DNA of 64,000 bases from NCBI RefSeq assembly GCF_002355595.1, contig NZ_AP017422.1:3596001-3660000 (forward strand), read 5' to 3'. The notes below the pieces were generated by a model. That model was not told the origin of the DNA. It ran no database searches and worked only from the letters and a program-made list of their open reading frames with translations. The translations under genes were made by a program, and so were the position numbers. This DNA comes from Filimonas lacunae (lineage in GTDB: Bacteria > Bacteroidota > Bacteroidia > Chitinophagales > Chitinophagaceae). Positions 1 through 64,000 of the stretch are shown piece by piece; the stretch's first letter is position 1, and every line of letters begins with the position of its first letter.

Positions 1-452
1 GGCGCTAATTGCATAGCCCTTTGTATCAGGTCAGGAAAAGAATGCAATGCCTTAGCCCCCTGCGGAGCAGCACCAACGATCATTATTTTACGAATAAGCG
101 CCGGACGCAATACCGCCAGCTGCTGTGCTATAAAACCACCCAGCGAAAAGCCCAGCACATCCATTTGCGTAATGCCCAGTTGTTCAATAAAACGGATAGC
201 ATCCTGTGTCATAGCATATACACTGTCCGGCGTTACGCCACCCGAATTACCTACCCCTTTGTTATCAAAAACAATCACCTCCCGTTGTTTAGCCAGGCCA
301 TTCATAATAATAGGATCCCAGTTATCCAGCGTGCCTGTAAAATGCTGAAAACCTACTACCGGAACACCACCCAGCTTACCAAACCGGCGGTAGGCAAATG
401 ATACGCCGTCCACTTCTATATATTGGGTAGGCGCAGAAACAAATAAATCCAT
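1..452 (-). CDS. alpha/beta hydrolase, partial (C-terminus outside window)
   Basis: Reading from the ATG at 450-452 on the minus strand gives 150 codons that run off the left edge. The protein begins MDLFVSAPTQYIEVDGVSFA and has the layout of a soluble alpha/beta hydrolase: an oxyanion-region segment (GFQHFTGTLDNWDP, about residues 35-48), VFDNKGVGNSGG near 70, and the nucleophile elbow GFSLGG near 110 with Ser as the likely nucleophile. The His of the triad would lie outside the window. There is no signal peptide, so it is likely cytoplasmic. It is divergent from the TetR gene at 688, with 235 bp between them. Such TetR/hydrolase pairs often form a small stress or detoxification unit; the substrate is not predictable. 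Family call confident, function not. Confidence 0.85.
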   Translation of the reverse strand, partial: MDLFVSAPTQYIEVDGVSFAYRRFGKLGGVPVVGFQHFTGTLDNWDPIIMNGLAKQREVIVFDNKGVGNSGGVTPDSVYAMTQDAIRFIEQLGITQMDVLGFSLGGFIAQQLAVLRPALIRKIMIVGAAPQGAKALHSFPDLIQRAMQLA

Positions 453-499
453 AGTTGCTGACTTTATCGGATGATTAAATAGTTATATTTTTTATGATA

Positions 500-507
500 C
501 AAAGCTA
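500..507 (-). promoter_or_regulatory. candidate -7 promoter element for the hydrolase
   Basis: The plus strand reads CAAAGCTA, so the minus strand reads TAGCTTTG, matching the Bacteroidota -7 consensus TAnnTTTG 48 bp before the hydrolase ATG. No clear -33 TTTG is seen at the right distance, so the site may depend on an activator. Confidence 0.4.
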
Positions 508-549
508 TACCGGTTAAAACCCGCAGGGTTGACTCTATGCTATAAACTG

Positions 550-565
550 TGGCACGATACCACGA
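550..565. promoter_or_regulatory. candidate activator site TGGCACGATACCACGA
   Basis: A partly palindromic 16-mer lies about 45 bp upstream of the hydrolase -7 element. Its core GGCACGATAC recurs with one change (GGCATGATAC, 8771-8780) upstream of the gene at 8834. A shared regulator, possibly one of the local AraC proteins, is inferred. Confidence 0.3.
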
Positions 566-647
566 AAACATCGCCCACCCATCCCCACCAGGCCCATACC
601 CCTTAAAACTGTAATGGAAAATAAAATCACCGGAAATGCACAAAACT

Positions 648-659
648 GACCGATCGGTC
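648..659. promoter_or_regulatory. TetR-family operator GACCGATCGGTC
   Basis: A perfect 12-bp palindrome, GACCGATCGGTC, sits 28 bp before the TetR start codon and directly abuts a TATTTTTG -7 element at 661-668. It resembles operators of the TGACCGATCGGTC type bound by many TetR proteins. Position between the -33 and -7 regions implies autorepression; control of the divergent hydrolase is also possible. Confidence 0.75.
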
Positions 660-660
660 T

Positions 661-668
661 TATTTTTG
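661..668 (+). promoter_or_regulatory. -7 promoter element of the TetR gene
   Basis: TATTTTTG matches TAnnTTTG, 19 bp before the ATG at 688, immediately downstream of the TetR palindrome. No convincing -33 box is visible. Confidence 0.5.
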
Positions 669-687
669 TTTTCTCAAACATATACCG

Positions 688-1278
688 ATGTCTAAAGGAG
701 ATGCTACACGACAGATGATTGTGGAGAAAGCTGCCCCTATATTTAATATAAAAGGGATGGCAGCCACCGCCATGAGCGACATTATGGAAGTGACCGGCTT
801 ATCTAAAGGCAGCATGTATAACCACTTCCAGGACAAAGAAATGCTGGTGTCGGCAGTAGTAGATTATAACCTGCATTCTTATGCAGGCAAAATAAGAGCA
901 GCCATTGGCCCTGAGAAAACGGCAGTTAAAAAACTGTTCGCTTTTATAGATCTGCTCGGCACCCCGCTGTCACCCATTATAGAGGGCGGATGCCCGGTAC
1001 TCAATTTTGGAACAGAAGCTGACGACACCCACCCCAGCGTTGCAACTAAGCTAAATGCCATGATAGAGTTGTGTGAAAATGCATTGGCAGGCATTATTAA
1101 AGAAGGGATACAGCAGAAAGAATTTGATGCGGATTGGAACTATAAAGAGTTTGCTGTTATAATGTTTTCTATGATGGAAGGCGGGCATATATTAAGCAGG
1201 ATTGCCGGTAATAATAACCGGATGAAACTGATAAGCAAAACACTGAAAGCAATGATTAAACAACATGTAATACAATAA
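688..1278 (+). CDS. TetR/AcrR-family transcriptional regulator
   Basis: A 196-residue protein of normal TetR length. The N-terminal helix-turn-helix covers about residues 8-55, with the typical GMAATAMSDIMEVTGLSKG and SMYNHFQDKEML stretches; the C-terminal two thirds is an all-helical ligand and dimerisation domain. A perfect GACCGATCGGTC palindrome lies just upstream, so it probably represses itself and perhaps the divergent hydrolase. The next gene starts 35 bp downstream on the same strand, so read-through into the sigma-54 activator is possible. The inducing ligand is unknown. Confidence 0.92.
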   Translation: MSKGDATRQMIVEKAAPIFNIKGMAATAMSDIMEVTGLSKGSMYNHFQDKEMLVSAVVDYNLHSYAGKIRAAIGPEKTAVKKLFAFIDLLGTPLSPIIEGGCPVLNFGTEADDTHPSVATKLNAMIELCENALAGIIKEGIQQKEFDADWNYKEFAVIMFSMMEGGHILSRIAGNNNRMKLISKTLKAMIKQHVIQ

Positions 1279-1313
1279 CAGTCGCTATTATCCGGCAGGC
1301 GCAGTAAACGTGT

Positions 1314-3176
1314 ATGATAACAGGTACCATTTTAATTGTAGAAGATGAGTTCATCGTAGCAACTGACCTCACCCGCAAATTAACCAAAGCGGGTTACGAG
1401 GTTTGCGCGGTAGCTACTTCCGTTGCAGAAGCCACGGAGCTGATACAATTGCATCAGCCGGCCTGGGCTATATTGGATATCTTTTTAATGGACGGCTCAT
1501 TGGGCACACAGCTGGCAGAACAGCTGGTGGCAAAAAACATAGGCTTCCTGTACCTTTCGGCCAGTCAGGATATACACATCATAGAAAAAGCCCGGCTTAC
1601 CAATCCCTACGGCTTCCTGGTAAAACCTTTTAAAGAGCAGGATTTGCTGATGATGCTGGAAATAGCCATACAAAAACACCAGCACCAACTGCAACTGGCA
1701 GCACAGCGCGAAATGTTCTGGCAACAAAACCTGCAACTGCTGAACGGGGAACAAACCCCGGTTTGTGAAAAAATAAAACAGGTGCCGGGTTTCTTTCAAA
1801 GCGCCATACCGTTTGATTATATGCACATCAGCACCACCACACCCAATAGCACCCATAGCCACCGGTATGGTTTTCTGCGCAAAGATTTTAACCATTACCA
1901 GGTGCTGGAACAGGCGGATATATTGACTATCATTGATGAACAGGCCCCGCTACACTGGCAGGAACAGTTCATGCATTATTATAACTTTTGTTCACACACC
2001 ACCTGGAACACTGTTTTAGAAAATAAAGAAAAGGTGTTACTCAGCTTTTACAGCAGAAGCCACAACGCCTATACAGGCGAACACCTGTCTTTTTTACAAA
2101 ACCATGCCCTACCATTACAAACCTTTTTGCAACTTTTATTAAAGCCTTTACCACCTGCTGCTTCACCGGGGCCCGGCGCTGTTATGCCCGATACATCTCA
2201 CAAGGATGAAAAACCATCGTTTACCGGCATCATTGGCAAAAGCCCGGCATTATTGCGGGTACTGGACCATATAGCCACGGTAGCCCCTTCCCCTACTTCT
2301 GTTCTTATCACCGGCGAAAGTGGCACCGGCAAAGAGCGGGTGGCAAAAGCAATACACCAGTTATCTGACAGAAGACACAAACCACTGGTAGTGATCAACT
2401 GCGCTGCGTTGCCTGCCGACCTGATAGAGCCGGAACTGTTTGGCCACGAGAAAGGCGCTTTTACCGGCGCGCACGACAAGCGTGCAGGCAAGTTTGAACT
2501 GGCACATGGCGGCACCCTGTTCCTGGATGAAGTGGGTGAATTATCGCTTGCTGCACAAATGAAGCTGCTGCGCGTGCTGCAGGAAAGAGAAGTGGAACGG
2601 ATAGGTGCCAACAAAACTTTTAAAGTAGATGTGCGCGTAATAGCTGCCACAAACAGAAAACTGGAAGAAGCCGTGGCAGCCGGCCGCTTCCGGCTGGATC
2701 TGTATTTCCGGCTGAACGTATACCAGATCATTCTTCCCCCGCTTCGCGAGCGGCAGGAAGACATTCCACTGCTGGCTGCACATTTTACTAAAATGTATTC
2801 CACCTCACTGAAAAAGCCGCCGGTATCCATTAGCAGTGAAGCCATGCAAACACTCATGCACTATCCCTGGCCCGGCAATGTAAGAGAGCTGGCACATACT
2901 ATTGAACGCAGCGTTTTACTAACACGCGGGTATATGATGCGTGAAATAATACTGCCACAAAAACCTTTGGCTACTGATTTCAGCTTTAGTGTCATCAATG
3001 CCAAAGCAACCAGCAACGCCGCTAATGAAGCTGATTACCTGGTGAGCATATTAAAACTATGCAAAGGTAAAATACGTGGTGAAGGAGGCGCAGCCAGCTA
3101 TTTAGGTATTCCGGCAACCACTTTACAGTCGCGCATGAAAAAATTAGGCATAAAAAAAGTGTTTGATTTTGAATAA
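1314..3176 (+). CDS. receiver-domain sigma-54-dependent response regulator (NtrC type)
   Basis: A 620-residue three-part regulator. Residues 1-120 are a CheY-like receiver with acidic pocket E10/D11, phospho-acceptor Asp55 (AILDIF) and Lys104 (FLVKPF). Residues 130-280 form a GAF-like linker of low similarity. Residues 303-545 are the sigma-54-interacting AAA+ domain: Walker A GESGTGKE near 334-341, the RNA-polymerase loop GAFTGA at 381-386, Walker B GGTLFLDE. A Fis-type helix-turn-helix closes the protein (GAASYLGIPATTLQSRMKKL). The intact GAFTGA implies true sigma-54 activation rather than a degenerate role. No histidine kinase is adjacent, so the phosphodonor is unknown. The AAA+ and HTH parts closely match those of the 1210-residue protein at 4236, suggesting local duplication. 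Confidence 0.93.
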   Translation: MITGTILIVEDEFIVATDLTRKLTKAGYEVCAVATSVAEATELIQLHQPAWAILDIFLMDGSLGTQLAEQLVAKNIGFLYLSASQDIHIIEKARLTNPYGFLVKPFKEQDLLMMLEIAIQKHQHQLQLAAQREMFWQQNLQLLNGEQTPVCEKIKQVPGFFQSAIPFDYMHISTTTPNSTHSHRYGFLRKDFNHYQVLEQADILTIIDEQAPLHWQEQFMHYYNFCSHTTWNTVLENKEKVLLSFYSRSHNAYTGEHLSFLQNHALPLQTFLQLLLKPLPPAASPGPGAVMPDTSHKDEKPSFTGIIGKSPALLRVLDHIATVAPSPTSVLITGESGTGKERVAKAIHQLSDRRHKPLVVINCAALPADLIEPELFGHEKGAFTGAHDKRAGKFELAHGGTLFLDEVGELSLAAQMKLLRVLQEREVERIGANKTFKVDVRVIAATNRKLEEAVAAGRFRLDLYFRLNVYQIILPPLRERQEDIPLLAAHFTKMYSTSLKKPPVSISSEAMQTLMHYPWPGNVRELAHTIERSVLLTRGYMMREIILPQKPLATDFSFSVINAKATSNAANEADYLVSILKLCKGKIRGEGGAASYLGIPATTLQSRMKKLGIKKVFDFE

Positions 3177-3178
3177 TC

Positions 3179-3218
3179 AGTGGCAGTACCCTATGAATAG
3201 TGGCGATATACAGTGAAT
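3179..3218. repeat. tandem 20-bp direct repeat upstream of an AraC gene
   Basis: Two abutting 20-bp units (3179-3198 and 3199-3218) share AGTGGC at one end and TGAAT at the other, plus internal matches. They begin just after the stop codon of the response regulator. A shorter relative, GTGGCACATTATTGGAAT, occurs at 3307-3324. Tandem sites of this kind often bind AraC proteins or enhancer-binding activators; no partner is proven. Confidence 0.5.
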
Positions 3219-3325
3219 AAAATCAGCATTTCGGCCATTGACGATATAAAGAGAGTTTGAAATCAACAAAACAAGCAATACACACTGATTTACAAACACT
3301 TACGAGGTGGCACATTATTGGAATT

Positions 3326-3341
3326 ATAGTGTAAACACTAT
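3326..3341. promoter_or_regulatory. perfect inverted repeat ATAGTGT-AA-ACACTAT
   Basis: A 7-bp perfect inverted repeat with a 2-bp centre lies 24 bp before the AraC start at 3366. A weak sigma-54-like motif (TGGCAC at 3308-3313 followed by TGGA at 3319-3322) precedes it. It is a candidate operator for the following genes. Confidence 0.4.
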
Positions 3342-3365
3342 TTTATTATATCCAATAATCTTACA

Positions 3366-4235
3366 ATGAATATATCTGCCGGGAATAGTTTGAAAGCGTT
3401 TTATTATATGAATCCGAAAACGGGGATTCCTTTTTTATCTATTACTCATATTGATGCATTAACACCATTACCAGTACCTGTAAACCGTAAAAGCTACAGG
3501 ATATTAATAATAAACTCCGGCAGCTGTAACTGCCAGATTGATAAAATGGAAACTACTATAGACAACACAAGCATGGCCGTGGTAAAGCCCAATATATACC
3601 TGTCTGTTTCGCCCGGAACAGAAGCCAGCGGCTATATCATATCCTTTTGTAACCAGTTTTTGCACCTGCTTACCAGCATGGCCCCTAAACTGCAACGGTT
3701 GCCTATACATTTAAAACAGGCGCAGAACATACGGTTAACTACGGAGGAACAAACACATTTAACCACCCTGACAGAGAAGCTGGCACACGAACTGCATCAT
3801 GAACATGATAAAGCCGACACTCCCATCATACATGCTTTATTCCAGGTATTTGCCTTTGAAATAAGCCGGCTGCTGGCCAAACAGGCTCCTTTAAAAAATG
3901 CACGGTGCAGCCAGTTATTAATGCGGTTTTATTCATTGCTGGATGAGCATTTTGCTTCTTTCAAGCAGCCTTTTCAATATGCCAGTATGATGTATATCAC
4001 CCCCAACCAGTTGAACAATATTATTAAAACCACATTAGGCTGCACAGCCAGCACTATTATACAGGAGCGCATTGTAACAGAAGCTAAAATGCTGATTGCA
4101 CACAACAACCTGAGCATGAAAGAGGTGGCGTTTAAACTGGGCTTTGAAGATATGTCGCACTTTAGCCGCTTCTTTAAAAAAGTAGCAGGCACATCGTTTT
4201 CCAGCTTCAGAAAAGAAATACAACTACAAAATTAA
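3366..4235 (+). CDS. AraC-family transcriptional regulator
   Basis: A 289-residue protein. Residues 15-165 look like an AraC cupin-type sensing domain, and the last 90 residues carry the two helix-turn-helix motifs, ending in the characteristic KEVAFKLGFEDMSHFSRFFK and KVAGTSFSSFRKE segments. Its stop codon is followed directly by the ATG of the sigma-54 activator at 4236 (no gap), so the two are almost certainly translationally coupled. It is a paralogue of the AraC gene at 7919 on the other side of that activator: both share FYSLLD and TPN/HLN segments in the middle. Regulated genes and ligand are unknown. The start is supported by the upstream inverted repeat and the absence of a better ATG. 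Confidence 0.93.
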   Translation: MNISAGNSLKAFYYMNPKTGIPFLSITHIDALTPLPVPVNRKSYRILIINSGSCNCQIDKMETTIDNTSMAVVKPNIYLSVSPGTEASGYIISFCNQFLHLLTSMAPKLQRLPIHLKQAQNIRLTTEEQTHLTTLTEKLAHELHHEHDKADTPIIHALFQVFAFEISRLLAKQAPLKNARCSQLLMRFYSLLDEHFASFKQPFQYASMMYITPNQLNNIIKTTLGCTASTIIQERIVTEAKMLIAHNNLSMKEVAFKLGFEDMSHFSRFFKKVAGTSFSSFRKEIQLQN

Positions 4236-7200
4236 ATGGCCATGCATTCTATGCCCTTAACTGAAAATAACGATAGTGAACAGCATTACCTGCAAAGCAT
4301 GCACACAGCCACCGAACTGCTTTCGCTTTGCGAAGCATTTACCTCTGTACAGGAACCTAAGCAACTGGAATACCTGCTACGCCTGCAGGTTCATCCCTTA
4401 CTGGGCATCCATACGTCCTATGTCACTTGCATTAAAGAAAGTAATAACGGCGATGAATATTTACTGCACACTCCTCCTGCGGAGATTACCAGGGAACAAA
4501 AGGAATATTATATCCTGCAAAAAGAAAAGGATGCCCTGTTACTGGGTTTGCTGAACCGCATCAATGAACAGGAAAGATATATCCGGCTCGATTGGAACCG
4601 GCAGGCGGAAGAAATACAGGCAGATACCGCACTACGTGCTTTTCCGAACGCAGGCACAGCGGCACTGCTGATAGCCGGCTTGTTTCGCAGAAGTAAGGTA
4701 ATTGGCTACTGGCTGATGCTTGTGCCCGAACACCTTTCCAAAGCCGCTTTACCTTCGCGGCTGCTGGACCTGGTTACCCTGCAATTATCCAATGCAGTAC
4801 ACAAGATCATTTTATATGAACAATTACACAGCAACAAAAAAGAAAGCGAAAGCCTGCAACTGCTGAATATAGATCTGGCAGCAGCCCGTAACAGGCAGGA
4901 TATTCTTAGCCTGGTACGCACCCGGTTATTAGCCCTGTTTCCCTTTTCGCATCACTTTATCTGTAAGGTAAATGAAGATGACACTACACTTAGTCTTTAT
5001 GGAACCGATGTGCATTCCTGCGCCCAGTATCATCCGCTTTATGAAACGGTGAAAGCAATGAAAGTACCTATTGCGGATGGCATCTGGAATAAAGTATTAC
5101 TATCATCCGAGCCAGCGGTGTTTGATCTTACCGAAATGGAAAAGCGGGAAACACTCCCCATGTATCTGCGCGTAAATGCAGAATCGGGCATCAGATGGGT
5201 GGTTATGCTGGCTTTTAAATTAGATGAAAAAGTTATTGGCGCATGGGCTATTGCATTTACCCATACCCAACAACCATTATCCCGGCAATTGAAACTGATA
5301 AAAGCTATAGCGGCACCGGTATCTGTAGCCATCTCCAATATCATTGCCAACGAATCGTTGCATGAAAAAAGGGAAGAAAGAGAAAGACTGCTGGATGCCA
5401 ATTTTGCACTGGCAGATGTAAGGGACCGGCAAAAACTGGAAGAAGCATTACACCTGCACCTGCCGCTGCTGTTACGCAACAGTTATCATTCGGTAGCATT
5501 GGTGCAGGAAAGCAAGGCTAACACAGAAATTGATATTATACGCATAGAACACCTTTTTCATACCTCTGCCAACAATACACAGCTTACCGCCTTGCATAAC
5601 GAAGGGGTGCAGTGGATAGCTGTTCTTTCCCTTAAAAACGGAAACGAGCCCGCCGCCTGCCTGCATGTTTATTTTAAAGGTGTAGAAAAACCGGAGAAAA
5701 AACTGCTGAACCTGTTGAAAGAAATTTCCCTACCCGCATCCAAAGCGTTTTCTGCCATTTTACATTACGAAGAAATTGTAAGGCGCGACAAGGAAAAAGA
5801 ATTGCTGTTAACACTGAGTAAAGACATTGCCGGCATACGTGAAAAAGAACAACTATTGCAAACCATCAAAAAACGTTTGCAGCAGCCTATGGGTTTTACT
5901 CATTTTGCACTGGCGGTAAAAGATGCAGCAGGTGTTATCACCACCTTCCTGGCCGATCCTGGTTCGCGTGCCAAAATGCATCCTTCCTATTATAGCCTTT
6001 TCCGGCAAGAGCTTCAGCACGACCATCCTTTTCTGCAACACATTCACCAGGCATCGCAACCTGTGGTGATTAACAGGAATAATGCAGTAGCCTTTTCTGA
6101 ATTGCCCGATGTTATCAAAGTAAACTTTGAAAGCGGCATAGAAGAAATGGTCATCACACGGCTTTACGATGGGATAAACGTGTTTGGTTACTGGTTTTTA
6201 TTTTTCCAGGAACGGGGCCAGATTTTATCTGCACAGTTTAACCTGGTAAGCGCTATATCGCACCAGCTTTCCACTGCTATGTTAAACATACGCGCTAATA
6301 CAGAACTCATTAACCGCGACCGGGAAAATGAACTGCTGCTTAACATCAGTAAAATGATTTCCGGTGCTAAAAACTATGGTGATGTTACAGCACTGATTGC
6401 CGCTAAACTACCCGAGGTATTTTTGTTTGAACATCACCTGATAGGGATTATACAGGAGCGGGATGCTATGATACAGTTTGTGCTTCCTCCTTCCCCCACC
6501 CCCGGAATCACTTACAGCGAGCATACCTATACCCTTTCTGACCTGCTGGGCGAAGAAACAGGCGAATCACTGCTAACCAGCGATTCTTTTATCGAAATAA
6601 CACTCACCAGTAAACAAATCATCCGCTTTCAGCAGATCACCGGCGAACGTATACCGGCACAGGCAATGGTTACCAGCTTTACCTACAGCGGTAAACTAAC
6701 CGGCATCTGGCTGCTATTTTACACCAACACACCCGCTGTTTCTGATAAAAAGTCGCGGCTGCTGTCCAGCATTAAAGACCAGCTTTCAGTTGCTATTGGC
6801 AACTTACAGGCATCCGAACAGATACAGCGCCAACTAACAGAAACCAGCCATTATAAAGAACACCTGGAAGAAGAAAAGATTTACCTGCGGGAAGAACTGG
6901 AAACCGCCTATCAATATGCGGATATAGTAGGACAAAGCAATGCTGTAAAGAAAGTATTTGAAATGGTAGCGCTGGTAGCGCCTTCGGACAGCACGGTGCT
7001 GATACAGGGAGAAACGGGCACAGGTAAAGAGCTGATAGCAAGAGCCATACATCACCTCTCGCCCCGGCAAAGTAAGTTAATGGTGAAAGTAAACTGTGCA
7101 GCCCTGCCGGCCAACCTGGTAGAAAGTGAATTATTCGGACATGAAAAAGGCAGCTTTACAGGCGCTATAGAACGCCGCATTGGCAAGTTTGAACTGGCTA

Positions 7201-7868
7201 ATGGCGGCACTCTTTTTCTTGATGAAATAGGCGAAATGCCTTTGGAGCTACAGGTGAAGTTACTGCGGGCCTTGCAGGAACGGGAGATAGAAAGAATTGG
7301 TGGCCGTTCAGTTATTAAAGTGAATGTGCGCGTGGTTACCGCCACCAACCGCAACCTGGAACAGGAAGTAAGGGAAGGCCGGTTTAGAAGCGACCTGTAT
7401 TTTCGCCTCAACACTTTTCCTATTTATGCGCCACCGCTGCGGGAACATAAAGAAGACATTCCCCTGCTGGCCAACCATTTTGTAAACAGGTTTTCTAAAA
7501 AGGCGGGTAAAGCCATTGACACCATCAGCCAGGGTGCGCTTCAAACATTAATGGCTTACGACTGGCCTGGCAATGTGCGGGAGCTGGAACATCATGTGGA
7601 ACGCTCTGTGCTTTTAGCACAGGGTAATACCATCCGGCAAATGGATGTAATGCTACGCCAGGCTTTTCCGGCTGCTGCTACGCAGGGCGATTCCTCCGCG
7701 ATCAAAACCATTGATGATAACGAGCGTGACCTGATTATACGGGCATTGAAATTTTGCTCCGGAAAAATAAGTGGCACAAATGGGGCGGCATCGCTATTGG
7801 GCGTTCCCCCTACTACCCTGTATTCAAAAATGAAGCGTCTGCATATAAAAAAGACATTCAACAAATAA
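4236..7868 (+). CDS. giant sigma-54-dependent activator with five GAF-like repeats
   Basis: At 1210 residues it is about twice the usual size of a sigma-54 enhancer-binding protein. The first 870 residues consist of five tandem GAF-like modules, at about 27-200, 207-375, 383-515, 523-690 and 698-870. Each opens with a helix resembling ELLLTLSKDIAGIREKEQL, and several end with a short charged coiled helix. Then comes the AAA+ domain: Walker A GETGTGKE (925-932), GSFTGA loop (972-977, Ser replacing the usual Ala), Walker B GGTLFLDE (990-997). A Fis-type HTH ends the protein (GAASLLGVPPTTLYSKMKRL). There is no receiver or transmembrane segment, so it is a cytoplasmic sensor, perhaps of several small molecules. 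It abuts the AraC gene upstream, and another AraC follows 50 bp downstream. Confidence 0.9.
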   Translation: MAMHSMPLTENNDSEQHYLQSMHTATELLSLCEAFTSVQEPKQLEYLLRLQVHPLLGIHTSYVTCIKESNNGDEYLLHTPPAEITREQKEYYILQKEKDALLLGLLNRINEQERYIRLDWNRQAEEIQADTALRAFPNAGTAALLIAGLFRRSKVIGYWLMLVPEHLSKAALPSRLLDLVTLQLSNAVHKIILYEQLHSNKKESESLQLLNIDLAAARNRQDILSLVRTRLLALFPFSHHFICKVNEDDTTLSLYGTDVHSCAQYHPLYETVKAMKVPIADGIWNKVLLSSEPAVFDLTEMEKRETLPMYLRVNAESGIRWVVMLAFKLDEKVIGAWAIAFTHTQQPLSRQLKLIKAIAAPVSVAISNIIANESLHEKREERERLLDANFALADVRDRQKLEEALHLHLPLLLRNSYHSVALVQESKANTEIDIIRIEHLFHTSANNTQLTALHNEGVQWIAVLSLKNGNEPAACLHVYFKGVEKPEKKLLNLLKEISLPASKAFSAILHYEEIVRRDKEKELLLTLSKDIAGIREKEQLLQTIKKRLQQPMGFTHFALAVKDAAGVITTFLADPGSRAKMHPSYYSLFRQELQHDHPFLQHIHQASQPVVINRNNAVAFSELPDVIKVNFESGIEEMVITRLYDGINVFGYWFLFFQERGQILSAQFNLVSAISHQLSTAMLNIRANTELINRDRENELLLNISKMISGAKNYGDVTALIAAKLPEVFLFEHHLIGIIQERDAMIQFVLPPSPTPGITYSEHTYTLSDLLGEETGESLLTSDSFIEITLTSKQIIRFQQITGERIPAQAMVTSFTYSGKLTGIWLLFYTNTPAVSDKKSRLLSSIKDQLSVAIGNLQASEQIQRQLTETSHYKEHLEEEKIYLREELETAYQYADIVGQSNAVKKVFEMVALVAPSDSTVLIQGETGTGKELIARAIHHLSPRQSKLMVKVNCAALPANLVESELFGHEKGSFTGAIERRIGKFELANGGTLFLDEIGEMPLELQVKLLRALQEREIERIGGRSVIKVNVRVVTATNRNLEQEVREGRFRSDLYFRLNTFPIYAPPLREHKEDIPLLANHFVNRFSKKAGKAIDTISQGALQTLMAYDWPGNVRELEHHVERSVLLAQGNTIRQMDVMLRQAFPAAATQGDSSAIKTIDDNERDLIIRALKFCSGKISGTNGAASLLGVPPTTLYSKMKRLHIKKTFNK

Positions 7869-7918
7869 TCCTACACGATTGCCGCCATTTAATCGCCAAC
7901 ATTTAAAAGCTGTAAATT

Positions 7919-8740
7919 ATGAAAACAGGAATGGCAATTCACCATATTGAACCCGGTGCGCCTTTACAAAAATGGCTCACCAACCGTTACACTTATCACC
8001 TGGTGCTGATTAACCAGGGAACACTGCAATATCAATGCGGACAAAAGCAGGTAACCCTACATAAAAATGTAGCAGGTATTATTAAAGCGATGGATGTAGT
8101 TAGCAATATCCGGGAAAACCAGGCATCAGGTTTTGTACTCTCTTTCTCGTATGATTTCCTGGAGCTTTCTATTATCTTATCTGCTGTTACCGTGCGGCAT
8201 TTTCATACGTTAACGCTGGACATTAACAGTGTGCTGGTGTCTGACGAAGACAACAGCATGCTGTGCAGCTTTGCCGCTAAATTAAGCAAGGAGCTTAACA
8301 GCAGTTATTATGATGAAGATGACATGTTACGCAGTTTATTCCAGGTATTCCTGTTCCGCATTTGCAAAGCAGTGCAGGCGCAGGATCCCCCGCAGCACAC
8401 GCACCATACCCATATCAGCAATTTTTATTCATTGCTTGACCAGCACTTTTTATCCTACCGGTTAACGAAAGACTATGCCCGATTAATGACGCTTACCCCT
8501 AATCATCTGAATATGGTAGTGAAGTTAAAAACCGGGCATCCATCCAGCTATATCATTCATCAGCGCGTGCTGGCAGAAGCCAAACGCATGCTCATTTGTG
8601 AAGAGATGAACATGAAAGAGATTGCATCCCGTCTCGGCTTTACAGACAACTCTCATTTCAGCCGTTTCTTTAAAAACCAATCGGGCAGCACCTTTTCGCA
8701 TTTCAAAAACAACTTTAAAGCATTAGAGCATTACCAGTAA
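7919..8740 (+). CDS. AraC-family transcriptional regulator, paralogue of the 3366 gene
   Basis: A 273-residue AraC protein with an N-terminal cupin-like sensing half and two C-terminal helix-turn-helix motifs (MKEIASRLGFTDNSHFSRFF, then SGSTFSHFKNN). It shares with the AraC protein at 3366 the segments FQVF, FYSLLDxHF, TPNxLN and RVLAEAKRMLI, so the pair arose by duplication around the large sigma-54 activator. The 50 bp after that activator show no terminator, so all three genes may be one transcript. Targets are unknown; the nearest downstream gene (8834) has a promoter with a possible activator site. Confidence 0.92.
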   Translation: MKTGMAIHHIEPGAPLQKWLTNRYTYHLVLINQGTLQYQCGQKQVTLHKNVAGIIKAMDVVSNIRENQASGFVLSFSYDFLELSIILSAVTVRHFHTLTLDINSVLVSDEDNSMLCSFAAKLSKELNSSYYDEDDMLRSLFQVFLFRICKAVQAQDPPQHTHHTHISNFYSLLDQHFLSYRLTKDYARLMTLTPNHLNMVVKLKTGHPSSYIIHQRVLAEAKRMLICEEMNMKEIASRLGFTDNSHFSRFFKNQSGSTFSHFKNNFKALEHYQ

Positions 8741-8770
8741 ACACAACCGCTAATTGTACCACAACAACCC

Positions 8771-8780
8771 GGCATGATAC
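8771..8780. promoter_or_regulatory. candidate activator site GGCATGATAC
   Basis: Nine of ten bases match GGCACGATAC at 551-560 in front of the hydrolase at the left edge. Here it lies about 25 bp upstream of a -7 element, the position expected for an activator. Confidence 0.3.
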
Positions 8781-8803
8781 ATGAGCAGCAAAAAGCGGGA
8801 CTA

Positions 8804-8811
8804 TAATTTTG
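8804..8811 (+). promoter_or_regulatory. -7 promoter element TAATTTTG
   Basis: It matches TAnnTTTG, 22 bp before the ATG at 8834. No good -33 TTTG is seen, consistent with activator dependence. Confidence 0.5.
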
Positions 8812-8833
8812 TTGTATTCATTTAAACTGAGTA

Positions 8834-9568
8834 ATGATGAAAGATGCAAAAGAATTGGTAAACCTGGTATTAAACGCTCATGGCGGCGTAACCAGGTGGA
8901 ACCAGTTACACACCGTTACCGCACATTTGTCTATCGGTGGTGTAACCTGGCCAACTAAAGGCCATCCAGGTGTACTGGACGATATTGTTTTTACCGCCAA
9001 CTTACATGCCCCTTTCGACAGCTGGACGAATGTGCAGGCCAAAGAAGAGAAAACCTCGTTCAACGGCAGGGATGTAGCTATTATCAACAGCAAAGGAGCA
9101 ATAACGGAATCACTGTTGAATGCACGTGACTCTTTTGCCGGGCATGAATTAACCACACCGTGGAACCGCATGCAACTGGTATACTTTGTAAGCTATGCCA
9201 CCTGGAATTACCTGACCACTCCTTTTTTGTTCAGCACTCCCGGCTTCCATTTCCTGGAAATGGATCCCTGGCAGGAACAAGGAGAAACATGGAGAAGATT
9301 ACAGGTAATTTTTCCTGATCATGTGCCTACCCATAGCAAAAAACAGGTATTCTATTTTTCGCAGGAAGGTTTATTAAAGCGCCACGATTACTGGCCGGAA
9401 GTACTGGGTAATAATTCAGCTACGCATTACTACTCTGACTATAAAGAGTTTAATGGTATTAAAGCACCTACCAAACACAGGATTTATCCGCTTAATGATG
9501 CAGACGGCTCTTTCTACCCTGAGCCACTGCTGGTTTCGCTGGACATATTCGATATCATATATGCTTAA
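8834..9568 (+). CDS. conserved protein of unknown function (AHGG...RW family)
   Basis: A 244-residue soluble protein without signal peptide or membrane segment. Visible features are NAHGGVTRWNQL near the N-terminus, a run of short beta-strand-like segments, TPWNRMQLVYFVSYATWNYL in the middle, EQGETWRRLQVIFPD, and THSKKQVFYFSQEGLLKRHD. The alternating strands recall lipoprotein-carrier-like beta folds, but that is a weak impression. From memory, similar sequences occur widely in actinobacteria and proteobacteria as uncharacterised proteins, often near TetR or AraC regulators. It has its own promoter and is closed by a strong bidirectional terminator, so it is likely a target of the preceding regulators. 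Start: MM doublet at 8834/8837; either is possible. Confidence 0.8.
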   Translation: MMKDAKELVNLVLNAHGGVTRWNQLHTVTAHLSIGGVTWPTKGHPGVLDDIVFTANLHAPFDSWTNVQAKEEKTSFNGRDVAIINSKGAITESLLNARDSFAGHELTTPWNRMQLVYFVSYATWNYLTTPFLFSTPGFHFLEMDPWQEQGETWRRLQVIFPDHVPTHSKKQVFYFSQEGLLKRHDYWPEVLGNNSATHYYSDYKEFNGIKAPTKHRIYPLNDADGSFYPEPLLVSLDIFDIIYA

Positions 9569-9569
9569 C

Positions 9570-9606
9570 AAAAAGTGCCCTTGCTTTATACACAAGGGCA
9601 CTTTTT
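9570..9606. terminator. bidirectional intrinsic terminator
   Basis: A perfect 14-bp stem (AAAAAGTGCCCTTG at 9570-9583, complement at 9593-9606) with T-rich ends on both strands separates the convergent genes ending at 9568 and 9624. Confidence 0.92.
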
Positions 9607-9623
9607 CATCACTATTTTTAAGC

Positions 9624-11903
9624 TTACACCGCTACAGCAACCACTTCAGCAGGCTGTAAATTCATCACAGCCATCTTTTGAAAAGTTACCTGTACCGAAA
9701 AACCGTTTTCAGAAACAAACGTGGCTTTACCATTTAACTGCGTGGCAAGCCCTTGTATCAGCGTCATGCCCAGGGAAGAGGACTGTGCTAACAATGAGGT
9801 ATCAGCAACACCTACCCCGTTATCTGTAATAGTTAATTTTACCGACGTTTCATTGATAGCACGCAACCGGATGGCAATACGCGCGTTTGCCTTTCTATCT
9901 GTAAAAGCATATTTATAGGCATTGGTAATAGCTTCATTAATAATAAGCCCCACCGAAACGGCCTGTGAAACATCCAGCAATACCGCATCTACTTCTGTAG
10001 TAATACCCGCTACACGGATAGCATCCATACTTTTCCGGCATTCTTCTGCCAGTTCGGGTATATATTCCTGCATAGGAATGCTGGTATATTTTTCAGTCAG
10101 CGACAGTTTTTTATGAATAAGGGATATAGCATGCATACGCTGCTGACTGCCCCGCACCATATGCAACGCCTTATCATCGGTAAGATCGGCCATTTGTGCA
10201 TCTAACAGGCTTATCACAATCTGCAGGTTGTTTTTAACCCGGTGGTTTACATCTTTCAATAACCATTCCCGCTCAGCCAGTAGCTGTTTCAGGTTTTCGT
10301 TCTGGCTGTTCAATATGCGGGTAGTCTGCTGCTTATACCGGAAACGATTATATAATAATGCCAGCAACAGGCCCAGCAATATAATACCTACCAATGCCAG
10401 GTTACGGGTTAGTTGCCTGCTTTGCAGCGCCTTCTGCTGCAACTGAGCCTGTGCCTGCAGGTTTTTTATCGCTTCTGCCCTTGTTCCTAATTCCAGATCG
10501 CGCTTTTTTGTTTCGTATTCCACTTCCAGGCCGGCTAAGTCCTGATCATAATTTTTTTTGGTCAGCAAATCTCTTTCATCACTAAAACGTTTGTAATACA
10601 TTAAAGCGCTTGCCAAATTATTTCTGGAAGAATCTAACTGGTACCGGAGATAAGCAATTGTTCTGTTACTGGAAGTGATATACTTATCCCTTTGATTCAA
10701 CTGCTCCATAGCATCAATATGCTCCCCACTCTCATCATACTGCCCGTTAGCCATAAAAAGCATCGAAGAAAAATGATGAAAATTATGTAGCGTAATCACA
10801 TCCAGCTCGCCCGGATGCTGCTCTACAATCTTTTTCATCCTGCTTTGTAATAATTCTCCCTGTTTACATTGCCTGGTTAAAGCATATACACCTAACAAAG
10901 TATTCAGCAAATCGGCATAATCGTCTTGAATAGTGTCCCTGGGAGGATATTCCCTGATTCCTTTTTCCAGTAGAATTTCGGCGTCTTTCAGCCTGCGTGA
11001 CCTGATATGCATTTGTGCTACATTCACATATAGCCTGAAACGATCATCGTTGTTATTTTTTTCCGCAAGCGTAATAGCCTTTAAATAATACGCTGTTGCT
11101 ACAGAATCGTGATCCATACGGGTGTACAACATGCCCAGCCGGTTATATATGGCCACCACCAACGCACTGCTATCTTTGAATTTTTCAGCTACCTCCATAG
11201 CAAGCAACTCGTACTTTAAAGCAAGGCGCCTGTTAAACTGGTTATAATAAATTACCCCCAACAGTGAATACACATCCTGTAGTTGCCCATACCGGTTTGC
11301 CTGATAAATAGCTAAAGACTTTTGCACATAATACTTCGCCGAATCATAGCGGCGGTATAACATATATAAATCACCCAGGAATTTGGTGGCATCCGCGCTT
11401 TTCAAATCTCCGGTTACAGCCTTATCCATCATATCAGTAGCTTGCCTGTACAATCCAATTTTATGGACTAAACCAACTGAATCATCAATACTACTATAGT
11501 CGGCCAGTTCTATTAATGCATCCGCCTGCTGTGCAGGATACTGTACATTGCCTGTAAACAGGCCTACTGCACGACTGGCAAATTGATGTCCTTTTTCCCG
11601 CTCGTTTTTCTCTCTGTAAATCTTTGACAACAATGTATAGGCTACTCCTTCCCCCAACCGGTACCTGCCGCCAAAAGATGCATGTAATGCTTGTTCTGCC
11701 AGTTTTTGAGCAGCATCCAAATCTGCCGCAACCTCTCCCGGCTTGTTTACCAATAATAACGCTTTTGCCAAAGTAGCATTTATCGCGGCAGTATCCTCCA
11801 CATTGTAACTCCCCTTATAACGTGCATTACTTTCATAAGCAGTTACTGCAAACAATAGTAACATCATGCCCAACTGCCTTATTCTACCAGCTAATACATT
11901 CAT
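9624..11903 (-). CDS. TPR-containing sensor histidine kinase (HisKA_2 type)
   Basis: About 759 residues from the ATG at 11901-11903, chosen because it gives a clean signal peptide (MNVLAGRIRQLGMMLLLFAV); an ATG 60 bp upstream adds 20 residues that do not fit. Order: signal peptide, about 400 residues of tetratricopeptide repeats (periplasmic or outer-facing), coiled coil, one transmembrane helix near 501-518 (LALVGIILLGLLLALLY), then HisKA_2 with the phospho-His in DVNHRVKNNLQ near residue 554, and a HATPase_c domain (NEAITNAYKYAF, ITDNGVGV). This architecture is common in Bacteroidota and usually pairs with LytTR or LuxR response regulators. None is adjacent, so it is an orphan kinase here. 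Signal unknown. Confidence 0.92.
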   Translation of the reverse strand: MNVLAGRIRQLGMMLLLFAVTAYESNARYKGSYNVEDTAAINATLAKALLLVNKPGEVAADLDAAQKLAEQALHASFGGRYRLGEGVAYTLLSKIYREKNEREKGHQFASRAVGLFTGNVQYPAQQADALIELADYSSIDDSVGLVHKIGLYRQATDMMDKAVTGDLKSADATKFLGDLYMLYRRYDSAKYYVQKSLAIYQANRYGQLQDVYSLLGVIYYNQFNRRLALKYELLAMEVAEKFKDSSALVVAIYNRLGMLYTRMDHDSVATAYYLKAITLAEKNNNDDRFRLYVNVAQMHIRSRRLKDAEILLEKGIREYPPRDTIQDDYADLLNTLLGVYALTRQCKQGELLQSRMKKIVEQHPGELDVITLHNFHHFSSMLFMANGQYDESGEHIDAMEQLNQRDKYITSSNRTIAYLRYQLDSSRNNLASALMYYKRFSDERDLLTKKNYDQDLAGLEVEYETKKRDLELGTRAEAIKNLQAQAQLQQKALQSRQLTRNLALVGIILLGLLLALLYNRFRYKQQTTRILNSQNENLKQLLAEREWLLKDVNHRVKNNLQIVISLLDAQMADLTDDKALHMVRGSQQRMHAISLIHKKLSLTEKYTSIPMQEYIPELAEECRKSMDAIRVAGITTEVDAVLLDVSQAVSVGLIINEAITNAYKYAFTDRKANARIAIRLRAINETSVKLTITDNGVGVADTSLLAQSSSLGMTLIQGLATQLNGKATFVSENGFSVQVTFQKMAVMNLQPAEVVAVAV

Positions 11904-12023
11904 CGGGATACAGTATAGAGTGGAACAACTATATATACGCATATAGTGTAAAATTAAACGCACAACAAAAGGTACACGCTCTGTTTACTACTCTTTTCTT
12001 GTACTATTTACTTATTGAAAGTA

Positions 12024-12052
12024 CACCTCAACCAGTAAAACCGGTTGAGGTG
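12024..12052 (-). terminator. hairpin closing the M16/MutS/ABC operon
   Basis: A 10-bp perfect stem (CACCTCAACC at 12024-12033, complement at 12043-12052) lies 9 bp beyond the stop codon of the M16 peptidase. The T-tract is weak. Confidence 0.7.
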
Positions 12053-12060
12053 TAGAATAC

Positions 12061-14886
12061 TTATTCCGCTCCCTTCTCAGGTAATAATACCAAACGAATG
12101 AAATTATCCGTTTTCAAAAATTCTTTAGCAGCCTGCTGTAACACTGGTACTGTTAAAGCTTCTACCAGCCTACCTTGCTCCATACCATCGCCCAGCGGCT
12201 CATTCAGCTGGTATTGGTTAGCCAGGTAGCCCATCCAGTAACCATTGCCTTGTATGGCAGTAGCCAGTGAGGTACGTGTTTCTGCTTTATACTTATCCAG
12301 GTTTACCTGGTCGGGGCCTGTTTCCCGCAACTTGCGCATTTCGTCCTGCGTAGCGGCTATCAACTTTTCTACATTGGCAGGGGCACAACCAAAGCTGATG
12401 CTGAACATATAACCCGAAGCAGGATATTTGGCAAACGACACACTGGCAGCGGGCGCATACACGCCCCCTTCTTCTTCGCGCAGGCGCTCTATTAAGCGAA
12501 TGCCCAACACTTTGCTTAATGCCTGCAGGCGCGTGTTGTTTTCCTCGTTGTAAGTGTAATCGCCGCTGCAATACAATCTTACTGTGGCTTTATCTTCCTT
12601 GCCTTTATATACTGCACGGCTGATGTTGCCTTTAGGGATGCGTATGCCCAGGTCTTTGGCTGTTTCGTTTGTATGACTGGCTGGTAAGCTACCCAGGTAA
12701 ATTTCCAGTAAAGGTTTGATAGTGGCGGTATCTATATTGCCCACAAACACAAAAGTAAAACCGGAAGCATCTGCAAAACGCTCTTTATATATTTCCAAAG
12801 CACGATTCATATTTACCTGGTTTAGTTTGGCTTCGCTGGGCCCGGTGCGGCGCAGGTGGTAATTACCCAGTACCCCGGCGGCAGTATCGGCAAACACACT
12901 GGCAGGATCGTTGAAGCGGTTTGCCAGCGAGGCTTTGGAACGGTTAATGGCATTGGTGAATAAAGCGGCATCGGCACGCGGTGCCGTACAATACAGGTAT
13001 ACCAGTTGCAAAGCTGTTTCCAGTTCTTCTGTAGTGGCTTTGCCGGTAAAGCCCTGGCTTCGCTCGCCTATATAAGGCATTACGCCCAGTTGTTTGCCGG
13101 ATAGATATTTGCCCAGTTCTGTGCTGTTGTATGGGCCTACACCGCCCATAGCCACTACGCCGGTAGCATAGGAAGCAGAAGGATAATCTGCATCGTTATA
13201 TAAGGAAGTGCCACCGGCTGCAAAGGCAGAAAAGCTAATTTCATCCTTTTTAAAGGTGGTAGGCTTTATCACCACTTTTACACCGTTGCTTAACGTGTAT
13301 TCTGTAACCCCGGCCACAGACTGCTGTGTGGTTGCTATAATTTTACCGGGCACAGGCTTTTGCGCCAGCAGCGGCTTATTTACCACAGCATCTTTATAGG
13401 CTTCCAGCGTTTCCTGTTGTACTGCCTGTTGCCAGCTGGTGATGACAGCTGCTGTAGGCAAACTCTCTTTCTCACTATCCGGCGCAGCTACTACCATATC
13501 GCAATCAGTAGTTTTTAGGGCAGACAGCAACCGTGCCTGAATTTCGGCCAAAGTAATCTGTGGCAGTAATGCTTTTACCAACTCGTATTCTTTTTCTATG
13601 CCGGGCGAAGCGGTGCCGTGTAAAAAGTAATCAACATATTCTTTTACATATTGGTCACTCCGCGCTTTGCTTCTTTCTTTCCAGGCGGCTTCAAAACTGG
13701 CCAGGTAGTCTTTACCCGCCCTGTTCATTTCTGTTGCGGTAAAACCAAAACGTTTGGCACGCTCCAATTCGCGCCACGCAGCTTTAACACCTTTTTCCCA
13801 GGCACCTTTGTTTACATCTACATGCACGGCAAACAATTGCAACTGGTTCAGGTAATTTTGTATACCGGCGGTGGCACTGATAAACGGTGCATTGGCCTGT
13901 TTGCTTACCTCGATAAGTCTTTGCGATAATAGCTGGTTCAACAGCTGCTGCACAATAGCCTGCCGGTAGTCGGCTGCCGTTTTTAATTCGATGTTAGGTA
14001 GCTTGATATATACATCAACCGAGCTACTGGTAATTTCAGCATCAGTAAGCGCTTTAAACTGGTTTTTACCGGTAAGCGGTATGCGGTACTGTGTGCGCGC
14101 TTTTTCTTTAGCAGGATTTTTCAGGGTTCCAAACAGCTTTTTTACCTGCTGTTCTATCTCCTGCACATCTACATCGCCCACTACCACCAAAGCCTGTAAA
14201 TCGGGCCGGTACCAGTCGTGGTAAAACTGCCGTAAAGTTTCCGGCTTCGCATATTGAATCACGCTGTCTAACCCAATAGGCAGGCGGTAAGCATAGCGGG
14301 AGTTATTCATCAGCATAGGCATTACCTGTTGCTGCATGCGTTTTTGCGCCCCTTTGCCCAGGCGGGCTTCTTCCAGTATCACACCACGCTCTTTCTCTAT
14401 CTCCTGTGTTTCCAGTGTGGCTTCCTGTGCCCAGTCGCGCATAATTTGCAGGCCATTCTGCAACAGCGCTTTGTTATCGGCAGGCAATGGCAACTGGTAT
14501 ACCGTTTCATCAAACGAAGTGTAGGCGTTTAAATCGGCCCCGAAACGCACACCTGATTTTTGCAGATAATCTACCAGTTCATTTTTAGGAAAATGCGTGG
14601 TGCCGTTAAAGCTCATGTGTTCAATAAAATGCGCCAGCCCGCGTTGCTGTTCTGTTTCCAGTATAGACCCCGCCTTACAGGCCAGGTACATCACCACTCT
14701 TTTTTCAGGAGTAGCATTGTGGCGGATAAAATACGTAAATCCATTGCTGAGCTTACCGGTACGTACCGCTGTGTCTAACGGTAAAGCAGTGTGGGCTACC
14801 GTTTGCGCACCGGCGCTGGCCACCAGCAATACGCTGCCTGTAGCCAGCAATACTGCTGGCCTGTGAAACCATGTTTGTATGTTCAT
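12061..14886 (-). CDS. secreted M16-family zinc metallopeptidase (pitrilysin/insulinase-like)
   Basis: 941 residues, the usual length of two-lobed M16 enzymes. Residues 1-28 are a signal peptide (VLLVASAGAQT), so it works in the periplasm or outside. The active lobe has the inverted zinc motif HFIEH (His86, Glu89, His90), and Glu166 in EKERGVILEE as third ligand. The second lobe (about 510-930) has the R/Y-containing substrate-clamp region (NRLQALSKVLGIRLIERLRE) without zinc ligands, as expected. M16 enzymes degrade unfolded peptides of roughly 20-70 residues. It is the last gene of a long operon, 6 bp after a MutS-like gene, and the hairpin at 12024 follows. In this context it may digest cargo brought across the outer membrane by the SusC/SusD pair; that is inference. 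Confidence 0.93.
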   Translation of the reverse strand: MNIQTWFHRPAVLLATGSVLLVASAGAQTVAHTALPLDTAVRTGKLSNGFTYFIRHNATPEKRVVMYLACKAGSILETEQQRGLAHFIEHMSFNGTTHFPKNELVDYLQKSGVRFGADLNAYTSFDETVYQLPLPADNKALLQNGLQIMRDWAQEATLETQEIEKERGVILEEARLGKGAQKRMQQQVMPMLMNNSRYAYRLPIGLDSVIQYAKPETLRQFYHDWYRPDLQALVVVGDVDVQEIEQQVKKLFGTLKNPAKEKARTQYRIPLTGKNQFKALTDAEITSSSVDVYIKLPNIELKTAADYRQAIVQQLLNQLLSQRLIEVSKQANAPFISATAGIQNYLNQLQLFAVHVDVNKGAWEKGVKAAWRELERAKRFGFTATEMNRAGKDYLASFEAAWKERSKARSDQYVKEYVDYFLHGTASPGIEKEYELVKALLPQITLAEIQARLLSALKTTDCDMVVAAPDSEKESLPTAAVITSWQQAVQQETLEAYKDAVVNKPLLAQKPVPGKIIATTQQSVAGVTEYTLSNGVKVVIKPTTFKKDEISFSAFAAGGTSLYNDADYPSASYATGVVAMGGVGPYNSTELGKYLSGKQLGVMPYIGERSQGFTGKATTEELETALQLVYLYCTAPRADAALFTNAINRSKASLANRFNDPASVFADTAAGVLGNYHLRRTGPSEAKLNQVNMNRALEIYKERFADASGFTFVFVGNIDTATIKPLLEIYLGSLPASHTNETAKDLGIRIPKGNISRAVYKGKEDKATVRLYCSGDYTYNEENNTRLQALSKVLGIRLIERLREEEGGVYAPAASVSFAKYPASGYMFSISFGCAPANVEKLIAATQDEMRKLRETGPDQVNLDKYKAETRTSLATAIQGNGYWMGYLANQYQLNEPLGDGMEQGRLVEALTVPVLQQAAKEFLKTDNFIRLVLLPEKGAE

Positions 14887-14892
14887 TGCTAT

Positions 14893-16212
14893 TTAATTTG
14901 AATGTGTATCCAGCAGGGATAAAATACCTTCATTTTGTATAATCATCATTCCCTGCCGGTCGTTGGTAATGCCGGTGGTAAGTGTATAAGTATAACGGGG
15001 CACGGCACCTTCCATTACGGTGGGCAGGTAACCAAAAGCCACTGCTGCCCCACGCTGCTGTAAGGCATCGCCTACTTCTATAATATGGGTAGAGATGATA
15101 AAAAAGCAATTGCGATAGTCTGCCAGCGCTTCTGTTACTGCTAACGTGGCATCGTAGGCGTCTTTTACATTGGTGCCCTTAAACAGCTCGTCAAATATCA
15201 CCACCAGGTTATGTCCGCGACTTACCTCTTCAGCTACCTTTTTCACCCGCAGTACTTCGGCATAATAATGACTATAGCCCTGGTTTAGATTATCGGGTAC
15301 GTTAATGGAAGTATACAACCCATCCATTACCGAAAACCGTAATTCACGTGCCGCTACAGGAAAACCCATATGGGCCATGTAGATGGCTATACCAAACGAT
15401 TTCATTAAAGTGCTTTTACCCGCCATGTTGGCACCGGTTAAAAACAACAGGTTTTGTTGGGGATGAAAAGCCATCGGGTTAGCAACGGCTTTGGTAAGCC
15501 CCGGGTGGCTAAGCCCCGCGCAACTAAAGGTATGCGCACCTGCGGGCAATGCATGCCCATAATGCAACCCTCTTTCCTGCGCCACTCCGGCCACCGCTAT
15601 GCACACATCCCAGTGATAAACCAGTTCCAGCACGGCATCCATTTCGTGGCGAAACACATGCAGCAGCAGGTGATGATAACGGGCCACCTGTTGCGTTGAA
15701 AGCTGCTGTGGCTGTATTTGTTGCCATCCCTGCAAGCGGCTATCGTTGAGCAATTGATTCACCGGCAACAAGGTTTCCGGTTGAGGGTAACCAGATAGCT
15801 GCTGTAAAAACTGTGCAGCTGTTTGCAGCAGGGTTATGGCAGCCTGCAACCCGGTGATGGTTTTATCGTACTGCTCATCATGCACCAATGACTTTAACAG
15901 TTTTTGCTTCAACAAACCTGCTGCTGCAAAAGGTTTTACTGCGTTACCGGGTAGCGACAGGTAATATTCTGCATCCGCCAGGCTGCTGGTGGCAAAAGGA
16001 AAACGAAACTGTTTTTGATGGAAGTACTGAAACAACCGGCTACGCTGGTTAATAACAGCAGCATCGGTAAGCGGCTCTTTAAACAGCTTTTCCAGCAGGC
16101 GCTCTCCTCCGGCTGTCTGTACCCGGTTAAACAGGCTGAACAGCGAATTGGCTTTATACTTACCCGTCAGGTTCAAATCATCCAATGTTTGCTTATCCGT
16201 TATAAAACTCAT
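14893..16212 (-). CDS. MutS-like ATPase (core and ATPase domains only), copy 2
   Basis: 439 residues, about half of a MutS. It lacks the mismatch-binding N-terminal domain with the Phe-x-Glu motif and the connector. The N-terminal stretch (TLDDLNL...LLEKLFKEPLTDAAVINQRS) resembles the MutS core/lever domain. The ATPase has Walker A TGANMAGKSTLMKS near residue 261 (MutS usually TGPNMGGKS) and Walker B VVIFDELFKGTN. The neighbour at 16225 is a paralogue with the same architecture; 12 bp separate them. True mismatch repair is unlikely given the missing domain and the operon context with an ABC transporter and a peptidase. Possible roles include an ABC-like regulatory ATPase or a nucleic-acid clamp; unknown. 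Confidence 0.88.
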   Translation of the reverse strand: MSFITDKQTLDDLNLTGKYKANSLFSLFNRVQTAGGERLLEKLFKEPLTDAAVINQRSRLFQYFHQKQFRFPFATSSLADAEYYLSLPGNAVKPFAAAGLLKQKLLKSLVHDEQYDKTITGLQAAITLLQTAAQFLQQLSGYPQPETLLPVNQLLNDSRLQGWQQIQPQQLSTQQVARYHHLLLHVFRHEMDAVLELVYHWDVCIAVAGVAQERGLHYGHALPAGAHTFSCAGLSHPGLTKAVANPMAFHPQQNLLFLTGANMAGKSTLMKSFGIAIYMAHMGFPVAARELRFSVMDGLYTSINVPDNLNQGYSHYYAEVLRVKKVAEEVSRGHNLVVIFDELFKGTNVKDAYDATLAVTEALADYRNCFFIISTHIIEVGDALQQRGAAVAFGYLPTVMEGAVPRYTYTLTTGITNDRQGMMIIQNEGILSLLDTHSN

Positions 16213-16224
16213 GTACGGTGGTAT

Positions 16225-17562
16225 TTAAATCAGTTTTTTATTGCCATTGTGCAGTATATCCAGTATACGCTCGTTTTGTATAATCACCATGCCATGCCTG
16301 TCATCACTGATGCCGGTTGTAACCGTATAGGTATATACAGGCTTGTTATCCTGCATACCGGTGGGCAGGTATACAAACTGTATGTTGGGGCACCGCTGCT
16401 GTAACACCTCGCCTGCTTCCATAATATGTGTACTGATAATAAAAAGGCTGTTGCGTTTGGCGGCAAAGCCTGCTACCACCGCAATAGTAGCTTCACAGGC
16501 ATCTTTTACATTGGTGCCCCGGAACAGCTCATCAAATACGATAAACAGTTTTTTCTGTTGTTGCAGTTCCTGCGCCATCTTTTTCACGCGCAATACTTCG
16601 GCATAAAAATGACTGGCACCCATGCCCAGGTTATCAGGCAGGTTAATAGTAGTGTACATGCCATCCAGCACACTAAAGCGCATGCCGGCAGCTGCAACAG
16701 GAAAACCCATATGCGCCAGGTATAAGGCAATACACACGCTTTTCATAAACGTGCTTTTACCAGCCATGTTAGCACCGGTTAAAAACACCAGGTTGCTGTT
16801 ACCATCCATATGCAGTGTATTGGGCACAGCCTTTTTCAACTGCGGATGAAATACGCCTTCCAATGATAACATGCCCCCTTTCTCCGGCAAGGCTTCGGCA
16901 AAACAAAAACCACGCTCACGGGCTACCTGCGCCACAGCGATATACACATCCAGCAGGTACAGGTGCCGTAGCAACTGCAATAAGCTATCCCAATGCCCAA
17001 AACGTAACAGTGTATCCAGCGACCCCATAGCACTGGCCGGTAACTTATTCCCGGTTTCAAACACCACTGCCAGTTCCGGCTGTTGCAGTATGGCGGTAAT
17101 GGCCGCCACTTCTGCTTCATACCCGGTGGTAGCGGGTGCAGCACGCAGGGTGTCTATAAACCTGCGCGCTTCTTTCAGCAATTGCACCAGGGCTTCTATG
17201 CCTTGATACAATTGTTGTGTTTCAATATCATTCCCCACCAGCTTACCCAGCCTGCTGCCGGCAGAAGCTACGCGATCGGCCAACCGTGTACGCTCGTCTG
17301 TATTACCCAGGTAAGTTTCGGCCGGATCAAACAACGCTGTGTTAAAAGGAAAAGCCATACCGCTTTCCGCAAATAAACGGAACCTGCTGCTACGCTGGTT
17401 AATAGCCGCGGCAGTGCTTAAAGGATTGCGGAACATCTCTTCCAGCAGGGCCGCACCGCCACGGGTACTGCACCGCTGAAACAGGTGATAAATGGCATCT
17501 GTGCCATGCCTGCCAAACAGGTTTAAATCGTCCTGCGTTTGTTTATCTGTTGTAAAAGGCAT
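16225..17562 (-). CDS. MutS-like ATPase (core and ATPase domains only), copy 1
   Basis: 445 residues, paralogous to the gene at 14893 along the whole length: both begin (S/P)F(I/T)TDKQT.DDLNL, have an ATPase with Walker A TGANMAGKSTFMKS near residue 263, Walker B FIVFDELFRGTNVKDA, and end in a strand resembling HGMVIIQNERIL. Domains for mismatch recognition and the C-terminal dimer clamp are missing. It starts 2 bp after the stop codon of the GldFG-like permease, implying translational coupling. Two different MutS-like subunits suggest a heterodimer, as in eukaryotic MutS homologues; this is inference. Function unknown. Confidence 0.88.
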   Translation of the reverse strand: MPFTTDKQTQDDLNLFGRHGTDAIYHLFQRCSTRGGAALLEEMFRNPLSTAAAINQRSSRFRLFAESGMAFPFNTALFDPAETYLGNTDERTRLADRVASAGSRLGKLVGNDIETQQLYQGIEALVQLLKEARRFIDTLRAAPATTGYEAEVAAITAILQQPELAVVFETGNKLPASAMGSLDTLLRFGHWDSLLQLLRHLYLLDVYIAVAQVARERGFCFAEALPEKGGMLSLEGVFHPQLKKAVPNTLHMDGNSNLVFLTGANMAGKSTFMKSVCIALYLAHMGFPVAAAGMRFSVLDGMYTTINLPDNLGMGASHFYAEVLRVKKMAQELQQQKKLFIVFDELFRGTNVKDACEATIAVVAGFAAKRNSLFIISTHIMEAGEVLQQRCPNIQFVYLPTGMQDNKPVYTYTVTTGISDDRHGMVIIQNERILDILHNGNKKLI

Positions 17563-17564
17563 GA

Positions 17565-20009
17565 TTATCTTCTTTTGCGCCTGATTAATAATACACTGGC
17601 AAAGGCCACTATTAAAGCAGGAATGATCCAGAGGAATAGGGTGCGTATGGTGTTCACGTCATCCAGCGTCACCTTCACTCTTTTATCCCTGTTATCGGGG
17701 CGGGTAGCATCAATAGGAAACTCGCCATAGCTTAACCAGCTGAATATAGATAGGCTGAATACAAAGTTGGCCTTGCCACCACCACCGGATAGTTGCTTGT
17801 TACTCATAAAATCGGCATCGCCTGCCACCACAATGCGTTGTTGCCTGCCGTTGATGTTGCGGGTAAGGCTAACAGCGGTAGTAAGCGGCCCTTTTACATC
17901 GCCATCGGCCGGGGAATAACTCACCATACCTAACTTATCTCTGTCCATACCCTGTGCAGCACGCGGGCCACCAGGAGAAGGTCTGCCACCACCTGATACT
18001 ACTGTAGTTACTACAGCGCCACCCTGTGCAACTGCCCCATTGCCTTCTACTGCCACACCACTGGTCATCATTTCTGCATCGTAAGGCTTTACACGGTTCC
18101 AGCTGTTTTGAGCATCGGTAACCAGTAAAGGCTGTACAGCAAATGCACCGGAAGGTTTCCAGCTAACACCTGCCACCCCTGGCATATGCACAGGCAGGCT
18201 ATCGGCCACCGCTTTAGCCACCGGCTTGAAAAAGCCGCCCGCAAACGGAGTTAACAATGCTTTTACTTTATTCGGCATTTCTTCTTTGTTGGCTTCCAGT
18301 ACGGTTCCCTGCGTAAGTTGCACGCCCAGCTGACTTAACAGCGGGTTTACGATATCCTGTCTGCCCGGCTCCCCTGCAATCAGCAGGTTACCGCCATTGT
18401 TAATGTATTGCTGTAGTTTAGATAAGGTAGCGGGTGGTAATGCCAGGCGCGGATCGGCTATTACCAGCGCGGCTATACCCTGTGGTATCTCATCTGTTTC
18501 CAGAGAAACGGTTTGTACATCAAAACCCTGGTTTACCAGCGAATAACGGAAGCCATTGAGGTTAGTTAAACCTTTATACTCCCGGTCGCCCAGTTTATTG
18601 ATATCTCTTTCCAGGTTGCCTGTTACAAAGCCTATCACGGGCAGTTTAGCCTGTTCCAGTCTTTTTAAAGCAGCAGCAACTTCCGTTTCGCCGGGCCATA
18701 CCTCCTGGTCGTCAAAGATGCGCAGCCAGGTGGTTTTATTCTTCCACTTCAACTGCATCACGTAGCGGTTGTCTTCCGAGCGCAGGTTAATTTGTTTTTG
18801 AATCTGCTCCGGGGTAAGGTAATCACTTAAACGGGTGCCATTCATCTTTACCAGCTGTTCTGCTGCCTCTTTCAGGTTTTTAGCTTCGTGCGGCAGAAAA
18901 CTGTACGTGTTAGCGAAAGCACTATCGTAATAGGATACTTTATGTAAATGAATATTGCTTTTAAAACGGCGGTAGTGTTCCCAGCGGGATTCGTTATCGT
19001 TATAAGAATCGGGGCCACCGAGGTAAGCATATTGATCCAGCAGGTTCACATAGGAAGTAACTTCCAGCGGATCATCGCCCAGGTCGGCCAGTACTTTTTG
19101 CACAGCGGGTACCACGGTACGGCTTTTATTAAACGTGGCATCGTAATAACCCGTAAGCGATGGTATAGAGGCTACATAGCCTATCAGCAAGGCAGAAAGC
19201 ACTACAGCTACATACCTGCCGGCCTTTACCAGCGCGGGCTTTGACTCCATACCCGCTTTCAGTTTATAAATGCTCAGGCCCAGGAATATGTATACAATAG
19301 CCAGGAAATATACCAGGTCTTTGGTGGTAATGAGGCCTGAAAGCAGCTTTTGTGTACGACCGTTGATAGAAAGAAAATAAGTTAATTCCCTTACAAACGC
19401 AATGCGCTGCCATAAAAGCCCGATATAGCTGAGAATGCCTATCATTACAAACGTACAGATAGCCGCAACCACCTGGTAGGTAGTTAAACAACTCATGAAT
19501 AATCCGATGGCGGCATAGGCACACAGCAACAGGAAGAAGCCCAGCAGCGAAGTCAACAGCATGCCTGTTTCGGGATGCACGATCTGTAACGAAGCGCATA
19601 CCAGGAACAAGCCTATTACCAGCACCAGCAGTAAGCTGTATACAACCATAGACAGGTATTTGCCCAGTATAATCTGGTACACCTTTACCGGCGAAGAGTA
19701 CAACAACTTGATAGTGCCGCTGCCGGTTTCTCGGCTAATAAGGCTCATAGTTAATAATGGCACATACAGGAACAGGTTTTGCATCACACTGCCAAACAAT
19801 CCGCTCTTGCCCAGGAACGCGCGATTGGTAAGTGCATCCATATAGCGCAAGCCGGGGCCGCCCAGCTCCTGTGTGCGGGCAAACGACTCTATAGCATTAA
19901 AGTATACTACACCGCATTGTATTAAAAACACCACCAGTAAAAACCAGGCGATGGGTGAGTAAAACAATAGCTTTAATTCTGTTTTGGCTACCCTTAATAT
20001 CGTTTTCAT
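17565..20009 (-). CDS. fused ABC permease / GldG-like protein (GldFG family)
   Basis: 814 residues. The first ~270 are an ABC-2-type permease with about six transmembrane helices (AWFLLVVFLIQCGVVYFNAI, then helices at about 60, 105, 140, 175 and 235, GldF-like). Residues ~290-780 are a large GldG-type extracytoplasmic region with a Rossmann-like GldG_N part (LPVIGFVTGNLERD, GIAALVIADPRLALP, NNGGNLLIAGEPGRQD). One C-terminal helix (LFLWIIPALIVAFASVLLI) and a basic RRKRR tail end the protein. In Flavobacterium GldF and GldG are separate gliding/type IX-associated proteins; here they are fused. The ATPase is the gene at 20020, 10 bp upstream. Since the module sits between PKD-like lipoprotein and MutS-like genes, a role in gliding is not implied. 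A Gly/Pro-rich insertion near residue 670 interrupts the soluble domain. Confidence 0.88.
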   Translation of the reverse strand: MKTILRVAKTELKLLFYSPIAWFLLVVFLIQCGVVYFNAIESFARTQELGGPGLRYMDALTNRAFLGKSGLFGSVMQNLFLYVPLLTMSLISRETGSGTIKLLYSSPVKVYQIILGKYLSMVVYSLLLVLVIGLFLVCASLQIVHPETGMLLTSLLGFFLLLCAYAAIGLFMSCLTTYQVVAAICTFVMIGILSYIGLLWQRIAFVRELTYFLSINGRTQKLLSGLITTKDLVYFLAIVYIFLGLSIYKLKAGMESKPALVKAGRYVAVVLSALLIGYVASIPSLTGYYDATFNKSRTVVPAVQKVLADLGDDPLEVTSYVNLLDQYAYLGGPDSYNDNESRWEHYRRFKSNIHLHKVSYYDSAFANTYSFLPHEAKNLKEAAEQLVKMNGTRLSDYLTPEQIQKQINLRSEDNRYVMQLKWKNKTTWLRIFDDQEVWPGETEVAAALKRLEQAKLPVIGFVTGNLERDINKLGDREYKGLTNLNGFRYSLVNQGFDVQTVSLETDEIPQGIAALVIADPRLALPPATLSKLQQYINNGGNLLIAGEPGRQDIVNPLLSQLGVQLTQGTVLEANKEEMPNKVKALLTPFAGGFFKPVAKAVADSLPVHMPGVAGVSWKPSGAFAVQPLLVTDAQNSWNRVKPYDAEMMTSGVAVEGNGAVAQGGAVVTTVVSGGGRPSPGGPRAAQGMDRDKLGMVSYSPADGDVKGPLTTAVSLTRNINGRQQRIVVAGDADFMSNKQLSGGGGKANFVFSLSIFSWLSYGEFPIDATRPDNRDKRVKVTLDDVNTIRTLFLWIIPALIVAFASVLLIRRKRR

Positions 20010-20019
20010 CCTTGTATAA

Positions 20020-20949
20020 TTAATTGCTTTGTTTTGAGGATAACTGTTTAAATATTTCGTCCAGTGCTGTTTTATCCAGGCTTAACTCGCGTAAACGCCA
20101 GCCTTGTTGCACACTGGTAGCTATTACACTTTCGGTAATTTCCTGGTCGCCGCTAAAGTATATGCGTGCCTGTCTTTCGGTTAAAAACTCCACCCTGGTT
20201 ACGCCGGCAATCTTTTCCAGCGCAGCAGCGGCTGGTGGGTTTTCCATATGCAGCAGCATACTGTGCGGCTCTACATAGTTATTGAAAGCATCGATGGTAT
20301 CAGAAAACACAATGCGCCCGCTTTCAATCATCACAATCTCTTTACACAATACCTGCACTTCGGAAAGGATATGGGATGAAAAGATCACTGCCCTTTCGGT
20401 AGCAATGTCTTTAATCAAGGCACGCACTTCCAGTATCTGGTTAGGATCCAACCCGTTGGTAGGCTCATCCAGCACCACCAGGCGTGGTTTATGCACAATA
20501 GCCTGTGCAATACCTACACGTTGACGGTAACCGCCGGAGAGGTTGCGGATTAAACGATTACTGTAGTGCGCTACACCACAACGTTCTTTGGCTTCCTGTA
20601 TAGCCCCCTTCATGGTTTGCTTCGGTATCAGTCGTAAACCTGCACAGTAGTGCAGGTATTCGTCCACTGTAAGGTCCATGTATAACGGCGGGTTTTGTGG
20701 TAAAAAGCCAATGTTCTTTTTGGCTTCTTCTGGTTGCCGGCGCATATTAATGCCGCCTACAAACACATCGCCTTCGGTTTGGTTAAGCGCACCACACAAA
20801 ATATTCATGGTAGTGCTTTTACCTGCCCCGTTGGAACCCAGCAGGCCTACTATGCCGCTGCTGGCTATTTCCATGTTAATGTCGCGTATAGCCCAGGTAT
20901 TGGAGTACCGGTGCGACAAATGTTCTATCCTGACAATCGAATCCTGCAT
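20020..20949 (-). CDS. ABC transporter ATP-binding protein (GldA-like)
   Basis: 309 residues with a complete ABC ATPase in the first 215: Walker A GSNGAGKST near residue 38, Q-loop FLPQNPP, signature LSGGYRQR, Walker B VVLDEPTNGLDP, H-loop SSHIL. The ~90-residue C-terminal extension (MLLHMENPPAAAALEKIAGV...) is a regulatory domain usual in this exporter-type family. It pairs with the membrane protein at 17565, 10 bp downstream. Substrate unknown: GldA-type ATPases energise poorly defined envelope processes. It follows the PKD-like lipoprotein by 35 bp, so it belongs to the SusC/SusD operon. Confidence 0.93.
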   Translation of the reverse strand: MQDSIVRIEHLSHRYSNTWAIRDINMEIASSGIVGLLGSNGAGKSTTMNILCGALNQTEGDVFVGGINMRRQPEEAKKNIGFLPQNPPLYMDLTVDEYLHYCAGLRLIPKQTMKGAIQEAKERCGVAHYSNRLIRNLSGGYRQRVGIAQAIVHKPRLVVLDEPTNGLDPNQILEVRALIKDIATERAVIFSSHILSEVQVLCKEIVMIESGRIVFSDTIDAFNNYVEPHSMLLHMENPPAAAALEKIAGVTRVEFLTERQARIYFSGDQEITESVIATSVQQGWRLRELSLDKTALDEIFKQLSSKQSN

Positions 20950-20984
20950 TGCCTGTTATCTAAATGGTGATATAATAAATGTTG

Positions 20985-22484
20985 TTATCTTCTTTCGCGG
21001 TAGGCGATACTGGTTATTTTACCAAATCCTGTCCATTGATTGGCCAGTGTTATTTGTCCGTTTACCTGCGGCACATTGTACTGTTCTAAAGTACCATTAG
21101 CCCCGGCTGTTCCGGCAGCATTGTACCAGCCTATATTCAGCAGGTTGGCCCAGCTGGTATAGGTAGTTTTGGTGGTGCGGTAAAAGAAGTTGGGAAAAGC
21201 CAGGTAAGTAACTTCTTCGCTACCCCTGTCCAGCATCAGCTTGGCAGTTTTCAGCGACAGGTCGTATTCATACACTTTACCTCCAACGCTGTAAAACAGG
21301 TAACCGCGATCGGGACTCATAGCGTAATGGGTAGCCTTATCAAAATCGGTAGCGGTAATAACATCATTATACGTAGGTGTTGTACCCAGTAAAAAACGGA
21401 TAATTGAATACGCACCTGTAGATGGATCTTTTAAGATAGCGTGAATAACGCCACTGTACGACATCTCCATATACACCAGGTCTTTACCGGTGGGAAAGTT
21501 CAGCCCTGGGGCCATATCTTCCACGTAGTTGGCGCTAAAAGAGGGCGTGCGTGTAAAAGTACGCTTGTCCATATTGAATATCATACAATAGTTAGGATCA
21601 CCCACTATGTAAGGCGATGCTTTAAAAGGCAGTGCACCGGCATATGCGTTTAACGGTACATAGGGAAAAGCCGGGTAACTATTGGTGCGGATATATACAT
21701 TATTATCAGCCACCATATACATCGTGGGAATAACGCCAAAGCGGAAAGTGCCGAAAAAGTTAGAAGCTGTAAAGTCCTGTGGCACATCACCAATCATTTC
21801 ATAGCTGATATTTTGCTTCGCTTCATAATCAAAAGTTTCGGAGTTGAGGTTATTGGTACCCGATGAGGAAGACAAGTATATTTTATAAGAGTTACCATCG
21901 GCCGTTGCGGTAACGCTGCTTTGCATACAAAAGATATTCACCGGCGAGCCTTGTTGCGGCAGTGAAGAGGCCATTTTTTGCAGCACGTCCGTTATTTGTG
22001 TAAACTGCTGTGTATTCGTTTGATACGATAACATATCCAGCCTGGAATGACCATTCACCTCATTTAATACCAGGTAACCTTCATATACTGCCGTGCTTAC
22101 CTGCAAATTGGCTCTGAAATGGTATAACACACCAGAAGCATTGTCGGTAACCTTTAACCGAAGCGAATAATTGCCGGGCAAAAGCGTGATAGCATAACGC
22201 AGGTTCTTTTCGGTGCTAATAACTGTGGATACAAAATCCTGTGTTTCGTACGACCACTCGTAACTGTAGCCAGCAGTGCCTTCTTTATCCAATGTGCCGG
22301 TAACAACGGGGCTCACCTTCAAAGTGTCGGCAATATATACCAGGTATCCCTGTACGGTATCAAACTGGCTTACAGCCACTTCATTAATGGGATGATAATT
22401 GTAATTGCCTTTGTCTTTGTAACAGGCCGTACAGCAGCAAATGCCCAGCAAGGCTATGAAATAAGCAAATTTCTTTTGCATCAT
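20985..22484 (-). CDS. PKD-like family lipoprotein
   Basis: 499 residues with a lipoprotein signal peptide ending in a Cys-rich stretch (LLGICCCTACYKDKGNYNY), so the mature protein is probably anchored at the outer membrane. Residues ~35-130 look like a PKD-like beta-sandwich (SYEWSYE, NYSLRLKVTDNASG), the rest a repeated beta-strand pattern suggestive of a propeller (YKIYLSSSS, VYEYDLSLKTAKLML). Proteins of this type travel with SusC/SusD and DUF4843 genes in Bacteroidota, where they are taken to be accessory surface binders. 13 bp after the DUF4843 gene. Ligand unknown. Confidence 0.85.
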   Translation of the reverse strand: MMQKKFAYFIALLGICCCTACYKDKGNYNYHPINEVAVSQFDTVQGYLVYIADTLKVSPVVTGTLDKEGTAGYSYEWSYETQDFVSTVISTEKNLRYAITLLPGNYSLRLKVTDNASGVLYHFRANLQVSTAVYEGYLVLNEVNGHSRLDMLSYQTNTQQFTQITDVLQKMASSLPQQGSPVNIFCMQSSVTATADGNSYKIYLSSSSGTNNLNSETFDYEAKQNISYEMIGDVPQDFTASNFFGTFRFGVIPTMYMVADNNVYIRTNSYPAFPYVPLNAYAGALPFKASPYIVGDPNYCMIFNMDKRTFTRTPSFSANYVEDMAPGLNFPTGKDLVYMEMSYSGVIHAILKDPSTGAYSIIRFLLGTTPTYNDVITATDFDKATHYAMSPDRGYLFYSVGGKVYEYDLSLKTAKLMLDRGSEEVTYLAFPNFFYRTTKTTYTSWANLLNIGWYNAAGTAGANGTLEQYNVPQVNGQITLANQWTGFGKITSIAYRERR

Positions 22485-22497
22485 ACATTCAATTTAA

Positions 22498-23292
22498 TTA
22501 TTGATAATCGGTGCCCATCTTCATTGGCGTTACGCCATCTTCGTCATAGATAGTATTTCCTGCAGCCGCCTGCTGGCTCAGGTAGCGCGACATAGAGGTG
22601 GCGTAATACACGGCGTTGGCAATGTCGGCACCACTAAGCCCGTTGCCATAAGCCCAGAAATCCAATGGCAGGCCCACTATCTGATTCATCAGCCGCACTT
22701 TCTTTTCACTAAAAGTGCCGAAATAGGTTTCGTAACTATTCCAGTCAGGCCCTTCCGTAAGCATATCTGAAAGGGACAGGCGAAACTGGATAATATTGAT
22801 GGTGTCTTTGTCCGAGTGTTCCAGCCGGCGTTCTATATCTGTAGAGAAATTTTCATTCGGCACCAGGTGCAGTGTCATACTTACTTTTCCCTGCATGAGG
22901 TCTGCCGTTCTGTTAAAATGTATCCACAGCGTATCTGTTACACGGCCAGCCTTTACTACCAGTGGCGTAAAATTGTAATGCTTACCTTCTACAGCAGTAG
23001 CGCCTGCATCTATCACCACTTTATAGGTGCGATCAGTGGCAGCGGGTGCGCCTGATACGCCTACAGGTATGGGAAACAGTGTATCGGTAACACTTGCGGC
23101 ACTATAGGCAAACGTAAAGTCAAGTGAGTCTATCACAAAACCTAACTGATCACGACTGGGGTCTACTCCTGTTTTATAATTGAAAAAAATATTATCGCTG
23201 GCATTGTAGGTCATTATCCCTTCCTTTTTACAGGCAGCGAATACAACCGGTATAGCGGCCACCAGTAAAAGTTTATAAAAAGCTGTACGCAT
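22498..23292 (-). CDS. DUF4843 domain lipoprotein
   Basis: 264 residues with a lipoprotein signal (VVFAACKKEG). The body starts with the features typical of DUF4843 proteins: NIFFNYKTGVDPSRDQLG, DSLDFTFAYSAASVTDT, FPIPVGVSGAPAATDRTY, a Calx-beta-like strand pattern with DAGATAVEGKHYNF. It is a surface lipoprotein that regularly accompanies SusC/SusD and PKD-like genes; no biochemical function is established. Gaps of 28 bp upstream and 13 bp downstream place it in the same operon. Confidence 0.87.
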   Translation of the reverse strand: MRTAFYKLLLVAAIPVVFAACKKEGIMTYNASDNIFFNYKTGVDPSRDQLGFVIDSLDFTFAYSAASVTDTLFPIPVGVSGAPAATDRTYKVVIDAGATAVEGKHYNFTPLVVKAGRVTDTLWIHFNRTADLMQGKVSMTLHLVPNENFSTDIERRLEHSDKDTINIIQFRLSLSDMLTEGPDWNSYETYFGTFSEKKVRLMNQIVGLPLDFWAYGNGLSGADIANAVYYATSMSRYLSQQAAAGNTIYDEDGVTPMKMGTDYQ

Positions 23293-23320
23293 GTTTTACT
23301 TGTTAAGTGATTGCCTTGGT

Positions 23321-24748
23321 TTATCGCGGTGTGGTTTCAGAAAGCGGCAGCGGCACTACATAATTGGGTGTATACGTACTCCATGGGCTGTCGCCGCCGG
23401 GTACGTCGCTTACATTATTGCGCTTGTAATAGAAAAACAATTGCCCTTCGCCCCAAAACTCTTTCTGATACTCTTTTTGTATTTCGTTGGGTACATTGGC
23501 CGTGGCATCCAGGTTAGGCAGGTTGCGATGATAACGCACCGTATCTAACAAGGTAAGCGCCTGCTGCGCATCGCTTTCTGTTTCGGCCAGTATATAATAC
23601 AATTCTGTTTTGCGCAGCACCGGTTGCAAAAAGCGGAAGGGCTGGCGGATATCGGGCACATCGGCAAACTTGAAAAAACATTTCTTCGTGAGTGTGGTAG
23701 CGCGCCAGGTATTGATATTATAACGATAATCGTTATCCATATTTTCATACAACATTCCCAAACGGTCGCCATCGGCCGTTAATACTATATCCGTACCCAG
23801 ATCGGGGCTAAACCAGGCATAATATCCTACATACATATTGGGATTGTAGATGCTGAACAACACTTCGCTGGAAAAAATACGATCCGGGTTATCCTGTAAG
23901 AATTCTATCGTTTCTGATTTAGTCCACGGGAACCATTTTTCACCCTGTGTTAACACTTCCTGCGCCTGCTGGTGTGCCTGAGTTTTTTGTCCTGCCCACA
24001 GGTAAGCCCTGGCCATCAGGCCTTTCACTGCATAATAGTTCAGGCGCTGGTTACGTAAACCGCTATAAAAATTACTATTATTCACTACGCCTTGTGTAAT
24101 TACCGGGTCGGCCGCCAGCAAACTGGCTGCAGTAGTATAATCTGCCAGCACCTTTTCCATTACCTGTGCTGCGGTAAGCAAGGGCTGCGTTTTGCCATCG
24201 GCAGTGGTATAATAAGGTATGGCCTGTTTATTGGGCTCACTGGCATACACGGGGCCAAATAAACGCAACAGGTCAAAATGTAACATGGCACGTATAGCCG
24301 TGGCTTCCCCTATCATCAGCTGCCCCTGCTGTGGTGTAACCACATTGTTACTGATAGCGTTATTAGCCTTGGTAATAAACAGGTTGGCAGCCAGTATCGT
24401 ATTATAGGCCTGTTGCCATAAGCCGTCAAAAGCCTTCATCACATTTACATCGGTATACTGATAGGTTTGGAAAGGTCGTACCACGCGTGTGGTAGTAACA
24501 GGTGGCGTATAGCGCTGCCCCATCATTTCTATTACGGTATTACTTAAAAACTGTCCGTACAGCGTGCTATCTGCCAGGCTGATGTACAAGCCATTTAAAG
24601 CCTGTTGCATCGCATTGGGATTGCTATATACCTGGTCTTCGGAATACGAGCCTTCGGGCTGTACCGACAGGTATTTTTTACAGCTGCATAAACCCACCAG
24701 TAACAGGCACCACAGTAACAATTTATATTTCTGTAACATACAATGCAT
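23321..24748 (-). CDS. RagB/SusD-family surface lipoprotein
   Basis: 475 residues with lipoprotein signal (LLLVGLCSCKKYLSVQPEG) and SusD features: an N-terminal NPNAMQQALNGLYISLAD segment, helical TPR-like pairs (GEATAIRAMLHFDLLRLFGP), and a C-terminal loop region (KEYQKEFWGEGQLFFYYKRN). SusD proteins form the lid over the SusC barrel and bind the cargo. It lies 5 bp downstream of the SusC gene, so the two are co-translated. The cargo need not be a glycan: RagB-type members bind peptides, and the M16 peptidase in the operon makes a peptide or protein cargo plausible. Two candidate ATGs (24748 and 24739) differ by three residues. Confidence 0.93.
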   Translation of the reverse strand: MHCMLQKYKLLLWCLLLVGLCSCKKYLSVQPEGSYSEDQVYSNPNAMQQALNGLYISLADSTLYGQFLSNTVIEMMGQRYTPPVTTTRVVRPFQTYQYTDVNVMKAFDGLWQQAYNTILAANLFITKANNAISNNVVTPQQGQLMIGEATAIRAMLHFDLLRLFGPVYASEPNKQAIPYYTTADGKTQPLLTAAQVMEKVLADYTTAASLLAADPVITQGVVNNSNFYSGLRNQRLNYYAVKGLMARAYLWAGQKTQAHQQAQEVLTQGEKWFPWTKSETIEFLQDNPDRIFSSEVLFSIYNPNMYVGYYAWFSPDLGTDIVLTADGDRLGMLYENMDNDYRYNINTWRATTLTKKCFFKFADVPDIRQPFRFLQPVLRKTELYYILAETESDAQQALTLLDTVRYHRNLPNLDATANVPNEIQKEYQKEFWGEGQLFFYYKRNNVSDVPGGDSPWSTYTPNYVVPLPLSETTPR

Positions 24749-24753
24749 TTGAA

Positions 24754-27700
24754 TTAAAATGAAGCGTTAATACTGAAAGAAAAAGTGCGGGCATAAGGAT
24801 AGTCGATACCTCTTTCGGTAAGGATGCTTTCTATACGGAATATATCATTCAGGTATAAGTTGATGCCCAGCGTTTGCAACTGCATTTTTTTCACCCAGCC
24901 ACCATTTACGCGGTAGCCAATAGAAAACGACTCACCTGTAAAATGGGTATCCTTTTGAATAAAGCGGGACGACATTACCCTGCTTGCATAAGTGCCGATG
25001 CCTGCAAACTGCGCTACATCGCCCGGCTTTTGCCAGCGGTCGTACAAGGCCCGTCTGTCCATATTATTATTAAAGGTTGCACTGCTGTTGGTTTCTACCT
25101 TATTAAACAAAGCATTATTAAACACATAACCACCCACCTGGTAACGCACTACAGCGCCCAGTGTAAAATCTTTATAGGCCAGTGTAGTGTTCATAGTGCC
25201 TTCAATAGTAGGTCGTGTATTGCCCACCTTTACAATATCTGCCGGATCGTAGTCGTAAGTGAGCTTACCATTCTTCTTCTGAAACACTTCTACCCCTGTA
25301 GCCGGGTCTATACCCCGCGATACCACTGCCCACATATCATCCGGACTGTATCCATCATAATACCTGCTTAACCCATTGGCATCCTGCTCGGCCTTGTTCA
25401 GTTCACTTAAACGGTTACTAAAGCCACCATAACGGCTGGTATAGTTGCTGCCCATCACACCAATAGTCCATATAATACGGTCTTTCAGGTTATACACTGG
25501 CGATACGCGCACGTTCACGGTCCAGCCTTTGGTGGTGAGGTAGCCCAGGTTGAGTACATAGTTGGCATTTACTCCGGCAGAGGAAGGCAACGTACCTGCT
25601 GCACCTACTGCCAGCGGATCTGTTTTCTTGTGAAAATATTCCACGGAACCACTTACACGGTTGTTGAGCAGGTTAAAGTCTACCCCATAACTTTCCTGTA
25701 AAGTTTTTTGCCAGTCCAGCACCGGGTTACCTAACGAAGCCACTGTAAGTCCCTGGCCAAAGTTGTTGGTGTTGCCGGAGATATAATTGTATAACGATAC
25801 CGAGCTGAAAGTGCCTATATTTTCATTACCCGAATAGCCCATGTTGCCACGCAGCTTTAACAGGTTAACCCATTTCAGCTGCTTCATAAATTGTTCATTA
25901 TGCAGGTTCCAGCCCAACCCTGCCGAAACGAACGGCTTAAACTGACGGCTGCTGCCAAACACGCTGGTACCATCCAGGCGGTATACGGCATCCAGCATAA
26001 AGCGCCGGTCGTATACATAGTTGAGGTTGGTTAAAAAACCTACACTACGGGTGGTGATGTTGCTGGCCACCGGTGTGCTGTAGGGCATAAAGCCATAAGC
26101 AAAAGCGGGGCTGCCATCTGTGCCATAGGGAAAGCCTACGGCGGTAAATCCTACGGTATTATTCTTCTGTTGCTGCACATCGCCACGCACCGAAGCAGTG
26201 AACTGATGCCTGTTCACCAACTTAGCGTAAGTAAGCATCAGGTTGGCATTGTACTGGCTGTTTTCCAGCCGTGTGTTCTGGTAGCTGCCCTGCTGGTTGG
26301 CAGGTAAGCCCTGGAAAGCGGAGTTATCAGGTGGAATAAACACCAGTGTAGTAGTGTTGCCTTTGCCTACCAGCACAGCACCTTGTAAGCGAAACGAAGG
26401 GGAAAGCGTAACTATCGCCTGCAGGTTGTTTTGAAAAGCAAACTGCTGCGTTTGATTTTTACTGTATATGCTGGCATTGTATAAAGGATTAAGGATGGAG
26501 GTGTCATATAAGGGATCGAGATAACGGGGAATAGAACCATCGTCATTTCGCTTACGGTAGTAAGGAATGGCATTGGCAAAATCGGAGAATGAACCATAAG
26601 GCGATTCTATAGCCGTGTTACCACGCACAGTGAACAGGTTGGAAATATTCACGCGGCCTTTACGGTAACTGAGGTTGATATTACCGCTCCAGTTGTCGCG
26701 ACCCGAACCTTTCATGACACCATTTTGCTTGCTGTATAAGATACCTGCATTCACCATCAAATCAGGACTACCACCGGTAACCTGCACCGAATGCTTGTTA
26801 GAGAAACCCGTTTGCACCGGTTCGCTTAACCAATAGGTGTTCACCCCTTTCTGCACTTCGGCCAGGCGTGCATTATACACAGCCTCACTTTCCCAACCGA
26901 GCTGCCCGGTGCTGGAATAGCGGCCGGCCAGTTTATCAAACTGCAATTTCTCTGCGGCATTCATCAGGTTATAGCTGCGTAAATCAGGCACATCTACCTG
27001 GAAATCGCCATTATAACTTACCTGTAGCCTACCCGGTGTTGGTCGTTTGGTTTCAACTACCACCACACCATTCGCCGCCTTAGAGCCATACAGCGCTGTA
27101 GAAGCCGCATCTTTTAATATAGTAACACTGGCCACGCGATTCATATCCAGATCGTAAATAGCCTGTAGTGTAGTTTCAAAACCATCCAGTATAAACAAGG
27201 GCTGGTTGGGATTAGAACTGAACTGATCGTTCAGGTTAATAGTGCTGATACTGGTTCTGCCTCTTATTTCAAAATCGGGCAGCTTGTTAGGGTTACTGCC
27301 CTGCAGATTGTTTTCTACCTTAATAAACGAAGGGTCCAGGCTTCGGAGACTTTCCAGGATATTCCTGTTGCCTACGGTTTTCAAATCCTGGCCGCTGTAT
27401 ACTGCTGCAGCACCGGTAAAACTTTCCTTTTTACGTACGCCCATACCTGTGCTTAGTTCCAATGTATTCAGCTGGTTCACCTTTACTTTCAAATGCACCG
27501 CCACTGCCTGCATTTCAGGAGAAACATGTATCACCTGCTCTTCATAACCTACACTGGAAATAATCATCACAAACTCACCAGGCATATCCTGTAAAGCCAG
27601 CAAGCCATTGCTATTGGTTACATAAGTTCGTTTGGATCCTTTAATAGCTACTGTTACACCCGCCATTGGCACACCTCTTTCATCCATTACCCGCACCATC

Positions 27701-28119
27701 AGTTCTACCTGGCGGTTATCGGGCGCGGCACCAACAGGCAAATCCATTAACAAGGTTCTTTGTTTTTTAATAATCACCGTACCTTCTTTCACTTCATATT
27801 GAAAGGCCTGGTTTTTAAATACCGCTTTCAACGCTTCTTCCAGCGGGGTATCTTTTAAATCAATGGTTACCGGTGCGGCTGTGCGCAACTGCTCCATGTT
27901 AAAGATCATGCTCACTCCTGTTTGGGCGGCTATTTCACTAATCACTTCATGCAGCGGCTGTTTATGCACCGAAAGGGTTACCTTCTGCGATAAGCCGGTA
28001 GCGCTCACGTGCATACAAATCACAAGAAGCAAAGCAGTTAATCTCATATACAGCATTATTTTTCGGGACTGCAAAAGGCAAAGGACTGGCCCTATCCTTT
28101 TGCGAAGGATAAAATGCAT
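24754..28119 (-). CDS. SusC/RagA-family TonB-linked outer membrane transporter with STN domain
   Basis: About 1121 residues from the ATG at 28117-28119; an in-frame TTG at 28161 and ATGs at 28056/28047 are alternatives. Order: signal region (LYMRLTALLLVICMHVSATG), STN domain (LHEVISEIAAQTGVSMIFNM) that talks to the anti-sigma factor, carboxypeptidase-regulatory-like domain (GVPMAGVTVAIKGSKRTYVT), plug with the SusC hallmark TILKDAASTALYGSKAANG, then the 22-strand barrel ending in FSFSINASF. It imports its cargo with TonB energy, and together with SusD forms the capture complex. The STN plus FecR plus ECF arrangement predicts cell-surface signalling: cargo binding releases the sigma factor. 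A leader element shared with the other susC lies at 28188-28258. Confidence 0.93.
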   Translation of the reverse strand: MHFILRKRIGPVLCLLQSRKIMLYMRLTALLLVICMHVSATGLSQKVTLSVHKQPLHEVISEIAAQTGVSMIFNMEQLRTAAPVTIDLKDTPLEEALKAVFKNQAFQYEVKEGTVIIKKQRTLLMDLPVGAAPDNRQVELMVRVMDERGVPMAGVTVAIKGSKRTYVTNSNGLLALQDMPGEFVMIISSVGYEEQVIHVSPEMQAVAVHLKVKVNQLNTLELSTGMGVRKKESFTGAAAVYSGQDLKTVGNRNILESLRSLDPSFIKVENNLQGSNPNKLPDFEIRGRTSISTINLNDQFSSNPNQPLFILDGFETTLQAIYDLDMNRVASVTILKDAASTALYGSKAANGVVVVETKRPTPGRLQVSYNGDFQVDVPDLRSYNLMNAAEKLQFDKLAGRYSSTGQLGWESEAVYNARLAEVQKGVNTYWLSEPVQTGFSNKHSVQVTGGSPDLMVNAGILYSKQNGVMKGSGRDNWSGNINLSYRKGRVNISNLFTVRGNTAIESPYGSFSDFANAIPYYRKRNDDGSIPRYLDPLYDTSILNPLYNASIYSKNQTQQFAFQNNLQAIVTLSPSFRLQGAVLVGKGNTTTLVFIPPDNSAFQGLPANQQGSYQNTRLENSQYNANLMLTYAKLVNRHQFTASVRGDVQQQKNNTVGFTAVGFPYGTDGSPAFAYGFMPYSTPVASNITTRSVGFLTNLNYVYDRRFMLDAVYRLDGTSVFGSSRQFKPFVSAGLGWNLHNEQFMKQLKWVNLLKLRGNMGYSGNENIGTFSSVSLYNYISGNTNNFGQGLTVASLGNPVLDWQKTLQESYGVDFNLLNNRVSGSVEYFHKKTDPLAVGAAGTLPSSAGVNANYVLNLGYLTTKGWTVNVRVSPVYNLKDRIIWTIGVMGSNYTSRYGGFSNRLSELNKAEQDANGLSRYYDGYSPDDMWAVVSRGIDPATGVEVFQKKNGKLTYDYDPADIVKVGNTRPTIEGTMNTTLAYKDFTLGAVVRYQVGGYVFNNALFNKVETNSSATFNNNMDRRALYDRWQKPGDVAQFAGIGTYASRVMSSRFIQKDTHFTGESFSIGYRVNGGWVKKMQLQTLGINLYLNDIFRIESILTERGIDYPYARTFSFSINASF

Positions 28120-28187
28120 AACTTTAGCATGTTTTGGTTTTAAATGGAATTCTTTCAGCAAGAGGGAAGCCCAAAATCAAACGCCTG

Positions 28188-28258
28188 CCGGGGATGTTCG
28201 TAGCATCTCCGGTTTTTGTTTTCCGGGCTTGTGTCAGTTTTTTGTTACGTCATAAGCA
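28188..28258 (-). promoter_or_regulatory. susC leader element, copy 1 (TGCTTATGAC box plus hairpin)
   Basis: On the minus strand a TGCTTATGAC box (28249-28258) is followed 26 bp later by AAAACAAAAACCGGAGATGC and a stem-loop (28188-28196 with 28204-28212). The same order is found before the other susC at 36078-36157. It lies between the fecR and susC genes, so it may be an ECF-dependent promoter with a structured leader, or an RNA-level control element. On the plus strand the hairpin is followed by a T-run, as an antisense-facing terminator would be. Confidence 0.5.
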
Positions 28259-28282
28259 GTGATTGTTTACATATTATATGGA

Positions 28283-29446
28283 TTAAGGAAGTACGATTAC
28301 TTTGCGGCCTTCTATTTTGAAATGCCTGATTCCATTGCGCTCCAACAGCTCTAAAACCTTTTTGAGATCGCTGTTGCGGTTAATCACTCCACCATACCGC
28401 GTATCATCTGCCGGAGCCTGCATGTCAATATCTATATCATACCACCGCGAAACTTCCCGCAGCACATCTTCCAGCTTCCGGTCTTCAAAAATGAACAGCC
28501 CGTTCTTCCACGATAACACCTGGCGCATATTGGCTTTGCGGGTTACCAGGTAGGTTTCGGCCCCTACTGCCTGCTGGCCCGGTGTTAACAGCTCTGACTT
28601 ACTGCCTGCCGCCATCGTATGTGTTACCCGCACACTCCCGTTTACCAACGTGGTAGTAACAGCCGGTTCATCGGTATAGGCATGTATGTTAAACGCCGTA
28701 CCTAACACATCCACCACAGTTTTATTCACCTCCACTTTAAAAGGCTGCTGTGCATTGCGGGCCACTTCAAAATAGGCTTCGCCATTGAGCTTTACCACCC
28801 TTTCCTTACCTGCAAAAGCAGTGGGATAAGTGATGGAAGAGGCCGAGTTCATCTGCACCACAGTACCATCTGGTAGCACTATTTTATATTGTCCCCCGCG
28901 CGGCGTGGTAAGTGTGTTATACATTGCTGTAGCCGATGGCTTTTGCGCGCCGGATTTATTCGCTTTATCGTAAGCCAGCTGGCCGTTATTGAGTTTGATA
29001 ATACGAATGCCATTTTGCTCGGCAATAGCCCCGCTATCTGCCTGTTCCAGCACTATCTGTCGCCCATCGGCCAGGGTTAACACAGCTTTGTCACTGGCTG
29101 GTGCTGCTGGTGTGGTTTGGGCTGTTGGAATGGTTTCCTGTTTAGGCTGCTGCCTGTTGATAGTAAACCAGGTGATGCCTGCCACTGCCAGCACTACTGC
29201 AGCAGCAACTCCTATCCGGTAGCGCCTGAACAGCCCCACAACAGGCGCCTGCTGACGTTTTCCGGCTGTAATCACTTCCCAACTGGCCGCCTGCATCTGC
29301 TGCATGGCTTCTTCATCGGCAAAAGCGGTGGCATCGTATTCCAGTGCATGATACCATGCTTCCAGCAAAGCGCGCTCTTCTGCCGAAGCAGTACCTTCCC
29401 GGTACTTCTTCAACAATTCCTGTATATTATATTGTGTTGAACTCAC
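28283..29446 (-). CDS. FecR-family anti-sigma factor
   Basis: 387 residues. Residues 1-75 are the cytoplasmic sigma-binding part (LLKKYREGTASAEERALLEAW), followed by a transmembrane helix near 76-93 (GVAAAVVLAVAGITWF), the periplasmic FecR domain (NTLTTPRGGQYKIVLPDGT, NSASSITYP, GEAYFEVA) and a C-terminal DUF4974-type domain (FEDRKLEDVLREVSRWYDID) that contacts the STN domain of SusC. The reading frame opens with GTG (29444-29446), and no ATG fits the conserved N-terminus. It lies 70 bp downstream of the ECF sigma gene and 163 bp upstream of the susC start. Confidence 0.93.
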   Translation of the reverse strand: MSSTQYNIQELLKKYREGTASAEERALLEAWYHALEYDATAFADEEAMQQMQAASWEVITAGKRQQAPVVGLFRRYRIGVAAAVVLAVAGITWFTINRQQPKQETIPTAQTTPAAPASDKAVLTLADGRQIVLEQADSGAIAEQNGIRIIKLNNGQLAYDKANKSGAQKPSATAMYNTLTTPRGGQYKIVLPDGTVVQMNSASSITYPTAFAGKERVVKLNGEAYFEVARNAQQPFKVEVNKTVVDVLGTAFNIHAYTDEPAVTTTLVNGSVRVTHTMAAGSKSELLTPGQQAVGAETYLVTRKANMRQVLSWKNGLFIFEDRKLEDVLREVSRWYDIDIDMQAPADDTRYGGVINRNSDLKKVLELLERNGIRHFKIEGRKVIVLP

Positions 29447-29516
29447 GTTGCAGTATGCCTGTTTATATACTATAACAGGTAACTAAACGGGTAGTACTAT
29501 GCCGGATGGAAAAAAA

Positions 29517-30125
29517 TTAAAAAAGAAAGAAAAAACTGCCGAGGTTATGGCTGTCGAGGTGGGTGCGTATTTTTTCCAGCGCCGTATGCAACTGGTTTTT
29601 AACGGTTTGTGGCGCTATACCCAGCAGGCCGGCAATTTCAGCAATGCTCAGTTGTTGCTCGCGGCTGAGTATATAAATTTCCTTCATACGTGGCGGCATG
29701 GCTGCTACTGCCGCTGCCACACAAGCTTTTATTTCGCGGGTGCGGATGGTGCTGAAAATGGCATCTTCCGACTCTACCGGCTTAAAAGGCTGCGCCATGA
29801 GGTAATTAAGCCGCACAGTTTGCTTTTCGAAATAGTTGAAAATGCGGTTACGCAGGGCCACAAACAGGTAGCCACCCAGGTCGGTTTCCTGTAGCAGCCG
29901 GTCGGGATTATCCCAAAGGGCAATAAACAGCTCCTGCACCAGGTCGCGCGCATCATCGGCATTGCGGGTGCGCTTGTAGGCGGCCTGGAACAAATCGGGC
30001 CAGTATTTATCGTAAATGGCTTTAAAGGCCTCCCGGCTGCCGCCAGTGGCTTGTTGCTGCAAATCCGGTTGGGGTAACGGATGGGGTTTGCCGCTCTTCT
30101 CTTCGCTATAGTCAGTATCAGTCAA
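29517..30125 (-). CDS. ECF-subfamily RNA polymerase sigma-70 factor
   Basis: 202 residues with sigma region 2 (FKAIYDKYWPDLFQAAYKRT, DARDLVQELFIALW) and region 4 helix-turn-helix (LSIAEIAGLLGIAPQTVKNQ). It presumably transcribes the susC operon when released from the FecR protein next door. The start is unusual: the only initiation codons in frame near the 5' end are TTG (30123-30125) and a preceding CTG. The nearest in-frame ATG (30203) is cut off by a TAG. The extended N-terminus (TDTDYSEEKSGKPHPLPQP) is acidic and Pro-rich and not part of region 2. Confidence 0.92.
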   Translation of the reverse strand: MTDTDYSEEKSGKPHPLPQPDLQQQATGGSREAFKAIYDKYWPDLFQAAYKRTRNADDARDLVQELFIALWDNPDRLLQETDLGGYLFVALRNRIFNYFEKQTVRLNYLMAQPFKPVESEDAIFSTIRTREIKACVAAAVAAMPPRMKEIYILSREQQLSIAEIAGLLGIAPQTVKNQLHTALEKIRTHLDSHNLGSFFFLF

Positions 30126-30296
30126 CAGCGTAAAAGTAGGGTGTTTTGGGGATTTGTGCAGTTGTGTTGTTTGTACTTAGAGTTGCTAAAGGGGGTTAAA
30201 CATCTCCCAACACAATGCAATGAAACCCAATTTCATATACATCTGCTATCAAATATCCCTCAAAATAATTTAATGGGCAACCATCTTCTTACTAAA

Positions 30297-30329
30297 AAGG
30301 TTCATTGCCAAAACATGACAATGAACCTT
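30297..30329 (-). terminator. intrinsic terminator after the TlpA gene
   Basis: A perfect 11-bp stem (AAGGTTCATTG at 30297-30307, complement at 30319-30329) is followed on the minus strand by CCTTTTTAG. It ends the second SusC/SusD operon. Confidence 0.88.
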
Positions 30330-30343
30330 ATCCAGCCACTATC

Positions 30344-31222
30344 CTACTTACCTAAAATCGTTTCCAGCGCAGTATGCAGTTGCTCCCCACGAATATTTTT
30401 GGCCACAATTTTACCAGATGGGTCTAAAAGGTAGTTTTGTGGTATAGCATGTACATCGTACAGCTCGGCAGCCGGACTGCTCCAACCTTTCAGATCTGAA
30501 ATTTGTGTCCAGGGCATGGCATCATCATGAATGGCCTTCAGCCATGCTTCTTTTGCTTTTTCGTTGTCAAGCGACACGCCTAATACGGTAAAGTTTTTAT
30601 CCTTGTATTTCTCATACGCTTTTAACACGTTAGGGTTCTCGGCACGGCAGGGCTTACACCAGCTGGCCCAAAAGTCAACAAGCACATATTTACCTTTAAA
30701 ATCCCGGGTTGATACTGCTTTCCCTGTTGTGTCAGGTGCAGAGAAAACAGGGCCCATCTGGCCAATACCCAACAGCCTGGCTTTTTCAATTCTGGCTGCA
30801 AATGCTTTGCCTGCTTCGGATTGCTGCACAGCAGGCGACAGCTTTTTAAACAGAGGGTCTACCACTTCTGCATGAATGATAAAAGCACCATTATCCAGAT
30901 CCTTAATCGCATTCAAAGCATAAGGCGATTCCGGATGCTGATCAATATACATCCGGCTAATCTGATGCGATTGCTCTTTTAACACATCAAACTGCTTCAT
31001 ATAAGCTTTGGAAAAAGCAGTATCCTTTTTTTGTTCCGGCGAAAGCTTTGTCCATTCCTGCGTAAGTGAATCGCGTTGTTTGTTCACGCCTGCATATAAA
31101 TTGTCATAAGCCTGTTGTTCCGGCGTCTTCTCTTTGGAAGCGGGTGTGCTGCCAGAAGGAGTTTGTGCAATGGTAGCTCCCGTTAAGGATAACGCTACGA
31201 TGGTTACTATGGAAATTTTCAT
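30344..31222 (-). CDS. TlpA-like thioredoxin-family lipid/periplasmic oxidoreductase
   Basis: 292 residues with a signal peptide (MKISIVTIVALSLTGATIAQ). The first ~140 mature residues are helical and polar (EKTPEQQAYDNLYAGVNKQR...), as in the N-terminal half of many Bacteroidota TlpA proteins. Residues ~160-290 are a thioredoxin fold with DFWASWCKPCRAENP, i.e. a CKPC active site, and the cis-Pro region HAIPQNYLLDPSG. It should reduce or isomerise disulphides in the periplasm. It is 11 bp downstream of SusD, making it the last gene of the second ECF/SusCD operon; cargo with disulphides, such as a peptide, is a reasonable guess. Confidence 0.92.
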   Translation of the reverse strand: MKISIVTIVALSLTGATIAQTPSGSTPASKEKTPEQQAYDNLYAGVNKQRDSLTQEWTKLSPEQKKDTAFSKAYMKQFDVLKEQSHQISRMYIDQHPESPYALNAIKDLDNGAFIIHAEVVDPLFKKLSPAVQQSEAGKAFAARIEKARLLGIGQMGPVFSAPDTTGKAVSTRDFKGKYVLVDFWASWCKPCRAENPNVLKAYEKYKDKNFTVLGVSLDNEKAKEAWLKAIHDDAMPWTQISDLKGWSSPAAELYDVHAIPQNYLLDPSGKIVAKNIRGEQLHTALETILGK

Positions 31223-31233
31223 ATTTTTTTTGT

Positions 31234-32664
31234 TTAATTATATCCTAAGTTCTGAGACAGGTTTACATTCTTCGTTCTTTCCGCGCTGGGTACAGGATAC
31301 AACGCATCTGTTGTTTCCCACAATCCGGGTTTAAGCGCAGTAATAACAGAATCCACTTTAGCGGTACGTTTCAGATCCAGCCAGCGATGGCCCCATTCTG
31401 AAAAAAGCTCTACTCTTCTTTCCTGTGCCACTGCTGCCAGCAATTCGCCCTGCGTGGCTGCTGGTGTATTACCTAAGCCTGCACGTTTTCTGATAACATT
31501 AATATCTTCTGTGGCGCCGGTTAAGTTCTTCTGTTGCGCCCTTGCTTCTGCCCTTACCAGGTATTGCTCTGCCAGCCTTAGCACAACGTCATACTCCTGG
31601 TTTACTTTCGTTTTAGTGTGGTATTTATAAGGATAATAATAATCAGCAGAAATATTCACCCAGCTGGCCTTACGCTTATCGTTCACTTCAAATGCCGCTA
31701 ACAGATTCGGCATCACTACAAAATAAGGGATTACACCGGCATTAGGAACCGTTTGCGCCCCTACAAAAGGATAGCCAAATACAGACGTATCAAAGTCCCA
31801 GATAGCTTCTGTACTGGATGTTAAAAACACAGTAGAGAGATCACCTGGCAAGGTATATAATGCTGCCGCATTGATCACCTGGGTGGCGGCTGCTTCTGCC
31901 TTATCATTGTCGCCATGATACAGATACACACGTGCCAGCAATGCAGCGGCCGCATATTTGTTTACCCGGGTACGGTTGCTGCCCGATGGATACGTTTCTG
32001 TTAACAGCGTTACAGCCTGCTCCAGATCAGTAATAATCTGGTTATATACCAGCGAAGCGGCTGCACGTGAAGCGGTTTGATTATCCTGCACTACTGTAGT
32101 GGTCATCAAAGGCACATCACCATACAGGTTCACCAGATAAAAATGACAAAAGGCACGGATAAACAAAGCTTCGCCTGTAGCCTGGTTTTTATAAGCAGTG
32201 GGAAAGCTGCTGACAGCCACACCCTCTATAATAGCATTGGCCCTGTAAATAGCAGCATAAGAATCGGTCCATACATTGGCTACATTCGATTCATTAGATA
32301 CCAGTCCGTTGGTGGTATATTGATCGAAGGTTGTGCCATTATACGTTAGTTCATCGGCCAGCAAGCCATTTAAAAGGCTTATTCCTGCCCCATAAGTAGG
32401 GATATTGCTGCTGGTGCTGTTACTGGAAGAGTACAAGCCGCCATACATGCCTGCAATGGCCGCTTCTGCACCTGCCTGATCCAGGAAAACACCGGAGGAA
32501 GCTATCTGGTTTTTAGGCACGCCTACCTCTGTTAATTTCTTGCAGCCTGTAATCGTCATCACCCCTATACAACCCAGAAGGAATAATGGAATACGACCTG
32601 TATATTTTACCATGTGGATTATTTTTAGCGTAAGGGCATTATTTATGAATAGACTCTTTTTCAT
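31234..32664 (-). CDS. RagB/SusD-family surface lipoprotein (second locus)
   Basis: 476 residues from 32664, or 459 from the ATG at 32613. The shorter form begins MVKYTGRIPLFLLGCIGVMT and gives a cleaner lipoprotein signal (MTITGCKKLT); the longer start is closer to the SusC stop (8 bp). SusD features: FLDQAGAEAAIAGMYGGLYS, GEALFIRAFCHFYLVNLYGD with the following VPL segment, and a C-terminal ELFSEWGHRWLDLKR motif typical of the family. Closer to ordinary SusD proteins than the copy at 23321. It binds the cargo of the SusC at 32673; ligand unknown. Confidence 0.93.
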   Translation of the reverse strand: MKKSLFINNALTLKIIHMVKYTGRIPLFLLGCIGVMTITGCKKLTEVGVPKNQIASSGVFLDQAGAEAAIAGMYGGLYSSSNSTSSNIPTYGAGISLLNGLLADELTYNGTTFDQYTTNGLVSNESNVANVWTDSYAAIYRANAIIEGVAVSSFPTAYKNQATGEALFIRAFCHFYLVNLYGDVPLMTTTVVQDNQTASRAAASLVYNQIITDLEQAVTLLTETYPSGSNRTRVNKYAAAALLARVYLYHGDNDKAEAAATQVINAAALYTLPGDLSTVFLTSSTEAIWDFDTSVFGYPFVGAQTVPNAGVIPYFVVMPNLLAAFEVNDKRKASWVNISADYYYPYKYHTKTKVNQEYDVVLRLAEQYLVRAEARAQQKNLTGATEDINVIRKRAGLGNTPAATQGELLAAVAQERRVELFSEWGHRWLDLKRTAKVDSVITALKPGLWETTDALYPVPSAERTKNVNLSQNLGYN

Positions 32665-32672
32665 CCTGATTG

Positions 32673-35600
32673 TTATAAAGATGTTTGTAAACCTAAGCTC
32701 ATTAATTTCATGGGAGGAACAGCAGTGCCCATTGTCTCCGGATCAAGCCCCAGGTATTTGGTAATGGTGAAAAGGTTTTGACCACGCATATACACATTAA
32801 AATTCCTGAGCCCGATACGACGGATGAATGCATTGTCAATATTGTAGCTCAGTGATACCGTTTTCAGGCGTATAAAAGAAGCATCTGATATAGCTGCATC
32901 TGATAACTTATACAAATTAAAAGCAGTAGCCGCAGGCGAAGCAGTAAGTGTAGTATAAGTAAATGGTTTACTTAACACATCTTCCGGCACATTCGTGCTT
33001 CTGCCAGGAATGGAAGTATTGTAATAAATATTATACCCTTGCTTTTTTACAAACTGGAAAAGAAAATCTAGCTGAAAGCCTTTATAAGTAAAAGTGTTAT
33101 TAATGCCGCCCATGTATTTGGGAGCCGTGCTTCCTGCTACACCATAATCTCCTTTTCCGGTGGTAGTAAATGATCCGGCAGTGATAGCGCCATTTTTATC
33201 CAGATCCTGAAACTGGGCAATCCCTTCTTTAAACCCTGTAAAATGGTAAGCCTGCAATACGGAAAGGGGCTGACCTATTACTAATGAGTTAGCATAAGAA
33301 GAACTGGATAACCCGGTATACGAAACCAATTTGTTTTTAGGTATAGTAACGTTTACAGATGTGTTCCAGCTGAATGTACCTTTTATTATATTTTTTGAGT
33401 TGACGGTAAATTCCCATCCGGTATTCTGCACCAGCGCAGGTAAATTACCCACATAAGAAGTAAAACCTGTTTGCGTAGGCACCGGAACACTTAATAATAA
33501 ATTAGTAGAGCGATTGCGATACCAGGCCGCAGTAAGTGAAATTCTGTCGTCTAAGAAGTTCACATCTGCTGCCAGTTCCAGCTTTTTGGTTACCTCCCAG
33601 CTGAACTTATCATTAGACAACCTGACAGGATTTAAAGCACTTACACCGTTGTAAGAAGGATATAAACTAAAGCTGGAATAAAGCGATAAATAAGCATAGT
33701 CTCCTACCTGATCGTTACCCAGCGTACCATAACTACCGCGTAGTTTACCAAAGCTTATCCATGGCAAATGATGTCTGGCCCATTTTTCCTCGGTGAAAAT
33801 CCAGGCTCCGCCAACGCTTCCAAAGTTACCAAAGCGCTTACCCGGCCCAAAACGGGAAGATCCATCTCTTCGGCCATTAAAATTGAGGATGTATTTGCTG
33901 GACAAGCTGTAGGTAATACGGCCAAACATGGACAGGTACTTATTATCGAGAAAACCACTACCTGATAATAACTGTGTTACAGATGACAGATCATTATATA
34001 ACAAGTCGTTGGTGAACGAACCTGTAATAAAATATGGCTCTACAAATTTGGTACGCTGGTAGGTGCCTCCTGCCAGCACATCCAGCTTACCTGAACCTAT
34101 TCTGCGCGTGTAATTCAGCTGCGGTTCAATATTGTATACCTGGGTATAGTTGGTTTGTAAGGTAACACTACCAGTAGTGGTGGTATTGGGGTTGCGGGAA
34201 GCACGGGTGCTTGCTTTTACCGAACTCACAGTAAGCCTGTTAAAGCCCAGGTCAGTTTTAAAACTCAGGCCAGGCAGGATGTTGAACTTCAAAGTACTGT
34301 TGGCTATAATGTTATCGCTGGTAAAGCTCATAGGCCCTTTTAAGGCTGCAGCCGGATTGGTATAGTTGTTATCCCAATAAAAGCTTCCATCTGCTTTATA
34401 CAGGGGCAAATTAGGTGGCAGTGCGTACACGCCGCTCACAGAAGCATTGGGAAGATTGTTGATGTTTTTTGTATAAGCGCCAGATAAATTAATACTGAAA
34501 ATATTTTTCTCCGACTGGCTTTGAATATTAAAACGCACCGTGCCTTTATTATCGGAATAGCTGCCAGGCACTACGGCTGATTGATGCCGGAAGTTGCTGC
34601 TGATAAGGTATTGCGTATTTTTAGCGCCGCCCGAAATACCTACCGTAGCATCTGTAAAATGGGAATTGTTACCCATAATATATTTCAGAAAATCAGTTTC
34701 ACCACTACCAAAGTTGATGAGATCAGGCGCATTGGCTACAGTAGGTGTAATATTATCATTCGCAAAAGCCTTTTTACGCATAGCCAGGTATTGCTCTGTA
34801 GAAAGCATATGAATACCCCGTGTTATTTTACTGATACCGGAATACACATTGGCATCTATCTTCATCGTGCCAGACTTTCCTTTTTTGGTAGTGATCACCA
34901 CTACACCGTTGGCAGCCCTGGAACCATAAATGGCAGTAGCATCCGCATCTTTTAAAATTTCGATGGCTTCAATGTCACTGGTAGGAATGTTATCAAAAGG
35001 ACTAAGCCCTCCACCCACTATAGCAGTGGGGCTATAGGTGCCACTGGAATTTTCAGTGGCTGCAGAGCTATATGGAACACCATCTATAATATATAATGGA
35101 TTGATACCTGCACTAATGCTGTTTTGTCCCCTTATCTGCAAGGAAACGGTAGAACCGGCCACACCAGCCGCTTCCGTAATATACACCCCTGCTGCCCTTC
35201 CGGCTAATGCCTGCAACGGATTAGATACAGGCTGCTTTTGTAACTGCTCAGATTTTACAGAAGTTACCGATCCGGTAGCCATGCGCCGGGTGGTGGTGCC
35301 GTAAGCCACTATCTGAATATCATCCAGTGCGTTTTTACCAGCCACCATTGCTACCGTGATAAAATGCTGGTTGTCTATTTCCACTATTTTGGTATCGTAT
35401 CCCACATAGGAGAAAATAAGATACCGGGCAGCTTCACTTACGGTAACTGAAAAAGAACCATCTGCACGGGAAGCAGTAGTACCTGTAATTACCAGCGGAG
35501 CCCATTCTGCATGGGCAGGATTGCCGGTAATAGCCGCTTTAATATTTACGCCTGCTAACGGCTGATTATGCTCATCCACTATTTTTCCCTGTATTTCAAT

Positions 35601-35999
35601 ACCGGGTGGTGGGGGAATATAGTTATTGTAAGCCGCATTCAATTTCCGGCTTACAATAATGCTTTTGTCCTCTACCACAAAGCTAACCGTTTGCCCTTCC
35701 AGCGCCTTTTCCAGCGCAGCTTGCAAAGAGGTGTTCTGAAAAGCGGCATTGATCGTTTTTTTATCGTTCAATACCTTGTCCGCATAAATAACATCATAAC
35801 CTGTTTGTCTTTTAATTTCCCGGAAAAAGCTTTTGAGACTGATCCCGTTCTTTTTAATGGTTACCTGCTGCGCAAAACCAGCAGCATTTGCCTGCAACAA
35901 AGTGCACATTATGATGGCAATTGTCAATTTCATAATGAGAAATAGTTTAGACACACGCCTGCATAGCGTAGCGCCCGCCTGATAAGCAGAGAAATTCAT
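32673..35999 (-). CDS. SusC/RagA-family TonB-linked outer membrane transporter with STN domain (second locus)
   Basis: 1108 residues. After a short N-terminal extension a signal peptide follows (IMKLTIAIIMCTLLQANAAG), then the STN domain (GISLKSFFREIKRQTGYDVI), a carboxypeptidase-regulatory-like domain (DEHNQPLAGVNIKAAITGNP), the plug with EILKDADATAIYGSRAANG, and the barrel. It has the SusC-type plug motif and a C-terminal MSLGLQTSL. Co-translated with SusD. STN plus the upstream FecR and ECF genes predict cargo-induced transcription. Compared with the copy at 24754 it lacks DUF4843, PKD-like, ABC and MutS partners, so the two systems differ in what happens after import. Confidence 0.93.
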   Translation of the reverse strand: MNFSAYQAGATLCRRVSKLFLIMKLTIAIIMCTLLQANAAGFAQQVTIKKNGISLKSFFREIKRQTGYDVIYADKVLNDKKTINAAFQNTSLQAALEKALEGQTVSFVVEDKSIIVSRKLNAAYNNYIPPPPGIEIQGKIVDEHNQPLAGVNIKAAITGNPAHAEWAPLVITGTTASRADGSFSVTVSEAARYLIFSYVGYDTKIVEIDNQHFITVAMVAGKNALDDIQIVAYGTTTRRMATGSVTSVKSEQLQKQPVSNPLQALAGRAAGVYITEAAGVAGSTVSLQIRGQNSISAGINPLYIIDGVPYSSAATENSSGTYSPTAIVGGGLSPFDNIPTSDIEAIEILKDADATAIYGSRAANGVVVITTKKGKSGTMKIDANVYSGISKITRGIHMLSTEQYLAMRKKAFANDNITPTVANAPDLINFGSGETDFLKYIMGNNSHFTDATVGISGGAKNTQYLISSNFRHQSAVVPGSYSDNKGTVRFNIQSQSEKNIFSINLSGAYTKNINNLPNASVSGVYALPPNLPLYKADGSFYWDNNYTNPAAALKGPMSFTSDNIIANSTLKFNILPGLSFKTDLGFNRLTVSSVKASTRASRNPNTTTTGSVTLQTNYTQVYNIEPQLNYTRRIGSGKLDVLAGGTYQRTKFVEPYFITGSFTNDLLYNDLSSVTQLLSGSGFLDNKYLSMFGRITYSLSSKYILNFNGRRDGSSRFGPGKRFGNFGSVGGAWIFTEEKWARHHLPWISFGKLRGSYGTLGNDQVGDYAYLSLYSSFSLYPSYNGVSALNPVRLSNDKFSWEVTKKLELAADVNFLDDRISLTAAWYRNRSTNLLLSVPVPTQTGFTSYVGNLPALVQNTGWEFTVNSKNIIKGTFSWNTSVNVTIPKNKLVSYTGLSSSSYANSLVIGQPLSVLQAYHFTGFKEGIAQFQDLDKNGAITAGSFTTTGKGDYGVAGSTAPKYMGGINNTFTYKGFQLDFLFQFVKKQGYNIYYNTSIPGRSTNVPEDVLSKPFTYTTLTASPAATAFNLYKLSDAAISDASFIRLKTVSLSYNIDNAFIRRIGLRNFNVYMRGQNLFTITKYLGLDPETMGTAVPPMKLMSLGLQTSL

Positions 36000-36077
36000 A
36001 CTTTTGTAATGTTCGGGTTAATAAATATTGCAAATACCTTTTCCGGGTAACCGGAAAGATTAACTCTGAAACATCCG

Positions 36078-36157
36078 CCGGATGGTGTTACCAGCACCTC
36101 CGGTTTTTTGTTTTGGTTATGTGTGCTGTTTACAGTTTCATTTTTTAGTCATAAGCA
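36078..36157 (-). promoter_or_regulatory. susC leader element, copy 2
   Basis: The minus strand has TGCTTATGAC (36148-36157), then about 33 bp later AAAACAAAAAACCGGAGGTG and a stem-loop (36078-36087 with 36095-36103, one bulge). It parallels the element at 28188-28258 in order, sequence and place between fecR and susC. Confidence 0.5.
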
Positions 36158-36180
36158 TGTTTTAGTGATCAATAAAGGGA

Positions 36181-37347
36181 TTAACGTGGGTTATGATAAG
36201 GCTGAACAATAATGGTATTATTCTCAATTGTAAAACTCACTTCTTTGGTTAACGACAACCGGTGTATGAGTTTATCAAAAGGTACCGACCGGGATATGCT
36301 TCCGCTGAAAGTGATCTCTTTTAATTCAGGCGACTGAAACCGCACATCTACTTTATACCAGCGGCTTATCTGCCGCATAATGCCAGCCAGGTCTTCGCCA
36401 TTGAACATAAAATTGCCTTCCTTCCAGGCAACAGCCTGTTCTACATCGGCATTCTGCACCTCTAAGGCATAGCCATTGCTTACTCCTTTTTGTCCGGGCG
36501 TAAGCAATGCAGATCCGTTAATTCTCACCGAGCCTTCCAACAGTGTTGTTTGTGTGTTGCTTTCTTCTGTGTAAGCATTGACATTAAAATGTGTACCCAG
36601 TACTTCAATAGTTTGATGACCTGTATGCACGATAAAAGGATGCGCCACATTTTCTGCCACTTCAAAATAACCTTCGCCCTCCAGGAATATCTCACGGTTT
36701 TTGCCCGCAAAAGCAGCAGGAAATTTGAGGGAAGTAGCAGCGTTCAACCATACTTTGGTTCCATCATTCAATACCAGTTTCCACTGCCCGCCTTTGGGAA
36801 TATGTATCGTATTGTAAACATTAGCCGTTGTACCTGCCCCTTGGCCTGTACCGGAAAAATGCACTTCCCCGCCTTTCTGTTTCTTAACTACCGCATTATT
36901 ATCGATAGCCAGTTCGCCTTCAGGTGCGGTAGTAAGGTCTATTACTTTGCCATTGGCTAAAGTAAGGATGGCTTTGTCTGAGCCCGGCATTACATGGGCT
37001 TTTACCAATGCTGCATCAACATCCGTTTTTGGCGGTATGATATAATAAACCACTGCTACAGCCAGCAGTAACAGCACTGCCGCCGCAGTAACATAGCGAT
37101 ACCTTACCAGCAATCCCTTTGGCCCGTTTACCTGTTGCGGTAACTGCTCGCCGGCATGTATGGCAGCATACGTATTTTTAAATATACGCTCCTTAATATC
37201 TGCAGTGTTCTCTGCCCCGGAATGCTCCAGCGTAGTTGTCAGCTGGGCATACCACTGCGTAAAACGAATTCGTTCTTCTACTGTTAAAGTCCCTTCTTTA
37301 TATTTCCTGGAAAGCAGTTCTATCTCTTCTTGGGAAAATGGATGCAT
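36181..37347 (-). CDS. FecR-family anti-sigma factor (second locus)
   Basis: 388 residues starting at an ATG. Cytoplasmic sigma-binding segment (LLSRKYKEGTLTVEERIRFT), transmembrane helix near 85-103 (VTAAAVLLLLAVAVVYYII), FecR domain (NTIHIPKGGQWKLVLNDGTK, NAATSLKFPAAF, GEGYFEVAE) and DUF4974-like end (GEDLAGIMRQISRWYKVDV). It should hold the ECF factor at 37426 until the STN domain of the neighbouring SusC signals. 78 bp follow the sigma gene. Confidence 0.93.
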   Translation of the reverse strand: MHPFSQEEIELLSRKYKEGTLTVEERIRFTQWYAQLTTTLEHSGAENTADIKERIFKNTYAAIHAGEQLPQQVNGPKGLLVRYRYVTAAAVLLLLAVAVVYYIIPPKTDVDAALVKAHVMPGSDKAILTLANGKVIDLTTAPEGELAIDNNAVVKKQKGGEVHFSGTGQGAGTTANVYNTIHIPKGGQWKLVLNDGTKVWLNAATSLKFPAAFAGKNREIFLEGEGYFEVAENVAHPFIVHTGHQTIEVLGTHFNVNAYTEESNTQTTLLEGSVRINGSALLTPGQKGVSNGYALEVQNADVEQAVAWKEGNFMFNGEDLAGIMRQISRWYKVDVRFQSPELKEITFSGSISRSVPFDKLIHRLSLTKEVSFTIENNTIIVQPYHNPR

Positions 37348-37425
37348 GGGGCAACTTTTGCTATGAGACAGGGAAAAAATGCCTACCCCTTGCCCGAAGT
37401 GCGCTTTTTTTTGAAAAAATACAGA

Positions 37426-38037
37426 TTAATGCAACAGATGTGTATGATGGGATAGCTCGAAACAGACAAAGAAGCAGGCGAATGCAGGCCCGTCCAGCCC
37501 TTCCCGGATACCCTTGATAGCTTTGGTAATATGCCCTTCCACCGTTTTTTCGGCAATGCCCAGCTCACTGGCAATTTGCTGGTTGTTTTTTCCTTCCAGC
37601 CTGCTCATGCGGTACACTACCGCACATTTTTCGGGTAAAGCAGCAATGGCCGCTTCCAGTGCTGCCATCAGCTCTTTTTCCAGCAAAGCGGCATCGGCCG
37701 AAGGCGCGGCACCTCCCGGTACATGGGCTGGTAAGGGTAAAAGCTGGTTGCGCTTCGCATAGCGCGCTTCCAGCACGTTAATAGCCTGGTTTTTAATGGC
37801 GCGGTATAAATAAGTAGAGAGTTGGTAACGTAAAGTAAGGGAAGCCCTGTTTTTCCAGATCTTCACAAAAACATCCTGCACACATTCCTCCGCTTCTGCC
37901 TCATTCTGAAGGTCGTACGTAGCCTGTGCCAGTAATTTCATCCAATAACGGTTGTATATTTCACTGAATGCCCATTCATTTCCTTCATTCAGAAAATGAA
38001 CCAGTTCCTCATCACTCAAATGTTGCAGATCCCTCAT
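37426..38037 (-). CDS. ECF-subfamily RNA polymerase sigma-70 factor (second locus)
   Basis: 203 residues with region 2 (FSEIYNRYWMKLLAQATYDL, AEECVQDVFVKIW) and region 4 (NQQIASELGIAEKTVEGHIT). ATG start, unlike its counterpart at 29517. The C-terminus (ACFFVCFELSHHTHLLH) is hydrophobic and His-rich, unusual for this family. A -7 element lies 42 bp upstream. It is expected to drive the second susC operon. Confidence 0.92.
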   Translation of the reverse strand: MRDLQHLSDEELVHFLNEGNEWAFSEIYNRYWMKLLAQATYDLQNEAEAEECVQDVFVKIWKNRASLTLRYQLSTYLYRAIKNQAINVLEARYAKRNQLLPLPAHVPGGAAPSADAALLEKELMAALEAAIAALPEKCAVVYRMSRLEGKNNQQIASELGIAEKTVEGHITKAIKGIREGLDGPAFACFFVCFELSHHTHLLH

Positions 38038-38078
38038 ATTCAGTTATCCCCATTCCCCTGGCAGGGTAAAGGTAATAT

Positions 38079-38086
38079 CAAAGATA
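38079..38086 (-). promoter_or_regulatory. -7 promoter element of the second ECF gene
   Basis: The minus strand reads TATCTTTG, matching TAnnTTTG, 42 bp before the ATG at 38037. No strong -33 box. Confidence 0.45.
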
Positions 38087-38092
38087 AGGAAA

Positions 38093-38111
38093 GCAGCCTA
38101 TTGAATGCTGC
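38093..38111 (-). terminator. weak hairpin after the alcohol dehydrogenase
   Basis: GCAGC/GCTGC stem with a 9-bp loop, followed on the minus strand by TTTCCTT, 14 bp beyond the stop codon. Short stem, so uncertain. Confidence 0.35.
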
Positions 38112-38124
38112 CTCCCCCTGCTGC

Positions 38125-39282
38125 TTATGGCTTCAAAACCACCTTTACACAATTGTCTTCTTTGTTATTAAAGATGCTGTACATTTTAGCTGCATCAGCC
38201 AGTGGTACACTATGCGTGATAATATCATCCAACACTACTTTTTCTGTTTCTACCAGGTTAATCAGCTTATCTATATAGTGATGGGCCCAGGCCTGGCCAC
38301 CACGTAAAGTGATACCTTTGTCAAACCACTGGTATAAAGGAAAATTATCGTAAGGCGATCCGTACACCCCCATCACACTTACATGTCCTCCCCTGCGCAC
38401 CGCATCCAGGCAGCGTTCCAACACCTTCATAGAGCCCTTCTCCATCTGGATGATGTTCATCATTTTTTCACCGAAGTTCTGATGCGCTTCCATACCTACC
38501 GCATCTACGCATACATCAGCACCATACCCTCCGGTCATTTGCCGGATAACTTCCACAGCGTCTTCTTTTGCGGCATTGATCGTTTCTACAGAAGCCGTTA
38601 CCCTTGCTTTTTCTAACCGGTAAGGTTCAATATCAACACCTATTACACGTGCAGCACCATGCATCCAGGCAGCTTTCATAGCCATTAAACCAACAGGCCC
38701 GCATCCGAATACCGCTACCGTTTCTCCCCCTTTTACACCCGCCCACTCAATAGCCGACCATCCTGTTGGAAATATATCTGTCAGGAATAACGCCTGTGCA
38801 TCTGTTAGTTTGTCGGATATTTTCCGGGGGCCAATATCAGCATAAGGAATACGCAAGTATTCAGCCTGTCCGCCGTTATAACCTCCATACAGGTCGGTGT
38901 AGCCAAACAAGGCACCACCTTTGCCTTTCATCAATCCTCCTTCCGGGCCATAATGCTCCGGATTGGAGTTTTCGCAATGGGTGTGCAGTTCCATATTGCA
39001 GAAATGACAATGGCCGCAGGCAATGGGGAAAGGAACTACCACTCTGTCGCCTTTTTTCAGATTGCTTATTCCACTACCCGTTTCTTCTACAATGCCCATA
39101 AACTCATGCCCCAGCACCATTGGGCGGGGCTGTGGAAACATACCATTGTATATATGCAAATCTGAACCGCAAATAGCGGTAGATGTAACACGGATAATGG
39201 CATCCCGGGCGTGTTCTATCACCGGGTCAGCTACCGTATCAATCCGCACATCCTTTTTTCCGTGAATTACCAGCGCTTTCAT
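38125..39282 (-). CDS. zinc-dependent alcohol dehydrogenase (formaldehyde-dehydrogenase-like)
   Basis: 385 residues from the ATG at 39280-39282, chosen because MKALVIHGKKDVRIDTVADP is the usual family start; a longer in-frame start only adds MILLLLKEKI. Catalytic zinc ligands: Cys in TAICGSDLHIYNG and His-Glu in VLGHEFMG. The structural zinc site is CGHCHFCNMELHTHC. The Rossmann fold has VFGCGPVGLMAMKAAW and DIEPYRLEKA. It likely oxidises an alcohol or a formaldehyde adduct with NAD. The large lobe insertion (NPEHYGPEGGLMKGKGGALF) is typical of the subfamily that handles hydroxymethyl adducts. Monocistronic. Confidence 0.93.
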   Translation of the reverse strand: MKALVIHGKKDVRIDTVADPVIEHARDAIIRVTSTAICGSDLHIYNGMFPQPRPMVLGHEFMGIVEETGSGISNLKKGDRVVVPFPIACGHCHFCNMELHTHCENSNPEHYGPEGGLMKGKGGALFGYTDLYGGYNGGQAEYLRIPYADIGPRKISDKLTDAQALFLTDIFPTGWSAIEWAGVKGGETVAVFGCGPVGLMAMKAAWMHGAARVIGVDIEPYRLEKARVTASVETINAAKEDAVEVIRQMTGGYGADVCVDAVGMEAHQNFGEKMMNIIQMEKGSMKVLERCLDAVRRGGHVSVMGVYGSPYDNFPLYQWFDKGITLRGGQAWAHHYIDKLINLVETEKVVLDDIITHSVPLADAAKMYSIFNNKEDNCVKVVLKP

Positions 39283-39500
39283 AATTTTTTCTTTTAATAA
39301 TAAAAGAATCATTCCCTGTCATTTAAAAACTAAATCTGTCAAAAAGCAAGTATTACCCTTTACTTAACAAGTATTATCTTACCTTACACTCAATAGAAGC
39401 CGCATTCATCTCTTTTCTATTCCCAATAGCACCTCAAGCACCCGGGCCTGGTTAACTCATTGCACGCGATTTCTCTCTTCCGTTATTAAATCATTATTGT

Positions 39501-40244
39501 ATGGCTGTTTTACTATTCTTCGTTGCCCTATGGTACACCTCTCTATTTTTTCAAACCTTTTTCCAGCATAGATATGCAGCACATGGTGCGTTTAAAATGA
39601 ACAGGTTCTGGGAACGTACCTTTTATATCTGCACCTACCTTTCGCAAGGTTCATCCTACATGAGCCCTGCTGCTTATGGCATTATGCATAGGATGCACCA
39701 TGCTTATACAGACACTGATAAAGACCCGCATTCACCTCAATTCTCCAAAAACATATTTGGTATGATGTGGCGCACACGACAGTTTTATCTCAACATATTT
39801 ACAGGTAAAATGCAGGTAGAAGAGCGGTTTACTAAAAATCTGCCCCATTGGCACACATTTGATAAACTGGCCAGTTCTTCTATTTCCCGGCTTTTGTGGG
39901 TGGCAGTATACACCAGCATTGTAATTATTTTCTCACCTGCCTGGTGGTTTCTTTTATTGCTACCTGTTATGATTGCAATGGGTGCTTTTCACGGAGCCAT
40001 TATTAATTGGTTTGCGCATAAATATGGCTATGTAAATTTCAAACTCAAAAACACAGCACATAATTTACTCACTGTGGATGTGTTGATGTTAGGAGAATCT
40101 TACCATAACAATCATCATAAAAATCCGGCCTCCATCAACTTTGGAAAGCGCTGGCACGAAATTGACCCGGTATATCCTGTTATACGATTGTTTTCCTGGC
40201 TTCGGATTATAAAGCTTTCTACACAGACTAAAGCAGATGCGTAA
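39501..40244 (+). CDS. membrane fatty-acid desaturase (acyl-CoA/delta-9 type)
   Basis: 247 residues with the three histidine boxes of the membrane di-iron desaturases: HRYAAH (near 24), HRMHHAYTDTDKDPHSP (near 70) and ESYHNNHH (near 203), plus transmembrane segments around 3-20, 130-165. It introduces a double bond into membrane fatty acids, probably for fluidity control. It is shorter than plant enzymes but normal for bacterial ones. Divergent from the dehydrogenase with 218 bp of intergenic DNA in which I see no clear promoter box. Confidence 0.9.
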   Translation: MAVLLFFVALWYTSLFFQTFFQHRYAAHGAFKMNRFWERTFYICTYLSQGSSYMSPAAYGIMHRMHHAYTDTDKDPHSPQFSKNIFGMMWRTRQFYLNIFTGKMQVEERFTKNLPHWHTFDKLASSSISRLLWVAVYTSIVIIFSPAWWFLLLLPVMIAMGAFHGAIINWFAHKYGYVNFKLKNTAHNLLTVDVLMLGESYHNNHHKNPASINFGKRWHEIDPVYPVIRLFSWLRIIKLSTQTKADA

Positions 40245-40316
40245 AACTATCTCACCTATAACAACAACAGACTCCGGGCTGTTGAAGGATGCCTTAAAAA
40301 TTATTCGCGCGCCCTA

Positions 40317-41318
40317 TTAGTTTTTTAGGGGTACCAGGGATTGCGCATTGTTTATCTTTTGTATAAACCGGCTCACCGCTTCTACCACCTGCGGAAACCA
40401 CGGATCATATAAACAAAAGGAATGAGGCGTGTTAGGGTATTCTATAATCTCTGTATATACCTGTTTTGCATCCATCTTCTTTTTAAAATCATTACGCCCC
40501 GGATGCATCCGTTCTATAGAACTGTTTAAAAACAGGAATGGCACCTTATTGCTATCTGCATAGGAAAAGGGCGATGCTTCCTTCCATAACTCCAGCTGTT
40601 CTGTTCGTGGATAGCCCAGCCATTGGGCAGAAGCCCCCGCTTTATCAGGATATTGTGCTTCCCACGATTCGGGATGCACAAAAGATAATGTGCCGTCAAT
40701 ATCTATTACTGCATTCACCAGGCTGGTGCCATTGCTTCCTCCCTCCACTCCTTCAAACTGCTGCAAACCATTGGTAACACCTGTGAAAGCAGCCAGCTCT
40801 CCACCGGCAGAAAAACCAAGAATGCTTATTTTCTGAGGGTCAATGCCATAAACGGCCGCCTTCGTATGTACCCATCTTACAGCCGCTTTTATATCATATA
40901 CAGCTGCAGGATAAAAGGCTTCGGTAGACAATCGATATTCTACCGTAAAACAGGCAATGCCCCTTGCTGCCAGATGCTGCGCCAGTGGAATGTGCTGCGA
41001 GCGATTGCCAGAGCGCCAGCCGCCGCCATGTATTATTACGATAGCCGGTGTGTTTTTATGGGGAGCGCTGGGCGTAAAAGCATCCAGATGCAAAGCACGG
41101 TCGCCCACCTGCGCATACACCAGGTTGCGTTGCTCTTCTACGGACGATACAGACGAATCGGGCACCAAACGGATAAAAGGAAAAGATTTTACATTATGCG
41201 CATAATCAGATGCATTGCTATAGGAAGTATCCCTCACCCCTGTGCGCCATTCTGCACGTTGGGCTACCGCAACATAGCATTGCAATAACAGCAACAAACC
41301 AGCGATCTGTTTTACCAT
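40317..41318 (-). CDS. secreted alpha/beta hydrolase (BD-FAE/esterase type)
   Basis: 333 residues with signal peptide (MVKQIAGLLLLLQCYVAVAQ). Oxyanion motif HGGGW (near 95), nucleophile GFSAGG (Ser near 169), a late His in NTPHSFCLYDPW. The pattern fits carboxylesterase/acetyl-xylan-esterase-like hydrolases in the periplasm. Substrate unknown. Convergent with the desaturase gene. Confidence 0.9.
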   Translation of the reverse strand: MVKQIAGLLLLLQCYVAVAQRAEWRTGVRDTSYSNASDYAHNVKSFPFIRLVPDSSVSSVEEQRNLVYAQVGDRALHLDAFTPSAPHKNTPAIVIIHGGGWRSGNRSQHIPLAQHLAARGIACFTVEYRLSTEAFYPAAVYDIKAAVRWVHTKAAVYGIDPQKISILGFSAGGELAAFTGVTNGLQQFEGVEGGSNGTSLVNAVIDIDGTLSFVHPESWEAQYPDKAGASAQWLGYPRTEQLELWKEASPFSYADSNKVPFLFLNSSIERMHPGRNDFKKKMDAKQVYTEIIEYPNTPHSFCLYDPWFPQVVEAVSRFIQKINNAQSLVPLKN

Positions 41319-41459
41319 ACATCAATTTTACCAGGCAGGCCCACCTTATCGCAATAGCTGTCAAAGGCAAACATCCTCCCGAAATGAAGAATACATGAAT
41401 TATATACTAGATGTTGCCCTATGCACACATATGGGAAACAAACAACCGTTATCCTAAAT

Positions 41460-41490
41460 GGAATATTTTTTAAATATATGAGAATATTCC
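41460..41490. promoter_or_regulatory. inverted repeat GGAATATT...AATATTCC
   Basis: A perfect 8-bp inverted repeat with a 15-bp AT-rich centre (41460-41467 and 41483-41490) lies 88 bp before the SDR gene, in the gap between divergent genes. It may be an operator, perhaps for the AraC protein at 42470. Confidence 0.35.
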
Positions 41491-41577
41491 TCAAAAAGTA
41501 TACAACCTCCCGCAATTCGTATTATCAGCAGGTAGCCCTTACACATGACCTTTACATCATAATAAAAGCCACAAAAA

Positions 41578-42393
41578 ATGAATAAGACCATCTTAATTAC
41601 AGGAGCCAGCACCGGAATAGGTAAAACCACCGCACAGTTGTTTCAGGCAAAAGGCTGGAATGTAATAGCCACCATGCGCAAACCGGAAGAAGCCACTGAA
41701 TTAGCCACATTACCCAACGTGCTGGTTACCAAACTGGATGTGCTGGATATAGCTTCTATTGAAGCAGCCGTTAACAAAGGCATTACACAATTTGGTAAAA
41801 TTGATGTGTTACTGAATAATGCCGGTTATGGCGCTTACGGTCCGCTGGAATCATTTCCCCGCGAAAAGATCATCCGTCAGTTCGATACCAATGTTATCGG
41901 GTTATTAGATGTAACCAAAGCGGTGTTACCGCACTTCCGCAGTCAGCAAAGCGGTATAGTAATCAATATATCCTCTATCGGGGGTAAAATGACCTTCCCA
42001 TTCGGTACGCTGTACCACGGAACTAAATTTGCCGTGGAAGGTATTTCAGAAGCCTTAAGCTACGAGTTGGGTGCATTTGGAGCGAAAGTAAAGATTGTAG
42101 AACCGGGTGCTATTGCCACTGACTTTGCCGGCCGCTCGTTCGACCTGCACAACGACGAAAACCTTCCGGAATATCAACCATTGATGAATAAGGTACTGGG
42201 CGCAGTGAATAGCATGTTCGAAAACGCTTCTCCTGCCAGTGTGGTAGCGGAGGTAATTTACACCGCTGCTACAGATGGAACGGATCAGTTGCGTTACCGC
42301 GTCGGCGCAGATGCGGAAAGCCTGCTTGATAGTCGTCAGCAACTGGACGACACCACTTTTATCAACGGTATTAAAGCGCAATTTGGTATTTAA
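41578..42393 (+). CDS. short-chain dehydrogenase/reductase
   Basis: 271 residues of classical SDR form: cofactor motif TGASTGIGK (8-16), NNAGYGAYG, catalytic Ser in INISSIGGKM and Tyr-x-x-x-Lys in YHGTKF. NAD(P)-dependent oxidation or reduction of an unknown small substrate. The basic residues after the first strand (RKPEEA) favour NADPH. The AraC regulator 76 bp downstream is a typical partner of this gene type; a terminator lies between them. Confidence 0.93.
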   Translation: MNKTILITGASTGIGKTTAQLFQAKGWNVIATMRKPEEATELATLPNVLVTKLDVLDIASIEAAVNKGITQFGKIDVLLNNAGYGAYGPLESFPREKIIRQFDTNVIGLLDVTKAVLPHFRSQQSGIVINISSIGGKMTFPFGTLYHGTKFAVEGISEALSYELGAFGAKVKIVEPGAIATDFAGRSFDLHNDENLPEYQPLMNKVLGAVNSMFENASPASVVAEVIYTAATDGTDQLRYRVGADAESLLDSRQQLDDTTFINGIKAQFGI

Positions 42394-42408
42394 TTTCCCT
42401 TATTCTCC

Positions 42409-42441
42409 TTACAGCGTTATTGCCAAACAATAACGCTGTAA
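42409..42441 (+). terminator. intrinsic terminator after the SDR gene
   Basis: A perfect 14-bp stem (TTACAGCGTTATTG with its complement at 42428-42441), loop of 5, followed by TTTTATTG. Confidence 0.9.
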
Positions 42442-42469
42442 TTTTATTGTACCGCTTAATCATTCCTAT

Positions 42470-43375
42470 ATGAGTGCCTATCTTCATCTGCAAACCATTC
42501 CTGACTTGTTTACCTTTTTTGAACCGCATAGCACACCTCAGCATCCGTTGATAGCTGTAGTGGATTTTAGCAAGGTGGATAAACGTATTGATGAAGAAAC
42601 CCGGATACTCACCGACCTGTACTGCATTCTTTTTAAAGACTATTGCAACAACAGCATCCGATATGGCCGTAAAGTGATAGACTTTAAAGATGGAAGCCTT
42701 GTTTGCATGGCACCAGGCCAGGTGATTGAACTGGATGCAGAATCATTTGAAGAGATGCGCGGCTGGGGCATTTTCTTTCATCCCGACCTGATACGCGCCA
42801 CCACACTTAATCATAAAATGAAGGAATATACCTTCTTCTCTTACGAAACAGCCGAAGCCCTGCATTTATCAGATAAAGAAAAGCAGGTACTACAGGATTG
42901 CATTGTAAAGATTGAAACGGAATTGCAGGAAAACATTGATATACATAGTCAATCTATCATTGTATCCAATATTGAATTGTTCCTGAACTACTGCACCCGG
43001 TTTTACGGAAGGCAGTTTATTACCCGCAAAAGCACACATGGCTCTGTAGTAGGGCAAATTGAACAATTTTTAAGCGACTACTTTGGCCGACCCGATACCA
43101 GTGATAAAAATTTATTAACGGTGAAATACCTGGCCGACCAGGTAAACCTCTCCCCCGGCTACCTGAGCGACTTGCTACGTAAAGAAACCGGTAAAAATGC
43201 ACAGGAGCATATTCATTTTTATATGATTGAAGAAGCCAAAAACATATTATTAAGCACCAACAAATCCATTGGTGAAATAGCCTATGCATTGGGCTTCGAA
43301 TATCCTCAATACTTTAATAAACTTTTTAAACAAAAAACCGGAAAAACACCCGTGGAGTTCAGGAATATGAATTAG
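42470..43375 (+). CDS. AraC-family transcriptional regulator
   Basis: 301 residues. N-terminal AraC-binding-like sensor domain (residues 1-180), then two C-terminal helix-turn-helix motifs: YLADQVNLSPGYLSDLLRKE and IGEIAYALGFEYPQYFNKLF followed by TGKTPVEFR. Different subtype from the pair at 3366/7919. Likely regulator of the SDR gene just upstream, possibly through the inverted repeat at 41460. It ends 4 bp before the convergent M14 gene, with no terminator visible between them. Confidence 0.92.
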   Translation: MSAYLHLQTIPDLFTFFEPHSTPQHPLIAVVDFSKVDKRIDEETRILTDLYCILFKDYCNNSIRYGRKVIDFKDGSLVCMAPGQVIELDAESFEEMRGWGIFFHPDLIRATTLNHKMKEYTFFSYETAEALHLSDKEKQVLQDCIVKIETELQENIDIHSQSIIVSNIELFLNYCTRFYGRQFITRKSTHGSVVGQIEQFLSDYFGRPDTSDKNLLTVKYLADQVNLSPGYLSDLLRKETGKNAQEHIHFYMIEEAKNILLSTNKSIGEIAYALGFEYPQYFNKLFKQKTGKTPVEFRNMN

Positions 43376-43379
43376 CCAC

Positions 43380-45104
43380 CTATTCTATGCGATATACCGG
43401 GTAGCGCATATGCTCCGGTTCGTAATAAGGGGAATGCTTATATACAAACTCCAGCTGTGCAGATGCATTTCCGGCAAAGGCACTATCTGTTTTCTTTTTA
43501 TCGTCCAATGCTTGTTTTACTTCCGGGTGTGCTTTTATCCATTCGGCTGCCACGTCCTCCCATCTGTAATCACTATAACCTTCTTTTTCCTGCAAAACAG
43601 CATCAAAGAAATTCCACGCAAAATACGAATCATCCCCTTCGGGCTCTAACATCTCCACCAGAAAACGGCAAGCCGGCTGGGCTGTTGCAATCAGGTAATC
43701 TCCCTTTCTAAAAACAACAGCATCCGAAGTACGAGCCACCTTTACCGATCCGTTTTTGTGATGTTTTTCATAAGGTCTGGAATTGCTACGGTAATCGGCT
43801 ATCCGGTATACCCCCACCTTCATAATGGTGTCGTGCGTAATTTGACGCATATCTACCTGGTTTAAACGCAGTAGCTCTATCACAGCATGCCAACCTTGCG
43901 GAATCACGTATGCCTTTGGAACGCTTACCCCCTGTACCGGTGTATAGTAATTAAAGAATTTTACTTTTCTTTCAAAAGGGCGTGTATGATCGTAATACAT
44001 ACGGTGCATGCCTGTTACCTCACTCACTTTGGTTCCGGTTTCATACCCCCGGAAAGAGATATTATCCCAGCGCGTAGTGTCCACCTGCCATCGCAAAGCC
44101 CCTTGGCCATTCCCTACATAATTGATAATATTTTCCCTGCGTTTTTCCAATATATCTATGGCATATGCTGCCCCTTTTGCAATAATGGTTTCCATCATAG
44201 CATAAGTAGCTTTTACCCGTGCTGCAAAAGCTTTTAACATGTGCGTTTCCGGCATAAAGGCAATAGTATGAAATAAGGTAGCATATCCGCTTGAAAAGCG
44301 CGGCGGATCATAAAACGCCTCCCATCCCTTATCCGGATTCCCTTCTTCAAAATTCACATACGGCGTTAACGGCCAGCCGCTTTTTTCCATTCCCTCAAAC
44401 AAAGCTGGTTGAAAAACATCATGCAGAAAAACCCCCAGGCTACCTCCCAGTTTGTTCCATTGTGAACAAAGCAACGTCATGGTATATTGGTAGTCAGCCC
44501 CATCACTAACATGATTATCTATCTGAATATCAGGATTTACCCAATGAAAAATTTGCACAAATGCCCGCGCCTCCCACGAATCATTTTTAGTGAAATCCCG
44601 GTTTAAATCCAGGTTCTGTGCATTACCGCGAAAACCATAATTTTCCGGCCCATCCTGGTTTACACGTGAATAGCTGTTACGGTTTAATGCGCCACCAATA
44701 TTGTATAAGGGTATTACAGCCAATGCTACATTATCCGGAATACGCGCTTTGCCGGTAGCCAAATCACGCAGCAAAAGCATACTCGCATCAATGCCATCCG
44801 GTTCTCCGGGATGAATGCCATTGTTAATCAATATCACCACTTTACCTTGTTTATGCCATTCTGCAGGATTAGCAACTCCATTGTTAGCATACAGCACTAC
44901 ATGCAGTGGATAACCGGCATCACTCTTACCCATTTCCTTCATAGCCACCCGTTTGGAATAGCTATCCAATTGCCTGTAAAAACGAATACACTCCTCATAA
45001 GTAGTCGTTTGTTTACCAGCACTTTTTTCAAAAGGAGTTGAAAAATTTTGCGCCTTTGCCATTACAGTCAGCAGCAGAAAAACCGGTACTATCAATTTTC
45101 TCAT
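43380..45104 (-). CDS. secreted M14-family zinc carboxypeptidase
   Basis: 574 residues from the ATG at 45102-45104, which opens a clean signal peptide (MRKLIVPVFLLLTVMAKAQ). An ATG 48 bp upstream adds MIHLLGYCFKYNNLVG, which does not look native. Zinc ligands: HPGE in NNGIHPGEPDG near residue 97 and the third His in QIDNHVSDG near 198. Catalytic Glu in FMPETHMLK near 285. The ~250-residue C-terminal part is beta-rich and of unknown role. Periplasmic or extracellular peptide trimming is likely. Confidence 0.9.
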   Translation of the reverse strand: MRKLIVPVFLLLTVMAKAQNFSTPFEKSAGKQTTTYEECIRFYRQLDSYSKRVAMKEMGKSDAGYPLHVVLYANNGVANPAEWHKQGKVVILINNGIHPGEPDGIDASMLLLRDLATGKARIPDNVALAVIPLYNIGGALNRNSYSRVNQDGPENYGFRGNAQNLDLNRDFTKNDSWEARAFVQIFHWVNPDIQIDNHVSDGADYQYTMTLLCSQWNKLGGSLGVFLHDVFQPALFEGMEKSGWPLTPYVNFEEGNPDKGWEAFYDPPRFSSGYATLFHTIAFMPETHMLKAFAARVKATYAMMETIIAKGAAYAIDILEKRRENIINYVGNGQGALRWQVDTTRWDNISFRGYETGTKVSEVTGMHRMYYDHTRPFERKVKFFNYYTPVQGVSVPKAYVIPQGWHAVIELLRLNQVDMRQITHDTIMKVGVYRIADYRSNSRPYEKHHKNGSVKVARTSDAVVFRKGDYLIATAQPACRFLVEMLEPEGDDSYFAWNFFDAVLQEKEGYSDYRWEDVAAEWIKAHPEVKQALDDKKKTDSAFAGNASAQLEFVYKHSPYYEPEHMRYPVYRIE

Positions 45105-45394
45105 GCCTACTAAGTTATTGTATTTGAAGCAGTAGCCCAGTAAATGAATCACTGATTTAAACTTGTTGGTCAGGGGAACTAAAAAATATGCTTTCTTTGA
45201 GCTATATGATTTCAGCCAGTCCTTTACAATTCCTACTGGGGTTATCTATTGGAGTTTGCTGCTTATGATAACAAAAGAAAGCAGTGGATACACTACCAAT
45301 GCAACACAAGTACTTAACGGCACAAACCACAAAAAAATCCAATGCAATTGCTCCTCGTATGATTCCATCCAACAAGTACTCATACAGGTTGATT

Positions 45395-45679
45395 ATGAAG
45401 ATCAATAACAGCAATGCCAAATGCCTGCATTTGGCATTGCTGGAAGACAGAATTAATATTCAAGAGGGCCGCAGCCAAACATATGACTCCCAGCTATCCT
45501 GGAATTTCAAAACAAATACCTATCAACTATTACCCATTATAGATCCAGACAATTTAGATAAACGACGGGCTACAATGGGCTTAAATCCGTACGCTTCCTA
45601 TTTACAGGCATTTGGCATTACCTGGAATTTGAAAAGTATAAAAAATCACAGCATGCACACCATTAATACCACCTTTTGA
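45395..45679 (+). CDS. possible small gene or gene remnant, 94 residues
   Basis: An ATG-started frame (MKINNSNAKCLHLALLED...) ends in NHSMHTINTTF and overlaps the 3' end of the M19-like gene on the opposite strand by 17 bp. The middle (LSWNFKTNTYQLLPIIDPDN, RRATMGLNPYASYLQAFGI) has the feel of real protein, but no domain is recognised and the 34-bp palindrome at 45409-45442 lies inside its 5' end. It could be a fragment of a larger lost gene. The 5' half of the gap (45105-45394) shows no gene I can support. Confidence 0.25.
   Translation: MKINNSNAKCLHLALLEDRINIQEGRSQTYDSQLSWNFKTNTYQLLPIIDPDNLDKRRATMGLNPYASYLQAFGITWNLKSIKNHSMHTINTTF
45409..45442. repeat. 34-bp near-perfect palindrome
   Basis: CAGCAATGCCAAATGC (45409-45424), two centre bases, and its exact complement (45427-45442). 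There is no T-run, so it is not an ordinary terminator. The arm GCATTTGGCATT recurs at 45608-45619. Possible recombination or protein-binding site in an accessory region. Confidence 0.7.
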
Positions 45680-47162
45680 AAAACTCCCAGGCATTATTTT
45701 GAAAAATATTATGCACTACTTCATCCGAGCTAATATCCCTATTACGAGGCTGCTTCAGGTTATTAGCATCTTTCAAATAATTGTACGCATGCCTTTCCAG
45801 ATAAGCCTTTAAAGCAGGGTAATCTTCCACCGTCCAAAAACTATTTATAGGATCCACAATACCATCATAGTCCGATCCTATCGCTAAAGTACCCCAGCTA
45901 TATCTATCATTAGCATCCAATAATTCAGCTACATATTGAATTTGAAACCAAAGCAATTCACTCCGGTAATGCATAATTTTATTTCTGAATATGGAATGCC
46001 GAGTGTGCTTCAACTTCTCCTTACTTGCCACTCTTCGCTCATCCAATTGCAAACCAAAAATGCCTCCGGTTTTTTCTATCAGCAATATTTCATCATCGTA
46101 GAAATTGATTTCTTCCTGAAAAAAGTCATTGCCCAGTTTAGGATAGTCCGAGACATTTCTCCCATATGTAGGCAGTCCATTGCAAGCACCATGACTTACT
46201 ATTACTGGCACATCTCGATATTTATATTCACGGATCTTTAAATACTCAATGCGTCCTTCCGGGCTAAGATGTTTAATATCTATTAGAATTCTGTCATTAT
46301 TCTGATTATTCAATAAAATATCCAGCACTTTTCTACCTGTATCCGTAAAGCCATAACGAAATCCCCTTTCCTGATCACAAACTTTAGCCACAGTACTATT
46401 CAGGCTTTTGCTATGACCACATAACTGATTATAAAAATGATGAGAAAAAGTAACAAAAAACGGTCTATACTTCATGCTCTTTAAAACCTGAGCATTTGCC
46501 AAAATCTCCTCTATATTAGCAGGCTCTTCAGGACCATCTTCCTTATTATAAACCAAACCACAATTAAGTACATGCATCCCTTCAATAGAAGGAATAACAG
46601 CGATGGTAAGTAATGCTTTCCTATCACCTGCTTCTGCATTACGCATGGCTTCTTCGTTTAAAAGCATCACCTCGTTCAACTCTGCAAAGTTTTTTACTAA
46701 CCGATAAGCGAATTTCTTGCCATCAATGGTAACAACCTGTCCATTCATCTTCTCCAGAAATTCAATCTCCGCTTTCAAATCCATGAAATAATCATTCATT
46801 CCTTGAATAGCATCGATTCTCTTACCACCAATCTCCACTAAAAAATCCTCTATCCAATCTGCCGAGAGCCCTGTACCTAGCTTGTTATTAAAAAACCATT
46901 TTTCAATACACCCCAATGCAACAGTTATTACCAACAACTGTCCATAAGAAGATGCGGTGAAATTAGTTTGCGAAAACTTAGTGAGCCCCAACAGATTATT
47001 CAACGCTTTATCCAGCAAATGCGGTGGATCATAATGCCACATACTGGAAGCCGCAGTTGGATTAGACGACTGTTTACCATCCTGTTTATAGGAAGCCCCC
47101 ACCGGTTTATAAGTGGGATGACAGTGCAAATCGATGAAAAACTCTATAGACGGCGCTTGCAT
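45663..47162 (-). CDS. M19-like metal-dependent amidohydrolase/dipeptidase homologue
   Basis: 499 residues without signal peptide. The N-terminal metal motif DLHCHPT (11-17), a Glu in AVIPSIEGMHVL, His-containing VTFSHHFYNQLCGHSKSLN, IDIKHLSPEG, VIVSHGACNG and AIGSDYDGIVDP follow the order of metal ligands in renal-dipeptidase-like (M19) enzymes. Sequence otherwise diverges and is longer than typical M19 (about 350-400), with an inserted helical region near 60-150. Function may be dipeptide hydrolysis or a related amide or lactone cleavage. Co-directional with the secreted protein at 47167, 4 bp apart, so they form an operon. The gene reads AT-richer than most of the window, suggesting recent acquisition. 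Confidence 0.7.
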   Translation of the reverse strand: MQAPSIEFFIDLHCHPTYKPVGASYKQDGKQSSNPTAASSMWHYDPPHLLDKALNNLLGLTKFSQTNFTASSYGQLLVITVALGCIEKWFFNNKLGTGLSADWIEDFLVEIGGKRIDAIQGMNDYFMDLKAEIEFLEKMNGQVVTIDGKKFAYRLVKNFAELNEVMLLNEEAMRNAEAGDRKALLTIAVIPSIEGMHVLNCGLVYNKEDGPEEPANIEEILANAQVLKSMKYRPFFVTFSHHFYNQLCGHSKSLNSTVAKVCDQERGFRYGFTDTGRKVLDILLNNQNNDRILIDIKHLSPEGRIEYLKIREYKYRDVPVIVSHGACNGLPTYGRNVSDYPKLGNDFFQEEINFYDDEILLIEKTGGIFGLQLDERRVASKEKLKHTRHSIFRNKIMHYRSELLWFQIQYVAELLDANDRYSWGTLAIGSDYDGIVDPINSFWTVEDYPALKAYLERHAYNYLKDANNLKQPRNRDISSDEVVHNIFQNNAWEFFKRWY

Positions 47163-47166
47163 ATCA

Positions 47167-48438
47167 CTAATTTAATTTTAAAGGAAAACCACCTGTAAAT
47201 CCGATATAAGTATAAGGCTGCGCTCCTGACAATCCAGGCACCTGTCCTTTTTTAGATAAAATCGGAATCCATATTTCTGCCTTTATGTTTTTCAACCTAA
47301 GTCCCAATGAAATCTCCATTCCTGAAAAATTTAACTGCGTAGAACCTAGAATCTGCTTTCTTAACTCATCAGCCTCATTGCGCGCAACATCACCTGCAAG
47401 CCATCTTTGGGTATAACCAACACCTAATGTAATAGAGTAATCCCTTCTTATTTCCACATCTCTTTTCATGAATTCATGAAAAATGCCAGCGTGCAATGAC
47501 ATATTAGCACCTTTGGTAGCCGTAGCCGTTTTTGTGTCATACCAATTGCGATTAGAACCTTCAAAAGAAATGTAACCGCCGGAAATGAATCCCCATAAAG
47601 CTTCTGGACAATCTCCCCTATTAAAAGTTCCTGCAGCATCTCTTTTGGTAAGATACCCCCTAAGCGAAAAACCAAATGCCTGACCGGAATTAGTAGGCAG
47701 TAATACACTATTACCAAACTCTGATTTATTGGTAATAGTACCGGCATCATTATATATTGTTTTTAAAGTATCTGCTGTAGAAGCTACATTCACTGTCATT
47801 GACACTTCAATGCTGTGCAAAATTCCATACCTGGCAGGCAAAGCCTCTCTATAAATAACACCTATACCTGTGTTAGCAGGCAATCCAGAGCCATTGGTTA
47901 ATGATTTCTGTACATTGGCATCACCTACAAATTCAATAATAGGAGCAGGCAAAGCCTTAGGTGTATTAGTAGTAGCAGACCATGCAACTGGCTGAATAAG
48001 CACCCTATGTAAAGGATCGGCAGCTGCCACAGCTGAAGCAAGTTTAATATCAAAATACTCATCTAAAGCAAGTGGCGCCACTGCCTGTGTTGCGATATGA
48101 ACTACAAAGAAAATAGTATCCCGGTTATTACTAAAACTAGCTTTAGGAATTACATAACCACCCACAGGCAGGTTTACAATAGAAGCCTGTCCCGTTTGCA
48201 CACCACAGGCAGTGCTACTAACATTTGTTACCGTAAAAACTACCGGCATATCAGCAGTCGGGGCTGCACCCCAAAACTCTACCGGTACTTTTATATCTTG
48301 CACAATAAGACTATTACCACCAGCAACACTTTTTAAATAATTAATGGATGATTGCGTGGAAAGGATATTCACATTGGTTTGAGCTGATGCTGCAAATGCA
48401 GCAATAACAGCCATAAGCAGGATGGTTGCTTTTTTCAT
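47167..48438 (-). CDS. secreted outer-membrane-type protein, unknown function
   Basis: 423 residues with a signal peptide (MKKATILLMAVIAAFAASAQ). Residues ~20-190 carry a Calx-beta-like or beta-sandwich pattern (VPVEFWGAAPTADMPVVFTV, PKASFSNNRDTIFFVVHI). The C-terminal ~230 residues alternate strands with aromatic girdles and end in YIGFTGGFPLKLN, typical of a small outer-membrane beta-barrel. It could be a surface-exposed domain on a barrel anchor. Sits 4 bp upstream of the M19-like gene. No family recognised with confidence. Confidence 0.7.
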   Translation of the reverse strand: MKKATILLMAVIAAFAASAQTNVNILSTQSSINYLKSVAGGNSLIVQDIKVPVEFWGAAPTADMPVVFTVTNVSSTACGVQTGQASIVNLPVGGYVIPKASFSNNRDTIFFVVHIATQAVAPLALDEYFDIKLASAVAAADPLHRVLIQPVAWSATTNTPKALPAPIIEFVGDANVQKSLTNGSGLPANTGIGVIYREALPARYGILHSIEVSMTVNVASTADTLKTIYNDAGTITNKSEFGNSVLLPTNSGQAFGFSLRGYLTKRDAAGTFNRGDCPEALWGFISGGYISFEGSNRNWYDTKTATATKGANMSLHAGIFHEFMKRDVEIRRDYSITLGVGYTQRWLAGDVARNEADELRKQILGSTQLNFSGMEISLGLRLKNIKAEIWIPILSKKGQVPGLSGAQPYTYIGFTGGFPLKLN

Positions 48439-48856
48439 ATAATTGATTATTTATGAGCAAAGGTTTCGCTAGCCAAACACCGCAATCCAACCGTCACTTT
48501 TACTACAGCACAGCAATATTAGCAATTCAGTATAATTATTTAACACAAATTTTAATATATTTTTTATTCCCATCTAATAAGAATAGAAAAACAATATCAT
48601 TCTACAAGCATCGCTACCCAACATTGTATTCATAAATTATTTTATTAACATAAAAACCATAATTATAACCCCAATAAATAATTAAAACACCTGCATTATT
48701 AACAAGCTTATACCCCCATTTCTTTGATGGCGCGAAAGCTCATTCGTAAATACCCCACGTCACTCTAAACAAAATGAACAACAAACAAATCAATACATTA
48801 CAGAAACAAACTATAGCTTGGTCATTTTAAAACGTTAAACCATATTATTACGAAAC
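48439..48856. other. AT-rich intergenic stretch, nothing recognised
   Basis: Very AT-rich DNA between the secreted-protein gene and the short reading frame at 48857. No convincing promoter box, terminator or gene seen; the only plus-strand frame (from 48453) has poor composition. Confidence 0.5.
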
Positions 48857-49009
48857 TTAGTGATGGTGACATGCGGTAATTTCTTTACTCTTTAAACTGT
48901 CAATATCAAATAAATAAGCTGTTTTGTCAATAATATTAGCTATAGACTTATCGCTTCCGGCAAATTCTGTTACTGTACTCAACCAGAGTGAGGGTATTGC
49001 TATCTTCAT
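48857..49009 (-). CDS. possible 50-residue peptide gene
   Basis: An ATG frame on the minus strand gives MKIAIPSLWLSTVTEFAGSD... ending in ...KEITACHHH. It has balanced composition, one Trp, one Cys and a terminal His triplet, and no transmembrane segment. A near -7 box (TATCTTTC) lies upstream on the minus strand. The next minus-strand gene is the secreted protein at 48438. It might be a small secreted or modified peptide precursor, but chance is not excluded in AT-rich DNA. Confidence 0.35.
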   Translation of the reverse strand: MKIAIPSLWLSTVTEFAGSDKSIANIIDKTAYLFDIDSLKSKEITACHHH

Positions 49010-49146
49010 GAGACACGAAAGATATTAAGTAAAATCAGACAGGGAAATAACTGAAAACGGGGATATTTTTCTAAAAAAATGACAAAAATCATATACCAGT
49101 TAACAACCACCATTTTAACGACCTGTACCCCTTCTATTTTCGCACC

Positions 49147-49490
49147 ATGATCAGTTTAACCACAGCAATGGGTGAGTTTGTAAGCCCCAAAATATTTTAC
49201 GCCACCCGCATATACCTCGCATTGTTTTTAATTAGCAATTACTATGGCCATCTCCGTGTTGCGCCTATGGAAATTTGCACAAACACATAGAACCTTTATA
49301 TGAAAAATTATTATAGATAGAAATAGCAACAGGCATCACAGCCGGTGAAAATATCCTCATTCGTTTTCTGAAAGATGTTGGCAAAAGCTACAATGAATTT
49401 ATTGAAGACATTATCACCCACGGCCAACTGCGTGAAGACAAACAGCAGATAGAGAAAAAAGGCTTTTACCCACTCTTATTTCCCAGGTTG
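49147..49490 (+). pseudogene. decayed copy of the PAS-domain gene at 59843
   Basis: The first ~13 codons (ATGATCAGTTTAACC...), a middle scrap resembling RHPDMPRVIFK, and the C-terminal half (NYYG...APMEI... to ...KKGF) match the intact gene at 59843-60454, but the PAS core is deleted in at least two places and an in-frame TAG interrupts it after MEICTNT. Homology also covers about 85 bp upstream of the start (from about 49066), so it is a duplication that carried the promoter and then decayed. The final bases run into the promoter of arsR. Confidence 0.85.
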
Positions 49491-49534
49491 CCGCCTCTCC
49501 CCTCTTCAAAAAAGATTTTTGCAGCTCCCCAATC

Positions 49535-49552
49535 TATCGTAATATTGCGATA
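49535..49552. promoter_or_regulatory. ArsR operator TATCGTAATATTGCGATA
   Basis: An 18-bp inverted repeat with a single mismatched pair, ending at the first base of the arsR start codon. The core matches the GCAATATTGC sequence at 49903-49918 in front of arsM. Expected to mediate arsenite-responsive autorepression. Confidence 0.75.
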
Positions 49553-49884
49553 TGGGAGCTACAAAATCAGATCTCTTCACCCAACAGCAAAACCAGATAG
49601 CCAATATGGCTAAAGCACTCGCGCATCCTGCCCGTATTGCCATCCTGCAATACCTGGTAAAGAAAAACGCCTGTGTTTGTGGTGATTTGGTGGAGGAACT
49701 GGGATTAGCGCAGGCAACTACTTCGCAACACTTAAAAGAACTGAAAAATGCCGGTATTATTCAGGGAGCTATTGAGGGCGTGAATGTTTGTTACTGTATT
49801 AACCCAAAGGTGTGGAACGAATACAAAGAATTATTTGCCGGTTTCTTCAAAGAAGTGAACCTGGCCGGTCAAAAGTGCTGCTGA
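49552..49884 (+). CDS. arsR: ArsR-family metalloregulator
   Basis: 110 residues, winged-helix. The metal-binding motif region has CVCGDL (residues 40-45), the variant of the ELCVCDL motif of arsenite sensors. The recognition helix is QATTSQHLKELKNAG. A CYC pair (VCYCIN) follows the wing and two Cys close the protein (GQKCC). It should release DNA on arsenite binding. It leads the operon arsR-arsM-acr3-arsC and has the operator at 49535 overlapping its start. Confidence 0.93.
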   Translation: MGATKSDLFTQQQNQIANMAKALAHPARIAILQYLVKKNACVCGDLVEELGLAQATTSQHLKELKNAGIIQGAIEGVNVCYCINPKVWNEYKELFAGFFKEVNLAGQKCC

Positions 49885-49902
49885 TTTTTTTTGCAGCCAC
49901 CC

Positions 49903-49918
49903 ATCGCAATATTGCAAT
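49903..49918. promoter_or_regulatory. second ArsR operator ATCGCAATATTGCAAT
   Basis: Contains the perfect palindrome GCAATATTGC between arsR and arsM, 7 bp before the arsM ATG. Shares its core with the operator at 49535, indicating separate control of the downstream genes. Confidence 0.7.
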
Positions 49919-49924
49919 TAAACA

Positions 49925-50776
49925 ATGAATGTACATGCCATGGCAACAGAACAGGAACTGAAAGAACTGGTAAGGCAGAAATATAGTGACATAGCCTTAC
50001 AGGATAAAGACACCAACGCAGCATCGTGCTGTGGTGCAGGTGGCTGCTCTACCGAGGTGTATAATATTATGAGCGATGACTACACTACCCTGGAAGGCTA
50101 CCATGCCGATGCCGATTTGGGTTTGGGTTGTGGCCTACCCACTCAGTTTGCCCGCATTCAAAAAGGCGATACGGTCATTGACCTGGGTAGTGGTGCCGGC
50201 AACGACTGCTTTATAGCCCGTAATGAAACAGGTGAAACGGGCAAAGTAATAGGCATTGATTTTACACCCGCTATGATTGATAAAGCCCGCAACAATGCAA
50301 CCGCAAGGGGCTTTTCGAATGTAGACTTTATACAAGGCGATATTGAAAACATGCCGTTGGCTGCCAATATAGCCGATGTAGTGGTAAGCAACTGCGTATT
50401 AAACCTGGTACCGAATAAAGATGCAGTGTTGAAAGAGATTTTTCGTGTGCTGAAACCTGGTGGACATTTCAGTATTTCTGATATAGTGCTGGAAGGGGAT
50501 TTACCTGCCGGTATTCAACAAGCCGCCGAAATGTATGCGGGTTGTGTAGCCGGTGCTATTCAAAAAGAGGTGTACCTGCAACTGATACATACCAATGGCT
50601 TTACGCAAGTTACCGTGCAGAAAGAAAAGGTAATTACCATACCAGATGACATCCTTTCCAGCTATTTATCTGCTGAACAAATAACGGCTTTTAACAACAG
50701 CAGCACTGGCATTTACAGCATTACGGTATATGCCGAAAAACCGGAAGCATGCTGCCCTCCCGGTTGTTGTAAATAG
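49925..50776 (+). CDS. arsM: arsenite S-adenosylmethionine methyltransferase
   Basis: 283 residues. SAM-binding motif [15 protein letters not shown] with GIDFTP, and the arsenic-binding cysteines seen in ArsM: CCGAGGC (near residue 35), SNCVLNL and [10 protein letters not shown]-terminus CCPPGCC is Cys-rich. It methylates As(III) to volatile or less toxic methylarsenicals. Start at 49925; a second ATG five codons in is possible. Directly downstream of an ArsR operator. Confidence 0.93.
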
Positions 50777-50814
50777 CCATAACCGTTTCCGTACAATATT
50801 ATAACCACTCCCAT

Positions 50815-51891
50815 ATGTCAGCAAACCATTGCGCTCCTGCGCAGGAACGTAAAAAACTGAGCTTTTTAGACCGGTATTTAACGCTATGGATATTTTTAGC
50901 GATGGCTGTAGGCGTAACAGTCGGGTATTATATGCCGGCTGTTCCTGCCCATATACAGGCACTGTCAAGCGGTACCACCAATATTCCATTAGCTATTGGT
51001 TTAATACTGATGATGTATCCACCGCTGGCCAAAGTGCGTTATGAAAAAATGGGCGAAGTATTTCACAACACCAAAGTGCTGGGAGCCTCATTAGTACTCA
51101 ACTGGATCATCGGCCCTATACTGATGTTTGTATTAGCCATTGCATTTTTGCATGGTTATCCCGAATACATGGTGGGTTTAATTCTCATTGGTCTTGCCCG
51201 TTGCATAGCCATGGTAATAGTATGGAATGAACTGGCAGAAGGGAACCGGGAATATGCTGCCGGGCTGGTAGCATTCAACAGCATCTTCCAGGTATTACTG
51301 TACAGTGTGTATGCTTATGTTTTTATTACCGTGCTACCTCCTTTGTTTGGACTGAAAGGCATCAACGTTTCCATTACCATGCCGGCCATAGCTCAAAGCG
51401 TAGCTATTTACCTGGGCATTCCCTTTGCTGCGGGCATCATCAGCCGCTACGCGCTGTTACGACTTAAAGGGGAAGCATGGCTTACACAAACATTCATACC
51501 CTTTATCTCTCCTATCACGCTGATAGCATTGCTTTTTACTATTGTAGTGATGTTTAGTCTGAAAGGACAACTGATTATACAAATACCACTGGATGTAGTT
51601 CGCATAGCGATACCCTTAGTGATATATTTTATTGTCATGTTTGTATTGAGCTTTTTTATGGGCAAAGCACTGGGGGCCGATTATGCGCGAAACGCTTCTA
51701 TTGCATTCACTGCTACCGGCAACAACTTTGAACTGGCCATAGCGGTAGCTATAGGTGTATTTGGCATGAACAGCGGACAAGCTTTTGCAGGTGTTATTGG
51801 GCCGCTGGTAGAAGTGCCGGCGCTGATAGCATTGGTAAACCTGGCGTTCTGGTTCAGAAAAAAATATTACCCATTCCCAACCACTACGTAA
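50815..51891 (+). CDS. acr3: ACR3-family arsenite efflux transporter
   Basis: 358 residues, ten hydrophobic helices (for example [17 protein letters not shown] and [17 protein letters not shown]). The conserved Cys of the family lies in [13 protein letters not shown], and [15 protein letters not shown] near the C-terminus is the conserved helix. It exports arsenite as antiporter. It follows arsM by 38 bp. Confidence 0.93.
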
Positions 51892-51920
51892 CCATTCTAT
51901 TCATAAACCATTTTCCACTG

Positions 51921-52625
51921 ATGAAATCATTGATGTTGATTATAGGGATAAGCTCCCTGATTATATTGTCTTCTTTTCAATCATCTAAAACAACAAAAAT
52001 GCAACTGTACCCGGCTATTGTAGCCTATATTCAAACAGCCGAAAAAGGCATTGCAGCCATTCCTGCTGAAAGAAAAACGCAGCTGGACAGCATTACCACC
52101 TACGTAAAACAGAAGATAAACAAAGGCCAAATCGCCAACCTTATTTTCATTTGCACCCATAACTCACGCCGAAGCCATACCGCCCAGCTATGGGCCGCCG
52201 CAGCAGCTGCCTATTACGGAGTGGATGGCGTTGCCAACTATTCAGGCGGTACAGAAATAACTGCCTTTAACCTGAGTGCCATTAAGGCTTTAACCGATGC
52301 AGGTTTTTCTATAGAGGTAGCCACACCAGGCAAGAACCCTGTATTTGAAGTTAAGCTGGGCAATAATCTGCCTGCTATTCCTGCCTTTTCTAAAAAGTAT
52401 ATGGACGAACCTAATCCTGCTAAAGATTTTGCAGCAGTGATGACCTGTTCGCATGCAGATGAATCATGCCCCTTTGTAGCTGGTGCAGATGGCCGTATAG
52501 CTATTCCTTATGAAGATCCTAAAGCATTTGATGGCACACCACGGCAGGATGCAGCTTATAAAGAGCGTTGCCTGCAAATTGCTACAGAAATGTTGTATGT
52601 GTTTGGGCAGTTGAAGAAAAATTAA
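51921..52625 (+). CDS. arsenate reductase-like low-molecular-weight phosphatase
   Basis: 234 residues. The catalytic loop is CTHNSRR (C-x5-R) near residue 75, followed by SHTAQLW, as in thioredoxin-coupled ArsC and LMW protein tyrosine phosphatases; DPKAFDG supplies the acid loop area. Context (arsR-arsM-acr3) supports arsenate reduction. The first 26 residues (MKSLMLIIGISSLIILSSF...) look like a signal peptide, odd for a cytoplasmic reductase; an internal ATG at 51999 gives MQLYPAIVAYIQ, which resembles the usual start. Confidence 0.85.
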   Translation: MKSLMLIIGISSLIILSSFQSSKTTKMQLYPAIVAYIQTAEKGIAAIPAERKTQLDSITTYVKQKINKGQIANLIFICTHNSRRSHTAQLWAAAAAAYYGVDGVANYSGGTEITAFNLSAIKALTDAGFSIEVATPGKNPVFEVKLGNNLPAIPAFSKKYMDEPNPAKDFAAVMTCSHADESCPFVAGADGRIAIPYEDPKAFDGTPRQDAAYKERCLQIATEMLYVFGQLKKN

Positions 52626-52673
52626 AGATCTCCATAAACTAAAATAGCTCGTTCCCCTTGAGTTTTATCATAG

Positions 52674-52697
52674 AGAAGCCGGGTAATCCCGGCTTCT
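52674..52697 (+). terminator. intrinsic terminator of the arsenic operon
   Basis: A perfect 10-bp stem (AGAAGCCGGG with CCCGGCTTCT), TAAT loop, then TATTCCTTT. Confidence 0.85.
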
Positions 52698-52818
52698 TAT
52701 TCCTTTAGCTTTACTGGAACCAAACAACTTTTACCGGAGAGCCTATTTTCAGGAAGAAAAGCAACATTTGCCCCTATTACTATACAAAGATGTTTTTATA
52801 TTGCCCCTCCTATATTGT

Positions 52819-53214
52819 ATGGAAAAACTCTTGATCATTAACGGTAATAACATTCACGACATCCCCTCTTTTTACGATGAGATCAACCGTGTATTTATGT
52901 CGGAGGAAGACTGGCTGCTGGATCAGCATCTGGATGCCCTGAGTGAACTGTTACGGGGCGGCATAGGTGCCATTACAGCAGGCAAGCCTACTATTATCAG
53001 GTGGGACAATATAGATGCCAGCAGGGAAGCACTGGGCAAAGAAGCTACTGCACAATACTACCTGAGTAAGTTTGACAACACCCCTCATGTATTTGGAACT
53101 CCCTGGATAGATCAACAACTACAGGCACTGGAAGCCGGCGAAGGCAAAACCTATTTTGAGTTGATACTCGATATCATTGCAGAACATCCCCATATCAAAC
53201 TGCTGACGAACTAA
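52819..53214 (+). CDS. barstar-family protein
   Basis: 131 residues from the ATG at 52819; an earlier in-frame start adds a hydrophobic stretch (MPLLLYKDVFILPLLYC) that is not native to the family. Barstar-like features: LIINGNNIHDIPSFYDEINR at the start, DQHLDALSELLRGGIG, PTIIRWDN, and C-terminal YFELILDIIAEHPHI. Barstars inhibit barnase-type ribonucleases. No ribonuclease toxin gene is adjacent; standalone barstars may guard against incoming toxins. Confidence 0.85.
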   Translation: MEKLLIINGNNIHDIPSFYDEINRVFMSEEDWLLDQHLDALSELLRGGIGAITAGKPTIIRWDNIDASREALGKEATAQYYLSKFDNTPHVFGTPWIDQQLQALEAGEGKTYFELILDIIAEHPHIKLLTN

Positions 53215-53283
53215 TATCCACTTTCCCCCTTTCTTTCTTCCCACATTAAAATGTTGTTAAGAAAAGGCCTTGACAGAAAATGA

Positions 53284-53314
53284 TTTGGCGGTAAAGAAAT
53301 TACCACTAACTTTG
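53284..53314 (+). promoter_or_regulatory. canonical Bacteroidota promoter TTTG-N19-TAACTTTG
   Basis: -33 TTTG at 53284-53287 and -7 TAACTTTG at 53307-53314 with 19 bp between, 40 bp before the ATG at 53354. It fixes the start of the following gene. Confidence 0.75.
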
Positions 53315-53353
53315 AATTCCAAAGCACTTTTACCATACACAAAACAAACCAGT

Positions 53354-53644
53354 ATGACACTGCCCAACAAAAGACTCATTCTGATTATGTTATCAGTACC
53401 AGCCTTGCTATTGATACCTTTTATTGCCATGCAGCTTACCCAGGAAGTGAACTGGAGCCTGTTTGACTTTTTAGTGGCTGGCGTACTGCTTACAGGTGCA
53501 GGTTTATTATTGGAGCTGGTGTTGCGAAAGGTAACCACGCTACGCTACAGGCTGATGCTGAGTGCGGCTGTTTTTATTGCTTTGTTGCTGGTATGGGCCG
53601 AACTGGCTGTAGGCGTGTTTGGAACCCCATTTGCCGGTAATTAA
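53354..53644 (+). CDS. small integral membrane protein
   Basis: 96 residues with three hydrophobic helices: LILIMLSVPALLLIPFIAM, LFDFLVAGVLLTGAGLLLEL, and LMLSAAVFIALLLVWAELAV. The start at 53354 is preferred over an upstream frame extension because the promoter lies inside the extension. Unknown function; the C-terminal VFGTPFAGN may be conserved in relatives. Confidence 0.8.
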   Translation: MTLPNKRLILIMLSVPALLLIPFIAMQLTQEVNWSLFDFLVAGVLLTGAGLLLELVLRKVTTLRYRLMLSAAVFIALLLVWAELAVGVFGTPFAGN

Positions 53645-53746
53645 TATCCTGCCGCCATAAACAAACATTAACATATGAAACACTTTATTCCCCCCTTTGT
53701 TAGGTAATTTTAGGATGGCGTTTACTTCACTTCAAATCCTTATACT

Positions 53747-54373
53747 ATGGATAAAAAAACAATACGCGACGCTTACAAAACCTATTGGCTGGAAAATGGT
53801 AAAAAGCCGGTATCGGTATACACTTTCTGCCAGCAGCTAAACATCACAGAAACAGCTTTTTATGATAATTACTCCGCTTTTGAAGCAGTGGACAAAGACA
53901 TCTGGCTTTCGTTCTTTGAAGACACGCTGCATAAGCTGAAAGAAGATGAAACCTACCGCAATTACTCCGTGCGCGAAAAGTTGCTGACGTTTTATTTTGT
54001 GTGGGTACAGCAGCTGCGCGAAAACAGAAGCTTTATTCTTTTACAGAAAGAGCAATACCTCGCCCCCACCACGCACTTACGTAAGCTGGAAAACTTTCGC
54101 ATTGCTTTTTACGACTACATACGGGAGTTATTAAAAGAAGGCTATCAAACGGGCGAGGTAAAAGAACGCAAATTTATATCCGATCAATATGTACATGGCT
54201 TCTGGCTACAGGCGCTATTTGTGCTTCGTTACTGGATAAAAGACAGCAGCGACCGTTTTGAAATGACAGACGCTGCTATAGAAAAAGCCGTGAACCTGAG
54301 CTTTCAATTCATCAGCTCTAACACACTGGACGGCCTATTAGACTTTGGAAAATTTATGTTTGCAGGGAAATAA
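53747..54373 (+). CDS. TetR-like transcriptional regulator
   Basis: 208 residues. The N-terminal 50 residues fit a TetR helix-turn-helix (YTFCQQLNITETAFYDNYSA), less canonical than the 688 gene. The rest is helical (TetR C-terminal type; VWVQQLRENRSFILLQKEQY). Followed 11 bp later by the ABC1-family kinase, with which it probably forms an operon. Confidence 0.75.
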   Translation: MDKKTIRDAYKTYWLENGKKPVSVYTFCQQLNITETAFYDNYSAFEAVDKDIWLSFFEDTLHKLKEDETYRNYSVREKLLTFYFVWVQQLRENRSFILLQKEQYLAPTTHLRKLENFRIAFYDYIRELLKEGYQTGEVKERKFISDQYVHGFWLQALFVLRYWIKDSSDRFEMTDAAIEKAVNLSFQFISSNTLDGLLDFGKFMFAGK

Positions 54374-54384
54374 GAAACGTGGCA

Positions 54385-55704
54385 ATGAAAGAACAAACCA
54401 ACATTCCTACCGGCAAGGTGGAACGTGCCGGCAAATTTGTAACCACCGGTTTAAAGGTAGGCACCAACTACCTGAAGCACTACAGCAAAAAGCTAATGAA
54501 CCCTTCGCTCAGTAAGGAAGAGTTACATGCAGATAATGCAGAAGATATTTACGAAACCCTCAGCAACCTGAAAGGCAGTGCCTTAAAAGTAGCGCAGATG
54601 CTGAGTATGGATAAGGGCATGCTGCCCAAAGCTTATACCAACCGGTTTGCGATGTCGCAATACAGCGCTCCGCCTCTTTCCGGCCCGCTTGTCATTAACA
54701 CGTTCGTAAAAACACTGGGTAAAACACCCAACCAGTTGTACGACAAATTTAATATGCAGGCTTCCAACGCCGCTTCCATAGGTCAGGTTCACAAAGCCGA
54801 GAAATGGAATAAAGCACTGGCTGTTAAAATACAGTACCCCGGCGTAGCCAATAGTGTGAAGTCAGACCTCCGCATTGTAAAGCCTTTTGCTATACGCATT
54901 GTAGGTATGAACGAAGTGGACATGGATAAGTATTTTGATGAAATAGAAGGCAAGCTATTAGAAGAAACCGACTATCAATTAGAACTCAAGCGTTCCATAG
55001 AAGCCTCTGCTCAATGCGCTCATATTCCTAACCTGGTATTTCCTGCCTATTACCCCGAGCTATCCAGTGACCGGATTATTACAATGGACTGGCTGCAAGG
55101 CTTTCATTTAAAGGAATTCCTGGAACATAATCCCTCACAGGAAATACGTAACGCTATTGGACAAGCCTTGTGGGATTTTTACCAGTTTCAGGTGCATGCT
55201 CTGAAAAGAGTACATGCCGACCCACACCCCGGCAACTTTCTCATGCGAGAAGATGGAACCGTTGCTGTGTTCGACTTTGGCTGTATCAAAGAAATCCCGG
55301 AAGACTTTTACATCAACTACTTCCTGCTTACCAATAAGGAAGTACTAAAGGATGAAGTAAGACGCAAAGAGATTTACACCAACCTGGAAATGATTCACCC
55401 CAGTGACACAGAAAAAGAAATCGTCTTCTTCTCAGGCCTGTTTCAGAAAATGATAGACCTGCTGACACTTCCTTTTACGGTGGACAGTTTTGATTTTGGC
55501 GATGAGATGTATTTTAGTGAAATATATGATTATGTAGATTACCTCTACAACCTGAAAGAAGTGCGGGAAAGTAAGGTGGCCAGGGGATCGAGACATTCCC
55601 TGTATATTAATCGCACTTACTTTGGCCTGTATTCTATTTTAAATGACCTGAAAGCAAATATCAATACCAGCCAGGCACGTATACAAAGTATGATTCACAT
55701 ATAA
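54385..55704 (+). CDS. ABC1/AarF/UbiB-family atypical kinase
   Basis: 439 residues from the ATG at 54385 (an in-frame GTG six bases earlier is less likely). Family features: the KxGQ-like motif LKGSALKVAQMLS, an Ala-rich loop ASNAASIGQVHKA, invariant Lys in LAVKIQYPG, catalytic HADPHPGNFL, and metal-binding VFDFGCIK. Such kinases support ubiquinone or isoprenoid lipid metabolism. Menaquinone-using Bacteroidota still carry them with unclear targets. Paired with a TetR-like regulator, which suggests conditional expression. Confidence 0.9.
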   Translation: MKEQTNIPTGKVERAGKFVTTGLKVGTNYLKHYSKKLMNPSLSKEELHADNAEDIYETLSNLKGSALKVAQMLSMDKGMLPKAYTNRFAMSQYSAPPLSGPLVINTFVKTLGKTPNQLYDKFNMQASNAASIGQVHKAEKWNKALAVKIQYPGVANSVKSDLRIVKPFAIRIVGMNEVDMDKYFDEIEGKLLEETDYQLELKRSIEASAQCAHIPNLVFPAYYPELSSDRIITMDWLQGFHLKEFLEHNPSQEIRNAIGQALWDFYQFQVHALKRVHADPHPGNFLMREDGTVAVFDFGCIKEIPEDFYINYFLLTNKEVLKDEVRRKEIYTNLEMIHPSDTEKEIVFFSGLFQKMIDLLTLPFTVDSFDFGDEMYFSEIYDYVDYLYNLKEVRESKVARGSRHSLYINRTYFGLYSILNDLKANINTSQARIQSMIHI

Positions 55705-55962
55705 TAAACTCCAACAAGTCACTTACATAGGGTCTGTACAGTGCTCCCCTTATGGAGCTTCGTACTATATGAAGGATATGCAAGTGCTGCTTTCGGGAAC
55801 TAAAATACAACAGCTATCAGCTGCGCAACTCTAATATAAAATTTCCATTTTTTATCGATTTCGGCGTCAAATAGCTCAATTTACATTAATTGCGACAGTC
55901 AAATACTTTCAAAAATGAAAATTGAGTCAATATTTGTGATTTTGGCACTTTAGATTTTCTCC

Positions 55963-56508
55963 ATAAGGTTGGTCCATCACGCCAGGGAGTTGCCTGAGCA
56001 TTCCAGGGAACTCCCTGAAATGCCCGGAAGGTTGTGGCATCCTTTCAGGGAGTTCCCTGATTTGTCCGGAAGGTTGCCTGACCATTCCAGACAACTCCCT
56101 GAAATGGCCAGAAGGTTGTGGCATTCTTTCGGGGAGTTCCCTGATTTGCCCGGAAGGTTGTCTGACCATTCCAGGATACTCCCTGGAATGGTCAGAAGGT
56201 TGGAAAATTTGCCGCAAGAGTTCATGGATTTGCCCAATAAGTTGGTGCATGTGTCCGGCAAGTTCTGGGATTATTTCAGAAAACTTGTCCGGCAAATGCC
56301 GGAACTTGCTGGAAAGTCTGGCGAGTACTGGCATCTTATGCAAGTACTCTCTGGAATGATGCCAGTACTTTTGGAAGGCTTCTGAAAGTTCTTCCGGTAA
56401 ACGCCGGAACTTCCGCAGCAGTTGCAAGTACTGGCTGGAAGCATGCTACAACCCTCTGACACGATGCGCGTGTTCTTGCGAGAGATCAAGAAGTTCAAAA
56501 TTACCGGG
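55963..56508. repeat. 21-bp periodic degenerate tandem array (about 26 units)
   Basis: From about 55963 the sequence falls into consecutive 21-bp units with no insertion or deletion across ~546 bp. Clear units start at 55984, 56005, 56026, and so on in steps of 21 to 56488. Common cores are GGAAGGTTG, AGGGAGTTCCCTGA and GAAATGGCC in the first half, AAGTACT and CCGGAACTT in the second. Neighbouring units are often inverted complements (for example 56163-56172 with 56183-56192). Units 56026-56109 and 56110-56193 repeat as an 84-bp block. Long frames cross it on both strands, but they begin only at TTG codons. It fills the gap between convergent genes. Confidence 0.9.
56325..56368. repeat. 11-bp perfect inverted repeat within the array
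   Basis: GTACTGGCATC (56325-56335) and its exact complement GATGCCAGTAC (56358-56368) with a 22-bp spacer, showing that the second half of the array also contains base-paired units. Confidence 0.8.
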
Positions 56509-56544
56509 TACGAAAAAGCCCCCTTACTTATCAGGTAAGTATGA

Positions 56545-59500
56545 TTACTTCCCATTCAACATATTCAACAACAGCTGCTGTCCTACCACGTTAGCAGGAT
56601 TGGTAGCCTGCGCATTAAAGGTGTTCATAGCCGCATTCTCTCCATCTCCTTCTGCCATGCTTTTGGATTTCACACCAGCGATACAGGAGGTAAAGTCCAG
56701 CGTACTCAATATAATTTCCCCCCTGCCATGCCGGATGATACTTAAAGCGGAATATACTTCCTGCTTATGATCGGACACACAACCTACCACTGTTTCTCCA
56801 TTCAACATACGCATGCCTGAACGGCTTTTGTTATAAGCAGCAAAACACTGATACTCCCAATTGAACACACATGCCTGGGGCAAACCTGCAAACAATGGAT
56901 GTTCTTTTACGAAGAAGTTGCCACCATACCAGGTTACACCCAGGGGTTGAGTTCCCCTGTAGTCTATCACCTCTTTCTTAGACAGGAAGGTTGCCCAGTT
57001 TTCTGCACCGCCGGCAATTACAAGGGTATTGCCATTATTTACCCATTCCAATATATCTGTTACCAGTTGATTACCCTGCAGTGTGGCAAGCCCGCTCACT
57101 ACCATTACATTACCAGCCGGTCTGCCAGATTGATAAGATGTGTACGGAACGCCAATAGAATGGAAATATTGTTGAAATAGCCCGGAGGTGTCGGCCACCA
57201 CCAGTTTATCTGTAACTTTTGTAGCATTCAGCTTCACCGCAAATACCTGGTCATCCCCTGTAGCCACCTGTTTTTGCTGCTGACGTAACACAGCTTTAAT
57301 AGTAGTGTATCCAGCTTTATTTATGGGTATCTCTACTCCCTTTAACAGTAATTGACCGTATGTAACACCGCCTACAATGGCAACATTGGCGGTTTTAGTA
57401 AAAGTAGCAGAACCATCGGATGCTGTAGCGGTTATCTCCAATGTGGCCTCCCCTTTTACATCCTTTTCATTCACGATGAAAAAGTCGGCAGTGACAGCAT
57501 TGCCTGTGGCTACTACTTTATGGTTTAGTTTTACCGCCACATACAGCGGCTGGTTATAACGCGCAATCAATTCCGCATCTCCTTTCAGATTGCGATAATT
57601 GTCTACTATGCCGGAGTGATTTTCCAGTTTCATACTTTCCCAGCCATTCACCGCATAACCGTCATTTACATTATTAATACGTACGTTTTCTATTACCCGG
57701 CCCTGGTAATAATAAGCCACGTTACCCATTTGGCGTGTAAGGCTATCTACATTGGGAAATGCTTTGGTAAAACCACGGGCTTTCAAAAAAGTATCATATG
57801 CATCGTACCATTTCAGATAAGCATCGGTTTCCCATCCCTGGTCTTTGCCTGTTTTCAGAATCTCTTCCTTTATTAGCTGTAAGCGTGGCGGCGCGCCAAT
57901 AGCACCCTCTTCACCCCAATAAACAATTTCATCTTTATGATCGGTGTATTTAATATACTTATCCGGGCCGGAATACACATTATCATGATATACACCCGGC
58001 CCACCGGCATGATGCTGATCAAACCAACCGTAGTTGTAAAAAGTAGTATCGTAGGGTAACAGATGCCTTTTGTATTTAGGGTCAGGTTCGTTTATTTTAA
58101 TAGCGCCATTGCAGGAGTTATAGGTCATAATACGGGAAGGATCTAAACTATGCCCTGCCCTCATTTCTATATCATCCTGTAATTGTGGTTGAGCACCCCG
58201 TTCGTTGTGCATGTTATAAATAACCAACGAAGGATGGCTGCGGTCGCGGCGTATCATACGCAACAGCTTTTCCGTACGTACTGCCAGGTAATAAGCGGTT
58301 TGTTTCTTTTCGAGGTCGTTTTTGGGAGTAAACAGCTGATCGGGATACTGATTGCCACCCGGCTCTTCAAAATACAACAAGCCCAATTCATCCGCCACGT
58401 TTAACACATTGGTTTGCCCGATGGTGCGATGAAAATTCAGCATGTTCAAACCCAGACGCTTGGCATCAGCTACCTGCTTATAAGCCAATTGATTGGAAGG
58501 TGCTATGCCATTCACAGGCCAGAAGCCCCACGAAATGGAAGTTCGCAACACGATACGTTTATTATTGAGATAAAACTGATTATCGCCATTCACGTTCCGC
58601 ACTTCCAGCCAGCGAAATCCAAACCGCCGTGTATCTTTATCAGTAGTACCGTTTACACCCCGCCACTGTACACTTACCTCATATAAATCAGGATGATCCA
58701 CGTCCCATAGTTTTGCTTTGGGCACATAGGCGTCTATTTCAATAGTATGGGTTCCGGCAGCAATAGAAGTAGCTTTCGTTTGCGTAAACAGCACCTCCTT
58801 TGTTTTGATATCTGACACTTTTATATCGTAGCTACCGCTAACAGAAGTTGCCCCTACATTTTCTGCGGTTATCTCAAAAGTGGCGGCATATACATCCGGC
58901 TTGTTCTTTACAAAAATGTCGCTGATAAAAACGGCATCTGTAGCCTGTAACCACACCTTACCAGTGATGCCCCCAAACCCATGGCTTGGTTGGGTACGAT
59001 ATTCGCCCCACATAAAATTCTGACTATCCCGCCAATCAAAATTGCCGTTAGGGTCAGTAATACGTACCGCTATTTCATTCACCGCGCCAGGAGTAACCGC
59101 GCTGGTGATATCTACATCAAAAGGAGTACTGTTCACCAAATCGTACCCCACCAGTTTTTGATTCACAAACACCTCGGCCCGGAAACGGACGCTTTCAAAC
59201 TTCAAAACCACATGTTTATTTTTAAAAGTAGCAGGCACCATTATTTTAGTGGTAAACCACGATACCCCAAGGTAATTGCCCGAAACACCAAAAGCATTCC
59301 CATTCTTTCCCCAATAATATTGCTCCACCGTGGCTGGTAAATGAACAGTTTTGGAGGAGCCGGTAGCAAGCGTTTTCCATCCGCCTGTAGGTATGTTTAC
59401 AGGTATAGACTGGATATGAACGGGTGGCGTATACAGGGAATCGTTCTGCCATTTAGCCGCAGTATCCAGCCATAAACTCCAATTATTGCCAGACAGGTCC

Positions 59501-59595
59501 ATTACCGTTCGTCCGGTTTGCGCTGCTGCTTTACTAAAAAATAAGCCACTGAAAAATGCCAGCCCTGACAAGAGCGACCTGAAAGGAAATTCCAT
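56545..59595 (-). CDS. secreted glycoside hydrolase family 2 protein
   Basis: 1016 residues from the ATG at 59593-59595 (an earlier frame start is TTG). Signal peptide (SGLAFFSGLFFSKAAAQT). Sugar-binding jelly roll ~90-230, immunoglobulin-like domain ~235-340, TIM barrel ~345-640 with acid/base in VIYNMHNERG (Glu near 463) and probable nucleophile in VYWGEEGA (near 562). C-terminal beta domain 680-800, then a ~200-residue part with VMVVSGLATLQGNQ and NTLVIAGGAENWATF that resembles a ThuA/glutamine-amidotransferase-like fold. The family includes beta-galactosidases, mannosidases and glucuronidases; substrate not determined. No SusC/SusD adjacent. Confidence 0.9.
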   Translation of the reverse strand: MEFPFRSLLSGLAFFSGLFFSKAAAQTGRTVMDLSGNNWSLWLDTAAKWQNDSLYTPPVHIQSIPVNIPTGGWKTLATGSSKTVHLPATVEQYYWGKNGNAFGVSGNYLGVSWFTTKIMVPATFKNKHVVLKFESVRFRAEVFVNQKLVGYDLVNSTPFDVDITSAVTPGAVNEIAVRITDPNGNFDWRDSQNFMWGEYRTQPSHGFGGITGKVWLQATDAVFISDIFVKNKPDVYAATFEITAENVGATSVSGSYDIKVSDIKTKEVLFTQTKATSIAAGTHTIEIDAYVPKAKLWDVDHPDLYEVSVQWRGVNGTTDKDTRRFGFRWLEVRNVNGDNQFYLNNKRIVLRTSISWGFWPVNGIAPSNQLAYKQVADAKRLGLNMLNFHRTIGQTNVLNVADELGLLYFEEPGGNQYPDQLFTPKNDLEKKQTAYYLAVRTEKLLRMIRRDRSHPSLVIYNMHNERGAQPQLQDDIEMRAGHSLDPSRIMTYNSCNGAIKINEPDPKYKRHLLPYDTTFYNYGWFDQHHAGGPGVYHDNVYSGPDKYIKYTDHKDEIVYWGEEGAIGAPPRLQLIKEEILKTGKDQGWETDAYLKWYDAYDTFLKARGFTKAFPNVDSLTRQMGNVAYYYQGRVIENVRINNVNDGYAVNGWESMKLENHSGIVDNYRNLKGDAELIARYNQPLYVAVKLNHKVVATGNAVTADFFIVNEKDVKGEATLEITATASDGSATFTKTANVAIVGGVTYGQLLLKGVEIPINKAGYTTIKAVLRQQQKQVATGDDQVFAVKLNATKVTDKLVVADTSGLFQQYFHSIGVPYTSYQSGRPAGNVMVVSGLATLQGNQLVTDILEWVNNGNTLVIAGGAENWATFLSKKEVIDYRGTQPLGVTWYGGNFFVKEHPLFAGLPQACVFNWEYQCFAAYNKSRSGMRMLNGETVVGCVSDHKQEVYSALSIIRHGRGEIILSTLDFTSCIAGVKSKSMAEGDGENAAMNTFNAQATNPANVVGQQLLLNMLNGK

Positions 59596-59652
59596 AAGCA
59601 AACTTTATATGTACAATCAATCGTAGCCTGTTCAATAAGTCATATATCCAGG

Positions 59653-59660
59653 CAAATGTA
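59653..59660 (-). promoter_or_regulatory. -7 element of the GH2 gene
   Basis: The minus strand reads TACATTTG (TAnnTTTG), 58 bp before the ATG; no strong -33 box. Confidence 0.4.
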
Positions 59661-59755
59661 TTAGCAGGAAGAACTCCGGCAGTTTAAATATTAACGGAAT
59701 AGGTTTAAATTCTGTCAAATAAGCACCATCTGCGGTAAAAAGCGTTACGAAAGCA

Positions 59756-59778
59756 GTCAGTTTTTCTAAAAAACTGAC
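59756..59778. promoter_or_regulatory. 10-bp perfect inverted repeat before the PAS gene
   Basis: GTCAGTTTTT and AAAAACTGAC with a CTA centre, 65 bp upstream of the ATG at 59843. The corresponding site in the decayed copy (near 49066) has lost symmetry. Candidate operator. Confidence 0.45.
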
Positions 59779-59842
59779 GAAAATCATATGCCGGTTAACA
59801 ACCGTCATTTTAAGAGGATATTCAGGACTCTATTTTCGCCGC

Positions 59843-60454
59843 ATGATCAATCTAACCAGTGCCATGGAGGAGTCGGTAAGACCCACTCCTATTAACAAAG
59901 AAGTAGTATGGGATAAGTCGAAGATTTTGATGAGCAAAACAGATCCCTACGGCGTTATTGAATATGCCAACGATGCTTTCATTGAAGTATCAGGTTATGA
60001 AGAACATGAATTGGTGGGCAAACCCCATAATATTGTTCGTCACCCCGATATGCCCCGCGTTATTTTTAAAGTGCTGTGGGATTACCTGAAAAAAGGAAAG
60101 AACATTCATGCCATTGTAAAAAACATGAGTAGTAGCGGACGCTTCTACTGGGTGATTACCGATTTTGATGTGAAGACAAACGAAAAGGGAATCATCACTA
60201 ATTATTATGGCCGCCGTCGTGCTGCACCTATGGAAATTGTTCAAAGACACATTGAACCTTTGTATGAAAAGTTATTGCAGATAGAAACCGCTACCGGCAT
60301 AGCAGCCAGCGAAAAATACCTGGTAGGCTACCTGGAAGATATTGGCAAGAGCTACAATGAGTTTATTGAGGATATTATTACGGACGGACAACCACGTACA
60401 GACAAACAGCCTATTGAGAAGAAAGGCTTTTTCACGAAATTCTTTGGACGTTAA
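59843..60454 (+). CDS. stand-alone PAS-domain protein (Aer-like)
   Basis: 203 residues. A single PAS domain at ~25-130 with the signature of aerotaxis-receptor PAS domains: YANDAFIEVSGYEEHELVGK and PHNIVRHPDMPRVIFKVLW, then FYWVITDFDV. The C-terminal ~70 residues (IEPLYEKLLQIETATGI, ...) form a coiled helix without output domain. The family binds FAD or heme and senses redox or oxygen. It may act through a partner protein. A decayed duplicate lies at 49147. A 17-bp stem terminator separates it from the convergent phosphoesterase. Confidence 0.87.
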   Translation: MINLTSAMEESVRPTPINKEVVWDKSKILMSKTDPYGVIEYANDAFIEVSGYEEHELVGKPHNIVRHPDMPRVIFKVLWDYLKKGKNIHAIVKNMSSSGRFYWVITDFDVKTNEKGIITNYYGRRRAAPMEIVQRHIEPLYEKLLQIETATGIAASEKYLVGYLEDIGKSYNEFIEDIITDGQPRTDKQPIEKKGFFTKFFGR

Positions 60455-60461
60455 TATAAAA

Positions 60462-60507
60462 CATTCGCCATACCCTGTATTGACAATGCAACAGGGTATG
60501 GCGAATG
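60462..60507. terminator. bidirectional terminator
   Basis: A 17-bp perfect stem (60462-60478 with 60491-60507) and 12-base loop between the convergent PAS and phosphoesterase genes. Confidence 0.85.
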
Positions 60508-60510
60508 CTA

Positions 60511-61671
60511 CTACAAATCGATAGTAATAGATTCCCCCCAGACTATAGGAGAATTCTTAGAAGCTTTTTTATTCCAGAGACATTCCCGCACCGTCAGCTT
60601 TTTCTTATGGGGATCAATAGAGATCAACTGGAAGGATAATTTCTTTTCTTCCTTTGCCGACACCCTGCCTTTCATCGGAGAATCTACACGGAATACCGGA
60701 AGTGATACATCATTATCCGGGCCTTTGTAGGTATAAAATTCGTTGGCATTTTCATGACCATGAAAGTAGGCTTTGATATTCGGGTGCCTTTTGATAAATG
60801 CAGCAAACGCCCGCTCCTCTATCAGATCCTGGGGCTTTCCATCTAGTAGTGTAGTATCCTGCAGGTATTCCGGCATCAGGTTTTCAAACTTGTCTTTTGC
60901 GTTGATAGTATGCGGGATATGCGGGTTAGTAAAGTGTTTGGGTTCTCCCTGTGGCGGCACATGTACAAACAGCAACACCGGGGTTGATGGGCTCACGCTT
61001 TTCAAATCCTGTTCCATCCAAACCCGTGTTACAGAATCAGCCCATAAACAAAGGAACATACAATGCACACCCGCAATGTTTCGCGAGTAATTGACTTTAT
61101 CGGTGTTGTAATTAAAATCAGCAAGCGTTTTAGGCTGCGCAGGATGCATCATCAGGTTATAGATGTTCACCATAGAGGTGGCATCGGTAGCAGGTTGTAA
61201 GTTTTTATAATGCCCTACCGCATTGGAAGCATCATGGTTGCCCGGAGTTAACAGCACCACTGTTTTCTCTTGTTGACGGTTATAAGTAGTAAGCCCGGTA
61301 AGATAATCATGCTGAAACTGCTGCCACGAGGCAGTGGCACTTTGTATGGGATACTCCTGCCTGTTGGCTATATCTCCCGTTACCACCAGATAGTCAATAG
61401 CCCCTACCTGTTGCTTCGCCCCTACGCCTCCATCTTTAGGCAACACCAGTGATGGCAGCGTATTCATTTTCTTCAGCATCACCGCATTTACCTGGTAGCT
61501 GGGAACATCCTCTTTTCCTTCGAATGTTTTCCGGGCAATGCCATAGTGCAGATCCGACACATAAGCTATCTGCACCATGGCATCCTTTTTACCCGTTTGC
61601 GCCTGTACACCAGTAAACAGGGAAAAACAAGTAACTATCAGCCAACTCCAACCTTTTACGCCATATTTCAT
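60511..61671 (-). CDS. secreted metallophosphoesterase (calcineurin-like)
   Basis: 386 residues with signal peptide (WLIVTCFSLFTGVQAQ). Metal ligands of the fold in order: DLHYG, VVTGDIANR, TPGNHDAS, FVHVPP and FHGHEN. The insertion between GNHD and the second His region is longer than in minimal members. It could hydrolyse a phosphoester in the periplasm; substrate not predictable. Confidence 0.88.
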   Translation of the reverse strand: MKYGVKGWSWLIVTCFSLFTGVQAQTGKKDAMVQIAYVSDLHYGIARKTFEGKEDVPSYQVNAVMLKKMNTLPSLVLPKDGGVGAKQQVGAIDYLVVTGDIANRQEYPIQSATASWQQFQHDYLTGLTTYNRQQEKTVVLLTPGNHDASNAVGHYKNLQPATDATSMVNIYNLMMHPAQPKTLADFNYNTDKVNYSRNIAGVHCMFLCLWADSVTRVWMEQDLKSVSPSTPVLLFVHVPPQGEPKHFTNPHIPHTINAKDKFENLMPEYLQDTTLLDGKPQDLIEERAFAAFIKRHPNIKAYFHGHENANEFYTYKGPDNDVSLPVFRVDSPMKGRVSAKEEKKLSFQLISIDPHKKKLTVRECLWNKKASKNSPIVWGESITIDL

Positions 61672-61849
61672 GTGATCACCCTTTCTGAATAATGAGAATT
61701 ACGCAAAGCTCACAGAAGCGGTTCATGAAAACGTAACAGGGCTGTGAATTAACCATTTCGTAACTTCTGTTACCGCGGCAAAGACATCCACTCAATCCAC
61801 CACTTCACCGGTAAGGTTGCGCAACACTGATAAAAATACCCATCAATAT

Positions 61850-61895
61850 TTTGCAACAGAATTGCAATAAACATACATTTGCAAAAGAGTTGCAA
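61850..61895 (+). promoter_or_regulatory. promoter overlaid by four TTGCAA operator boxes
   Basis: -33 TTTG at 61850-61853 and -7 TACATTTG at 61874-61881 (20 bp between). TTGCAA occurs at 61851, 61862, 61879 and 61890, i.e. two pairs, each with 11-bp centre spacing (TTGCAA-N5-TTGCAA). The first pair covers -33, the second -7, so a repressor binding here would block the promoter completely. Confidence 0.7.
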
Positions 61896-61967
61896 AAAAG
61901 AAGTTACCCTTTCGCTAACCCCTTCTTGCTGCACATCATTTCTATTTACATCATTAAACAACAAACA

Positions 61968-63053
61968 ATGACTAGCGTTTTTCGTTCCAGAAACGTACTG
62001 GCCCTTTATGTCCTTTTAGTATTCACTATTATCAGCTGCAAGAAAGAGTATGCGATAAATGGGTATGTAGCGCCCGTTTCGCTTCCTGACTCTATTACAG
62101 CCGTATATGGTGATACCCTCCGGTTTGCCCTACCGGACGATTATGCCCGCAATGCAGGCATCACCCTTTCCCTGCAACTGAATACGCCCAACCAGAAGGT
62201 ACAGGCTACCGATTCGCTGGACGCGCTGATACGTAAGGCTATTGTGTTAACCTCTCAGCAAATGACCATCAGAACCGGCCTGTTATATCCCAACAATATG
62301 TATTCTGCTACTTACGGGAACAGGCTTCCGGATACCTATGATATAACGTTACTGGTAGCCACCAGCAATGGTTTAAAGGGCGTGAGTAAAAGCTTTAAAC
62401 TGAAAGTGCTGCCTGCATCACTGGGCATTAAAGAGATCAACAGCACCGATAACATTCCCTATGGTTACAGCCTGTATAGTGATGCGGGGGTGAAATATAC
62501 CGTAGACTTTTCAGGCACCGATACCAGCAAAGCCACCCTGGAACTGTTTCAAAACGGACGGGAAGACAGCAACGTATGGCTATCGGGCAACCAGGTGGTG
62601 ATTAATGCCGCTGCCGGCGATCCGGCTAAAAAAGCGGAATGGACTTATGACCTTATCCCTTCCCTGAGCAAGGATGGTTACACCATCGCCCGCAAGCAGT
62701 TCAGGGCCGTATTGCTGCCTAAACCGAAGTTCTTTTATGGTACTTACTATGCCGATTATGACTTATCTGTGATCACTAACCGTGTGGTGATTGGCCTGGG
62801 CAATGCGTATACTTCACCCGCTCCTGCTTTCAATCCTGCCAAATACAAAGGCAGTTTCCGGATAAGCAGTATTACTAAAGATGGTGCGGATTTTACCGAT
62901 ACCGGCAAGTTGTTTAGTGTCAACAGCAGCACCGGGGCGGTTTCAGTAGCCAGTAACAGCACACTTACTATCGGTAATTATTCTTTAACGGTGGAAGCCA
63001 TCACTACCAATGATATTAGCCTTACAGCCACCTTTACACTGGTAATGGAATAA
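61968..63053 (+). CDS. secreted lipoprotein with beta-rich domains
   Basis: 361 residues from the ATG at 61968; the lipoprotein signal ends LVFTIISCKKEYAING. After it, tandem beta-sandwich-like segments: ITAVYGDTLRFALPDD, YDITLLVATSNGLKG, YTVDFSGTDTSKATLEL, and a C-terminal domain with GKLFSVNSSTGAVSVA and NYSLTVEAIT similar to cadherin-like repeats. It presumably sits on the outer membrane surface, ligand unknown. A promoter with TTGCAA boxes is placed 94 bp upstream; an ordinary terminator follows. Confidence 0.8.
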   Translation: MTSVFRSRNVLALYVLLVFTIISCKKEYAINGYVAPVSLPDSITAVYGDTLRFALPDDYARNAGITLSLQLNTPNQKVQATDSLDALIRKAIVLTSQQMTIRTGLLYPNNMYSATYGNRLPDTYDITLLVATSNGLKGVSKSFKLKVLPASLGIKEINSTDNIPYGYSLYSDAGVKYTVDFSGTDTSKATLELFQNGREDSNVWLSGNQVVINAAAGDPAKKAEWTYDLIPSLSKDGYTIARKQFRAVLLPKPKFFYGTYYADYDLSVITNRVVIGLGNAYTSPAPAFNPAKYKGSFRISSITKDGADFTDTGKLFSVNSSTGAVSVASNSTLTIGNYSLTVEAITTNDISLTATFTLVME

Positions 63054-63080
63054 TTATCCATACGGCAATGGTGTTACCGT

Positions 63081-63112
63081 AACAAAGCAGCACCGGTTGG
63101 GGCTGCTTTGTT
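63081..63112 (+). terminator. intrinsic terminator
   Basis: AACAAAGCAGC (63081-63091) pairs with GCTGCTTTGTT (63102-63112), then TTTATAAAG; downstream of the lipoprotein. Confidence 0.85.
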
Positions 63113-63169
63113 GTTTATAAAGTCCTGTATAAATAATGTATACCATAGAAGCGATCGAAGAAAACTACC

Positions 63170-63547
63170 TTATGATAACCCAAACAGGCGGCGCAGACTA
63201 CTTTTGCTATAGGCTGCTTTAGGTACTTTACCGGAACGGATAGCTCCTTTTCCTTCTAATGATATAACCGAAGTTTTTAAACGATGCTTTTCGGAAAGCT
63301 CTTCCAACGCTGCATCCATATCCTCCACATTCAGGCTTATAGCGATACCCGCCTTGGCTCCCTGGTCAATAATACGGGCCAGTACCCTGCCGGAAGATTC
63401 TTTTTCGATGAGTAAACTTTCAAATTCCTTCAACGCATCTTTGAGGGCTACTACGGGTTGCAACTGTACCCCGATGTTCAATAAAGGCCATTTGTAAAAA
63501 ACACCATGTTCGTTTTCACTCCACAATTCTGGATTTGGCTCTGCCAT
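63170..63547 (-). CDS. small protein of unknown function
   Basis: 125 residues from the ATG at 63545-63547; an ATG 42 bp upstream would put the -7 element (63567-63574) inside the gene. The protein (MAEPNPELWSENEHGVFYKW...) has charged helices (DALKEFESLLIEKES, MDAALEELSEKHRL) and a basic C-terminus (KAAYSKSSLRRLF). No family recognised. Confidence 0.65.
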   Translation of the reverse strand: MAEPNPELWSENEHGVFYKWPLLNIGVQLQPVVALKDALKEFESLLIEKESSGRVLARIIDQGAKAGIAISLNVEDMDAALEELSEKHRLKTSVISLEGKGAIRSGKVPKAAYSKSSLRRLFGLS

Positions 63548-63566
63548 ACAAAACAGTAATTTGGTG

Positions 63567-63574
63567 CAAATATA
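63567..63574 (-). promoter_or_regulatory. -7 element before the 63170 gene
   Basis: Minus strand TATATTTG (TAnnTTTG), 19 bp before the chosen ATG. Confidence 0.45.
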
Positions 63575-63661
63575 AAGGCCGTTCTTCATTCTGCGAGCAG
63601 ACTGCCGTTAGTTATACATCCGGCAGCAGGAAAAGTAAATCACCCGGTAGTGGCATTCTCA

Positions 63662-64000
63662 CTAAACTTCGGGGTTTTCTCCGATTTCCACCTTGGTCAC
63701 CCCATTGCTTTTGGAAAGGTATTTCAGTAAAGCTTTCAAAAACACCGGGCCTGCCGAACCGGTATCTATCTCTAGTATCAGTCGGTTTTCCTGCACTTTA
63801 CCTCTCACACTATGCACTACACCATCATCACCGCCTTTTTTCTCCGACTTTACATTAAAAGCTGCTACTACATCATATATTCCCTGTAGCAAATCGTCCG
63901 CTCTGGTGTTATCTTTCAGCCAAATCGTCATCTCCATATCCATATGCAAACGATGAATCACCAGTTCGTAACCGGGATTCTTTAGCCGGAAAGGCAATTC
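63662..64000 (-). CDS. small protein of unknown function, 5' end outside window or uncertain
   Basis: The frame stays open to the right edge (ELPFRLKNPGYELVIHRLHM...), so the true start may be outside the window; ATGs in frame at 63936-63947 (MDMEM) would give a shorter protein. Charged alpha/beta pattern (DDLLQGIYDVVAAFNVKSEK, VFLKALLKYLSKSNGVTKVE). No family recognised. Confidence 0.6.
   Translation of the reverse strand, partial: ELPFRLKNPGYELVIHRLHMDMEMTIWLKDNTRADDLLQGIYDVVAAFNVKSEKKGGDDGVVHSVRGKVQENRLILEIDTGSAGPVFLKALLKYLSKSNGVTKVEIGENPEV

Follow-up and report, generated by a model that had tools for sequence, protein, structure and literature searches.

An array of 21-bp units lies between two genes of Filimonas lacunae, and the question it raises is whether its regular spacing reflects a protein with seven-residue repeats, an RNA fold or a DNA structure. 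The window (the whole stretch of DNA that was analysed, 64 kb in length) lies within a single contig of 7,814,405 bp, and the genome of F. lacunae NBRC 104114 is reported at 7,814,405 bp (PMC4945802). The locus comprises the following features.

54379..55704, plus strand: ABC1 atypical kinase, the left neighbour (PF03109; also in F. zeae, L046)
55840..55959, no strand: left flank duplicated with the array (copies L001, L002 and L003; partly L007)
about 55960..56508, no strand: 21-bp periodic dyad-symmetric array of about 26 units, one ARYT core each
56509..56539, no strand: right flank duplicated with the array (copies L001-L003)
56545..59601, minus strand: glycoside hydrolase family 2 (GH2) protein, the right neighbour

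The array at 55963-56508 was confirmed as a real, strict 21-bp grid. A sequence-only reading had described about 26 units at 21-bp spacing, and this was borne out: base identity within the array was 0.39, 0.45, 0.42 and 0.53 at lags of 21, 42, 63 and 84, and 21.0 bp was the best fractional period. The lag-21 score in a 320-bp sliding frame reached its maximum of 0.44 at 55961, compared with a mean of 0.27 (sd 0.03) over the 64-kb window. TRF recovered just the better-kept segments (55989-56235 and 56338-56376). The presence of inverted units also held, since the reverse-complement self-match gave a z of 6.5 against 4.3 for the top of 30 composition shuffles. Most units contain the ARYT core as AGTT or AACT, and the symmetry axis falls in the middle of this core. 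Because units of both orientations are intermixed, the array is dyad-symmetric about the core.

The F. lacunae genome contains eight places that match the array at E < 1e-60, the window's own included; the seven others showed 84-90% identity over the matched part. Five genomic copies were aligned over 483 columns with zero gaps, and copy L006 was short by exactly eight units, which agrees with the earlier statement that the array carries no indels. One copy (L008, also L037) has the same neighbour genes as an array of F. zeae (L039), and when this orthologous pair was aligned with gaps allowed, 13 of them fell in the half that has diverged more, so that indel depletion is unsupported for the pair. 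A test of indels against substitutions in this pair gave no difference at the penalties used, with the second half too diverged to align, and an ungapped comparison of the pair cannot settle the indel question.

The boundaries first assigned, 55963-56508, held for the array itself, but the duplicated stretch is longer. Two other copies and the window share about 700 bp (approximately 55840-56539); therefore, the flanks were duplicated too. The left flank terminates in ACTTTAgWTTTTC, variants of which mark the array edge in the eight copies, with the variant ACTTTATTTTTTC in L004, L005, L006 and L008. Read by eye, this flank also has GTCAAATA words that recur, and CTCAATTT and AAATTGAG as an inverted pair, which is somewhat like the motif sets of the leader described below. 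In the right flank, a short sequence resembling a hairpin, with a T run after it, was seen by eye on the minus strand; the terminator scan did not return it. No promoter or terminator signature was found at the array (one promoter-like site with 0.8 expected, and three terminator-like sites with 1.1 expected). The element had been placed between convergent genes, and the kinase on the plus strand and the GH2 gene on the minus strand are indeed convergent. However, this setting is incidental, because other arrays occur between convergent, divergent or co-directional genes. F. zeae also has this kinase gene, followed there by different genes and by no array. Thus, the window array was not seen at the corresponding F. 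zeae site; a clean empty site was rejected because the genes to the right differ.

The occurrence of such arrays was surveyed with a detector covering periods of 12-60 with the 3-bp background subtracted. The F. lacunae sample consisted of 55 stretches of 20 kb (1.10 Mb) that were not chosen for arrays, and five further stretches with already known loci were left out. Twelve matches were obtained, nine at 21 or 42 and one each at 22, 35 and 15, and ten intergenic arrays were left after reading. The matches at 22 (L219) and 35 (L212) were arrays of the 21-bp kind on reading; L218 (42) and L184 (15) were rejected as coding repeats. F. zeae gave five matches in 16 stretches (0.32 Mb), all at 21 or 42. 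The third genome of the genus gave one period-21 match in 34 stretches (0.68 Mb), which was rejected as a coding Ala/Leu repeat. Also rejected on reading were L225 (21), a coding or low-complexity repeat, and L094 (MAG Bacteroidetes bacterium isolate M1806), called at 21 and then at 14, a low-complexity repeat. In the same scan, none of 59 loci of other genomes (1.20 Mb, nearly all Chitinophagaceae) matched at 21 or 42; by period only, the matches in relatives were at 18, 24, 27, 36, 41, 45, 47, 48, 56 and 60, among others. Relatives with arrays of the same period, which the sequence-only reading had named as a check, were seen in the F. zeae scan and among loci of other Bacteroidota described below.

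The period was more constant than the sequence. The best period was 20.85-21.2 in 46 of 49 arrays, the exceptions being L160, L219 and L265, and mean identity over the 49 arrays was 0.457 at lag 21 versus 0.24-0.27 at the other lags from 15 to 29. In three arrays, the best period (21.5, 21.55 and 21.7) was no multiple of 3. Of 23 arrays tested, 18 had a stronger dyad symmetry than any of three coding-repeat controls, whose highest z was 5.3; L144, L145, L147b, L199 and L221 did not. Unit consensuses differed between most arrays, which fall into several unrelated sequence types with the 21-bp period kept. Within arrays, units diverge to 40-50% identity while the grid persists. No A/T periodicity at 10-11 bp was found in the arrays, and hence no sign of sequence-driven bending. 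Separately, L219:7160-7475 contains near-perfect palindromes (TTGTAAGTACTTACAA) with a superperiod of 87 (22+22+22+21), off the strict 21-bp grid. One IS3-family element was copied inside two different arrays, at about 8.7-10.4 kb of L138 and about 0.2-1.8 kb of L203, and short target repeats of 3-4 bp were seen by eye at these copies.

An uncharacterised protein of about 207 aa, here called X, recurs beside the arrays, an association that lay outside the view of the sequence-only reading; as a whole, that reading is partly supported. X gave 17 matches in F. lacunae, 18 in F. zeae and 0 in the third Filimonas genome; intergenic arrays were found in the first two and not in the third. X and the arrays share their distribution across the three genomes. 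Among the best 30 of the 35 Filimonas matches, 27 had a period-21 array, with 21, 42 or 43 as its best period, no more than 1.5 kb upstream of X; three of the 27 arrays are weak (L248, L252 and L266). These loci are paralogs and not independent, and L260 and L262 encode the same protein. At L219/L258 the array is 1.7 kb upstream, past another gene, and at L261 and L267 no array was found. Random 1.5-kb segments contained an array in 8 of 600 cases in F. lacunae and in 2 of 600 in relatives. In the paralogous loci L242 and L243, the X proteins are 79% identical, yet the unit sequences differ; the relatives L242, L244 and L247 retained similar unit cores.

A search of 296 Bacteroidota genomes at E 1e-10 revealed X-like genes in five genomes besides F. 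lacunae. Outside Filimonas, an array was present upstream in 12 of 19 X loci (11 by scan plus L289, counted after allowing for a cut contig end), from four of the five genomes and from three families, including Filimonas's own. L305 and L307 have the array downstream of X, and L282, L288, L299, L303 and L309 have none. For each of the 14 array-bearing loci outside Filimonas, periods of 14-60 were compared and 21 or 42 came out best. Among the F. lacunae sample arrays together with the window (n = 11, L218 omitted), X was present in the same stretch in three cases and absent within the stretch in eight. The 64-kb window belongs to the latter: neither an X gene (searched over the whole window) nor an X-type leader (profile search) is present in it. 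On these grounds, the array in the window is an orphan.

For the X proteins given, NCBIfam, PADLOC and PHROGs yielded no match within the limits used, and Pfam yielded just scattered weak matches of single members (best E 0.0049). Against solved structures, only marginal matches were obtained (best E 0.011). The C-terminus is called FN3-like because one distant homolog had a sub-threshold fn3 match (E 0.024) and two weak matches among solved structures were to FN3 domains. The N-terminus is helical by eye. Family searches recognised no DNA-binding domain in X. No X was found in plasmids or phages with one X protein searched, nor in viral contigs with two. Two further uncharacterised genes, Z and Y, adjoin some X loci (L037:4658-5275 and L037:5330-6532, both on the plus strand). 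Y (400 aa) gave four matches in F. lacunae, six in F. zeae and 0 in the third genome. Z (205 aa) gave three matches in F. lacunae and none in 59 other genomes, a set outside which F. zeae lies; in F. zeae, Z is present beside L039.

The Filimonas X loci also carry an upstream leader of about 300 nt, recovered in 25 of the 30 loci by a profile that 14 of the 25 had built.

L242-L265, for example L264:1090-1500, plus strand: X leader (profile and covariation)

The array precedes the leader in 16 of the 25 loci and is nearer X than the leader, or overlaps it, in six (L248, L249, L251, L252, L254 and L265); in the other three, no array was scored within 1.5 kb. Some blocks of the leader are conserved between paralogs, and columns 87-95 form a 9-pair helix with columns 254-262 in which the letters covary. 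The leader's covariation score over three helices was 0.607, versus 0.05-0.14 with the partners slid, a score somewhat favoured by deriving the structure from the same alignment of related sequences. Shuffles reached the score in 0 of 500 cases in four of five measures and in 1 of 500 in the fifth, and pairing of a leader's own arms exceeded all 5000 permutations. A motif of about 8 nt is specific to each locus and covaries between distant parts of the leader. In many loci it occurs as two direct copies about 11 nt apart with inverted copies about 150 nt later, and the leader also contains a covarying hairpin with a ACCGGTTACTGCGCAG-like loop. Because the motif recurs as a direct repeat, the motifs may be DNA sites for a protein specific to the locus as well as an RNA helix. 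The leader is a possible new RNA family or operator set. Of 186 genomes of the family, DNA similarity detected it in two, F. lacunae and F. zeae. The motif was not enriched in the locus's own array, and no link between leader and own array was found.

The 21-bp grid, the dyad symmetry, the sequence turnover and the association with X are direct observations. The explanation that we tentatively prefer, and to which we give somewhat less than an even chance, is that the window array is one of the dispersed non-coding copies, here an orphan, of an X-linked module, and that it would serve as a DNA platform with sites in phase. B-DNA makes two turns in 21.0 bp, and a DNA platform is the most likely of the explanations because the unit sequence turns over while the spacing stays at two turns. 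Such an array would line up many symmetric putative sites on one face of the helix. The candidate binder would be a cooperatively binding protein, either X itself or a chromosomal DNA protein, and the platform may act like a centromere, iteron or operator array. The fuller form of the module would be the one beside a gene of family X, where the array might control or localise the X locus; orphan arrays would be extra sites or duplication remnants. The gap-free copies, the constancy of the period, the dyad symmetry, the association with X and the IS3 elements within arrays all speak for a DNA platform, as do the shared distribution of X and arrays in the genus, the three periods that 3 does not divide and the lack of a conserved RNA fold in window-type arrays. 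The eight arrays lacking X, the X loci lacking an array and the absence of a bending signal count against it. So do the failure to recognise a DNA-binding domain in X, the five arrays with dyad symmetry no higher than the coding controls, the leader motif that is not enriched in its array, and the gaps in the L037/L039 alignment.

A different possibility is that transcription of the array yields a tandem-repeat RNA to which X or a partner binds, which would make the locus a ribonucleoprotein system laid out like a type III toxin-antitoxin system. The array's position upstream of X in most loci examined and the leader's RNA-like covariation are in its favour. So is the folding of the window array: single strands folded better than shuffles (z -8.2 and -7.9), a strength that is also expected from any set of inverted units. 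The sequence-only reading had predicted a chain of RNA hairpins, and its folding check succeeded on single sequences of both strands and failed on conservation. In the five-copy alignment, a compensatory change was found in 4 of 162 pairs and the covariation term was +4.7 kcal/mol, which has the wrong sign, so that no single fold shows conservation; a conserved RNA fold in window-type arrays is accordingly not supported. Rfam gave 0 matches above the gathering score in window positions 55000-57500 and in 15 X loci. Furthermore, the X proteins given matched no PADLOC defence or toxin-antitoxin family, the array is found on either side of the leader, and the leader motif recurs as a direct repeat, as DNA sites would. 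DNA rather than RNA is favoured because the array shows no conserved pairing, and we regard the RNA explanation as rather doubtful.

The arrays might also be a neutral or selfish satellite, generated by slippage or unit copying with a 21-bp ruler, for which X loci are merely frequent hosts. Such a satellite would amplify and homogenise intergenic DNA in some Bacteroidota, and several observations fit it: the units change from one locus to the next in most cases, including between the close X paralogs L242 and L243, copy L006 differs by whole units, IS3 insertions are tolerated, and many arrays are orphans. It is at odds with the X association in genomes of three families, with a grid maintained although units diverge to 40-50% identity, and with the dyad symmetry. 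We consider it unlikely.

The remaining explanation is that the array is, or was, a gene with seven-residue repeats. The period is a multiple of three, and long frames cross the array on both strands. These had been said to start only at TTG, which is true of the frames of 138 aa (plus) and 166 aa (minus); however, a 94-aa frame on the minus strand starts at ATG. The minus frame is open through the array in six copies (L001-L006) and interrupted in L007 and L008; the plus strand has in-frame stops in some copies. No ATG start of the minus frame is common to the copies, and its tails diverge just past the array edge. Several X-linked arrays contain stops in all frames over the scored span, edges included. 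Codon-position bias, which the sequence-only reading had named as a check, was not significant over the whole array: variable columns among the five copies were 44/157, 53/158 and 35/157 by position mod 3 (p = 0.17). Nor was it significant in the orthologous pair, with 33, 25 and 21 of 84 each (p = 0.24) and 49, 36 and 45 of 77 each (p = 0.36). Thus, neither the whole array nor the ortholog pair has a significant excess of third-position substitutions. The minus-strand third position was favoured in two of the 13 subsets tested, each within the first half of the array (37/78 vs 22 and 18, p = 0.02; 26/78 vs 12 and 13, p = 0.03). The window array is therefore probably non-coding, as had been proposed, with a hint at the minus strand from these two subsets. 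Given also the dyad symmetry and the sister arrays with a period of 43 or 87, a heptapeptide-coding origin is very unlikely.

Neither X nor the leader matched a family, and no report of such arrays was found in the open-access papers searched; the claim that arrays, X and leader are new is bounded by these searches. We put at about even the chance that these loci represent an undescribed and widespread locus type of Bacteroidota, consisting of X and an array set by a 21-bp ruler and dyad symmetry and not by sequence, with units largely specific to the locus, a leader motif of about 8 nt in Filimonas, and orphan arrays spread through the chromosome. If this is correct, each locus would have a specificity of its own, in a nucleoprotein or ribonucleoprotein system that recognises itself. 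Selection would then see the spacing, not the sequence, of dozens of arrays between the genes of each genome, which would show how an element of DNA or RNA can stay functional despite sequence turnover. It would also explain many of the intergenic repeats of these genomes, and the array and covarying leader motif that belong to each locus would give the unnamed family X a built-in test of its function.

Among known systems, CRISPR loci are likewise periodic intergenic arrays, with a constant repeat and unique spacers; the units of the window array diverge along their whole length. REP/BIME elements are also dispersed intergenic palindromic repeats (for REP, in part, the survey PMC12306157). 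They differ in that one palindrome is conserved in many copies, whereas here the consensuses differ between most arrays, several unrelated unit sequences occur per genome, and a strict 21-bp grid and an association with X are present. Type III toxin-antitoxin systems (ToxIN) have, as here, tandem repeats upstream of a gene for a protein of about 200 aa. The present units are more numerous and shorter, with no conserved fold in the window-type array, and X matched no known type III toxin family in PADLOC, Pfam or NCBIfam at the limits used. Iteron and centromere-like arrays include RepA iterons, parC/ParR and TubR sites. They differ from the present arrays, whose unit sequence varies by locus, which occupy many loci per chromosome, and whose X has no match to Pfam or NCBIfam replication or partition families. 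Nevertheless, the arrays described here consist of phased direct or inverted repeats, as those do, and in both, many phased sites stand a whole number of helical turns apart, next to a gene for a candidate binder.
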